A stretch of 36,096 bases of DNA from a virus. Where the stretch lies: IMG/VR virus record IMGVR_UViG_3300032304_000762, positions 1-36,096 of that record. One strand, 5' to 3'. Positions within the stretch are counted from its first letter, which is position 1. Each line of letters begins with the position of its first letter. Made by a program: the position numbers and the translations under genes. This document shows positions 1 through 36,096 of this stretch, one piece after another. The notes below the pieces were generated by a model, which was given only the letters and a program-made list of their open reading frames with translations, did no database searches and was not told where the DNA came from.

Positions 1-180
1 ATCCAAGGTCCCGGCACGGGCACAAGCGATGACATCCCCGCAGTGATCAACGGACGCAACGGTCAGACCCCCGCACGACTCTCTAACGGAGAAGCCTACG
101 TGCCCAAGCCTTTTGTTGACCGCCTTGGTGGCGCACGGCAGATGTACGCACTGATGAACAATCTCCAAAGGAGAGCGTAA
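1..180 (+). CDS. C-terminal fragment of a phage structural protein (5' end outside window)
   Basis: An open frame runs from base 1 to a TAA at 178-180, giving 59 residues of a protein that begins outside the window. It contains GPGTGTSDDIPA followed by ARLSNGEAYVPKPFVDRLGG. A Gly-Pro-Gly-Thr-Gly-Thr-Ser-Asp then LS(D/N)GE pattern recurs in phage tail, head and tape-measure-like proteins; this is from memory of the family, not a search. Its TAA shares its last A with the ATG of the next gene (TAATG), so the two are translationally coupled. Exact role unknown. Confidence 0.7.
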   Translation: MQGPGTGTSDDIPAVINGRNGQTPARLSNGEAYVPKPFVDRLGGARQMYALMNNLQRRA

Positions 181-2090
181 TGGCTGAAGATTTTGGTGTT
201 GACTACTTTGGCCCTGACGGTACGAGGTATGGTGGCGGCACTACAGGCGGCACTACAGGCGGAGCAGATACCACCGCACTTGACCCTTCTCAGTCCACGC
301 TTTCTCCAAACTTCTCCTCGTATATCTATGACATGCTGGGGAAGGGGCAGGGGCTTGCCAACCTGCCTTATCAAGAATTCACGGGCCAGCGTTTTGCAGG
401 TCCGTCTGCGCTTCAGAAGCAGGCGTTTCAAGGACTTCAGGGCCTGCAGACACCGGGGCAGTTTCAGACCGCTACGAACTTTCTGACCCAGGCAGGGCGA
501 AGGGCAGGCAGCATGTCCTACGGCCCCGGCACGTTTGGAAACTTCTACCAAGCACCAGGGCAATATCAAACTGGGGCATTCCAGAACCAGTTTGCCCGCC
601 CCGTAAGTTATCAACCCACAACGGCAACGTCGGGGTTCCAAGCGCCCAGCGCGTTTACGCCCGGGCGGTTCACTGCGGGATTCCAAGCGCCCACCATCTC
701 CCCTACTACGCAGTTCCAGTCAGGATTCCAAGCACCTTCTGCATACCAAGCAACAGATTTGACAGCAGGGATTGGGCCGGGTTCGTACCAAGCTGGTCAA
801 TTCAACGCAGGATTTAACTACACCCCGCAAGGCATCACCACAGGGCTAGGTCCTGTTGGCTCGGTACAGAGCTACATGAGCCCGTATCAACAGGGCGTTA
901 CTGATATTGAGAAGCGCGAGGCGGCGCGGCAGTCCGCTATTGCCGCTCAAGGTGAACAAGCAAAATTTGCTCAGGCAGGTGCGTTTGGTGGTGCGCGGCA
1001 AGCTATCGTTGAAGCTGAGCGTGGTCGCAATCTTGCACAACAGATGGGGGATATCGAGTCTCGTGGTCTGCAAGGCGCTTACGACCGTGCGCTTGCACAG
1101 CGTGCACAAGAAGCCCAGCTTGGTATGACCGCCCAGCAGGCTACGGAAGCAGGCCGACAGTTTGGTGCTGAGCGTGGCGCACAGTTTGGTCTGGAAGCAC
1201 AGAAGGCCGGTGAGGCATCGCGTCAGTTCGGTGCGCAGTACGGCATGCAAGGTCTGGGTCAGTTACTGGAGGCACGCAAGGCCACCGAGCAGGCGCGTCA
1301 GTTTGGCGCAGGTCAGCAGATGACTGGTGCCCAGTTGCAAGCACAGTTTGGTTTGACGGCACAGCAAGCTCAAGAGGCTGCACGCCAGTTCAACGCAGGT
1401 CAGCAGATGAGCTCTGCGCAGTTGCAGTCGCAGTTCGGCCTGGACGCCCAGAAGGCCGACGAGATGTCGCGTCAGTTTGCTCAACAGCAAGCACTGCAGA
1501 CCGCACAAACGGGTTCGCAGCTTGGGTTACAAGCGCAGCAGCAGACGGCAGCAGAACGTCAGTTCGGTGCGCAACAAGGTATGCAAGCAGCGCAGTTGGC
1601 GGCGCAATATGGTCTGTCAGCCGAGCAGGCGCAGGAAGCAGCAAGGCAGTTCGGTTACGGACAGCAGATGAACGCTGCCCAATTGGCCGCACAGTACGGT
1701 CTGCAAGGCGCTCAGCAGTCGGAAGCCTCGCGTCAGTTTGGTGCTCAATATGGCCTGCAAGGTTTGCAGCAGCAGATCGCAGCGGCACAAGGGTTGGGTG
1801 GGTTGGGTACGCAGCAGTTCGGGTCGCAGCTTCAGGGGTTGCAGGCGCTCTTGGGCGCTGGTGCCACACAGCAGCAGTTTGCTCAGCAACCGCTTGACTT
1901 CGGTTATCAACAGTTCCAAGAATCCATGAAGTACCCGTACCAGCAAGCCACGTTCATGCAGAGTTTGTTGCAAGGTCTGCCGATCCAAGCGCGGCCTTAT
2001 GACTCGGGTCAATCTGGTCTTGCTTCTGCACTACAGGGCGGACTTTCTGGCTTGGCTTTGTATAACGCGATGAACCCGACACCTAGATAA
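180..2090 (+). CDS. Gln/Ala-rich repetitive virion protein
   Basis: 636 residues. The start is fixed by AAAGGAG just upstream and the TAATG overlap with the preceding frame. Residues 1-50 are Gly/Thr-rich. Residues about 100-220 carry a loose repeat built around GFQAPS. Residues about 320-545 carry a strong repeat whose core is A-x-E/Q-x-x-RQFGA, with Arg at 326, 348, 373, 402, 431, 460, 489 and 518. The last six are exactly 29 residues (87 bases) apart. The repeats are Ala/Gln-rich and probably helical. No catalytic motif, signal peptide or clear membrane segment is seen. Position between structural genes and the giant virion protein suggests an internal or tail-associated virion component; this is inference. 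It could alternatively be a fibre or an ejected protein. Confidence 0.75.
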   Translation: MAEDFGVDYFGPDGTRYGGGTTGGTTGGADTTALDPSQSTLSPNFSSYIYDMLGKGQGLANLPYQEFTGQRFAGPSALQKQAFQGLQGLQTPGQFQTATNFLTQAGRRAGSMSYGPGTFGNFYQAPGQYQTGAFQNQFARPVSYQPTTATSGFQAPSAFTPGRFTAGFQAPTISPTTQFQSGFQAPSAYQATDLTAGIGPGSYQAGQFNAGFNYTPQGITTGLGPVGSVQSYMSPYQQGVTDIEKREAARQSAIAAQGEQAKFAQAGAFGGARQAIVEAERGRNLAQQMGDIESRGLQGAYDRALAQRAQEAQLGMTAQQATEAGRQFGAERGAQFGLEAQKAGEASRQFGAQYGMQGLGQLLEARKATEQARQFGAGQQMTGAQLQAQFGLTAQQAQEAARQFNAGQQMSSAQLQSQFGLDAQKADEMSRQFAQQQALQTAQTGSQLGLQAQQQTAAERQFGAQQGMQAAQLAAQYGLSAEQAQEAARQFGYGQQMNAAQLAAQYGLQGAQQSEASRQFGAQYGLQGLQQQIAAAQGLGGLGTQQFGSQLQGLQALLGAGATQQQFAQQPLDFGYQQFQESMKYPYQQATFMQSLLQGLPIQARPYDSGQSGLASALQGGLSGLALYNAMNPTPR

Positions 2091-2101
2091 GGCACTGGAT
2101 C

Positions 2102-3916
2102 ATGCAACAAGGAATCCAATCTCTGATGCCCCAAGGCCCTCAGCAAGGACCAATGCCGGGGCAAGCGCCACAGGGTCCGATGCCGGGGATGATGCCGAAG
2201 CAAGGTGCTCCGACGCCGCAGGCTATGGTTGGCCCGCTGTCTCAAATGCACATGCAGCAGTTGACGCAGATGATGCTCAACCCGCGCCCGGAAGGTCCTC
2301 CGTTGTATGCAGTGCTGTCGGCAATCACTGAGAAGCAGAAGCAAGCCCAGGCGCAGGCATCAATGCAACGTCAAATGGCTATGGCTCAAGGTCAGCAAGC
2401 AGCACAGCAGCCCCCTATTGCGCAGCAAGTCTTGGCACAAGCGCAGCAGCAAGCGGCGCAACCGCGCATGGGGGTAGAAGACTACAAGCGTCAAGCTGCG
2501 GCACTAAGTGACCAAGGCAGGCATGCTGAAGCCATGCAACTTCTTGAGCTTGCCAAGGAACAAGAACACCGCGAATTTACACGCCAAGAACAAGACTACG
2601 CTGGTGGCGGTGCGGTAGCGTTTCAAAATGGTGGCTTCCTCGGGTACAACCGGGACTACGAAGATGCCCGCAGGCTCGGGATTGACTTGAGCCCATATGA
2701 TCCCCCTGCTGTACGTGCAGAAAAACTTGAACGTGTCAAAAAGATGCGCGAGTTTGAGAAATCTATGGCGGCAAATAGGGCTGATATTCCTGTTGATACT
2801 AGCAAACTGTTTCCCGGTGGACCTCCTGAAGTCAGGATGCCGATTCCAGAAATTGAGATAGCGCCCCCTCCACCACGCCCTCCAGGCGCAACACGTCCGG
2901 GTACTGGGATTGCGCAGGGTCAAAACCGTCCGCAGGCAGCAGCTCCTGCTGCTGCACCGACTGACACCGGCCTTGCAGGGCTGATGGGTCCTACGGTTGA
3001 ACCTGAGCGGTTGGCGATGCGCGGCGCGGTTGACGAAAGGCAAGCTGCTATCCGTAACGCAGCCAAGACGCCAGAAGACGTGCTCAAGGCCCGGGGCGGC
3101 ATCGATGCGTTGATGAAGGAGATCGTTGATTCCCGCCGTGCGGAAGAACAGCGCCTGATGACGCACTCCGACAAACGTCTTGAGGAAGCCAGAGCCCGTG
3201 CTGCACAAAGCCCGTTGAACGACATTTCGTACTTGGGCCAAATGCTGGAAGGCATGCGTGGTAGCAAGCGGTTTGGTGAAGCTCTTGCAGGTGCAGCTTC
3301 CGGTGCTGGCCGTGCACAAACAGCGCGTAGTCAAGCTCTTCAGGCGGCTGAAGACAAGTACGACTTGTCTCGCAGGGACATCTTCAACTTGGCGAACCTG
3401 CGCCAACAGGTACAGTTGGATCAGGCTAAGTTGGCCGAGGCTCGTGCGACGGGTGATGCAGATAGAGCTAACAAAGCGGCACTTGATCTGGCGCAGTCCA
3501 AGGAAGCACTTGCTAAGTTCGAGGCAGATGTCAGCGACAAGTCACGTCAGTTCGGTCTTGAGGAACGTAAACTAACGCAGCAAGGGCAGATTGCACGGGA
3601 GCAGATGGCTAACGCCCTCAAAGTTGCAGGTATCGGAGCCGCAGCGCGTGAAAGTGCATCGGATATTGCTGAGAAACGATTTGCGCTGCAACAACTTAGG
3701 GCTGATCCTGAGTACACCGCTGCAATGAACAAAATCAAGGAGCTTTCAAAAGCTGCGGGAATGAGTAATTCCCCAACGGTCCAAGCTGCGTTTAGAGCCG
3801 CCCAACAAGAGGCGTTAGCAGTTGCAAAACGCTACGGTCTGGCTCCACAGGATATTGGAGCCGCAGCGGCACCAGCAGCATCGGCTGAAAACGACCCGCT
3901 TGGTATCAGGAAGTAA
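2102..3916 (+). CDS. Coiled-coil virion protein with Met/Gln/Pro-rich N-terminus
   Basis: 604 residues, 11 bases after the previous gene, with a modest upstream purine stretch (AAGGCACTGG). Residues 1-125 are Met, Gln and Pro rich. A Gly-rich patch GGGAVAFQNGG lies near residue 165, a pattern I have seen in internal or structural proteins of environmental podophages. Residues 230-285 are a Pro-rich linker. Residues about 300-560 are charged, Ala-rich and likely coiled-coil (RAEEQRLMTHSDKRLEEARA and similar). There is no enzymatic motif. Together with the genes either side it fits an internal-core or ejection-protein module. Function is not demonstrated. Confidence 0.72.
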   Translation: MQQGIQSLMPQGPQQGPMPGQAPQGPMPGMMPKQGAPTPQAMVGPLSQMHMQQLTQMMLNPRPEGPPLYAVLSAITEKQKQAQAQASMQRQMAMAQGQQAAQQPPIAQQVLAQAQQQAAQPRMGVEDYKRQAAALSDQGRHAEAMQLLELAKEQEHREFTRQEQDYAGGGAVAFQNGGFLGYNRDYEDARRLGIDLSPYDPPAVRAEKLERVKKMREFEKSMAANRADIPVDTSKLFPGGPPEVRMPIPEIEIAPPPPRPPGATRPGTGIAQGQNRPQAAAPAAAPTDTGLAGLMGPTVEPERLAMRGAVDERQAAIRNAAKTPEDVLKARGGIDALMKEIVDSRRAEEQRLMTHSDKRLEEARARAAQSPLNDISYLGQMLEGMRGSKRFGEALAGAASGAGRAQTARSQALQAAEDKYDLSRRDIFNLANLRQQVQLDQAKLAEARATGDADRANKAALDLAQSKEALAKFEADVSDKSRQFGLEERKLTQQGQIAREQMANALKVAGIGAAARESASDIAEKRFALQQLRADPEYTAAMNKIKELSKAAGMSNSPTVQAAFRAAQQEALAVAKRYGLAPQDIGAAAAPAASAENDPLGIRK

Positions 3917-3918
3917 GT

Positions 3919-6900
3919 ATGAACATAGCGCAAATCCGCGACAAGTATCCGCAATACAAGGATTTGAGCGACAAGCAGCTTGCAGATGCACTGCACGCTA
4001 AGTTCTACTCCGATCTGCCGGTTCAGGACTACTACAAACGCATCGGAATTGCGCCTGAAACAACCGTCCTCGGGCAGGTCAAAGAAGGCTTCAAAGGACT
4101 CATCCCCGGTGCAGTAGGTCTTGTTGAATCAGCGGCTGTGGGTGCCTCTGCGCTCTTGCCTGAGGACTACGAGAAGACGGCGCGGGGTAAGATCGCCAGC
4201 ATCGCTGACGCAGCCAAGGCACCGTTCGCTGCCTCTGCAGGGTACGAAGAGTCAGTCGGGCGTAAGCTGGGCGAAGCCATCGGCTCAACAGTACCGTTCT
4301 TGGCTGCGGGTCCGCTCGGCCTTGCGGGTCGCATCGGCGCTGTGGGTCTAGGTGTTGGAGCCGGTGCGGGCGAAGCACGCGGGCGTGCCGAGCAAGGGGG
4401 TGCCACTGCTGAACAACGCAGCACAGCCACGGCGTTAGGCATCATCCCCGGGGCGATGGAAGTCTTCGCACCCTTCCGCATTTTGTCTCGTATCCCTGAC
4501 GCTGCCACGGCTCAGGGCGTGCAGTTGGTCAAGCGGGCACTCGTCGCGGGTGGGGAGGAAGCTGCTCAGGAAGCTGCATCCGGTTTTGCGCAGAACCTGA
4601 TCGCCAAGGGTGTCTACAAGCCTGAGCAGGAACTTATCGAGGGGCTGGGTGAACAGGCGGCCTACGGCGGTGCTACTGGTGCCATCGTTCAGGGCTTGAT
4701 GGACTTGGCCTTGGGTCGTCGCGCACGTGCTGCGCAGCCTGCTCCGGGAACCGTGCCCGGGGAAACGCCCATCGAGCGTGCTGAGCGCCTTGCTGCTGAA
4801 CAAGCTGCGGCGAAAGCTGCTGCGCAACCCCCTGCACCTCCTGCGGCGGAAATCCCACCCCCGCCCGACACCTACGCTGATCTTGTTCTGTACAGCGAAC
4901 AACTGAAGACGCTCCCGAAGTCCAAGGAGCGTGATGAGGCGTTGAAGCTAGCGGCTGAAAAGCGCAAGGCACTCAACGTAGCGTACATTGAGGAGCAGCG
5001 CTCCGCCAGCGAAGCAGCCAAGGGGTTCATGACTGCCGAAGAAGCGGCAGCAGCACCGATCACACCCCGTGAAGAAGTCACGGCACCGCCTGAAGAGTCC
5101 GCAGCGCCCGAAGAGCAAGCTGCTGCGCCCGTCGAAGAGCCCAAGGTCCGCAAGGTGGGTGAGCCTGCGCCCCTACCCGAAGTGCTTGATGACGCAACAG
5201 TCAAGACGATCGGTTACTTCAGAGGGCCGACGTACAACGCCCTGCTCGGTAAGTCCATCACGGACCCTGAGATTCGCACGGTGCTGGAGGACGCCAAGCA
5301 GCGCACAGAGAGCACCAAGACCGCTGCCAAGATCGATGCGTTCATCGCACGCCTGCCTGAGCCGGTCGCTCCTCCTGCTCCCGCCGCCGAAGCGGCACCA
5401 GTTACTCCGCCCCCGGAGATCCAAACCCCTGCTGTGCCCCCGGCAGAGGCTCCGGTGGGCGAAGCTCCCATCACACCGACACTACCCCCCACACCCCCAG
5501 CACAACCGGAGACCCCAAGTGTTGCAGAACCTCAGCCAGAAGCAGGTGGAGCAGGCGTTCCAGTGGCTGGCGGACCCGCTGCCGTCACCCCCACCGAAGG
5601 AGTTCAACCTGAACCAGATGGAGTGGTTCCTCCTGTCGCGGATGTTGCAGGGACTGCTGGAGGAAAAGGAGCAGAGCCCGCTGCAGTAACGCCGACCGTT
5701 ACGCCACCCACACCCGCTCAGATTGAGCGTGAACTCACTACGCTGGTTGAGTCCGGTCGGATCACTGAGGAGCAGGCTGCCGACTACCGTGCTGAACTGC
5801 TGGGCGAAGCTGAAGAAGCCCCCACGACGGCGATGGGGCAAGCGTTCCAGAAGCAGATTGATGACATCACGGCGCAGATGGATGCACTGCGTCAGAAGAG
5901 TGGGAGGCCGCCCGCACCCAAGTCCAAGAACCGTGCGAAGTTTGATGAGTTGCAAGCGCAGTTGAATGCGCTCAGCCCTGTTGAAACTGGCACGCTCAAG
6001 GAGAAACTGGAGAAGGCCGAAGCAACCGGCGTCTTTGAAGTGCGGGACGGCAAGCCCATCCTCGACATACCGGCTGTGCGGCAAGCACTCAAGGGGCGTG
6101 ACCCCAAGATGCTCAAGGCGGTGCTGACCTACATCGGTGTGGATGAAGACGGTGACTATCTGCCCACCACCTACTCTGCTGACGAAGCTGCACAGTCCGT
6201 AGGACTTGCGAAAAGCTCCGGTGCCAACGTGCGCCGCATTGCTGAGACCTTGGGCATCACGGCTGACGTGGTCAGCCGATTCCAGGCTGCGCAGACTGGG
6301 GCTATTGGTATTGCCAAGAACGTCTCTGAGGCAAGCCTATCCGGCATCTCGGTGGAGAACCCCAAGGCTGGGTTGTTGTACGAAACCGGAAAGAAAGGCG
6401 TCAAGGCTGTAGGCTTCCTGCGCCCCGCGTTGACTGAGACAGGGCAGCTTGACTTCAGCAAGCTCGACACCCGCCAACTGGCTGATATCTACTCGCGTGC
6501 TTCTCGGTACGACGCCAAGAACAACACCGCTGTGATGCAGCAGTTGAACGCAGAGGTTGAAGCCCGCCGCAAAGCTGACAGGGCGGGTACTGACGCAGCT
6601 ATCAACCGCGCCTACGGCAAGCTGGTTGCAGAGGAAGAAGCACAGGCTGAGGAAGAAGTCGAAACCGTCGAGGAAGGCGCGGACGAAGTCGAAGCCGATG
6701 ACAAGACACGGCGACTGAGTGATGAAGATGTTGATGAATCCCAGTACCAAATCCGAAAGGTCCCAGGTATCAGCGGCAACAAGAAGGCTGATGTTGAACG
6801 TATCGCCAAAGCGGTAGTCAAGGATTGGGAAAACGCGCCTGAGATAGAGGTCGTACAGTCTGAGACTGACCTTCCGCAACCAATCCAAGACCAGATTAAA

Positions 6901-9900
6901 CGCGACAACGTATCAGGACTTGTTCCCGGGCTCTATAACAACGGCAAAGTCTGGCTAATTGCGGATAGTTCGGATAGTAAAGACGCAATTTTCAAGACTA
7001 TCGCTCATGAAGCTACTGGACACCACGGGTTGCGCGGTGTTCTCGGAGGGCAGTTCAACCCAACGATGCTGCGTATCTACCGCACTAATCCTGCAGTGCA
7101 ACGTAAAGCCGCTGAAAAACGCACGGCTAATCCGAACCTGTCTGTTGAAACGGCGGTTGAAGAAGTACTTGCCGATGCACAGGAACTTCCACGCAAAGAT
7201 AGACCGTGGTGGAAGAAGGCGCTCGATACCATCCGCATCGCTCTGCAACGTGTGTTTAAGGGCGAGAAATTCAGCGACGCGCAGGTTGAGGACCTACTGC
7301 GTGCGTCACGTAAATGGGTACGGCAGGGTAAGCGTCCTGCTCGGATGGAAGGTACGTCGGGGGCAGCATTCCGTATCACCCCGCAGACCGAAGCAGCCGT
7401 CAAAGACGTGGATGTCATTGGCGAGAAAGAGCGTCAGACGCTGACCCAGCGCATCGCGCAGGACCTCAAGGGCAACCCCGCACTCAAGCTGCGGATGAAG
7501 TTCACCGACTCGCTGGCCCCGCTGGAAGACTTCTTCGTCAACGCCTACGGTGGTGCTACCCGCACAACCAAGACCGGCAGGCTGAACCCGATGGTGCTCT
7601 TGTCCCGGGCGCTCGACTCATTGCGCGTCAGCAAGGCTGTGCAGGAACAAGGCGGGCTGGGCTTCGACAGCGGGCTCATCGTTGCCCAGGAGTTGAAGAA
7701 TGCCGAAGGTAAAGGTATCAGCTACATAGGTGCGTTGAACCGCGTTGCTGAGGCTGCCAAGCAGCGGGGTGAGACCTACGAAGCCTTCCGCACCAAGGTG
7801 GACACGGTGCTCTACGGGCACCGGGAGCACGGCCTGCGTGAGACCAACAAGACGCTGTCCAAGAACGAACAGATCGAACTGCTCCTGCCTGATGCCAAGA
7901 TCGATGAACTGGAAGCAGCCTTCCAGAAAGACGACTTCATCAAGCAGATCTCTGCCGACCTTGACACCATCCGCTTCAATTTGCTGGACACGCTGGTTGA
8001 GACAGGGCGCATCTCCAAGGACCGAGCCCAGGACTACAAGGACGCCACGGGCTACATCCCCTTCAACCGGCTCGGTGACTATGAGAAGGTGTACCAGTCC
8101 ACCAAGGGTGCCAATCGTGGTGTCGCAGCCCTGCGCAACATCCGCAAGCTGGAAGGCAGTGAGCGCAAGACGACTTCACCGGTCGAGAACTTCTCCGGGC
8201 TGGTTGACTGGGCGACGAAGGAGGCGATGAAGAACCACGCCGCCCTGAGTGCACTCAAGGATATGGCCCTGATGGGTGCAGCGTTCAAGCGCCCGACCAA
8301 GCCAGCCAAGGACTCACCGGGGGACATGGTCACCGTCTACGACAACGGCAAGCCCGTCGAGTACTACGTACCGGACCCAGCGCATCTGATCGCGTTCAGC
8401 ATTCAAGACCCGATCGTCCCGAACTCGTTCAAACTGCTGCAGAAGGGCTCTCAGATCCTGCGTGCTGGTGTGACATCCATGCCACCGTTTGCGATCAAGC
8501 AGGTCTTCGACGACATCGTCCGTGCCTACACCTACGCAGGGGTGAAGAACAACGCAGCGCTTGTCAAGAGCGTGATGTTGAACTTCCCCAAGAACTGGGT
8601 GAACGAGATCTTCAAGAAGAAGCCCAAGGACATCAAGAACTTGGAAGCCCTCGGTATCGTCGGCACGTTTGACTTCAGCCAGCAGGGCAACCTCAAGAAT
8701 ATCCTTGAGGAAGCTGGGGTAAAGAAGGAAGGGCTTGGCTCCAAGATCCTGCGCGTGATGGAAGCCGGTGCCAAGGCATCGGACCTCGCAGTACGTCAAG
8801 CTGTCTACGATCAGGTGATGAAGGAGACCAATGGCGACAAGGCTCAGGCCGAATCTGCTGCACGGGAGATCATCAACTTTAGCCGCCGTGGTTCATCCCA
8901 GACGATGAACCTCATGATCAGTATCGTCCCCTTCTTCAACGCCTATGCGCGAGGCATGGACAAGCTGGCAACGGCAGCGGCTGGGGGTGTTGTTGGGCAA
9001 AGCACAGGCACCGCACGGGCTATGTTCTATGAGCGCATGGGGGTGCTAACCTCGATAGGTTTGCTATACGCGCTGATGATGCAGGACGATGAGGAGTACC
9101 AGCAGCTACCTGACCACGTGCGGGACACCAACTGGATACTGCCCCACGGGAAGGAACGGGGCTTCGTACCTGCCATCCCGATCCCTGCTGAACTCGCGTT
9201 CTTCTTCAAGGCCATTCCTGAGCGCATCGTCCGCTACTACAAACTGTACGGTACCAAAGAGGAACAAACTGCACTCGACGTGGTTGGCAACATGACCAAG
9301 CGGGGCATCGACGTTTTCTCGTCGCCCAACATCACGGCGCAGATGATCCGACCGTTCCTTGAGAACATGGTGAACCACTCGTTCTTCCTCGACAGGCCGC
9401 TGGAATCTCAGGCTCAGCAGGCACTGCGCCCGTTTGAGCGGTACGGTACTGGCACATCGGATGCGATGAAGTCCCTTGCTAAGAGCTTGGAGGACGCTGC
9501 CAACGCCACGGGGGTGGAAGCCTTCGCTATCTCTCCGATCAAGCTGGAGAACGTCGTGCGCGGTATCTTCGGCACGGCTGCAGGGCTGGGTCTGTCGATG
9601 GCCGACATGATGATCAACCCCGGGCGTACCGACCGGCCACTGAACCAGCAGCTAGGTGCACAACTCACGGGCCTGAGCGCAGTCACCAAGGACCCCATCG
9701 GCACCCGCCAACTTGACTTCATCTACGACTTGGAGAAGCGCGTGGAGCAGGTCAACGGCACGGTCAACCGCCTGACGGAGCGCAAGCCTGAGGACGTGGA
9801 TCAGTTCATCAAGGACAACATCGGTCTGTACTCAATCCGTGGGCCAGTGCAGGGGGTCATGAGCGGCATCCGCGCCCTGAACCAAGCTGCCATGATGATC

Positions 9901-10032
9901 GACCGCGACACCTCCCTGAGCCCTGAGGAGCGGCGCAAGCGCATCGATGAACTGCGTGTGGAGCAGAACAAGCTGGCACAGCAGGCGCAGGCCCTGCGCA
10001 AGATGGCGCGGGATATCCAGATGGGCCGGTGA
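3919..10032 (+). CDS. Giant (2037-residue) polyvalent virion protein with zincin-like motif
   Basis: The gene starts 2 bases after the previous stop, behind AGGAAGTAAGT. Residues 1-45 (IRDKYPQYKDLSDKQLADAL) resemble the N-terminus of other very large phage virion proteins. Residues about 55-260 hold Gly/Ala-rich hydrophobic stretches that could insert in membrane. Residues about 270-620 are an Ala/Pro/Glu linker. A metallopeptidase-like HEATGHHGLR lies at 1030-1039, matching the HExxGH(Y/H)GLR pattern of zincin-like domains in polyvalent phage proteins. Near 1665 SIVPFFNAYARGMDKL resembles the C-terminal polyvalent-protein domain LPD38 (recalled, not searched). Inference: carried in the capsid and ejected with DNA, as the T7 core proteins are. 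Proteolytic activity is unproven. Confidence 0.8.
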   Translation: MNIAQIRDKYPQYKDLSDKQLADALHAKFYSDLPVQDYYKRIGIAPETTVLGQVKEGFKGLIPGAVGLVESAAVGASALLPEDYEKTARGKIASIADAAKAPFAASAGYEESVGRKLGEAIGSTVPFLAAGPLGLAGRIGAVGLGVGAGAGEARGRAEQGGATAEQRSTATALGIIPGAMEVFAPFRILSRIPDAATAQGVQLVKRALVAGGEEAAQEAASGFAQNLIAKGVYKPEQELIEGLGEQAAYGGATGAIVQGLMDLALGRRARAAQPAPGTVPGETPIERAERLAAEQAAAKAAAQPPAPPAAEIPPPPDTYADLVLYSEQLKTLPKSKERDEALKLAAEKRKALNVAYIEEQRSASEAAKGFMTAEEAAAAPITPREEVTAPPEESAAPEEQAAAPVEEPKVRKVGEPAPLPEVLDDATVKTIGYFRGPTYNALLGKSITDPEIRTVLEDAKQRTESTKTAAKIDAFIARLPEPVAPPAPAAEAAPVTPPPEIQTPAVPPAEAPVGEAPITPTLPPTPPAQPETPSVAEPQPEAGGAGVPVAGGPAAVTPTEGVQPEPDGVVPPVADVAGTAGGKGAEPAAVTPTVTPPTPAQIERELTTLVESGRITEEQAADYRAELLGEAEEAPTTAMGQAFQKQIDDITAQMDALRQKSGRPPAPKSKNRAKFDELQAQLNALSPVETGTLKEKLEKAEATGVFEVRDGKPILDIPAVRQALKGRDPKMLKAVLTYIGVDEDGDYLPTTYSADEAAQSVGLAKSSGANVRRIAETLGITADVVSRFQAAQTGAIGIAKNVSEASLSGISVENPKAGLLYETGKKGVKAVGFLRPALTETGQLDFSKLDTRQLADIYSRASRYDAKNNTAVMQQLNAEVEARRKADRAGTDAAINRAYGKLVAEEEAQAEEEVETVEEGADEVEADDKTRRLSDEDVDESQYQIRKVPGISGNKKADVERIAKAVVKDWENAPEIEVVQSETDLPQPIQDQIKRDNVSGLVPGLYNNGKVWLIADSSDSKDAIFKTIAHEATGHHGLRGVLGGQFNPTMLRIYRTNPAVQRKAAEKRTANPNLSVETAVEEVLADAQELPRKDRPWWKKALDTIRIALQRVFKGEKFSDAQVEDLLRASRKWVRQGKRPARMEGTSGAAFRITPQTEAAVKDVDVIGEKERQTLTQRIAQDLKGNPALKLRMKFTDSLAPLEDFFVNAYGGATRTTKTGRLNPMVLLSRALDSLRVSKAVQEQGGLGFDSGLIVAQELKNAEGKGISYIGALNRVAEAAKQRGETYEAFRTKVDTVLYGHREHGLRETNKTLSKNEQIELLLPDAKIDELEAAFQKDDFIKQISADLDTIRFNLLDTLVETGRISKDRAQDYKDATGYIPFNRLGDYEKVYQSTKGANRGVAALRNIRKLEGSERKTTSPVENFSGLVDWATKEAMKNHAALSALKDMALMGAAFKRPTKPAKDSPGDMVTVYDNGKPVEYYVPDPAHLIAFSIQDPIVPNSFKLLQKGSQILRAGVTSMPPFAIKQVFDDIVRAYTYAGVKNNAALVKSVMLNFPKNWVNEIFKKKPKDIKNLEALGIVGTFDFSQQGNLKNILEEAGVKKEGLGSKILRVMEAGAKASDLAVRQAVYDQVMKETNGDKAQAESAAREIINFSRRGSSQTMNLMISIVPFFNAYARGMDKLATAAAGGVVGQSTGTARAMFYERMGVLTSIGLLYALMMQDDEEYQQLPDHVRDTNWILPHGKERGFVPAIPIPAELAFFFKAIPERIVRYYKLYGTKEEQTALDVVGNMTKRGIDVFSSPNITAQMIRPFLENMVNHSFFLDRPLESQAQQALRPFERYGTGTSDAMKSLAKSLEDAANATGVEAFAISPIKLENVVRGIFGTAAGLGLSMADMMINPGRTDRPLNQQLGAQLTGLSAVTKDPIGTRQLDFIYDLEKRVEQVNGTVNRLTERKPEDVDQFIKDNIGLYSIRGPVQGVMSGIRALNQAAMMIDRDTSLSPEERRKRIDELRVEQNKLAQQAQALRKMARDIQMGR

Positions 10033-10033
10033 G

Positions 10034-10069
10034 AAAAAATCCCCTGGGGGCTTACGCCACACCCAGGGG
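10034..10069 (-). terminator. Intrinsic terminator at the end of the leftward block
   Basis: CCCCTGGG (10041-10048) pairs with CCCAGGGG (10062-10069), with an inner GGC/GCC stem capped by TTAC. Read on the minus strand it is followed at once by six T (10034-10039). It lies between the convergent ends of the giant virion gene and the leftward block, so it should stop leftward transcripts. The plus strand has no T-run after the hairpin, so rightward termination would be weaker. Confidence 0.85.
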
Positions 10070-10110
10070 TAACACTCACTAAGGGAGACGCCGGTCAACC
10101 GGCAGCGCGA

Positions 10111-10329
10111 TTATGCAACGCGCCAGACGCGGATGCCAAGCACTCCCGACTCAATTCGCTCAGACCAGACTAACTTGTACAGGTGCGGGGAGTAGTAATC
10201 TGCCACTTTGTGGAAGGTCTCCTTGTGCTTCAGAGACGGGATGAAGAAGCTCTGATTCACGTTGAGCCCAAGAGGCACGTTGAACTCCGCCCCTTTAATC
10301 CTCAGTGGTCTTGTCGGTAACCATCTCAT
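10111..10329 (-). CDS. Small phage protein, DUF7303-like
   Basis: 72 residues from an ATG that overlaps the 3' end of the primase-helicase by 35 bases. No convincing ribosome-binding site precedes this ATG. A GTG further in, behind GGGGCGGAG, is an alternative start, so the start is uncertain. The body has F-x-VP...NVNQSFFIP and ends GIRVWRVA. The protein at 23693-23935 has the same layout, FPF...DVGDSFLVP...GIRVWRTA, so the two are probably paralogues. This matches a small phage family I recall as DUF7303, of unknown function. It is the last gene before the terminator. Confidence 0.65.
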   Translation of the reverse strand: MRWLPTRPLRIKGAEFNVPLGLNVNQSFFIPSLKHKETFHKVADYYSPHLYKLVWSERIESGVLGIRVWRVA

Positions 10330-13102
10330 GCTCTGCAAATCCTAGCACAGCCCCTGCATTCTTTATGCAGTAGGCATTGACTGCGCCAAAGTCAGCGTCC
10401 CACCCAGCACCCATACGCTTCTTGATAACTTCTAGCTTGTGCCCTGTCTCTGCAAAGAACAGGTCAGGCAGTTCTCGTGTATTGATATAGATCTCTGCAC
10501 ACCACCTGTTGAAGTCCTTCTGCACAACGTACAGGTCCTTGGTATCAGGCTCGTAGCGGATCATGAGTGACCCCTTGGGCTTCACGTAGGCTTCGTTCTG
10601 CAAGCCATTCGCCCGCTGCCTGGAGTCGATGCTCAGCATGTTGCCGACGTTCTTGTTGATGAACGAGGCAAAGGTTTCCGTAGCCTTGGTTGACTGCTGC
10701 TTGGCCTGCTCTACCGTGTTCTTGATGTGGTCAAGCACAGTACGCATGATCCGCTTGACGTTGTAGTTGGTCAGCCCCAGCGAGTTTGTGATGACCCCTG
10801 CTGCGATAGCACAGACCACAGCATTAAGACGATACCGTTCAGTTTGCGTCCAGTTACCCATCGTGTAGATAACATCCCGCGTCTCTTCCCAGATACCCTG
10901 CACTATGTTGAGGTGGGGCACCACGTACTTCAAGAACACATCACCTGCGTGACCATAGTGATCGCTCAGACCGTTGAACAACTTCTGCGCTCCCAGCACA
11001 TCAGAGGGTACGGGTGTCTGCAGGTAGAACTCGATGACGCGGGCCATCTCCCCCTGCGGGTCCACCTTGATCATGCTCAGCCGGTCTTCGATGTTGGTGT
11101 TGCTCGACCAGATGGTGATCAGCTTCCAGATCAGGTCATTGATGCGCTCCATGTTGCGCCCTGCCTCCATACGGTCCCGCGCCCGCCCCTGCGTGCTGCC
11201 GTAGAGCAGTCCTGACATCTCCTGCGGGCTGGTGTTGGTCATCTCGTCAAGGCACATGGCGATGCCGTTCAGCACACCCATGCGGTGCACCTTGGTCAAC
11301 TGTGTGTCCTGCGCATCCTTCATCAGCGCCTTGGGGTCTCCGAAGATCGAGTTGACCACCCGCAGGATGGTGGTCTTGCCCGTGCCGCTGCGCTTGGAGT
11401 AGTAGTTGACCACTGCGCCGTTCTCAGGCGACAGATTCATCAGGACACTGCCAAACCCTGACAGCACACCGAACGCGTGCAGGTCGAACCTCGGGTCCTC
11501 ATAGGCAGCGGCGATGCGCTTCCACTCTTCCAGGGAACCCTTGGGGGAGAACCAAGGTACGTACTTCTCCAGATTCCGAGTCACGGGTGCGTAGATCACA
11601 CCCTTCTTGGTGTACTCCCGATCACCTACGATGAACGTGTTGTTCTTCGTCCAACCGAACCTGCCGTACATTTCTTCTGCCTTATCCCGATGTTGTAAAT
11701 CCTGAATAGACTTTGCTACATAGCCCTGCAGCTTGACCAGTTGCGCTTGGCCGAATACGGCGACCCCCTGCTCGTTGAGGCGGTCCCGGAACTTGTCGAT
11801 GGAGCCTACTTCCCTCTGTGCAACCATGAACTCACGCACGCCATCGTTTGGTAGATGGTGCCGCATCCAGATCACATCACCCATCTCTGAGTCCCGCATG
11901 CGCCGATACACATACAGGTCATACGGGTAGATCAGTTCGTCTTTGGTGCCGTTATCAGAGGTGGTTTCCAAATACACCCCACCGTTTGCACCACGCTTGT
12001 AAGGCCACACGAAGGCAGGAATCTCAAACTTCCTGCCAGCAATCTCAACCTTGGCTGGGCCTTCCGGTGCTGTCTTGATCTGCACACCCAACTGAATCGG
12101 GGACTTGATCTTGCTTGCTTGTGGGCAGTCCTTGCACAGGTGCCCTGTGTCTAGACCTTGAAACGTCTCGCAAGTGTATGGACCTTTTGTCGCAGCGGCT
12201 TTTTGTTCAGTCTCCTGCGCAGAGTAATTCGGATGATTTTCCGATACCTTATGTATTGCCCAGTCTTTGTCCTCTGAGTGATAAGCGATTGATAGAACTG
12301 CCCGCCACGTAGGCTCGGGAAGTGTCTCCGAATTCTCAATCGCATTTTTGATTTGAGCACAGCCTGTACCTCCAACAGAACGCATCCAGATTGTTTCGAA
12401 CAAGCTCACCCTGTTGGGATCACTTGCTGCCAGATGCTTCGTCACGCTAGATGATGCACCCTTCGAAAGCTCTCTGGCTTTCTCAAACGACATGACGGGT
12501 GGACCACCGCCGAGGATGCCTTTCAGCTTCTCAAAATCGTAGTACCTGAGCGGGGTTAATAGAGTGACTGCGTTGCCACCCTTACTGTTGATGGTGCCCG
12601 GTATGCGTAGCACCCGCACGATGTCTGCGGTGCATGCGTTGTCAACTTCGAACCCTTTGTTTTTGCACAGCGCTTTTAGCGCGTTAGCTGCTCCGATCCA
12701 CTCGTGCACGGGCACGGCTTCTTTGAAAATCCAATGTGCATGCAGGCCATTGCCTGAATCCACAATCGTAGGTCTTGGCAGATCTGTGTCTACACAGAAA
12801 TCTTTCAGTGCAGCAATGCCCGCAGTTTTGTCGGCGTATGACTTCGTCGGGCCACAATCGATGTCAACGTACAGTTCTCTCTTTGCTACAGCGTTTTCTG
12901 ATACTGCGCTCTGTCCTGCTCCGAATCCTGCTGTGACGTAGTAAACGTCAAAGCCTTCCTTCGGATTTGCCACGGCCTCCGCCATGCTGGCGACGGAATC
13001 GTAGAACTTATTGAACGCTGAATTAGATGTTTTGTTGATGTGCCTGAGAGAGTACCGTGTTCCTTCTGGAAGAATGCCTTCTAAGAATCCAAGATGAGAC
13101 AT
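10295..13102 (-). CDS. Primase-helicase (AEP-type primase plus SF3/DUF927-like ATPase)
   Basis: 935 residues. The N-terminal half resembles archaeo-eukaryotic-type primase-polymerases: YVDIDCG at about 77-83 supplies the acidic metal-binding pair, SGNGLHAHW at about 113-121 the His motif, and VRVLRIPGTIN follows. The C-terminal half is a P-loop ATPase with SGTGKTT near 571 and Walker B CLDEMTN near 614, in DUF927/SF3-like order. A Cys cluster (CETF...HLCKDCP) lies between the halves. The role is priming and unwinding phage DNA. No separate DnaB-type helicase is visible, which fits a fused protein. The ATG at 13102 lacks a clear Shine-Dalgarno sequence. Family level is confident; the exact subfamily is not. 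Confidence 0.85.
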   Translation of the reverse strand: MSHLGFLEGILPEGTRYSLRHINKTSNSAFNKFYDSVASMAEAVANPKEGFDVYYVTAGFGAGQSAVSENAVAKRELYVDIDCGPTKSYADKTAGIAALKDFCVDTDLPRPTIVDSGNGLHAHWIFKEAVPVHEWIGAANALKALCKNKGFEVDNACTADIVRVLRIPGTINSKGGNAVTLLTPLRYYDFEKLKGILGGGPPVMSFEKARELSKGASSSVTKHLAASDPNRVSLFETIWMRSVGGTGCAQIKNAIENSETLPEPTWRAVLSIAYHSEDKDWAIHKVSENHPNYSAQETEQKAAATKGPYTCETFQGLDTGHLCKDCPQASKIKSPIQLGVQIKTAPEGPAKVEIAGRKFEIPAFVWPYKRGANGGVYLETTSDNGTKDELIYPYDLYVYRRMRDSEMGDVIWMRHHLPNDGVREFMVAQREVGSIDKFRDRLNEQGVAVFGQAQLVKLQGYVAKSIQDLQHRDKAEEMYGRFGWTKNNTFIVGDREYTKKGVIYAPVTRNLEKYVPWFSPKGSLEEWKRIAAAYEDPRFDLHAFGVLSGFGSVLMNLSPENGAVVNYYSKRSGTGKTTILRVVNSIFGDPKALMKDAQDTQLTKVHRMGVLNGIAMCLDEMTNTSPQEMSGLLYGSTQGRARDRMEAGRNMERINDLIWKLITIWSSNTNIEDRLSMIKVDPQGEMARVIEFYLQTPVPSDVLGAQKLFNGLSDHYGHAGDVFLKYVVPHLNIVQGIWEETRDVIYTMGNWTQTERYRLNAVVCAIAAGVITNSLGLTNYNVKRIMRTVLDHIKNTVEQAKQQSTKATETFASFINKNVGNMLSIDSRQRANGLQNEAYVKPKGSLMIRYEPDTKDLYVVQKDFNRWCAEIYINTRELPDLFFAETGHKLEVIKKRMGAGWDADFGAVNAYCIKNAGAVLGFAEHEMVTDKTTED

Positions 13103-13158
13103 GGTGACGAGGGGGTGACCACAGGCGCAGGACCGTGGTGCGGTGGGGGGACGGCTGA

Positions 13159-13392
13159 TCAGGCCGGAGGGAGGAGGCGACGATAGTACGCCAGCACCTT
13201 GTCGCGCAAGTGCTTTCCGACCTCGTGTTTACCCGAGAACCACCGATAGACGGCAGCCTTAGAAACGTCGAGGTCTTGGCAGACTTGTGAGACAGGGTGC
13301 TGACGGTAGATGCACAGGCGTCCGAGTTGGACACCCAGCATCGTCGGGTCCGCATCCGCGTTCAGTCGAATGATCTTGGCGGAGTAGGTCAT
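13159..13392 (-). CDS. Small helix-turn-helix DNA-binding protein
   Basis: 77 residues. VSQVCQDLDVSKAAVYRWFSGKHEVG (about 34-59) reads as a helix-turn-helix of Cro/CI or transposase-like type, followed by a basic helix HLRDKVLAYYRRL. It sits between the SSB-like gene and the primase-helicase. A GC-rich hairpin lies immediately upstream. It is the only obvious small sequence-specific DNA-binding protein in the window, so it is a candidate for the factor that reads the palindromes at 24.6-32.7 kb. That link is inference only. It could instead act in replication initiation. Confidence 0.7.
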   Translation of the reverse strand: MTYSAKIIRLNADADPTMLGVQLGRLCIYRQHPVSQVCQDLDVSKAAVYRWFSGKHEVGKHLRDKVLAYYRRLLPPA

Positions 13393-13401
13393 ATGGCAAA
13401 G

Positions 13402-13419
13402 CGGGGGCCGTAGCCCCCG
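13402..13419 (-). promoter_or_regulatory. GC-rich hairpin between SSB-like and HTH genes
   Basis: CGGGGGC (13402-13408) pairs with GCCCCCG (13413-13419) around a four-base loop. It lies 7 bases beyond the SSB-like stop and 10 bases before the HTH start codon. On the minus strand it is followed by CTTTGCC, too few T for a confident terminator. It may attenuate transcription, or occlude ribosome entry on the HTH gene, which has no clear ribosome-binding site. Confidence 0.5.
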
Positions 13420-13426
13420 TCCCTAC

Positions 13427-14362
13427 TCAGTCGTCCGCGTCGTCACCCCAGTCGGACAGGATGGACTTGACATTCGGCGGTGCCGGTGTCTTCGCCTCCC
13501 GGACCACGGGCTCCTCGACTTCCTCAACCACCTTGGCCTTGGCCTTGGGCTTGTCCACCTTGAACTCAGCCGGTGCAGGGGCCGGAGCCGGAGCCGCAGC
13601 GCGTGGCTGGATGAACACAGGAGACTCCGCAGGGGCAGCCTCTTCCACACCATCGATGTCGGCAATGGTCATGGTCACTGCGTCGATCGCAGCCTGCTCA
13701 TCCATGCGCGACTGCACCAGCTTCCACTCATCCTCTTCCAGAGGACGCACAGCGCTGAACACCAGCTTCATCGGGCCGGTCGTGTCGAAGCGCATCTCAG
13801 TCACCACAGCGTTGACCTCGATACCGTGACCACCGAGGAACCGTGCGTACTGTTGCAGGCCCATCTTGCGCCCCTCACCCTGCGCGAACAGGCTGGATGC
13901 GTTGATGTTCATGGCGTAGATGTCACCGTGGATGTCAGAGGACAGCAGCACTGCCAAACGACGGCTGTACCGGCACGCCTTGGAGTCACCCTGACCAGAG
14001 CCCTTGATGTCTTGCGGGCAGCCCGTGCAGGACTTGTGCTGCGGGTTCTGGACCTTATCGTGCGGCTTGACGCTGTCGTCGGACCAGCACTTCGGACGGG
14101 CCTTGACGCCCTTCTCGTACTGCCCACCGTAATAGGTGCGGGAGTTGCCTTCAGCAGCACGGACGATGATCATCTGCATGGCACGGTCTTCGTTGACCGC
14201 AACCTCCTTACCACCGACCAGCATGCGGAAGACACTGCCTTCAACGCTGATGCGCTTGCTGCTGCCACCACCCATCAGGGACTTGGTCAGCCCGCTGAGT
14301 TCACCGCGACGAAGATGCGCAGGAAGAGCGCTGCCAGATTGGAAAAGTGTGAGTTCAGACAT
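13427..14362 (-). CDS. Probable single-stranded DNA-binding protein
   Basis: 311 residues, started by an ATG behind a perfect AAGGAGG. The central part has four Cys (RPKCWSD, SCTGCPQD, SKACRYS at about 92-130) that could bind zinc or stabilise the fold. The C-terminal third is an Ala/Pro/Lys linker ending in the acidic tail SDWGDDADD. A short acidic tail on a flexible linker is the hallmark of phage and bacterial SSBs, which use it to recruit replication proteins. The operon position, next to the small HTH gene and close to the primase-helicase and helicase genes, agrees. The OB fold itself cannot be read by eye, so the call rests on tail and context. Confidence 0.65.
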   Translation of the reverse strand: MSELTLFQSGSALPAHLRRGELSGLTKSLMGGGSSKRISVEGSVFRMLVGGKEVAVNEDRAMQMIIVRAAEGNSRTYYGGQYEKGVKARPKCWSDDSVKPHDKVQNPQHKSCTGCPQDIKGSGQGDSKACRYSRRLAVLLSSDIHGDIYAMNINASSLFAQGEGRKMGLQQYARFLGGHGIEVNAVVTEMRFDTTGPMKLVFSAVRPLEEDEWKLVQSRMDEQAAIDAVTMTIADIDGVEEAAPAESPVFIQPRAAAPAPAPAPAEFKVDKPKAKAKVVEEVEEPVVREAKTPAPPNVKSILSDWGDDADD

Positions 14363-14365
14363 GAT

Positions 14366-14770
14366 TTAAGACCTCCTTACGGTCACTGTGTACTTCGATT
14401 CGACATTCATGCCCTTGGGCATTTTGTCAGGATTGGTTTTCAAGAATTCCCCCATAGCGCGTTGTGCTATGCGTCGTTCAAGCAGTTCTAGTGCGTTGTT
14501 CTCCTTGATGAAGTTGTGCATAGACTCCCAGTCAGAAGTCCAGTAGCGTGTATCCACGCCGCGAATGACTACGCCAACACCGGGGATGCTGACGTTGCCG
14601 CCTGCACGTTTGCAGGCTTCTTGCAGGTAGTTTTCAACCACCCGCATTTGTTCTTTGAGGTCCTTGTCTTTCGCCTCAAACTCTGCGCTGAGCGCCGTGC
14701 GGGCATCGCGCATCTTGATGTACGCCTTGACCAGAGTTTTGGTTGGCGGTAGTTCTTCTTGCTCGTCCAT
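14366..14770 (-). CDS. Conserved phage protein, coiled-coil N-terminus (unknown function)
   Basis: 134 residues, ATG behind CACTAGGAG, ending 3 bases before the SSB-like ATG. Residues about 20-60 are charged and helical (KDKDLKEQMRVVENYLQEA). The second half carries RYWTSDWESMHNFIKENNA, then LLERRIAQRAMGEFLKTNP and GMNVESKYTVTVRR. I recall similar pairs of this protein with SSB-like genes in other podophages, but know no assigned function. Tight coupling suggests it works with the SSB-like protein. It has its own promoter candidate (14797-14825). Confidence 0.75.
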   Translation of the reverse strand: MDEQEELPPTKTLVKAYIKMRDARTALSAEFEAKDKDLKEQMRVVENYLQEACKRAGGNVSIPGVGVVIRGVDTRYWTSDWESMHNFIKENNALELLERRIAQRAMGEFLKTNPDKMPKGMNVESKYTVTVRRS

Positions 14771-14796
14771 GTTGTGCTCCTAGTGAGGGAAACCAA

Positions 14797-14825
14797 AGTT
14801 TACTTCGCAACTTTTCAAACGTCAA
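14797..14825 (-). promoter_or_regulatory. Sigma70-type promoter for the 14770 and SSB-like genes
   Basis: On the minus strand TTGACG (14825-14820) is followed after 17 bases by TAAACT (14802-14797), matching the bacterial consensus at 5/6 and 4/6. The -35 overlaps the last codons of the helicase gene just upstream. The predicted start of transcription is about 20 bases before the ATG at 14770. It would let the abundant SSB-like protein be made separately from the rest of the operon. Confidence 0.55.
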
Positions 14826-16356
14826 GCTCCTCCTTGTACAAATTGAGAAGGGAGTCCATGTCCTCGGTCTTCAGGTCCAGGGCAGCGTAGAGCTTGCGCT
14901 CGACGTTACAGCCGCACAGCCTGACCACGAGGCAGGGGTTCTTCTGGCCTGCACGGTGCACCCGGGCGTTGGCTTGGTGCCAGATCTCGTTTGAGGTGAC
15001 AGGGCCCCACCACACCACCGTGTTGGCAGCGTGCAGGGTGACGCCATGCGATGCAGCCGCAGGCTGTATGAGGAGGATGCGCGGCTCGGGCTCGGTCTGG
15101 AACGCTTGGAAGATCTCTGTACGGCGGGTCACTGAGACCCCTCCGTGGATCACCTCCACTGCGTACCCATCCTTGCGCAGCCTGTCGCGCAGAACCTCGA
15201 TGGCATGGCGGAACGGGACGAAGACCAGCACCTTGTGGGTGCTCTCATCGATGGCTTCCACCAGCACGTTGTACCGGTGCGTGATGTCGAACTCGACGGT
15301 GTTGCCGTCGTCTGTGTACACAGCCCCGCTGGCTACCTGAAGCAGCTTGTTGAGGTTGGTCGCTGCGTTGACCGAGGTGACTGTTTCCCCTGCCGCTGCC
15401 ATGATGAACTGGTCCTTGAGCATCTTGTAGTACTTCGACTGCTGCGGGGTCAGGTCTACCTCACGTGTCGTGTACAGAAGCTCAGGCAGGTCCAGGCACT
15501 CATCCTTGGTGTAGCGTATCGCCGGTTGCAGTACCTTGTTGACAATCTCTGCTGCGTTTTTCTTTGCGCTCCATTTGAACTGCGTTGCCTTGTACATGAC
15601 TGTATCCCTGAAGGAATAGAAGTACGGAGGCACGGAGGAAGGGTTCAACATACGGGCCAAACCGTATGCGTCTGTCGGGGACTGAGATGCCGGTGTCCCC
15701 GTTGCCATCCATAGCCATGTGTTGGGAGTCAGTAACGAGTTGATTGCTTTCCATCTTTTCGTCGTAGCGGTCTTCACCGCATTTGCTTCGTCAATAATCA
15801 CAAGGTCAAACCCACCTGCCCTGAGTTCATCAAGCACCGTCTCCACACCATCGAAGTTGATGATGACAAACTCAGCGTCGGACTTGATCACCTTGACCCG
15901 CTTGTCCCGATTACCGTGGGCCACGTCCACCCTGCGGTGCATCAGCGTCTTGAACAGGTCTGCCCTCCACGCCGAGTTCATGATTGACAGCGGGCAGACC
16001 ACCAGCACACGGCTGATGTACTTCTTGTCCAGCAGGTAGTCGGCAGCCCAGGCGAAGGATGCGGTCTTGCCCGTGCCCGGGTCGTTGAAGCAGAACGCTC
16101 TGCGGTGCAGGGTGAGGAAGGATGCGGTGTCCTTCTGGTGTTCGAAAGGCTTGAACAGCCCAGGCCACTTGTACCTGCGCTCGATGGGGGAAGGCACCGC
16201 CCGGATACCCAGGTTCTTCAGCACCTGTGCTTCCTCAAGCCCCCACCGCACCAGTATCTGCCCATCGTCCAAGCGTTTGCTTTTCGGAATGGTGTTCAGC
16301 ACCCGCTCGGGGTGCTTGAGCTTGAGCAGCAGAGCTTTGTCTTCGACGATTTCCAT
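14815..16356 (-). CDS. SNF2/DEAD-type helicase
   Basis: 513 residues. FCFNDPGTGKTASFAWAADY near 91 is the Walker A motif I, VVIIDEANAVK-type Walker B (IIDEAN) lies near 187, and WMATGTPASQSP is motif III. The C-terminal lobe has LIQPAAASHGVTLHAANTVV (motif V) and HQANARVHRAGQ near 460 (motif VI), the latter typical of the SNF2 branch. Compact SNF2-like helicases of about 450-550 residues are common in phage replication blocks. The ATG lies one base beyond the exonuclease stop, so the two are coupled. Likely role: remodelling or unwinding replication or recombination intermediates. Confidence 0.9.
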   Translation of the reverse strand: MEIVEDKALLLKLKHPERVLNTIPKSKRLDDGQILVRWGLEEAQVLKNLGIRAVPSPIERRYKWPGLFKPFEHQKDTASFLTLHRRAFCFNDPGTGKTASFAWAADYLLDKKYISRVLVVCPLSIMNSAWRADLFKTLMHRRVDVAHGNRDKRVKVIKSDAEFVIINFDGVETVLDELRAGGFDLVIIDEANAVKTATTKRWKAINSLLTPNTWLWMATGTPASQSPTDAYGLARMLNPSSVPPYFYSFRDTVMYKATQFKWSAKKNAAEIVNKVLQPAIRYTKDECLDLPELLYTTREVDLTPQQSKYYKMLKDQFIMAAAGETVTSVNAATNLNKLLQVASGAVYTDDGNTVEFDITHRYNVLVEAIDESTHKVLVFVPFRHAIEVLRDRLRKDGYAVEVIHGGVSVTRRTEIFQAFQTEPEPRILLIQPAAASHGVTLHAANTVVWWGPVTSNEIWHQANARVHRAGQKNPCLVVRLCGCNVERKLYAALDLKTEDMDSLLNLYKEELDV

Positions 16357-16357
16357 A

Positions 16358-16894
16358 TCACTTCAGTGTGAACTTGCTCTCTTCTTGCATCTTCAGCAGG
16401 CGCAAGGTCTGCGTCTTGGCATCGTCAAGCGCATGGTGTCCGGTGCCTACTCGCTCCACGCGGGTCTTCAGGAACATATTGGCAATCGTGCGGTAGCACC
16501 TGTCGTTCCAGTACTGCCAAGGCACGTCCATCTTCATGGCCCGGTACGCCGCAGCCACCAGCGTGTTGTCAAAGTTCGCTCCGTTACCCCACACCAGCAC
16601 GCTGTCCAGCGGAGGCATCCACATCGTCAGCTTGGTCAGGGCAGCGTTGAGGCTCATCTCACCCTTGAACGCAGCGGCGCGGGCTTCGGGGGATTGCTTT
16701 TCCCACCACTCTAACGTGCTCTTCTGCGCACGCAAACCCGCAGCTTTGCAGGTCTCTGGGTCGATGGTTACATAGAACTCCTCAGTGATGCCTTCTTCGG
16801 CTGTGAATTTCACAGCACCGATTGACAAGATCGTATCTCCAGGACGGGTACCCAGCGTCTCAATGTCTATCATGACGTTCTTCATTTGTGTCAT
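16358..16894 (-). CDS. DnaQ-like 3'-5' exonuclease
   Basis: 178 residues. MIDIETLGT near residues 8-14 gives the DxE metal-binding pair of the DEDD superfamily. ANFDNTLVAAAYR supplies the second acidic residue, and GHHALDDAKTQTL near 152-163 gives the His and final Asp (DEDDh type). The size and the layout with W-x-x-KQSPEARAAAF match the phage exodeoxyribonuclease VIII/RNase T-like group. The start follows AGGAGATAAAA; a second ATG three codons on is possible. Likely role: degrading DNA or processing ends during replication or recombination. Confidence 0.88.
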   Translation of the reverse strand: MTQMKNVMIDIETLGTRPGDTILSIGAVKFTAEEGITEEFYVTIDPETCKAAGLRAQKSTLEWWEKQSPEARAAAFKGEMSLNAALTKLTMWMPPLDSVLVWGNGANFDNTLVAAAYRAMKMDVPWQYWNDRCYRTIANMFLKTRVERVGTGHHALDDAKTQTLRLLKMQEESKFTLK

Positions 16895-16922
16895 TTTTAT
16901 CTCCTAGTGAGAATGGCAGAAC

Positions 16923-17020
16923 GGCTCGATAGGGTGATCCCATCGAGCCACGAGTCCCGGTCGAGCCGGGGGAACAAGCATAGCCCCAGCGGGGCTACAC
17001 GTCAACGCCCGCCTGAGCGC
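16923..17020 (-). promoter_or_regulatory. Cluster of four hairpins between HNH and exonuclease genes
   Basis: The 107-base gap and the 3' end of the HNH gene hold four adjacent inverted repeats. They are an 11-bp stem with one bulge (16923-16949), CCCGG/CCGGG (16956-16970), TAGCCCC/GGGGCTA around AGC (16981-16997), and GCCCGC/GCGGGC at about 17007-17024, which overlaps the HNH coding end. None is followed by a clear T-run on the minus strand. They could protect or process the message, or slow transcription before the exonuclease-helicase pair. Confidence 0.6.
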
Positions 17021-17271
17021 GGGCCTTTGAAATTCTTTGCGCTGTTTGCGCTGAAGCTCTTGAGCTTCACGTTACCCGGGGTGCTCTTGCCCCCGTCCTT
17101 GATCGGCGTCACATGATCAAGGGCTTTTCCCTTTCGAGAATCCTTACCGTGTTCTTTGTCCCAGGCGCGGCGTGCACGCTGCCGCTCGGACTGTTTGGCA
17201 CGTCCACCCTTTGCGAGGAAGTCAGCGTACTCTTTACGATGGTTTCTATCGTCGGGATCTTTGTAGGGCAT
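17002..17271 (-). CDS. Small HNH endonuclease
   Basis: 89 residues behind TTTTGGAGAG. The C-terminal half has ALDHVTPIKDGGKSTPGNVK then ANSAKNFKG. This fits the HNH order (D-H ... G-G ... N ... N-x-x-K) without the usual zinc-binding CxxC pairs. The N-terminus is very basic (KQSERQRARRAWDKEHGKDS). It is either a free-standing phage nuclease used in DNA metabolism or a homing enzyme. A second reading frame (17315-17109) covers almost the same bases. Confidence 0.8.
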   Translation of the reverse strand: MPYKDPDDRNHRKEYADFLAKGGRAKQSERQRARRAWDKEHGKDSRKGKALDHVTPIKDGGKSTPGNVKLKSFSANSAKNFKGPRSGGR

Positions 17272-17311
17272 GTTTGCTCTCCAAAATCAAGTTCTAACTG
17301 CACCCATTTAC

Positions 17312-17992
17312 TCATTTGTTGACTCCGTTGTGTGGGCAGGATGTAACTACGCAGTGCTTACGGCACAGTCCTGACGGGTTTGGGTTCCACACCCCGGTCT
17401 TGTACGCGGTCTCCAGGCGGTGGATGTCCTGCATCCACGTGCGCCAGTAGTTCTTCTCCTGAGCCTTGTCGTACTCAGTCCGCTTGAAGTCGTTCGCCAC
17501 CACGAAGAGCAGTCCTGCCTTGACCCGGTGCACCGAGGGGAAATGCTTGAAGACCATCAGCGCCATGAGTTCCAACTGCGCGGTGTCCGCGTACTTGGCT
17601 GACTTGCCGGTCTTGTAGTCCACCACCCGGGCGACACCCTTCTCCTCGTTGACGATGAGCAGGTCTGCCACACCCCGGCACCATACCGTAGGGGCGTCGA
17701 ACGCGCAAGGCTCCATAGCCTCGGTCAGACCCATCTTGTACTCGCAGTGCTTGGTCCCCGGTATGGACCGCAAGGTATCCAGATGCGGCTTGACATATGC
17801 GAACGCCTCAGGCAGCGGGGTGCCGTCGCGCACATACAGTTCTGCCGCCTCGTGGAAGTTGGTCCCGTACAGCGTGGCCTCAGTGAAGGGCGGCTCAGTG
17901 AAGTTCTTGTAGACCTTGACCTCAGCAAACTGCTTCGGGCACGTCTTGAACTTCTTCAGGCCACTGTACGACCAAGCACCGGGCAGACTCAT
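17312..17992 (-). CDS. PD-(D/E)XK nuclease, RecB/Cas4-like
   Basis: 226 residues. YSGLKKFKTCPKQF at about 9-22 is the N-terminal QxxY/Cys region seen in RecB-type nucleases, GTNFHEAAELY holds the His of motif I, GVADLLIVNEEKG gives the first Asp, and VVDYKTGK near 127-133 is the D-(x)-K core. The C-terminus ends CRKHCVVTSCPHNGVNK. One Cys near the N-terminus plus a C-terminal Cys group recalls the iron-sulphur arrangement of Cas4/AddB nucleases, though the spacing differs. Role: DNA end processing, probably with the polymerase and helicase of this operon. The start overlaps the upstream stop by ATGA. Confidence 0.87.
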   Translation of the reverse strand: MSLPGAWSYSGLKKFKTCPKQFAEVKVYKNFTEPPFTEATLYGTNFHEAAELYVRDGTPLPEAFAYVKPHLDTLRSIPGTKHCEYKMGLTEAMEPCAFDAPTVWCRGVADLLIVNEEKGVARVVDYKTGKSAKYADTAQLELMALMVFKHFPSVHRVKAGLLFVVANDFKRTEYDKAQEKNYWRTWMQDIHRLETAYKTGVWNPNPSGLCRKHCVVTSCPHNGVNK

Positions 17993-18171
17993 TGCGATTC
18001 CTTGGTGTGCCGGATGGCGTTGTAGGCCAGCTTGGTTTCTGCCATCGCAGCCAACGCATGCTCAAGCGCAGCGTCGTAGTCATTATCCAGCATCGCTTGA
18101 TGCAGTTCCTTCAGTGCCTTCTCTGCCATCATGCAGGGGTAAGCGTAGTCAACAACCTCAACAGTCACCAT
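17989..18171 (-). CDS. Small hypothetical protein between polymerase and nuclease
   Basis: 60 residues from an ATG at 18171 that overlaps the end of the polymerase gene by 14 bases; its TGA overlaps the next ATG by 4 bases. The sequence is mostly helical (MAEKALKELHQAMLDNDYDAALEHALAAMAETKLAYNAI), like the short repeat-type helical proteins that accompany phage replication genes. A longer frame to 18306 exists but would lie within the polymerase gene. No function recognised. Confidence 0.65.
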   Translation of the reverse strand: MVTVEVVDYAYPCMMAEKALKELHQAMLDNDYDAALEHALAAMAETKLAYNAIRHTKESQ

Positions 18172-20032
18172 ACGTTTTTCCAATCCCACTTTCACAGTTG
18201 ATTGGGCAGCTTGCTGCCCACTTCGGAACCCAGCGCATACATTCTTCAACGTATGCCTGAGCTTGCTCAGCCTCTTCTTCCGGTGCGATGGCAGCCACCG
18301 CATCATGCACAGTCAGCACCACGTGCAGCTTCTTGGAGATCTTCAGTAGCTGCTGCATCACAACGATACGTGCCAGCGCCTGCACGACGTTCTCAACCAG
18401 CTTGCCCCCGTAGATGTCAACCAGCCCGGTCTCATCTTTGTACTGCCACGCTTCAAACGCCATGCCGTTCTTGTTCTTCACCGCACGGTGTAGCTGCGGG
18501 TAGCTGATGTACAGTCCGCTGGGTAGTTTAATGCCTTTGTTCCCCTCGACCAGTGCAACACCTTCACATCCGAACCACATGGACGTATTCTTGTGCATAG
18601 CTTCAATAGCGGTGTCCCCCGTCCTCCACAGCCTCGTGATGGCGGGCACAGAGTTACGGTATGTATCGATGATGTTCTTGCATTCGCTCAGTTCCAAATC
18701 CATGTTCATCTCGGACGCCTTCAGTGTGATCTGAAGTTTCACCGCCCCGGTCTGGTATCCGCAGCCCAGGACCACCGTCTTGCCTACGAACCGCTCTACC
18801 TTATCTGCCTTCGTTACCGGCCTACCAAAGATCTTACTCGCCATCTTGCAGTACACATCCACGCCATCGGTAAAGTCTTGCACGAGGTCATCCTGCCCCG
18901 CCAGCCACGCAAGCATCCGCGCCTCGATGTTGGACGAGTCGCAGTCGATGATCACATAGCCCGGAGGTGCCTCGATGCACTTCTTGAGCTTGTTGGCTTG
19001 CGCCCCACGGGCCGGTAGGTTCTGCAGGTTTATACCATCAGTGCCACCCAAGCGGTGCGTTCTCGCAGCAGAATATCTCAGAGGCACCGGGAACAGCGGG
19101 TTGCGCTGCGCCATGTCGATGAACCGCTTGGTGCGCGTCTCCTCCAGGGTGCTCTTGACCCCCATCCGGGCAGCCACCACAGCCTGCACTCGCTCGTCGG
19201 GGTGCTCTAACAGGGCCTTCATACCCGGGTCGGTCTTGGCAAAAGCGAACGCTTGCTTACCTGTCGTGGCACTGATCTTCATCGGCGGTGACACACCGAA
19301 CGACTCCAGCACCAAAGCGAACTTCGGGTTGGACATCAGGTCTTCCTTGGCGATGCCCGTATTGCTCAGCAGTTCTTCCTTGCGCCGCACCACATCGGCA
19401 AGGTGCTCCTCCAGCTTCTGCGCGTTCAAGCGCAGCGTGGGCTCGGTGTACATCCTGATGAGCCGGTCGATCAACTCCAGTTCCTTGCGGGGGTAGGGGT
19501 CTCGATGGTCGAACGTCTCGGGCTTGTACCACCCGTTGGACATCAGGAAGAACAGTTCATGGCATAGCTCCACGTCATGCAGGCAGTAGTCAGCGTAGTC
19601 TTTGAACTCCTGCTCGGTGAAGTCACAGCGACGTTTGCCCATCGCGTTCTGCACGGCTGTGCCCTTGTCCTCCAGACCGTACCGCTTGGCAAGCAGGGCC
19701 AGCGAGTTGCCCTTCATACCGAACATGGCACGTGCCATCGACAGGGTATCCAGCCACGCAGCGGGGTTGACCCCGAACCTCCAGGCCAGAATGGCGGCGT
19801 CGAAGAGAGTGTTGTGGCACAGCACTGCGTACTTACCCCACTCGATGCCGTCGAGTCGGTACTGCACCTCCTCGTGGGAGCCGGTGACGATCTCCTTGGT
19901 GCCATCCGGCCAGCGGGCTCCGAGCATAATGACTTCGAAGCGCGGGTCGCGGATGTAGTGCTCCATCGTCAGCTTGCTGAGACTGAAATCCTTGTCGTAA
20001 TAAGTCTCGAAATCAAGCGTCAGGATGTCCAT
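18158..20032 (-). CDS. DNA polymerase, family A (phage PolA-like)
   Basis: 624 residues. An N-terminal 3'-5' exonuclease begins with DFETYYD (Asp7, Glu9). The polymerase domain has RTHRLGGTDGINLQNLPARG, motif A DCDSSNIEARMLAWLAGQ near 360, motif B region KTVVLGCGYQTG near 415-428, and motif C HDAVAAI near 576. The length and lack of a 5' nuclease domain match phage family A replicases. Glu of motif A and Asp of HDA are present, so it looks active. It overlaps the VRR-NUC gene start-to-stop by 13 bases and the next small gene by 14 bases. This is the phage replicase. Confidence 0.93.
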   Translation of the reverse strand: MDILTLDFETYYDKDFSLSKLTMEHYIRDPRFEVIMLGARWPDGTKEIVTGSHEEVQYRLDGIEWGKYAVLCHNTLFDAAILAWRFGVNPAAWLDTLSMARAMFGMKGNSLALLAKRYGLEDKGTAVQNAMGKRRCDFTEQEFKDYADYCLHDVELCHELFFLMSNGWYKPETFDHRDPYPRKELELIDRLIRMYTEPTLRLNAQKLEEHLADVVRRKEELLSNTGIAKEDLMSNPKFALVLESFGVSPPMKISATTGKQAFAFAKTDPGMKALLEHPDERVQAVVAARMGVKSTLEETRTKRFIDMAQRNPLFPVPLRYSAARTHRLGGTDGINLQNLPARGAQANKLKKCIEAPPGYVIIDCDSSNIEARMLAWLAGQDDLVQDFTDGVDVYCKMASKIFGRPVTKADKVERFVGKTVVLGCGYQTGAVKLQITLKASEMNMDLELSECKNIIDTYRNSVPAITRLWRTGDTAIEAMHKNTSMWFGCEGVALVEGNKGIKLPSGLYISYPQLHRAVKNKNGMAFEAWQYKDETGLVDIYGGKLVENVVQALARIVVMQQLLKISKKLHVVLTVHDAVAAIAPEEEAEQAQAYVEECMRWVPKWAASCPINCESGIGKTYGDC

Positions 20033-20322
20033 TGTGATCTTTCATGGAACCACTCTTCCAGTAGTTCAGTGGTGTCTTCGCGCACCACCATCGCGGACCC
20101 ACCGGCACGCTGGATGTCTGCCATCTCACGCTCTTGTAGAGCAGTGGGTTTATTGAATCCGGCCTTGCATTCTACACCCAGGAACATGCCTCGGTAGCAC
20201 ACGATGATGTCTGGTATGCCTGCTCGACCGTAGCCGTTCTGTGCAGGGAAGAAGTGGTAGGCTTTGTACTTCTTGATGATGTCAACGCACTTAGCTTTGA
20301 CTTTACTTTCCGGTGTTGCCAT
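20020..20322 (-). CDS. VRR-NUC domain nuclease
   Basis: 100 residues. NGYGRAGIPDIIVCYRGMFL followed by GVECK is the compact PD-(D/E)XK core of VRR-NUC proteins (GIPD ... E-x-K), and NKPTALQEREMADIQRAGG is the characteristic Gln-containing helix. Phage members are stand-alone structure-specific nucleases, possibly resolvases acting on branched DNA. The ATG at 20322 has no visible Shine-Dalgarno sequence, unusual for this genome. It is the first gene of the polymerase operon, just downstream of the 35-bp tandem repeat. Confidence 0.88.
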   Translation of the reverse strand: MATPESKVKAKCVDIIKKYKAYHFFPAQNGYGRAGIPDIIVCYRGMFLGVECKAGFNKPTALQEREMADIQRAGGSAMVVREDTTELLEEWFHERSQWTS

Positions 20323-20341
20323 GATGTTGTGTGGTTGGTTG

Positions 20342-20421
20342 TTAGTGAGGGGCCCCCAAGGCCCCAGCACGTCGAATTAGTGAGGGGCCCCCAAGGCCCC
20401 AGCACGTCGAATTAGTGAGGG
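20342..20421. repeat. 35-bp tandem direct repeat, two copies plus a partial third
   Basis: Two identical 35-bp units (20342-20376 and 20377-20411) are followed by the first 10 bases of a third. Each unit holds GGGGCC then CCCAA then GGCCCC, a 6-bp stem hairpin. The repeats lie 20 bases upstream (in the direction of transcription) of the VRR-NUC start. The unit length is not a multiple of three, so it is not coding. Confidence 0.9.
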
Positions 20422-20581
20422 GGAGACACAGATTCCCAGCCCCCTCGGTTCTGGGTTTGGGGAGATGCACCATACGCATCAAAATCAGCGGGCACGTATG
20501 GTACGCAAGCATCGGCTTCGCATCTGTGAGGGTAAAACCGTGTTTGCAGCTATGCAACGCCCGCTTAGATCAGTGCGTCTT
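20422..20581. other. Gap upstream of the polymerase operon with inverted repeat
   Basis: No gene is supported here. ACCATACG (20469-20476) and CGTATGGT (20495-20502) form a perfect 8-bp inverted repeat with an 18-base spacer, a possible protein-binding site or long-loop hairpin. Weak promoter-like hexamers occur on the minus strand, for example TTGCAT then TACCCT, but nothing near consensus. Confidence 0.5.
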
Positions 20582-20782
20582 CTACCATTCTCGTGACGTC
20601 CGCTTTGGTTGTTCGTCTGGCTCGGTTGACGAAGACTTTGTTTTCTTTGTATGAAAAGAGGAAGGGCCAAGTTTTGTCAGGGTTTCTAACGTGTTGAAAC
20701 GGTGACCGTTCGCACACTGCCTGCGCCTCCACGGCCCCCGTGTCAACAGGACTTCCGTCCACGCTCCGCATTCGCATTTCAT
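20582..20782 (-). CDS. NrdR-like zinc-ribbon phage protein, possibly frameshifted
   Basis: 66 residues. MKCECGAWTEVLLTR then RRRQCANGHRFNTLE is the N-terminal zinc-ribbon pattern of NrdR-like phage proteins (CxC, then C-x-N-G-H). After about residue 35 the frame becomes Ser/Lys rich. The -1 frame instead reads FSYKENKVFVNRARRTTKAD... and ends DALI at 20565, with strongly C-ending codons. The C-terminus may therefore be in the -1 frame. The start sits directly behind GGGGGAGGA, formed by the last codons of the upstream gene, with ATGA overlap. Likely nucleic-acid binding. Confidence 0.65.
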   Translation of the reverse strand: MKCECGAWTEVLLTRGPWRRRQCANGHRFNTLETLTKLGPSSFHTKKTKSSSTEPDEQPKRTSREW

Positions 20783-21066
20783 TCCTCCCCCTTCAGATAC
20801 CGCTCCACCGCCCGAGCGAAGTGGTGGTGGAACCCACCGTTGGCATGCCACAGGTCAGCGATGACCTCGTCGGTGAGGGTGCGGTCTTCACGACCCTTCA
20901 AAAGGTTTTTAAGTATGGATGCGTTTGACATATGGTTTGTGAACTCAGGAGTCAGGAGTTCTTTGCCACTGTTCTGCGCTTTTAGCCGTTCCATACAGTC
21001 AAGAGTGTGCTGATACCACCCATGCACCCTTTCGTATAGCGTCAGCTCAGCGAACGGTTTCATCAT
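20779..21066 (-). CDS. Hypothetical small phage protein
   Basis: 95 residues, beginning MMKPFAELTLYERVHGWYQH and ending AVERYLKGEE. It is helical and moderately charged, with the motif WHANGGFHHHFARAVERYL. It overlaps the upstream gene by 20 bases and the downstream zinc-ribbon gene by 4. Two adjacent ATG codons make the start uncertain by one residue. No family recognised. Confidence 0.72.
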   Translation of the reverse strand: MMKPFAELTLYERVHGWYQHTLDCMERLKAQNSGKELLTPEFTNHMSNASILKNLLKGREDRTLTDEVIADLWHANGGFHHHFARAVERYLKGEE

Positions 21067-21265
21067 CTATCACCTCCACAAAGTCCCCGTTAGGACACGG
21101 ACCATGCCCGACCCACGGGCCGATCCACACTTGCCGCCCTGCGGCGGGATGCACAGGATTCATGTGCACGTTTCGTCCACATCTTTTGCATTGATCGAGT
21201 AGAGGATTGCTCTCGCAGCGGGCGAAGTCCTGTGGCTTGTACTTGTATATGTGGCTACTAATCAT
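21047..21265 (-). CDS. Small Cys-rich (zinc-finger-like) phage protein
   Basis: 72 residues. CESNPLLDQCKRCGRNVHMNP followed by GPCPNGDFVEVIDD gives four Cys/His positions suited to one zinc ion, with a central segment AAGRQVWIGPWVGHGPC. The ATG overlaps the upstream stop (ATGA). Function unknown; small zinc-binding proteins are common in phage early regions and often bind host proteins or nucleic acid. Confidence 0.72.
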   Translation of the reverse strand: MISSHIYKYKPQDFARCESNPLLDQCKRCGRNVHMNPVHPAAGRQVWIGPWVGHGPCPNGDFVEVIDDETVR

Positions 21266-21465
21266 GGCTGCCCTCTGATCGCCTCGTTAATCTCTCTGGC
21301 GTTGTTGTCACTGATACACAAGCCAGTGACGATGCGGCAAGCACGTTCTCGCTCCATCTCCTGAATCTTTCGCGTGTAGCGCAACAGTGCTGCCAAGTCA
21401 AAGGTAATGCCGGGGTGCTCTGCCCCGTACTCGCGGGCGAGGTCAAAGATTTCCTGTGCGTTCAT
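21262..21465 (-). CDS. Hypothetical small phage protein
   Basis: 67 residues from ATG 21465 behind AAAGGGGGAAAC. It reads MNAQEIFDLAREYGAEHPGI and continues as two likely helices with one Cys-containing segment (CRIVTGLCISDNNAREI). It overlaps the upstream gene by 23 bases and the downstream one by 4. No family recognised. Confidence 0.7.
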   Translation of the reverse strand: MNAQEIFDLAREYGAEHPGITFDLAALLRYTRKIQEMERERACRIVTGLCISDNNAREINEAIRGQP

Positions 21466-21685
21466 GTTTCCCCCTTTCTTCCCATCCAATCTTGAACCCC
21501 TTGTCCCACGCCTTGGCCCAGACAATGCACCAGAAGTCGTAGTACCCACGATTCAACGGGAAGGGGAACCCATCGCTGAACATGGCCTTCACATCCTTGC
21601 GCTTGATAAACACTTCAAACGCCCGGTCACGCTCTCTGTTCGCCAGAGGTACGTCGTCAAAGAGACCTTCGTCTTCTTCACTCAT
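21443..21685 (-). CDS. Hypothetical small phage protein, aromatic-rich
   Basis: 80 residues from ATG 21685 behind AAGGAGAAG. It has an acidic N-terminus (MSEEDEGLFDDVPLANRERD) and an aromatic C-terminus (YYDFWCIVWAKAWDKGFKIGW). The latter recalls the short FxxxWxxAWxxG helices of many phage accessory proteins. No enzyme motif. Confidence 0.7.
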   Translation of the reverse strand: MSEEDEGLFDDVPLANRERDRAFEVFIKRKDVKAMFSDGFPFPLNRGYYDFWCIVWAKAWDKGFKIGWEERGKHERTGNL

Positions 21686-22163
21686 GGTTCTTCTCCTTAA
21701 GCGCGGCTTCAGCAAAGTACACACCCTTCCTGAACGACCAACTGCAAACATCTTCGGTCGGCAGTTGATCAAGTCCGTCGTTGATCTCCCACTCTTTTAG
21801 CCTTCGCCACTCGCGGCGGGGTGGGTGAGTGAAGAGGGGCGTCCAGTCGCTGAAGCGGAACCCCTCGCCGTTGTTGAGATGCAAGTCTTGCCCCGGCGTC
21901 ATCCACGCCACCGGCTCCTGCTCCGGCTCTGCCATCTCCCGCAGCGTCGGCCTGCGGGTGTACCCCGCATCCTTCATGGCTTGCGCTCGGGTCGGCTGCT
22001 CCAGCGCGGCCTCAATCTCCTGATTCGCATCAGTCAGCCGTTGCAGTGCCTCCTCCGCAAGCGCGGCCTTGAGGGCGTCCATCGCCTTGTCCCGCAGAGC
22101 GCCAACGTATCGCTCCTCCAACGCCTCCAGCGCGAGTCGCATTGCTTCTTGCTGTTTACTCAT
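21678..22163 (-). CDS. Phage accessory protein with C-terminal W-x-P-L-F/Y domain (Ea22-like)
   Basis: 161 residues. The N-terminal 60 residues are an Ala/Leu/Glu helix (MRLALEALEERYVGALRDKA), of the type that opens many phage early genes. EPVAWMTPGQDLHLNNGEG and FSDWTPLFTHPPRREWRRLK follow; the D-W-x-P-L-F/Y-T-x-P pattern occurs in Ea22/Ead-type proteins of enteric and other phages (recalled, not searched). Function is not established. The ATG overlaps the stop of the homing endonuclease gene. Confidence 0.72.
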   Translation of the reverse strand: MSKQQEAMRLALEALEERYVGALRDKAMDALKAALAEEALQRLTDANQEIEAALEQPTRAQAMKDAGYTRRPTLREMAEPEQEPVAWMTPGQDLHLNNGEGFRFSDWTPLFTHPPRREWRRLKEWEINDGLDQLPTEDVCSWSFRKGVYFAEAALKEKNHE

Positions 22164-22654
22164 AACGTGTTGCCTTCGTGCATAACGCGCTTTGCATTCA
22201 GATAAGCCTGATGCGCTGCATCTTTGCAATGAAAGTAGCCAAGGTGTTTTTTCTTACCATTAACCCTAATGTCAGCTTTCCACTTGCCGCCAGCGGAATA
22301 CCAACTGACCCCAAGCAAACCAGAAGTAGAGTCAGATCTAGCGTTGCGTTGATTTTGCTGATTGATGCTTCGGCCTACAACCCTCAGGTTTGACAGCCTG
22401 TTGTTTGACCTATCTCCATCGATATGGTCAATCTCTACGTCATCTGCAATATCACCGTAAACAAGTATCCAAGCAAGGCGGTGAGCTTTAAGCATCTTCC
22501 CGTTGAATTGGATTTCAATGTATCCGTTTCTTTTCTTGCTTCCAGCTTCAACGCCCCTGTTTCTTTTGTGCCACGCAGTATCAAGCCATGTAAAAACTCC
22601 AGTTTCGGCGTTGTATGAAATGGCCTGCTGGGCGGCGGTTCTCAGGTCAGTCAT
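22160..22654 (-). CDS. HNH homing endonuclease with AP2 DNA-binding domain
   Basis: 164 residues. Residues about 40-95 are an HNH_3 domain (KMLKAHRLAWILVYGDI, VEIDHIDGDRSNNRLSNLR). The C-terminal part is an AP2-like domain (SGLLGVSWYSAGGKWKADIR, KKHLGYFHCKDAAHQAYL). This is the standard free-standing phage homing endonuclease. Its first eleven residues, MTDLRTAAQQA, resemble the start of the neighbouring 22980 gene (MTTLRKAALRA). Both junctions are ATGA overlaps, so it sits seamlessly in the small-gene chain. Base composition is more A/T-rich than its neighbours (AAACCAGAAGTAGAG and similar), consistent with recent arrival. Confidence 0.9.
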   Translation of the reverse strand: MTDLRTAAQQAISYNAETGVFTWLDTAWHKRNRGVEAGSKKRNGYIEIQFNGKMLKAHRLAWILVYGDIADDVEIDHIDGDRSNNRLSNLRVVGRSINQQNQRNARSDSTSGLLGVSWYSAGGKWKADIRVNGKKKHLGYFHCKDAAHQAYLNAKRVMHEGNTL

Positions 22655-22980
22655 TGCGGCTCCTTATGAACCCAGACTTTCACGCCGGTTTCTGGGTCAA
22701 CGTAGTTAAGTTCAGGATCACACCAGCACGGACTGCCATCGGTGATGTGTTCAGGCTTGGCTCGGTTGAACGCGCTAACGCATGATGGGTCGCGGTATTC
22801 AGGCGGAATCCGCACGCGGACGTTTGTTCCGGGGATACTTGCGTACTCTTGCATGTCCTCTGCCAGCGCGGCGCGGAGGGCGGATGCTGCGTCTGCTGCT
22901 TTTTCGGACACCATCGCACACTCTGCGTACCAATCCAACGCCTCCAGCGCTCGCAGGGCGGCTTTGCGTAGGGTGGTCAT
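22651..22980 (-). CDS. Hypothetical phage protein with Leu/Ala helix and CWC motif
   Basis: 109 residues, ATG 22980 behind GAGGAGG. The N-terminus is MTTLRKAALRALEALDWYAE, then AASALRAALAED, the same style of helix that begins the 22163 gene. A small C-terminal domain has DGSPCWCDPELNYVDPETG and ends VKVWVHKEPQ. Phages often carry several such helix-plus-variable-domain genes side by side. Function unknown. Confidence 0.75.
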   Translation of the reverse strand: MTTLRKAALRALEALDWYAECAMVSEKAADAASALRAALAEDMQEYASIPGTNVRVRIPPEYRDPSCVSAFNRAKPEHITDGSPCWCDPELNYVDPETGVKVWVHKEPQ

Positions 22981-22989
22981 ACATCCTCC

Positions 22990-23256
22990 TCAGGGGGTCA
23001 CGTAGTACCACACGAAGCCCGCAATAGCGCCGACAACGGCGGTTGCTACGAAGAAGCTAATAACGAATTTCCCCAGCTCTTCGAGCATCATTTCTTTGCT
23101 GTAGAAGTCCGGGTCGTCCTGCCCTACGTCAGTCGCCGCCTCGGCGGGCATCAGCTTGGGGCACAAGCGCCCTTGTTTACACAGCCCATCGCAGCACCAG
23201 CGCCGGTACACATCGGGCTCGGTGCCATCGTCGTACTCACGGGTATCGGTTTTCAT
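22990..23256 (-). CDS. Small membrane protein with Cys-rich N-terminal part
   Basis: 88 residues behind AGGAGG. Residues about 20-35 carry CCDGLCKQGRLCP. Residues about 65-86 (FVISFFVATAVVGAIAGFVW) form one transmembrane helix near the C-terminus. The N-terminus is acidic and lacks a signal peptide, giving a tail-anchored topology with the Cys-rich part probably in the cytoplasm. It could be a holin-like or host-modifying protein, but one helix and the early-gene context do not support a holin call. Confidence 0.7.
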   Translation of the reverse strand: MKTDTREYDDGTEPDVYRRWCCDGLCKQGRLCPKLMPAEAATDVGQDDPDFYSKEMMLEELGKFVISFFVATAVVGAIAGFVWYYVTP

Positions 23257-23414
23257 TGCGTAATCCTCCTGACTTTGCTTGCCAACAGCCAGCGGTCCCC
23301 CAGGCGCAGGACGCTGCGAACCCAGGCTTTGCGATTGTGCCGATTGATCTCAGGCGGGACCAGTGGGTTGGACCACAACTCCCGGGCGTGACGGACTAGA
23401 TCTTTGGTGCTCAT
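23253..23414 (-). CDS. Very small basic phage protein
   Basis: 53 residues from ATG 23414 behind GCGGAGGG, with ATGA overlaps at both ends. MSTKDLVRHARELWSNPLVP is followed by a basic, aromatic segment (NRHNRKAWVRSVLRLGDRWL). It could bind nucleic acid by charge; no family recognised. Confidence 0.6.
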   Translation of the reverse strand: MSTKDLVRHARELWSNPLVPPEINRHNRKAWVRSVLRLGDRWLLASKVRRITQ

Positions 23415-23611
23415 CGCACTGCCCTCCGCGCGGTCTCTTCCTGACGCAGGGTGATCTCGTTGATCTCCTTGGCGACTGCTTCTGCACGGGCACGGTCTTT
23501 CGTTTTCTCCCCACCGGGCAACGCCCACGCCTCGTAGGCAGACTCGTACACCACACGTCCCTTGCCGATGGTGATGTCGTTGGGGTGCTTAAATTGGAAG
23601 TATTCTTTCAT
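23411..23611 (-). CDS. Hypothetical small phage protein
   Basis: 66 residues from ATG 23611. A second ATG at 23617 is only about one base from TAGGAGA, so 23611 has the better spacing. MKEYFQFKHPNDITIGKGRV then a charged helix (KTKDRARAEAVAKEINEITL) ending ARRAVR. First gene of the overlapping chain that runs to 20582, 35 bases downstream of a terminator. No family recognised. Confidence 0.65.
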   Translation of the reverse strand: MKEYFQFKHPNDITIGKGRVVYESAYEAWALPGGEKTKDRARAEAVAKEINEITLRQEETARRAVR

Positions 23612-23645
23612 TTTCATTCTCCTAGTTGAGTTTCGTTAAGACATG

Positions 23646-23672
23646 AAAAACGCCCTGCCTAAGCAGAGCGTT
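23646..23672 (-). terminator. Intrinsic terminator after the 23693 gene
   Basis: AACGC-c-CTGC (23649-23658) pairs with GCAG-a-GCGTT (23663-23672), with one mismatch and loop CTAA. On the minus strand it runs directly into five T (23650-23646). It lies 20 bases beyond the stop of the 23693-23935 gene. It would separate that gene from the small-gene chain, or let only part of the transcription through. Confidence 0.75.
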
Positions 23673-23692
23673 GAGTGCGGGGTTAGCCGTGG

Positions 23693-23935
23693 TTAAGCGG
23701 TGCGCCAGACACGAATGCCATCACCCAAGGTAGCAGTAGAAAACGTGCCCTGACCGAAAGCCTTCTTGGCGATCGCGATCTTGCGCCGCCAGTTGTTGAT
23801 CTCGTTCTTGGCAGACACATCGCAGGGCACGAGGAAACTGTCACCCACGTCCATCTCATAAAACGGGAACTCAACAGCCTTACGCCCACGGCGGTTGGAC
23901 ACCATCGGCACACCAGATTCGATATTGAAGCTCAT
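23693..23935 (-). CDS. Small phage protein, DUF7303-like (paralogue of the 10111 gene)
   Basis: 80 residues, ATG behind AAGGAAAAC. RRGRKAVEFPFYEMDVGDSF then LVPCDVSAKNEINNW and a C-terminal FGQGTFSTATLGDGIRVWRT. The FPF-x-x-M-x-VGDSF-x-VP plus G-(V/I)-RVWR layout matches the small phage family I recall as DUF7303. It is monocistronic here: a consensus-like promoter precedes it by about 95 bases and a terminator follows it. That arrangement suggests it is made in quantity. Function unknown. Confidence 0.82.
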   Translation of the reverse strand: MSFNIESGVPMVSNRRGRKAVEFPFYEMDVGDSFLVPCDVSAKNEINNWRRKIAIAKKAFGQGTFSTATLGDGIRVWRTA

Positions 23936-24030
23936 TTGTTTTCCTTCTTCGGCTCCCGCTGAGTGGCAGCGGGGATGCGGAATCGCACCGATTGGTGCTT
24001 GCGGTTGACGGCCACTCCGAGTGAAACTTG

Positions 24031-24059
24031 ACTCTAATCGTTGCCGAACACCGTGTCAA
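24031..24059 (-). promoter_or_regulatory. Sigma70-type promoter for the 23935 gene
   Basis: On the minus strand a perfect TTGACA (24059-24054) is followed after exactly 17 bases by TAGAGT (24036-24031, 4/6). The -35 overlaps the TGA of the upstream gene. The untranslated leader would be about 90 bases and contains CCCGCTG/CAGCGGG (about 23955-23973), a 7-bp hairpin. Confidence 0.65.
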
Positions 24060-24307
24060 GCGGGTTCTTCAAGTTTTGCATCGATCCAGTACGTCTGACC
24101 GACCTTTCTGCCCACGTCTCGCACCTCCTCAGGGTGCGCCCAGTCTAGTAGGTGGATGGTCTCCTGTACCCATGCAGGCAGCATGTCCATGCGGTATCGC
24201 TCGGTCACGATAGGCGTCGGTGCCTTGGGGTACAGCGTGACTTCATACAGGCCCCCCACGTCGGTGAACCTGTACGTTGTGCTGAGGTTGCGCTGGAGAT
24301 CAATCAT
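24056..24307 (-). CDS. Hypothetical phage protein
   Basis: 83 residues from ATG 24307 behind AAGGACA, overlapping the upstream gene by 8 bases. MIDLQRNLSTTYRFTDVGGL YEVTLYP suggests a beta-rich N-terminal half, followed by a helix (PAWVQETIHLLDWAHPEEVR) and a Trp/Tyr-containing end. No family recognised. Its stop overlaps the -35 of the next promoter. Confidence 0.68.
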   Translation of the reverse strand: MIDLQRNLSTTYRFTDVGGLYEVTLYPKAPTPIVTERYRMDMLPAWVQETIHLLDWAHPEEVRDVGRKVGQTYWIDAKLEEPA

Positions 24308-24599
24308 TGTCCTTGGCTTTCCGCTTGGCTTCCTTTTCTTCTTCATCGATACGGCCCATCTCAAGCATTTGGTGAAAGTGCACAGGTCCGAGGGTCGCGA
24401 TGGCTGGCAGGGCAGTGATGTCCAACAGTTTTGCCATGCGCTTGTTGCCACCATCGGGCACCCACTTATCATCTATCTCGTAAACATCATGTCCACTAAA
24501 CAGCTTGAACACCTCCATCGCTGCATCGGCAGGGACAGCGAACTTGCGCCAACCGAAGTTCAGTTGGACCAAATCAAACTCAGGTTTCTTCGTTGCCAT
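24300..24599 (-). CDS. Hypothetical phage protein
   Basis: 99 residues. ATG 24599 is chosen over ATG 24611 because GGAGG lies 5 bases before it. MATKKPEFDLVQLNFGWRKF AVP then a middle that includes WVPDGGNKRMAKLLDIT, ending in a very charged helix (GRIDEEEKEAKRKAKDND). A hairpin (ATGTCGC/GCGACAT, 24615-24636) and palindrome copy 1 (24646-24663) lie in its leader. Function unknown. Confidence 0.72.
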   Translation of the reverse strand: MATKKPEFDLVQLNFGWRKFAVPADAAMEVFKLFSGHDVYEIDDKWVPDGGNKRMAKLLDITALPAIATLGPVHFHQMLEMGRIDEEEKEAKRKAKDND

Positions 24600-24645
24600 G
24601 CTGGCCTCCATAAAATGTCGCGCTGCGGGGCGACATCCGGTCCCA

Positions 24646-24663
24646 AATTAAACGCGTTTAATT
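24646..24663. promoter_or_regulatory. Palindrome copy 1: AATTAAACGCGTTTAATT
   Basis: A perfect 18-bp palindrome that includes the TAA stop of the metallopeptidase/VWA gene and lies 46 bases before the 24599 start codon. The sequence AATTAAACG/CGTTTAATT recurs with minor change at seven other places. Candidate operator. Confidence 0.75.
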
Positions 24664-25909
24664 ACACAGGGACGTACAACGACACACCCGAAGGTGCTCT
24701 CATACCCTTGGTGCTGATAGCCCACAGCACCGGCCCCGGCCACTGCCCACCCCAGTCGGGCTCGACGTAGCCATCGGTGAACACGATAGTCGCCTCGGGC
24801 TTGATGTCTTCACGCTCCATGTACTCACGCATCGAAGTCACGCGAGTGCCCCCGCCACCCTTGGGCTTGGTCGTCTGCGCCAGTGTCTGCACAGCATCGC
24901 CCTCATACACCTCATGTGCTGCCACACGTGAATCCCAGTAGATCACGTCCACGATCTCAGGACGCACCGTCTCGCAGGCGCACATGATCTCGGTCAGCGC
25001 ACGCTGAAGCTGCACCTGACTGATGGACCCTGACGTATCCACGCCGATGGTCACACGCTTGACTGCCTCGGTGTAACGCGAGGGCATGTAGGTGTCCTGA
25101 GCCAGCCACCGCCTCGACGGCTTGCGCCACGTGGACAGATCGTTACCCGCTGCCGTGGTACGCAGCCACTCACGCAACTGCTCAGCCCAGTCAACCTTCG
25201 GCTCCAACAGGTCACCGAACGCACGGTGTACATCGGCACCGATCTTGCCAGCGATGAGCGCACCCTGACGCAGGGCACTGTCCACAGTACGCTTCACCTC
25301 CTCGGCTTCAGCAGGCGTCAGCGGCTGCATACCCTCACCATCACCCTTGGCATCGGGCTTGGCAGGCTCGTGCTTGTCGAACTGCTGTGCCTCCTTGCCG
25401 TTGGCAGCCTTGGGCTTGTCACTGCTCTTGCCGTTGCCACTGCCGCTACCGTCCTGCGGCTTGCCGTTCTGTTTCTTCTTCATGGCACGGTAGATCTCAC
25501 CCGTGTCCATGCCCCGGTACTGCTGATCGAGCACAGCGTTGTCCCAGACCGTGAGGAAGTCCCCGTTCGGGTCGAGATCATCCAGCATCAGGTTGATCAC
25601 TGCGTCCGCTGCGAAGTTGGCAGTCTGCGGGTCCTCCTCGAACATCTTCTGCCAAACAGTCATGTGCATGAGCATCACATGGAAGTACTCGTGCAGCACC
25701 ACGAAGCGGGTCAGCTTGTCGTCAGCGTCGTTGATGAACGCACGGCCATACACCACGTCCCGGCCATTGGTCCCGGCAGTTGGCACGTCATCACGTACCT
25801 CCCAGGTGCCGACCATGAGCACACCGCTCATAGCCATGAAACGCGGATCACGCATGATGGCAGTGCGTGCCTTGGTGATCTTGTCCTCTGCGGATAGAGT
25901 CATCATCAT
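24662..25909 (-). CDS. Putative metallopeptidase fused to VWA-like domain
   Basis: 415 residues. HEYFH at 73-77 is a zinc-binding HExxH motif, and NFAADAVINLMLDDL follows, the layout of the DUF2201 N-terminal metallopeptidase-like domain. A Gly/Ser/Lys linker spans about 150-195. The C-terminal half is von Willebrand A-like, with the MIDAS motif DTSGSIS at 291-297 and FTDGYVEPDWGG. Three ATG codons stand in a row; 25903 has the best distance from GAGGTGA. It follows the MoxR-type ATPase after one base. MoxR ATPases typically act on VWA partners, as CobS does with CobT, so these two likely form one complex. Target unknown. Confidence 0.87.
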   Translation of the reverse strand: MMMTLSAEDKITKARTAIMRDPRFMAMSGVLMVGTWEVRDDVPTAGTNGRDVVYGRAFINDADDKLTRFVVLHEYFHVMLMHMTVWQKMFEEDPQTANFAADAVINLMLDDLDPNGDFLTVWDNAVLDQQYRGMDTGEIYRAMKKKQNGKPQDGSGSGNGKSSDKPKAANGKEAQQFDKHEPAKPDAKGDGEGMQPLTPAEAEEVKRTVDSALRQGALIAGKIGADVHRAFGDLLEPKVDWAEQLREWLRTTAAGNDLSTWRKPSRRWLAQDTYMPSRYTEAVKRVTIGVDTSGSISQVQLQRALTEIMCACETVRPEIVDVIYWDSRVAAHEVYEGDAVQTLAQTTKPKGGGGTRVTSMREYMEREDIKPEATIVFTDGYVEPDWGGQWPGPVLWAISTKGMRAPSGVSLYVPV

Positions 25910-25910
25910 C

Positions 25911-26963
25911 TCACCTCAAGATCCAAGAGTTAGTAACACACCACCGCGTAAATTCACGGTTCAGCGCAGTCCACGCTGACTTGTGCTTCTGGCGCAGCAG
26001 GTTGGTAGCGAACACAGCCTGCAACTCCTTGGGCAAGCGCTGCATGTAGGTCAGCACGTTGTCGAGCGTGTCCTTCTCGACCCGGTGCACGGCGCGGTGC
26101 ACAGTCATCATGTTGGTCGTCGGCGTGGCAGGCAGCTTGGCCTTGTCAGGCGCACCGATGATGGAGCCCCACGAGGGCAGCCCATCTGCCAACTCTACGT
26201 AGGCCATCAGGTCCAGCGCCGCACGGGCACCCAGTGCACCGGCCAGGGCACAGCGCATCACCTCGTCGTCACCCACCGCATCGCGGTCGTTCAGCATGCG
26301 GCCAGCCGCAGCCAGGGAGCGAGGGGTCACGAACGCTTTGCGCTGCTCACCCCTGTGGTGGATGTACGGGTTCTCGGCAGGGGTCTGCACCGTGTCCTCC
26401 TCAGCCAGCACCTGCGGCGTGTCGGTTACCCATGCCAGCACAGCGTGGTGCACACCGTTGGCTACACCCCACTCGACCCATTCAGGGGCGGTCGGCTTAC
26501 GCATCGTGAGCACAGACATACGGTTGCGGACGTGCATCTGCATCGCATCACCCACGCCCTCGGATGAGAGGTTCGTAGTGCCGAAGACGATCGACCCCTG
26601 CGGCAGCGGCCTGTGTCCGACACGCCGATCGAGCAGCACAGGCAGAAGAGCGTTCTGCACAGAGCGGGACGCCTTACCGAATTCGTCAAGGCAGATGATG
26701 CGTGCTTCATCGCTCTGCGTACCAAAGACTTCGTTCGGATAAAAAGTGCTAGTGTGGTTGTTGTGGTCCACGGCAGGGATCTGGATGTCACCCACGTCGA
26801 TCTGCGTGCAGTCGATGTACACGGGGCGATGATCTGGGAAACGCTCCGCCAGCATGTGCAGGATGCTGGACTTGCCTGTACCCGAGGGACCCTCGATCAG
26901 GACGGTGGTGTGCGTGGCAAGGTTAGCCACGGCGTTGGCGCATTGATTGATGCTGAGTTTCAT
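25911..26963 (-). CDS. MoxR/CobS-type AAA+ ATPase
   Basis: 350 residues from ATG 26963, which follows GGAGGTAGAT; an in-frame TTG at 26975 lies inside the palindrome and is not credible. Walker A GPSGTGKSS is near 25-33, Walker B ICLDEFGK near 88, sensor 1 FGTTN near 126, and an arginine-finger-like RNRM follows. C-terminal HHRGEQRKAFVTPRSLAAAG fits the lid of MoxR-like proteins. Such ATPases remodel or insert cofactors into partner proteins through VWA adaptors. The palindrome directly abuts its ribosome-binding site, so expression may be controlled there. Phage role unknown. Confidence 0.9.
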   Translation of the reverse strand: MKLSINQCANAVANLATHTTVLIEGPSGTGKSSILHMLAERFPDHRPVYIDCTQIDVGDIQIPAVDHNNHTSTFYPNEVFGTQSDEARIICLDEFGKASRSVQNALLPVLLDRRVGHRPLPQGSIVFGTTNLSSEGVGDAMQMHVRNRMSVLTMRKPTAPEWVEWGVANGVHHAVLAWVTDTPQVLAEEDTVQTPAENPYIHHRGEQRKAFVTPRSLAAAGRMLNDRDAVGDDEVMRCALAGALGARAALDLMAYVELADGLPSWGSIIGAPDKAKLPATPTTNMMTVHRAVHRVEKDTLDNVLTYMQRLPKELQAVFATNLLRQKHKSAWTALNREFTRWCVTNSWILR

Positions 26964-26973
26964 ATCTACCTCC

Positions 26974-26991
26974 AATTAAACCGGTTTAATT
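26974..26991. promoter_or_regulatory. Palindrome copy 2: AATTAAACCGGTTTAATT
   Basis: A perfect 18-bp palindrome whose centre is CCGG where most copies have CGCG. The change is symmetric, so dyad symmetry is kept. It lies 2 bases after the stop of the DUF3150-like gene and touches the GGAGG of the MoxR gene. Confidence 0.75.
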
Positions 26992-26993
26992 AC

Positions 26994-27926
26994 TCACAAA
27001 CTGAACTCTGACAGGATGTTATCCATCGCTGCACGGGTTGCCTTCTGCAACTCAGGGGACTCTTTAAGGCTGTCCATATCGACACGGGACAGGGCAGTCT
27101 CCAGCGCCTGTCGTGCCTGCTCCAGCTTCGGATCGCCTGTCACATTCAGTGACGTGAGCAGAGTGCACAGTTCAAGGCCCTGCTCCAGCATGCTGTCGTA
27201 CAGCTTCGGGCGGCGCTTCTTCTTGATCTCAACCGACTTGAGCGAACCGTCCTCGGCAAAGGTCTTCACCTCCTCCACTTGGTCGGGGTCATGCTCAAGC
27301 ACGGCAGCCATTCGGTCACGCACCCATTCGACCTGCGTCTTCACGCGGTCCCACGCATCGGCCACGGCCCCCGACACTCGGACCGCGACGGCCTTGTCAT
27401 ACTGATCCTTCAGGTCAGCAGCGGCTGCAGCACCGATATCCACGCGGAAGTCCCCCGACTCAGGCACCGGCTCGATGGCGAACGAGAAGCGGAACTTGGC
27501 AGATACCTCCGACTCGGGCGGGTACTCGGCACGGTCGAACAGCGCACCCATCTCGAAAGCCTGCTTGCTGATTTCCGTGGAATACGTCCGCAGGAAGACG
27601 TGGATCAGGTCGTTGAACCGCTGCTCGTACTTGGCAGCCTGACCCATGACGTTGAGGTACTGGGCGGTGGTGATGAGCCTGCGTCCGTTGTCATCCCAGG
27701 GCAGCGTCTGGGTGTTGAACCACTGGCGCACCTCGCCACGCAGGGACTTGATGGCCTCAAGGGCAGGGCACTCACTGAACAAGTGCTTGTGCACCGTAGC
27801 AGCACGCTTGCTGCGGGCACCCTTGGCCTGCGTCACCTCGTCGGCAGTCTTCTTGTCCTGCTTCCGTGCTTCCCACACGGAGATGTTGATGCTGCCAAGC
27901 ATGGCAGCGGTAGCGATTGAGATCAT
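26994..27926 (-). CDS. DUF3150-like phage protein linked to MoxR/VWA genes
   Basis: 310 residues behind TAAGGAG. INISVWEARKQDKKTADEVT near 13-32, then HKHLFSECPALEAIKSLRGE, TLPWDDNGRRLITTAQYLNV and KFRFSFAIEPVPESGDFRVD. This order matches a family I recall as DUF3150, seen beside MoxR ATPase and VWA genes. The remainder is helical and charged, ending in a long helix bundle. It carries no enzyme motif, so a structural or adaptor role within the three-gene set is likely but unproven. A hairpin (GCCCC/GGGGC with loop CGAA, 27939-27952) and palindrome copy 3 lie in its leader. Confidence 0.75.
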   Translation of the reverse strand: MISIATAAMLGSINISVWEARKQDKKTADEVTQAKGARSKRAATVHKHLFSECPALEAIKSLRGEVRQWFNTQTLPWDDNGRRLITTAQYLNVMGQAAKYEQRFNDLIHVFLRTYSTEISKQAFEMGALFDRAEYPPESEVSAKFRFSFAIEPVPESGDFRVDIGAAAAADLKDQYDKAVAVRVSGAVADAWDRVKTQVEWVRDRMAAVLEHDPDQVEEVKTFAEDGSLKSVEIKKKRRPKLYDSMLEQGLELCTLLTSLNVTGDPKLEQARQALETALSRVDMDSLKESPELQKATRAAMDNILSEFSL

Positions 27927-28000
27927 GGTTACTCCTTAGCCCCCGAAGGGGCGGTTGATTACAGGCGGATGCGAACGTCGAATGACGCAGCGGCCACCCG

Positions 28001-28016
28001 ATTAAACACGTTTAAT
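28001..28016. promoter_or_regulatory. Palindrome copy 3: ATTAAACACGTTTAAT (one central mismatch)
   Basis: The same 16-bp palindrome with CACG instead of CGCG at the centre, the only imperfect copy among those close to the main form. It contains the TAA stop of the 28012-28245 gene and lies in the leader of the DUF3150-like gene. Confidence 0.7.
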
Positions 28017-28245
28017 TGTCGAACGTGATGAAGCACACTGTGCATTCACCGTAAGGTCTTAATTCTATCATATCGCCATAGTTAACGGTAGTACATCTCT
28101 TACCGTTCCAACCTACGGCAGCCTTGGCACGGCGCACCACACTGTAGTTGGACAGCGTGTCGGGAGCATCAAGCGTATGCCTACGCACCCATGAGTAGTT
28201 AGCCTCGCCGTTGAATGTGTCGGTGACTTCGATGTTGACTTTCAT
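28012..28245 (-). CDS. Hypothetical small phage protein
   Basis: 77 residues from ATG 28245 behind AAAGGAAAG. MKVNIEVTDTFNGEANYSWV RRHTL then VVRRAKAAVGWNGKRCTTVN YGDMIELRPYG and a beta-strand end (CTVCFITFDN). This fits a small beta-rich phage protein; similar sequences with the WVRR...VRRAKAAVGW pattern occur in phages, as I recall, without assigned function. Its stop codon is part of palindrome copy 3. Confidence 0.75.
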   Translation of the reverse strand: MKVNIEVTDTFNGEANYSWVRRHTLDAPDTLSNYSVVRRAKAAVGWNGKRCTTVNYGDMIELRPYGECTVCFITFDN

Positions 28246-28255
28246 GTCTTTCCTT

Positions 28256-28459
28256 TCAGCGGTGCAGACCGCCTTTGTTGTTGATACCTTTGAGATCTTC
28301 TTTGTTTGTCCACAACATGTAGTTGGACTTATGGAGCGGAGCGATGGTCCAGCCACGCCGCTCCTCGCGGGCAGCCTCCTCGCCGCAGAACAAGCAGAGC
28401 TTGTAGCCCAGCGCCGCACGGCGCGGGGCAATGTCGTCATCGCAGTGGATGCAGTTCAT
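28256..28459 (-). CDS. Phage zinc-ribbon protein (DksA/TraR-finger-like)
   Basis: 67 residues. MNCIHCDDDIAPRRAALGYK LCLFCGEEAA has CxxC ... CxxC with the RRxALGY spacing of small DksA/TraR-type or phage zinc ribbons. The end APLHKSNYMLWTNKEDLKGI NNKGG is a tail I recall in this phage family. A possible role is modulation of host RNA polymerase or nucleic-acid binding, not shown. The ATG overlaps the upstream stop (ATGA). Confidence 0.8.
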   Translation of the reverse strand: MNCIHCDDDIAPRRAALGYKLCLFCGEEAAREERRGWTIAPLHKSNYMLWTNKEDLKGINNKGGLHR

Positions 28460-28725
28460 ACCGCCACCACGAAGTGAGTCTGCCGTGTGTCACGGGCCTG
28501 AGCGAAGGATGCGCGTACCGGTGCACCCATAGCCTTGAGGATGCAGTTAATATGCGATGCCGTGCTTGTTGTGTAGAACCCATGCCAGTGGAACACCACG
28601 TTGTCGCCCTCCTTGACGGCGATTGGGGATTTGTACAGGGTGTATGCCTGCCCGTCAGTGTGTGCGTTATGGCAGCGGCCATGCTGCCCCGCGACGAAGG
28701 CTTGCGCCAGTTGTGTCTTGTTCAC
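28456..28725 (-). CDS. Hypothetical phage protein, GTG start
   Basis: 89 residues from a GTG at 28725, supported by AAGGAGAG at correct spacing; no in-frame ATG fits. MNKTQLAQAFVAGQHGRCHN then a beta-rich middle with DNVVFHWHGFYTTSTASHIN and a C-terminus QARDTRQTHFVVAV. No family recognised. Confidence 0.7.
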   Translation of the reverse strand: MNKTQLAQAFVAGQHGRCHNAHTDGQAYTLYKSPIAVKEGDNVVFHWHGFYTTSTASHINCILKAMGAPVRASFAQARDTRQTHFVVAV

Positions 28726-28742
28726 GCTTCTCTCCTTTTTTG

Positions 28743-28982
28743 TTAGGGATTCATACCGACCATTGCGGCGCGGATGGATGTGACGGTGTACTTACTACCG
28801 TCTGGGGTGTGCGTCACGTCCGCCATGTGCAGGCGGTCGAGCATCATGCGAGCAGCACGCTCCCTCGGAGTCATGCTGCGGGTGAACGATGAGTAATACC
28901 GACAGTGCTCGATGCAGTCCAGGGCCAGACGATACAACCCTTCGTCATTGTTGACCCACAGTGAAACATTACGGTTTGACAT
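28743..28982 (-). CDS. Hypothetical phage protein
   Basis: 79 residues, ATG behind GGAGGTGCT. MSNRNVSLWVNNDEGLYRLA LD then TPRERAARMMLDRLHMADVT and IRAAMVGMNP. The pattern WVxNDEGLY...W/Y..S..... is one I recall from small phage accessory proteins of unknown function. Palindrome copy 4 lies immediately upstream of its ribosome-binding site. Confidence 0.75.
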   Translation of the reverse strand: MSNRNVSLWVNNDEGLYRLALDCIEHCRYYSSFTRSMTPRERAARMMLDRLHMADVTHTPDGSKYTVTSIRAAMVGMNP

Positions 28983-28993
28983 AGCACCTCCGA

Positions 28994-29007
28994 TTAAACG
29001 CGTTTAA
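28994..29007. promoter_or_regulatory. Palindrome copy 4: TTAAACGCGTTTAA
   Basis: A perfect 14-bp palindrome; the outer pair is lost on one side because the upstream codon is CTC. It contains the TAA of the 29004-29294 gene and stands 3 bases before GGAGG of the 28982 gene. Confidence 0.75.
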
Positions 29008-29294
29008 GAGTAGTACCGACCGACGATGACGGTGTCGTCATCGCACAACTTGAACAGCACACCGCTGAAGAAACTATCTGACACGATGCCGTGCCAGCCA
29101 GCAAACTGGCTGAAGCCAAGCTCGCGGGTGATGTTCTGACTGTCTGCCACGTCGTACCACCAGCCCTTGTACTGGACGAAGCGCGGGCTGTAGTGGTCAG
29201 CCAGCAGGACGTAATCAAAGTCAGCCTGCACCTTGGCAGGCAGGTCCTCGAAGCACGCCATCGGGCGTGGGCGGTTGTTCGTGATGATGTTCAT
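29004..29294 (-). CDS. Hypothetical phage protein
   Basis: 96 residues from ATG 29294. MNIITNNRPRPMACFEDLPA then YVLLADHYSPRFVQYKGWWY DVAD and GFSQFAGWHGIVSDSFFSGV LF, an aromatic and probably globular protein. Its leader ACCGGAGAGCAACATGAACA is nearly identical to that of the gene just upstream, implying a small duplication. It overlaps that gene by 4 bases. No family recognised. Confidence 0.72.
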   Translation of the reverse strand: MNIITNNRPRPMACFEDLPAKVQADFDYVLLADHYSPRFVQYKGWWYDVADSQNITRELGFSQFAGWHGIVSDSFFSGVLFKLCDDDTVIVGRYYS

Positions 29295-29518
29295 GTTGCT
29301 CTCCGGTTGGTGTTGCGATGGGTTTGGACCGGAGCAAAGTAGAAGTGGGCATAGCGCCCGCCCTCTCGGCACAGCCGGGTGATCCACGCTTCGTCGAACG
29401 TGGACCAACCACGTTCATTCATACCCGCAAACTGCTGGAGGCACTGCTCCAGGGTGAGGACGCCCACATCGTGGGCCTTGGTAGCGGGTGTGCCCATGTG
29501 TTGCACAAAGGTGTTCAT
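29291..29518 (-). CDS. Hypothetical phage protein
   Basis: 75 residues from ATG 29518, behind CCGGAGAGCAAC. MNTFVQHMGTPATKAHDVGV LTLEQCLQQFAGMNERGWST FDEAWITRLC then a basic end. The DxxWITxLC... style recalls short phage early proteins. A longer reading to 29680 would run through a region of strong hairpins and is unlikely. It is the first gene after the long structured leader. Confidence 0.68.
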   Translation of the reverse strand: MNTFVQHMGTPATKAHDVGVLTLEQCLQQFAGMNERGWSTFDEAWITRLCREGGRYAHFYFAPVQTHRNTNRRAT

Positions 29519-29539
29519 GTTGCTCTCCGGTGTTCGCAG

Positions 29540-30015
29540 CACCGCCGACGATTGTCGGCTGCACATGCTGCTTAAAAGGCACGTTGCGGACGCAAAGCGC
29601 GTCGGGTCGATACCCTTTAAGCAGGGGGCATGTTGGGTGGTGTCTTTCCTAACCACCTCCGCCCCCGTGCGGTTCTTCATCTGTCGTTTTGCACAGGGTC
29701 TTTCCCCTGTGGCCTACGCACCGAGCGGTCTCTTACCGCCGATCACATCGAGGAAGTAAACACGGGCACGCATCTGTCTCACCCACGCAGTGCTACCGGG
29801 CAGAGTCAACCGGCAATATCTGATCTACGATCAGATAAGCGTAGCTGTAACTGCCTTCCACCTGCGAACTGTGAGTTTGTGTGCGTTTTGTACTGGTCTA
29901 CTGTCTTGTCAGGCAGGTATGCGATCCTGCCGAACGCTGGTCCACAGCAGGACGTGAGTCCTGCCGACACCGGTACGAATTTTTAAAGAGCGAAGCTAGC
30001 AGCAGAGCTGCTAGC
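29540..30015 (-). ncRNA. Densely structured leader or candidate structured RNA
   Basis: About 480 bases without a supported gene hold nine inverted repeats, all oriented within one predicted leftward transcript from the promoter at 30079-30107. In order they are: 29995-30015 (9 bp, loop 3), 29947-29964 (7 bp), 29912-29931 (6 bp), 29817-29837 (9 bp, TATCTGATC/GATCAGATA), 29725-29739 (5 bp), 29692-29711 (7 bp), a nested pair 29624-29666 (GGGGGC/GCCCCC enclosing GGTGGT/ACCACC), a second nested pair 29568-29624 (CTGCTTAAA/TTTAAGCAG enclosing GACGC/GCGTC), and 29544-29559 (6 bp). No tRNA fold was found. It could be an antitermination leader, a processed small RNA or a larger structured RNA. Confidence 0.4.
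29979..29992 (-). promoter_or_regulatory. boxA-like antitermination element
   Basis: On the minus strand CGCTCTTTAAAAAT closely matches the bacterial rrn boxA (TGCTCTTTAACA) and the phage lambda nut boxA start (CGCTCTT). Fifteen bases downstream is a 7-bp hairpin (GCAGGAC/GTCCTGC) that could play the part of boxB. The element lies about 80 bases into the transcript from the strong promoter. A NusB/NusE-binding role is inferred from sequence only. Confidence 0.5.
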
Positions 30016-30018
30016 CCG

Positions 30019-30034
30019 ATTAAACGCGTTTAAT
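30019..30034. promoter_or_regulatory. Palindrome copy 5: ATTAAACGCGTTTAAT
   Basis: A perfect 16-bp palindrome located 38-53 bases downstream of the predicted transcription start of the 30079-30107 promoter and 3 bases before the 9-bp hairpin. The placement would suit a roadblock-type operator. Confidence 0.75.
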
Positions 30035-30078
30035 TCGTTTAACCCGTTGTCGATTGCTTTATCAACCGAACAGCCTTC

Positions 30079-30107
30079 ATTGTAGAGCAATGTGTTCTTT
30101 ATGTCAA
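30079..30107 (-). promoter_or_regulatory. Strong sigma70-type promoter for the 29518 leftward operon
   Basis: On the minus strand a perfect TTGACA (30107-30102), 17-base spacer, and TACAAT (30084-30079, 5/6). It is the best consensus promoter in the window. It lies 9 bases beyond the stop of the 348-residue gene and feeds the structured leader. The untranslated leader to the 29518 ATG is about 550 bases, very long for a phage. Confidence 0.75.
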
Positions 30108-30115
30108 CCCCCTAA

Positions 30116-31162
30116 TCAATCATTCCAATCGTCAACTAATTTCTGTAGTTTGATGTTCTTGATTGCTTCTTCGACAGCTTCAGCAATCTTTTCGTTCCCT
30201 AAAGGTGGATGCTTGGCGGTCCACTCTTTGAACATCTCGGCCAAGATAGGGCGGTTCCTGAGCAGAATGGGCAGGGCAACCACTGTTTTACCCTCGGTCA
30301 TCTTCCGCGCCAGCATGCTCATCACCATCACGTTGCCCGATACATAAGGGGTCCAAGTGTCGCGCCGTCCGATGCGAGGTGCGTAGTACGAGGCAGGCTC
30401 ATCCCAGGCAAGGTCAACACCCAGCACAGGGCAGCGGACAGCGAACCCACCCGGTTCGCCTTCAACGTAGAGGTCCTGCAAAACGAATGAAGAGCCCCCT
30501 CTGTTGGTCCTGCACTGTTGTACGGCAGCTTTTAGTGCCTTCAACTTGTATGCGTGCTCTGAAGTAGCGGACTTCGGAAAGCTGTGCTGTCTACCCGTCG
30601 TTCGTGGGTTTGGCACACCGTCAGTTTCCGGTACCGTGGGTATTTTTAGCACCTTGTTCACCAGCGCAGGAGATACACACATCAATGCCGCTACAACCTG
30701 CACGGCTGTTTGTATTTGTCTCTCAGATGGGTCAACGTCACCAAGATCCATACGCTCTATGGCTTTCTTAAATGTCTTTTTGATGGAGTAATCGCGCATC
30801 CCCACCATCGTCTGCTGATGCTCAGCCGGGTGGAGCACGACGTTGCGTATGTTTCGTAGGGTGTGCACCTTGGCATTGGGGTGGGGTGTGAACTTGATTT
30901 CTCCGGGCGGGGTATCGGCAGGCAGGTCGCTGGTGAGTTGTAGGGCGGGGGAGTAAGGGCCGAAGGGGGCGATGTAGTCTTCGAACGTGAGGATCACGTC
31001 TTCGGGATCACCGCCGAAAGAACCCATGATGTAGGGCACGGGCTTACCCCAAATGTCGGTCGGGTTGAGTCCGTTGCTGCGGTAAACGACGTGGGGTTCA
31101 CCGTACTTGTTGGTCTGGATCATGCAGCGGCGGGCAAACAGTTCGGGGTCGGGGTAGCGCAT
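30116..31162 (-). CDS. Unknown 348-residue phage protein
   Basis: 348 residues from ATG 31162, 8 bases after AGGAG. MRYPDPELFARRCMIQTNKY GEP, then a Pro/Gly-rich middle (PYIMGSFGGDPEDVILTFED, TPPGEIKFTPHPNAKVHTLR) and a C-terminal helical part (LLRNRPILAEMFKEWTAKHP). No catalytic motif, signal or membrane segment is visible. It is the largest unrecognised gene in the leftward block and stands alone between two regulatory gaps, with two palindromes about 420-480 bases upstream. That setting hints at a regulated early protein; the function is open. Confidence 0.8.
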   Translation of the reverse strand: MRYPDPELFARRCMIQTNKYGEPHVVYRSNGLNPTDIWGKPVPYIMGSFGGDPEDVILTFEDYIAPFGPYSPALQLTSDLPADTPPGEIKFTPHPNAKVHTLRNIRNVVLHPAEHQQTMVGMRDYSIKKTFKKAIERMDLGDVDPSERQIQTAVQVVAALMCVSPALVNKVLKIPTVPETDGVPNPRTTGRQHSFPKSATSEHAYKLKALKAAVQQCRTNRGGSSFVLQDLYVEGEPGGFAVRCPVLGVDLAWDEPASYYAPRIGRRDTWTPYVSGNVMVMSMLARKMTEGKTVVALPILLRNRPILAEMFKEWTAKHPPLGNEKIAEAVEEAIKNIKLQKLVDDWND

Positions 31163-31582
31163 GGTGTGAGGCTCCTGAGGGTTGAGAGGGCTTGGAGTTA
31201 TCATAGTAGCATAGTCGGAGGCGGGTGCGCAAGCTGGCCCGTTATACGGGCATTACATGGCTTTTCTACTACCAGTAAAACTGGGAAGGGGGGTGCTCGC
31301 GGAATTAGCGTGTGGAATTAGTGGGTCAATATTAGGTGCAAAAAGTTATGATAACGGCTAAGTTGTTGATTTGATTGGAATGTTCCTCGCGTTCCTTTGT
31401 ACTGCTACGGGACCTATTAAGAAGCCAGCGACCCCCCCTTAGCCATGTACTGAAAAGAAGCGAATAAGGGTTATTACCTAACTCTAGAAGTTTAATAGAA
31501 ATTGAAGAGGAACAGGAACACAGGGAACGAAGTTTGGCGGCCTGCCCCCTGCCCTCGGGACCGGGTGACGCCCCTGCACCCT

Positions 31583-31598
31583 ATTAAACGCGTTTAAT
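31583..31598. promoter_or_regulatory. Palindrome copy 6: ATTAAACGCGTTTAAT
   Basis: A perfect 16-bp palindrome. It covers the predicted transcription start (about 31596) of the promoter candidate at 31603-31631, a classic place for a repressor site. Confidence 0.78.
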
Positions 31599-31602
31599 TC
31601 AT

Positions 31603-31631
31603 TGCCTATCACATGCGCGTAATTATGTCAA
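31603..31631 (-). promoter_or_regulatory. Promoter candidate bracketed by two palindromes
   Basis: On the minus strand a perfect TTGACA (31631-31626) is followed after 17 bases by TAGGCA (31608-31603, only 2/6). A poor -10 means either a weak or an activated promoter, or a chance -35. Palindrome copies 7 and 6 lie 14 bases upstream and 4 bases downstream. It would drive the 348-residue gene through a leader of about 430 bases. Confidence 0.4.
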
Positions 31632-31645
31632 GCCTTCTTGCATCG

Positions 31646-31661
31646 ATTAAACGCGTTTAAT
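31646..31661. promoter_or_regulatory. Palindrome copy 7: ATTAAACGCGTTTAAT
   Basis: Identical to copy 6, centre to centre 63 bases away, close to six helical turns, so both face the same side of the DNA. It lies just upstream of the -35 of the 31603-31631 promoter candidate. The pair could bind one oligomer with looping. Confidence 0.78.
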
Positions 31662-31797
31662 TCGTCGCTTCTTCGTCGCGCTTCGTGTGCGCATAATGCG
31701 TGGACTCGCGTACAGGCGTGGGGCATCGTCGTGGCATTGGGTCTCGCGTGCTGGCGTGCCACTCGCGTACTCTTGACATCCGGTCCCGAGCAGGCAC

Positions 31798-31832
31798 AAA
31801 AAAACCCCGCAGGGCGTGTACCCTGCGGGGTT
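31798..31832 (-). terminator. Strong intrinsic terminator after the 31837 gene
   Basis: ACCCCGCAGGG (31804-31814) pairs with CCCTGCGGGGT (31821-31831) around CGTGTA. Read on the minus strand the stem runs into seven T (31804-31798). It ends the leftward transcript of the two genes at 31837-32582 and isolates them from the gap and promoter beyond. Confidence 0.92.
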
Positions 31833-31836
31833 CAGA

Positions 31837-32031
31837 TCAGAGTCGGCCAGCCATCATATCCCTGACGACTGATTCGACTGCGCCCATATCTGCGCATACC
31901 ACTGCGGGAATACTATCGACTCCGTATCCTGCCAATGTCCTGACATCTTCAATACTCAGGATTGTCATGCGCCTAACGATAACCTCAAGGGTTTCAGGAT
32001 GTTCGATAGATCGTGTAGTGAGAAAATACAT
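31837..32031 (-). CDS. Hypothetical small phage protein
   Basis: 64 residues from ATG 32031, behind CGGAGG at good spacing; an upstream frame to 32079 lacks a ribosome-binding site. MYFLTTRSIEHPETLEVIVR RMTILSIEDVRTLAGYGVDS then AVESVVRDMMAGRL. Its mixed strand-helix pattern is compact. No family recognised. It ends 5 bases before the terminator hairpin. Confidence 0.68.
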   Translation of the reverse strand: MYFLTTRSIEHPETLEVIVRRMTILSIEDVRTLAGYGVDSIPAVVCADMGAVESVVRDMMAGRL

Positions 32032-32075
32032 ATAACCTCCGGAAGAATGGCCCGACTTGCGCCGGGCCGGGTTGG

Positions 32076-32582
32076 TCACTTAGCGTTGCGATTGATCAGG
32101 GCAATCATCTTGCCGATGCAATCCTGGAAGGCCACGATGTCCTGGCTTTCCCAGTCTTTGCGCTGCGGTACTTGGTGGCGCAGACCCTCAAGGAAAAGCC
32201 GCCATGCGCGATCCTCGTTCGGCACGCTAGGGGTCTCAGCCTGCGCAGCATCATCAGCGGGCTTAGTGGTCTTCCCTGCGCCCTGTCCGGCTTTGCGGCC
32301 CGCCTTGCCCTTGACGTGACCGTCAGGCTTGCCCTTGACTACCTGCGAGATGTTGCGAGGGGTCTGACCCGATCGCGCCCATGCCAGCAAATTGCTCGCA
32401 TACACTGCGCATGTCCCCTTGCCCCAGCGATCGGCTGCGACGAGCGCAGCAATCAGATTTTGATTCGCAGGGTAGACGCCTGACGCATGCCATTGCAACA
32501 TATCCGCCGTCATGGCATCGAAAGATGATGCGGCATCGTGGGCCTGAACAAATGCGAGAGTGATATTGGAAAGATCGAACAT
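32076..32582 (-). CDS. Hypothetical phage protein with basic Ala/Lys/Gly linker
   Basis: 168 residues from ATG 32582 behind AGAGGTAAC. The N-terminal domain (about 1-75) is helical with AADRWGKGTCAVYASNLLAW ARSG. A basic linker KGKPDGHVKGKAGRKAGQGA GKTTK (about 85-110) could contact nucleic acid. A C-terminal helical domain follows (EDRAWRLFLEGLRHQVPQ). No family recognised. It is the first gene of a two-gene leftward unit beside the divergent terminase genes, and palindrome variant copy 8 lies 67 bases upstream. Confidence 0.75.
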   Translation of the reverse strand: MFDLSNITLAFVQAHDAASSFDAMTADMLQWHASGVYPANQNLIAALVAADRWGKGTCAVYASNLLAWARSGQTPRNISQVVKGKPDGHVKGKAGRKAGQGAGKTTKPADDAAQAETPSVPNEDRAWRLFLEGLRHQVPQRKDWESQDIVAFQDCIGKMIALINRNAK

Positions 32583-32593
32583 TGTGTTACCTC

Positions 32594-32788
32594 TTACGGG
32601 TTTATGGTCCACACTATTGTGTCCCATACCATAGGGAAACGCGTGTTTTTATACGCGTATAATCCGCGACCCACCCACACCGGACCCCCCTTGTAGGCTT
32701 TGGGACTCCGCCGCCGCGCTTCGCGCTGTGTTACGAATAAACGACGACCACAAACCCCCGTAACAACGGTATTAGGAACGTAATTCAA
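32594..32788 (-). CDS. Possible small gene upstream of the 32582 gene (low support)
   Basis: 64 residues from a TTG at 32788 with no ribosome-binding site. The sequence (GRRLFVTQREARRRSPKAYK GGPVWVGRGLYAYKNTRF) looks protein-like. Against it: the TTG start, the absence of a leader, and palindrome copy 8 falling within it. It may be a decayed or chance frame in a divergent promoter region. Confidence 0.25.
   Translation of the reverse strand: MNYVPNTVVTGVCGRRLFVTQREARRRSPKAYKGGPVWVGRGLYAYKNTRFPMVWDTIVWTINP
32649..32662. promoter_or_regulatory. Palindrome copy 8 (variant): TTATACGCGTATAA
   Basis: A perfect 14-bp palindrome differing from copy 4 by one symmetric change (A to T and T to A at the fourth position of each half). 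It lies in the divergent gap between the 32582 gene and the terminase genes. Membership of the family is inferred. Confidence 0.5.
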
Positions 32789-32883
32789 TACGAATTAGGC
32801 TACGGCAATAAAAAACAATTCTCCGCCAGCGGACCCCACCCCTGCCAATATAGAAACACCCCCCGGGTAGGATTCCTACCTCC

Positions 32884-32912
32884 CCTTGCATGCACAAATT
32901 TTTCGCGTTACA
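32884..32912 (+). promoter_or_regulatory. Weak promoter candidate for the terminase genes
   Basis: At about 32886-32914, TTGCAT is followed after 17 bases by TACATT (3/6 and 4/6 to consensus). The -10 would lie about 30 bases before the terminase small-subunit ATG. It is the only rightward candidate in the 360-base divergent gap; the late genes may instead depend on a phage factor. Confidence 0.3.
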
Positions 32913-32944
32913 TTCGGCGCACCGAAGATCTGCTTCGTGCTGCC

Positions 32945-33559
32945 ATGATTGAATGCCCTGTTGACGAGTACGTCCCGCTGCCGACGAAGTCTGGCTCCCA
33001 GTCTGCCAAGCTCTGCTACGCGGAAATCAAAGCCAAGGCACGTGCTGCTGTGAACGCAGCCAACCTGCTGGACATCGTGGGGTACAAAGACGAACCCGAG
33101 GACATGGAGTTCGTCCAAGCCATCACGCACAACGCGCTGCGTCGATCGGCCCAAGGCAAGGAAGTGCCCTCTGAAGAGGTCAACGCAGCCATCAGCACCC
33201 CTGCCAGTGCGCTGTTCGTAGAAAGAATCCTGACTGCCTACGACATGGAGGTGGTGAAGGATGCCAAGCGCCTGCGACACTTCGTCACGAACAAGTTGAT
33301 CGTAGAGACCGAAAACGTCGATGCACGTATCCGCATGCGCGCCCTGGAACTGCTTGGCAAGGTCAGTGACGTGGGGCTGTTCACTGAGCGCACCGAGATC
33401 ACCGTCAACAACCGCAGCACCGTGGAGCTAGAGACCACCCTGCGAGACAAGCTGCGCAAGCTGATGGACGTGTCAGGTGCCGAGGATGCCAAGATCATCG
33501 CTCCGCCGATCAAGCTCGACGCACCCATCAGTGCCAAAGCCATGCTGGCTGGCTCCTGA
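32945..33559 (+). CDS. terS: Terminase small subunit
   Basis: 204 residues. CYAEIKAKARAAVNAANLLD IVGYKDEP then FVTNKLIVETENVDARIRMR ALELLGKVSDVGLFTERTEI. The long helix followed by LGKVxDVGLFTE...V is the pattern of small terminase subunits adjacent to this type of large subunit. It binds packaging sites on phage DNA and recruits the large subunit. The ATG has no Shine-Dalgarno sequence and the frame stays open upstream (RRTEDLLRAAM), so the true start may be a CTG or another codon further left. It ends 2 bases before the large-subunit start. Confidence 0.82.
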   Translation: MIECPVDEYVPLPTKSGSQSAKLCYAEIKAKARAAVNAANLLDIVGYKDEPEDMEFVQAITHNALRRSAQGKEVPSEEVNAAISTPASALFVERILTAYDMEVVKDAKRLRHFVTNKLIVETENVDARIRMRALELLGKVSDVGLFTERTEITVNNRSTVELETTLRDKLRKLMDVSGAEDAKIIAPPIKLDAPISAKAMLAGS

Positions 33560-33561
33560 CT

Positions 33562-35112
33562 GTGCAGCTTCTCACCGAAACTGAGATCGAGGCTCTGGCT
33601 GCCAACATCAGCCAGTTCAGCCCTGAGGAACAGAGCCAGATCGCCGTCATCATTGATGAGCTTGAGCGCAGGAGGCAGGCCAAACTCTGCCAAGACAACC
33701 TGCTGGAGTTCTGCAAGCACATGGACCCGACCTACGTCGTGGCTCCTCACCACAAAAAGCTGGCTGAACTGCTGACTCAGATCGCTTTCGGGCATAAAGA
33801 CCGCATCGCGGTGTCCATCCCACCCCGCCACGGCAAGTCACACCTCGTCAGTACCCTGTTCCCAGCATGGTTTCTGGGTAAATTCCCTGGCAAAAAAGTG
33901 CTGATGGTGTCCCATACTGGTGATTTGGCTGTCGATTTCGGTCGAAAAGTGCGAAATATCATTGCAGACCCACGGTACGCATCGATTTTCCCTGGAATCA
34001 CCCTCGCTGCCGACTCAAAAAGTGCTGGTAGGTGGTCCACGAACCACGGAGGGGAGTATTTCGCCACTGGTGTAGGTGCTGCACTGGCTGGACGGGGCGC
34101 TGACCTGCTATTGGTGGACGATCCGCACTCAGAACAGGACCTTTTGGCGGGCAATTTTGAGGAATTGGAGAAGACCTACCAGTGGTTTGCTTTCGGTGCA
34201 CGTACACGTCTGATGTCAGGCGGTCGGATTGCGGTAATTCACACACGTTGGCACCAAGATGACCTGATTGGGCACCTCGTAAAGGACGGTGCTAACAACC
34301 CCAAGGCAGACCAGTACGAAGTGTTCGAATTTCCTGCCATCATGACGGTGAAAAAGCCTACCGACGATGGTGAAGAGGTCACTGAGAAGGCACTCTGGCC
34401 TGAGAAGTTCGACCTAGAAGCGCTTGAGCGCACCAAAGCATCGATGCCTGCGTTTCAGTGGAACGCGCAGTACATGCAGAGCCCCACCGGGGAACAGGGT
34501 GCGATCATCCAGCGCGATTGGTGGCAGCCGTGGAAGAAAGACGACCCACCATCCTGCGAATACATCATCATGGCGTTGGACGCAGCGGCGGAAAAGAACA
34601 ACCGCTCTGACTTCACAGCCCTGCTGACCTTCGGTGTGTTCAGTGACGATAACCTGACAGATGGTGCGTCACACATCATTTTGCTGAATGCGATCAACGT
34701 GCGGGTGGAGTTCCCCGAGTTGAAGGACCTTGCGGTTCGGGAGTGGAAGGACTGGGACCCCGATGCGTTCATCGTGGAGAAGAAGTCTAGCGGCACGCCA
34801 CTGTTTCAGGAGCTTCGGCGCATGGGCATACCCGTGCAGGAGTTCACGCCGCACCGGGGCACCGGGGACAAGATCGCACGTCTGAACGCTGTGTCCGACA
34901 TCCTGCGCTCAGGGATGGTCTGGTATCCTGAAGGACGCCGTTGGGCCGAGGAAGTGATCGAGCAATCCGTCGCGTTTCCTTACGGGTCGCATGACGACAT
35001 GGTGGACTGCCTGAGCATGGTGCTGGCGCGGTACCGGCAGGGCGGGTTTATCAGGTTGCCGACGGACTTCAAGGACGAACCGTCCTATCGCAACCGCGTT
35101 ACGTATTATTGA
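33562..35112 (+). CDS. terL: Terminase large subunit
   Basis: 516 residues from a GTG at 33562; no ATG lies close. The ATPase domain has SIPPRHGKSHLVSTLFPAWF near 85-105 (Walker A) and LLLVDDPHSEQD near 185 (Walker B). The nuclease domain has IIMALDAAAEKNNRSDFTAL near 335 (first Asp), AFIVEKKSSG, and YGSHDDMVDCLSMVLAR near 474 (last acidic pair). It is the DNA-packaging motor and headful or site-specific nuclease. All key residues are present. Confidence 0.95.
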   Translation: MQLLTETEIEALAANISQFSPEEQSQIAVIIDELERRRQAKLCQDNLLEFCKHMDPTYVVAPHHKKLAELLTQIAFGHKDRIAVSIPPRHGKSHLVSTLFPAWFLGKFPGKKVLMVSHTGDLAVDFGRKVRNIIADPRYASIFPGITLAADSKSAGRWSTNHGGEYFATGVGAALAGRGADLLLVDDPHSEQDLLAGNFEELEKTYQWFAFGARTRLMSGGRIAVIHTRWHQDDLIGHLVKDGANNPKADQYEVFEFPAIMTVKKPTDDGEEVTEKALWPEKFDLEALERTKASMPAFQWNAQYMQSPTGEQGAIIQRDWWQPWKKDDPPSCEYIIMALDAAAEKNNRSDFTALLTFGVFSDDNLTDGASHIILLNAINVRVEFPELKDLAVREWKDWDPDAFIVEKKSSGTPLFQELRRMGIPVQEFTPHRGTGDKIARLNAVSDILRSGMVWYPEGRRWAEEVIEQSVAFPYGSHDDMVDCLSMVLARYRQGGFIRLPTDFKDEPSYRNRVTYY

Positions 35113-35136
35113 CATTGGAATAAAAGGCAGTAAATC

Positions 35137-36096
35137 ATGGCAACAAATATCGACCAAGCCCTCATGCCCCAGGACCTAGCGATGATGGGCGATGAACCTG
35201 CCATTGAAATTGAAATTGAAAACCCGGATGACGTAAAGATTGGTATCGACGGTGTTGAGATCGACCTCATGCCTGAGCCTGAGACTGCTGATGAATTCGA
35301 CGCGAATCTTGCCGAGTACATGGACGACGGGGAGCTTCAGACGCTGGCCTCAGAGCTTGTCTCCTTGGTGGATGCGGATATCAACAGTCGCAAAGACTGG
35401 ACAGAGATGTTTGTCAAGGGTCTGGAAGTCCTGGGAATGAAGTACGAGGAGCGCACAGAGCCGTGGAACGGAGCCTGTGGTGTGTACAGCCCCCTGCTAA
35501 CGGAAGCTGCCATCAGGTTCCAGTCAGAAATGATCACTGAGACCTTCCCGGCTCAAGGTCCAGTCAAGACGCAGATCATTGGTGCCATCGACCGTCTCAA
35601 AGAGGAAGCAGCAGAGCGTGTTCGTGATGACATGAATTTCATGTTGACTGAGCGAATGATTGATTACAGGTCCGAACATGAGCGGATGTTGTATTCCCTT
35701 GGCCTGTCAGGTGCGGCGTTCAAGAAAATCTATCCAAACCCGAGTACAGAACTGCCTGCTGCTCCGTTTGTACCGGCTGAAGATCTGATCATGCCTTACG
35801 GGGCGTCTAACGTGTACACAGCCGAGCGCGTGACTCACATCATGCGCAAGACGGAAAACGAGCTTAAGAAATTGCAGGTCGCCGGGTTTTACAAGGACGC
35901 CGAGCTTGGGAAACCTGTCAGGTTTTTTACCGACATTGAGAAGAAAAAGGCCGAAGAACAAGGGTACACCCTTACCGATGATGATCGGTATCAGGTGCTG
36001 GAGATTCACGTAGACTGGGACATGCCGGGGTACGAAGATGAAGTTCCTTTGCCGTATGTGGTCACGGTTGAGAGGGGTACTCAGACGGTTCTGTCA
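35137..36096 (+). CDS. Portal protein (3' end outside window)
   Basis: 320 residues visible from ATG 35137, weakly preceded by AAAGGCAG. An acidic N-terminus (DEPAIEIEIENPDDV) leads into DINSRKDWTEMFVKGLEVLG, then EPWNGACGVYSPLLTEAAIR FQSEMITETFPAQGPVK and a region RMLYSLGLSGAAFKKIYPNP. This is the pattern of the large podovirus-type portal proteins that follow the terminase. It forms the dodecameric ring through which DNA enters and leaves the capsid. The frame is still open at the right edge. Confidence 0.88.
   Translation, partial: MATNIDQALMPQDLAMMGDEPAIEIEIENPDDVKIGIDGVEIDLMPEPETADEFDANLAEYMDDGELQTLASELVSLVDADINSRKDWTEMFVKGLEVLGMKYEERTEPWNGACGVYSPLLTEAAIRFQSEMITETFPAQGPVKTQIIGAIDRLKEEAAERVRDDMNFMLTERMIDYRSEHERMLYSLGLSGAAFKKIYPNPSTELPAAPFVPAEDLIMPYGASNVYTAERVTHIMRKTENELKKLQVAGFYKDAELGKPVRFFTDIEKKKAEEQGYTLTDDDRYQVLEIHVDWDMPGYEDEVPLPYVVTVERGTQTVLS

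Follow-up and report, generated by a model that had tools for sequence, protein, structure and literature searches.

We find that three adjacent minus-strand genes in a stretch of virus DNA (IMG/VR record IMGVR_UViG_3300032304_000762, positions 1 to 36,096; these 36,096 nucleotides are the window) encode a DUF3150-like protein, a MoxR-type AAA+ ATPase and a DUF2201 metallopeptidase-VWA protein, and we propose, with a probability of about one half, that this trio is one early, mobile-element-borne MoxR-VWA ternary machine that serves the DNA phase of its element and not virion building. In such a machine the MoxR AAA+ ring would hydrolyse ATP, the VWA protein would dock clients or the ring via its MIDAS while carrying a zinc-peptidase domain, and the DUF3150 protein would be the third subunit, acting in client recognition or as a scaffold. 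The three proteins probably form a complex, whose client would lie among the proteins that it remodels or cleaves in the intracellular DNA phase, be it in replication, in recombination or while the element becomes established in the cell. A MoxR/VWA pair had been described before, in N4 (gp24/gp25) and in jumbo phages; DUF3150 as third partner, and the presence of the trio on plasmids as well, are new here. The ORF coordinates, once checked, agree with the initial annotation, which had reported three adjacent genes (Table 1).

Table 1. Features of the trio and of the early region around it, in window coordinates.
Feature	Position	Strand	Basis or remark
Metallopeptidase (DUF2201_N)-VWA (DUF2201) protein, 415 aa	24662..25909	-	Both Pfam domains above cut-off; phrog_1314
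Putative zinc site HEYFHVMLMH (HExxHxxxxH)	25664..25693	-	H73, E74, H77 invariant, H82 at least 90% (33 phage sequences)
MIDAS motif 1, DTSGS	25025..25039	-	D291, S293, S295 invariant (33 phage sequences)
MIDAS threonine T355, GGGGT	24845..24847	-	At least 90% conserved
MIDAS aspartate D379, TDG	24773..24775	-	Invariant
MoxR-type AAA+ ATPase, 350 aa	25911..26963	-	AAA_5, phrog_1297; start corrected to ATG 26963
Walker A, GPSGTGKS	26868..26891	-	G28, G30, K31 invariant in 21 MoxR sequences (phages and plasmids)
Walker B acidic pair, DE	26682..26687	-	D93 invariant
DUF3150-like third component, 310 aa	26994..27926	-	L009 ortholog, hhalign, AlphaFold, BFVD
Early sigma-70-type promoter TTGACA-17-TACAAT, towards trio	30079..30107	-	11/12 matches
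Possible second promoter, flanked by two palindromes (TTGACA; -10 poor)	31603..31631	-	Direct reading
Palindrome ATTAAACGCGTTTAAT	24647..24662	.	At VWA stop codon
Palindrome ATTAAACCGGTTTAAT	26975..26990	.	Just 5' of MoxR ribosome-binding site
Palindrome	28001..28016	.	Upstream of DUF3150-like gene; L004 and L036 palindromes at corresponding place
Palindrome, one mismatch	28993..29008	.	Before another early gene
Palindrome	30019..30034	.	About 45 bp downstream of early promoter -10
Palindrome, promoter-proximal copy	31583..31598	.	
Palindrome, upstream copy	31646..31661	.	63 bp from promoter-proximal copy

The middle gene had been called a CobS/MoxR-like AAA+ ATPase, a label borne out by matches to Pfam AAA_5 (4.8e-12) and to the PHROG ATPase family phrog_1297 (2e-53). 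Walker A and B, the sensor-1 Asn and the finger/sensor Arg are all kept, with N131, R148 and R215 invariant alongside the tabulated residues in the same 21 sequences. When its profile was compared with the PDB, the AAA domains of midasin came out best (5e-45) and CbbQ further down, placing the protein in the MoxR/midasin clade; the bpMoxR model reached 20.7 bits, below its 27-bit cut-off. Searches with PADLOC and NCBIfam returned no defence or named family besides generic AAA matches, and the PADLOC matches were weak and mostly within the AAA region (mad8 3.7e-6). As listed, the ORF opens at a TTG within a palindrome; translation probably begins at the ATG at 26963, which is preceded by GGAGGT.

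The VWA gene starts one base past the MoxR stop. Its product contains both DUF2201_N (PF13203; 2.5e-29, 103.2 bits against a 23.2-bit cut-off) and the DUF2201 VWA domain (PF09967; 2.4e-14, 54 against 26.4 bits), confirming the earlier reading of an HExxH protein fused to a VWA domain with an intact MIDAS. The extended motif HExxHxxxxH is also present in N4, jumbo phages and plasmids, and together with the MIDAS (DTSGS, GGGGT, TD) it is conserved across phages and plasmids. To judge from these residues, the metallopeptidase domain may be active as a peptidase. The predicted model of the VWA domain resembles those of MDN1-MIDAS and NorD. The 'HNH endonuclease' label on phrog_1314 and on RefSeq N4 gp25 is put in question. 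A SprT-like comparison of the metallopeptidase covered one partial locus only. Midasin, CbbQO, NorQD and RavA-ViaA, like the window pair, combine a MoxR-clade AAA+ protein with a MIDAS VWA partner, with ribosome precursors, rubisco, NO reductase and respiratory enzymes as their known clients; none is known to carry a fused HExxH domain of the DUF2201_N family.

The third protein gives no significant Pfam (PF11348 included) or PHROG match by itself. An ortholog (L009) 69% identical to it passes PF11348 (26.5 against 24.9 bits), and the phage profile aligns with plasmid DUF3150 proteins at E 2.9e-9 over 202 columns (hhalign), so that the name 'DUF3150-like' was right. It had also been described as a large helical protein, and the AlphaFold model (pLDDT 90) is indeed helical, with some strands too; it superposes on a DUF3150 model in BFVD with a TM of 0.80, and Foldseek found nothing in the PDB at E 0.001. 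Apolipoprotein-type helical PDB matches of the profile were weak (best 0.0045) and were judged compositional. Our literature search found no paper naming DUF3150. The family, which occurs on more than 1,100 mostly conjugative plasmids and on hundreds of uncultivated phage contigs, is a likely partner in a MoxR-VWA system.

Joint occurrence was surveyed, and the trio proved co-conserved, so the objection that the genes do not travel together in related phages fails. Across 28 dereplicated phage loci the VWA gene is present in 28, DUF3150 in 28 and MoxR in 27, against 13 for the next neighbour family, and with HMMs all three genes are found in every phage locus of at least 10 kb. A DNA-level search for phages with the trio gave no match. 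The genes always share a strand, in the order DUF3150-MoxR-VWA (30), MoxR-VWA-DUF3150 (35) or MoxR-DUF3150-VWA (1). Adjacency in close relatives is uninformative because gene order there is inherited. On the best VWA tree the order changes five times, of which strongly supported branches force only one; repeated shuffling is thus suggested. The third part is not universal to phages with the MoxR/VWA pair, as DUF3150 was detected in 0/6 whole N4-like and jumbo genomes bearing it.

N4 gp24 and gp25 belong to the core gene set of N4-like phages (Schitoviridae) and are of unknown function (PMC4193335). Like the window pair, they are of phrog_1297/1314 type, have the HExxH and MIDAS residues, and stand upstream of helicase and DNA polymerase; they differ in that DUF3150 is undetectable in the N4 genome, and identity is only about 20-26%. 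The window's phrog_1297 and phrog_1314 genes are, as in N4, adjacent, co-oriented and ahead of replication genes. Among related phages, the VWA gene lies upstream of DNA polymerase and co-oriented with it in 16/16, with terminase on the opposite strand in 15/15. Relatives of this lineage are about 55-67 kb long. N4 gp24/gp25 are not among the genes covered by the CRISPRi-ART phage fitness paper.

Trios of the plasmid type were found in 44/46 genome contigs, in a cellular survey whose single plasmid-protein query biases it to Burkholderiales, and also on annotated plasmids. In the Burkholderiales plasmid operon (AAA-DUF3150-like-VWA) all three proteins are homologous to those of the phage trio over most of their length, at 22-32% identity; it differs in its MoxR-DUF3150-VWA order and in adjoining T4SS and PRTRC genes, not recombinases. 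DUF3150 occurs in 1119 plasmid records, 968 of them conjugative. A distant trio (AAA-DUF3150-HExxH/VWA) is carried by conjugative plasmids, with bet/recT and exo nearby in 4/5 that were read. In IncC, pAQU1, pLM6, pT82A and a P. veronii plasmid this cluster consists of a CbbQ_C-type AAA protein, DUF3150 and a CobT-like VWA protein, interleaved in IncC and pAQU1 with bet/exo (and ssb). It shares with the phage trio a homologous DUF3150 (the E 2.9e-9 alignment) and a VWA protein with HExxH and MIDAS, whereas its AAA lid and VWA families are others and its proteins longer; similarity of its VWA protein to the phage one is confined to the catalytic part at the N terminus (E 7.8e-4, probability 25%).

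If the trio were a virion-assembly chaperone with a maturation protease, its AAA+ ring and VWA cochaperone would fold and cleave structural proteins. Such a chaperone has been proposed for group 2.2 jumbo phages (PMC7824862), whose MoxR and metallopeptidase-vWA proteins both have the same domain architecture as the window pair; ATV p618/p892 are a tail-development precedent (cited in PMC7824862 and PMC9964418), and the PA5oct ATPase record is labelled ESI-MS/MS, making the protein possibly virion-associated. The initial annotation had called the phage role of such a set not established, which holds for gp24/gp25 but overlooks this proposal. In the two jumbo phages that we checked, PA5oct and G, DUF3150 was not detected. 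However, plasmids, which build no virions, carry homologous trios; the VWA gene stays with replication genes, on the strand opposite to terminase, in all 16 relatives; and gp24/gp25 of N4 are likewise found among replication genes. Plasmid trios and a VWA gene co-oriented upstream of DNA polymerase favour a DNA-processing machine, and we regard virion assembly as unlikely. The replication-gene neighbourhood is indirect support because early phage operons mix functions. With the pair and its third partner on plasmids, we argue for a function that is not confined to virus particles, and the gp24/gp25 question moves to tractable systems, namely N4 in E. coli K-12 and conjugative plasmids in laboratory strains.

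A host-takeover or counter-defence role, in which the phage or the incoming plasmid would use the AAA+/protease to disable defence or transcription proteins of the host soon after entering a new cell, is a tentative alternative that fits the early operon position, the host-type promoter and the sharing of the trio by phages and conjugative plasmids, both of which enter new cells. MoxR-vWA ternary sets also occur in conflict systems (PMC7159879), which like the trio join an AAA+/VWA core to a third conserved component; there it is VMAP, iSTAND, FtsH or a beta-propeller, whereas the DUF3150-like protein has no such Pfam match. The weak PADLOC matches, the replication and recombination neighbours, and a near-universal retention in N4-like phages that looks like housekeeping (PMC4193335) speak against this role. 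We think it quite improbable that the trio is a prokaryotic, mobile-element counterpart of the eukaryotic p97/Cdc48-SPRTN/Wss1 arrangement, with an AAA+ unfoldase coupled to a zinc protease and to an adaptor of its own; it would then strip or cut proteins bound to element DNA (roadblocks, crosslinked or covalently attached) during replication, recombination or new-cell entry, in phages and conjugative plasmids alike. That three independent genes without a shared function stay together through common descent alone would suit the inherited order among close relatives, but across the 28 diverged loci only MoxR and VWA stay with DUF3150 while other neighbours turn over, the order shifts among relatives without gene loss, and the set recurs in unrelated replicons, which makes this very unlikely. 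Least credible is the metal-chelatase idea raised at the outset, a CobS/CobT-like or cofactor-insertion complex: plasmid relatives do match CobT/CobT_C and CbbQ_C models, but this is a family-level resemblance common to many MoxR-VWA systems with other clients, and no CobN-like catalytic subunit was seen among the window proteins searched or in annotated plasmid operons and their neighbourhoods.

The DNA-phase machine that we prefer would be expressed early. The early promoter facing the trio has counterparts in two related phages (L004 and L036), in a scan where sites were overall no more numerous than in shuffles, and in L004 a TTGACA likewise lies between paired palindromes. The palindrome ATTAAACNNGTTTAAT occurs seven times, once with a mismatch, against 0.02 expected, and all copies fall within 24647-31661. 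They had been taken as suggesting dedicated control of the trio, a view that their spread over the entire early region and its promoters does not support. Ten small ORFs, from the early region and elsewhere, yielded no DNA-binding regulator for them. Related phages bear different palindromes at the same positions, and the palindromes thus behave as expected of operators.

Family and profile searches bear out the initial annotation's descriptions of all three genes. The middle gene encodes an AAA_5/MoxR ATPase, and the VWA protein scores above the cut-off for both DUF2201_N and DUF2201. The DUF3150-like protein of the window itself has no significant family match; its ortholog in the related phage locus L009 scores above the DUF3150 cut-off, and in a profile comparison the phage family matches DUF3150 proteins of plasmids across 202 aligned columns (E 2.9e-9). 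The MoxR start is better placed at ATG 26963. As read from the sequence, the VWA gene starts one base past the MoxR stop and has its ribosome-binding site within the MoxR gene, which suggests that the two are translationally coupled. The window spans the entire 36,096-bp IMG/VR virus record, which is probably a fragment of a longer genome, since relatives reach 55-67 kb.

Positions in the window of the trio and of features discussed with it
Feature	Position	Strand or direction	Remarks
Trio	24662-27926	minus	transcribed in the order DUF3150-like, MoxR, metallopeptidase-VWA
DUF3150-like gene	26994-27926	minus	
MoxR gene	25911-26963	minus	
Metallopeptidase-VWA gene	24662-25909	minus	
Candidate sigma-70-type promoter	30107-30079	towards trio	TTGACA-17-TACAAT; counterparts in related phage loci L004 and L036
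DNA polymerase gene	18158-20032		624 aa
Small exonuclease gene	16358-16894		separate from polymerase; phrog_255

The three genes, which had been proposed to form a set, are indeed kept together. All three occur in the same order in each close relative whose sequence extends far enough to include them. By alignment search, at least 571 IMG/VR stretches encode a DUF3150-like protein (D); among the best 80 of these loci, 66 carry the complete trio with MoxR (M) and VWA (V) on one strand (D-M-V 30, M-V-D 35, M-D-V 1), and the remaining 14 are apparently interrupted by contig ends. As a control for shared ancestry, clustering the ORFs from 28 dereplicated loci gave D and V in 28/28 each and M in 27/28 (in all by HMMs), with the commonest other neighbour family in 13/28. 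The order M-D-V recurs in 44/46 genome-contig loci; of the two without the full trio, one is cut and one is from Desulfobacter. Eight Burkholderiales genomes have exactly one DUF2201 VWA gene each. The DUF3150-like gene of Desulfobacter latus (L160:7001-7876; 26% identity) has no MoxR or VWA partner detected in its locus.

Catalytic positions are conserved as well. The 21 MoxR sequences compared, from plasmids and phages (N4-like and jumbo phages included), show no variation at the Walker A, Walker B and sensor-1 positions or at two arginines. Across 33 phage VWA sequences, H73, E74, H77, N98 and D102 are invariant, as are MIDAS D291-S293-S295 and D379, and H82 and T355 are kept in at least 90%; the same motifs are present in N4 gp25, jumbo phages and plasmids. 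For the VWA protein, the nearest PDB structures to the AlphaFold model (pLDDT 80) are VWA domains, midasin MIDAS and NorD among them. The confident DUF3150-like model (pLDDT 90) has no match among solved structures and matches only phage models, one bearing the name DUF3150.

The MoxR/VWA pair is already known. In the literature searched, with most subscription journals outside its scope, we found no description of the three-part set that includes DUF3150 or of its distribution across phages and conjugative plasmids, and no paper on DUF3150. DUF3150 was not detected in the genomes of N4, Ab09, VBP47, phage G, PA5oct and RHph_TM. On the VWA tree, trio members from uncultivated phages form a single clade, and the label 'has DUF3150' must change three times overall, so loss or gain of this third part has occurred. 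In phrog_1314 and RefSeq records, the VWA family is labelled 'HNH endonuclease' (N4 gp25, phage G gp576, Ab09 ORF32 and others). This looks like a propagated error, because Pfam finds DUF2201_N (3e-87) and DUF2201 (1e-46) in N4 gp25 (L025:3165-4307), making it a metallopeptidase-VWA protein.

Outside these phages, plasmids of Burkholderia, Paraburkholderia, Cupriavidus and Rhodovastum carry the trio as an operon, and on a Simplicispira plasmid it is interspersed with small genes; the plasmid proteins are 22-32% identical to those of the window. The trio is also carried by cyanophage Pag-Yong1. A distant version, comprising an AAA protein (AAA_5 + CbbQ_C), DUF3150 and a CobT-like VWA protein, again with HExxH and MIDAS, occurs on IncC and related conjugative plasmids, its VWA homology being weak and confined to the N-terminal catalytic region (E 7.8e-4). 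Plasmid records with DUF3150 number 1119, of which 968 are conjugative. Genes for bet or recT and lambda exonuclease lie near the distant trio genes on pECO17386 (with ssb), pAQU1, pLM6 and pT82A, whose record stops before any VWA gene would appear; a P. veronii plasmid has the distant trio without such a neighbour. On two Burkholderiales plasmids (L029, L030), virB11/trbC/virB3/virB4-type genes directly follow the trio, and on L029 PRTRC genes, including one for a ThiF family protein, lie ~5 kb away. The midasin MIDAS binds ubiquitin-like domains, which makes a link conceivable.

Gene position and the candidate promoter fit early expression of the trio. The VWA gene lies upstream of, and co-oriented with, DNA polymerase in 16/16 related phage records, allowing for circular permutation in three; terminase, found in 15 of them, lies upstream on the opposite strand. 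N4 gp24/gp25 also precede helicase/polymerase, as does the pair in the Rhizobium phage. Sigma-70-type promoter matches are no commoner in the window than in shuffled sequence. In some relatives (G008, G012, G015), the polymerase match falls in two pieces inside a single longer frame, as though split by an insert.

For the pair in jumbo phages, a role as virion-assembly chaperone and protease has been proposed (PMC7824862); in N4-like phages the pair is core and its function unknown (PMC4193335; PMC7650795). For the trio, we favour involvement in the processing of the element's DNA, or of proteins on that DNA, because it occurs on plasmids and among early replication genes, and its distant version lies by single-strand annealing recombinases. 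A role in counter-defence is a serious rival to this DNA-processing role.

The palindromes had been taken to suggest dedicated control of the trio, a suggestion that is not supported: what they mark is the early region as a whole rather than the trio in particular. ATTAAACNNGTTTAAT occurs seven times in the window (0.02 expected), confined to 24.6-31.7 kb. The sites in L004 and L007-L010 read GTTAAACNNGTTTAAC, both outer bases being altered together. In L036, GTTATCCNNNGGATAAC lies downstream of the counterpart promoter and directly ahead of the DUF3150-like gene. Because position is kept while sequence is exchanged, the palindromes behave as operators of differing repressors would. A candidate regulator was sought among ten early and other small ORFs, and none was found. 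The lineage-specific forms (ATTAAAC..GTTTAAT, GTTAAAC..GTTTAAC, GTTATCC...GGATAAC; window 24647-31661, L004 and L036) stand at the same positions, at gene borders and downstream of early promoters, in a stoperator-like arrangement; sites at gene ends recall the stoperators of mycobacteriophages. Some relatives also have small ORFs with long GDGYGNG-type repeats between the DUF3150-like and MoxR genes, one in L013 (5334-5585) and two in L015 (4229-4450 and 4715-4987).
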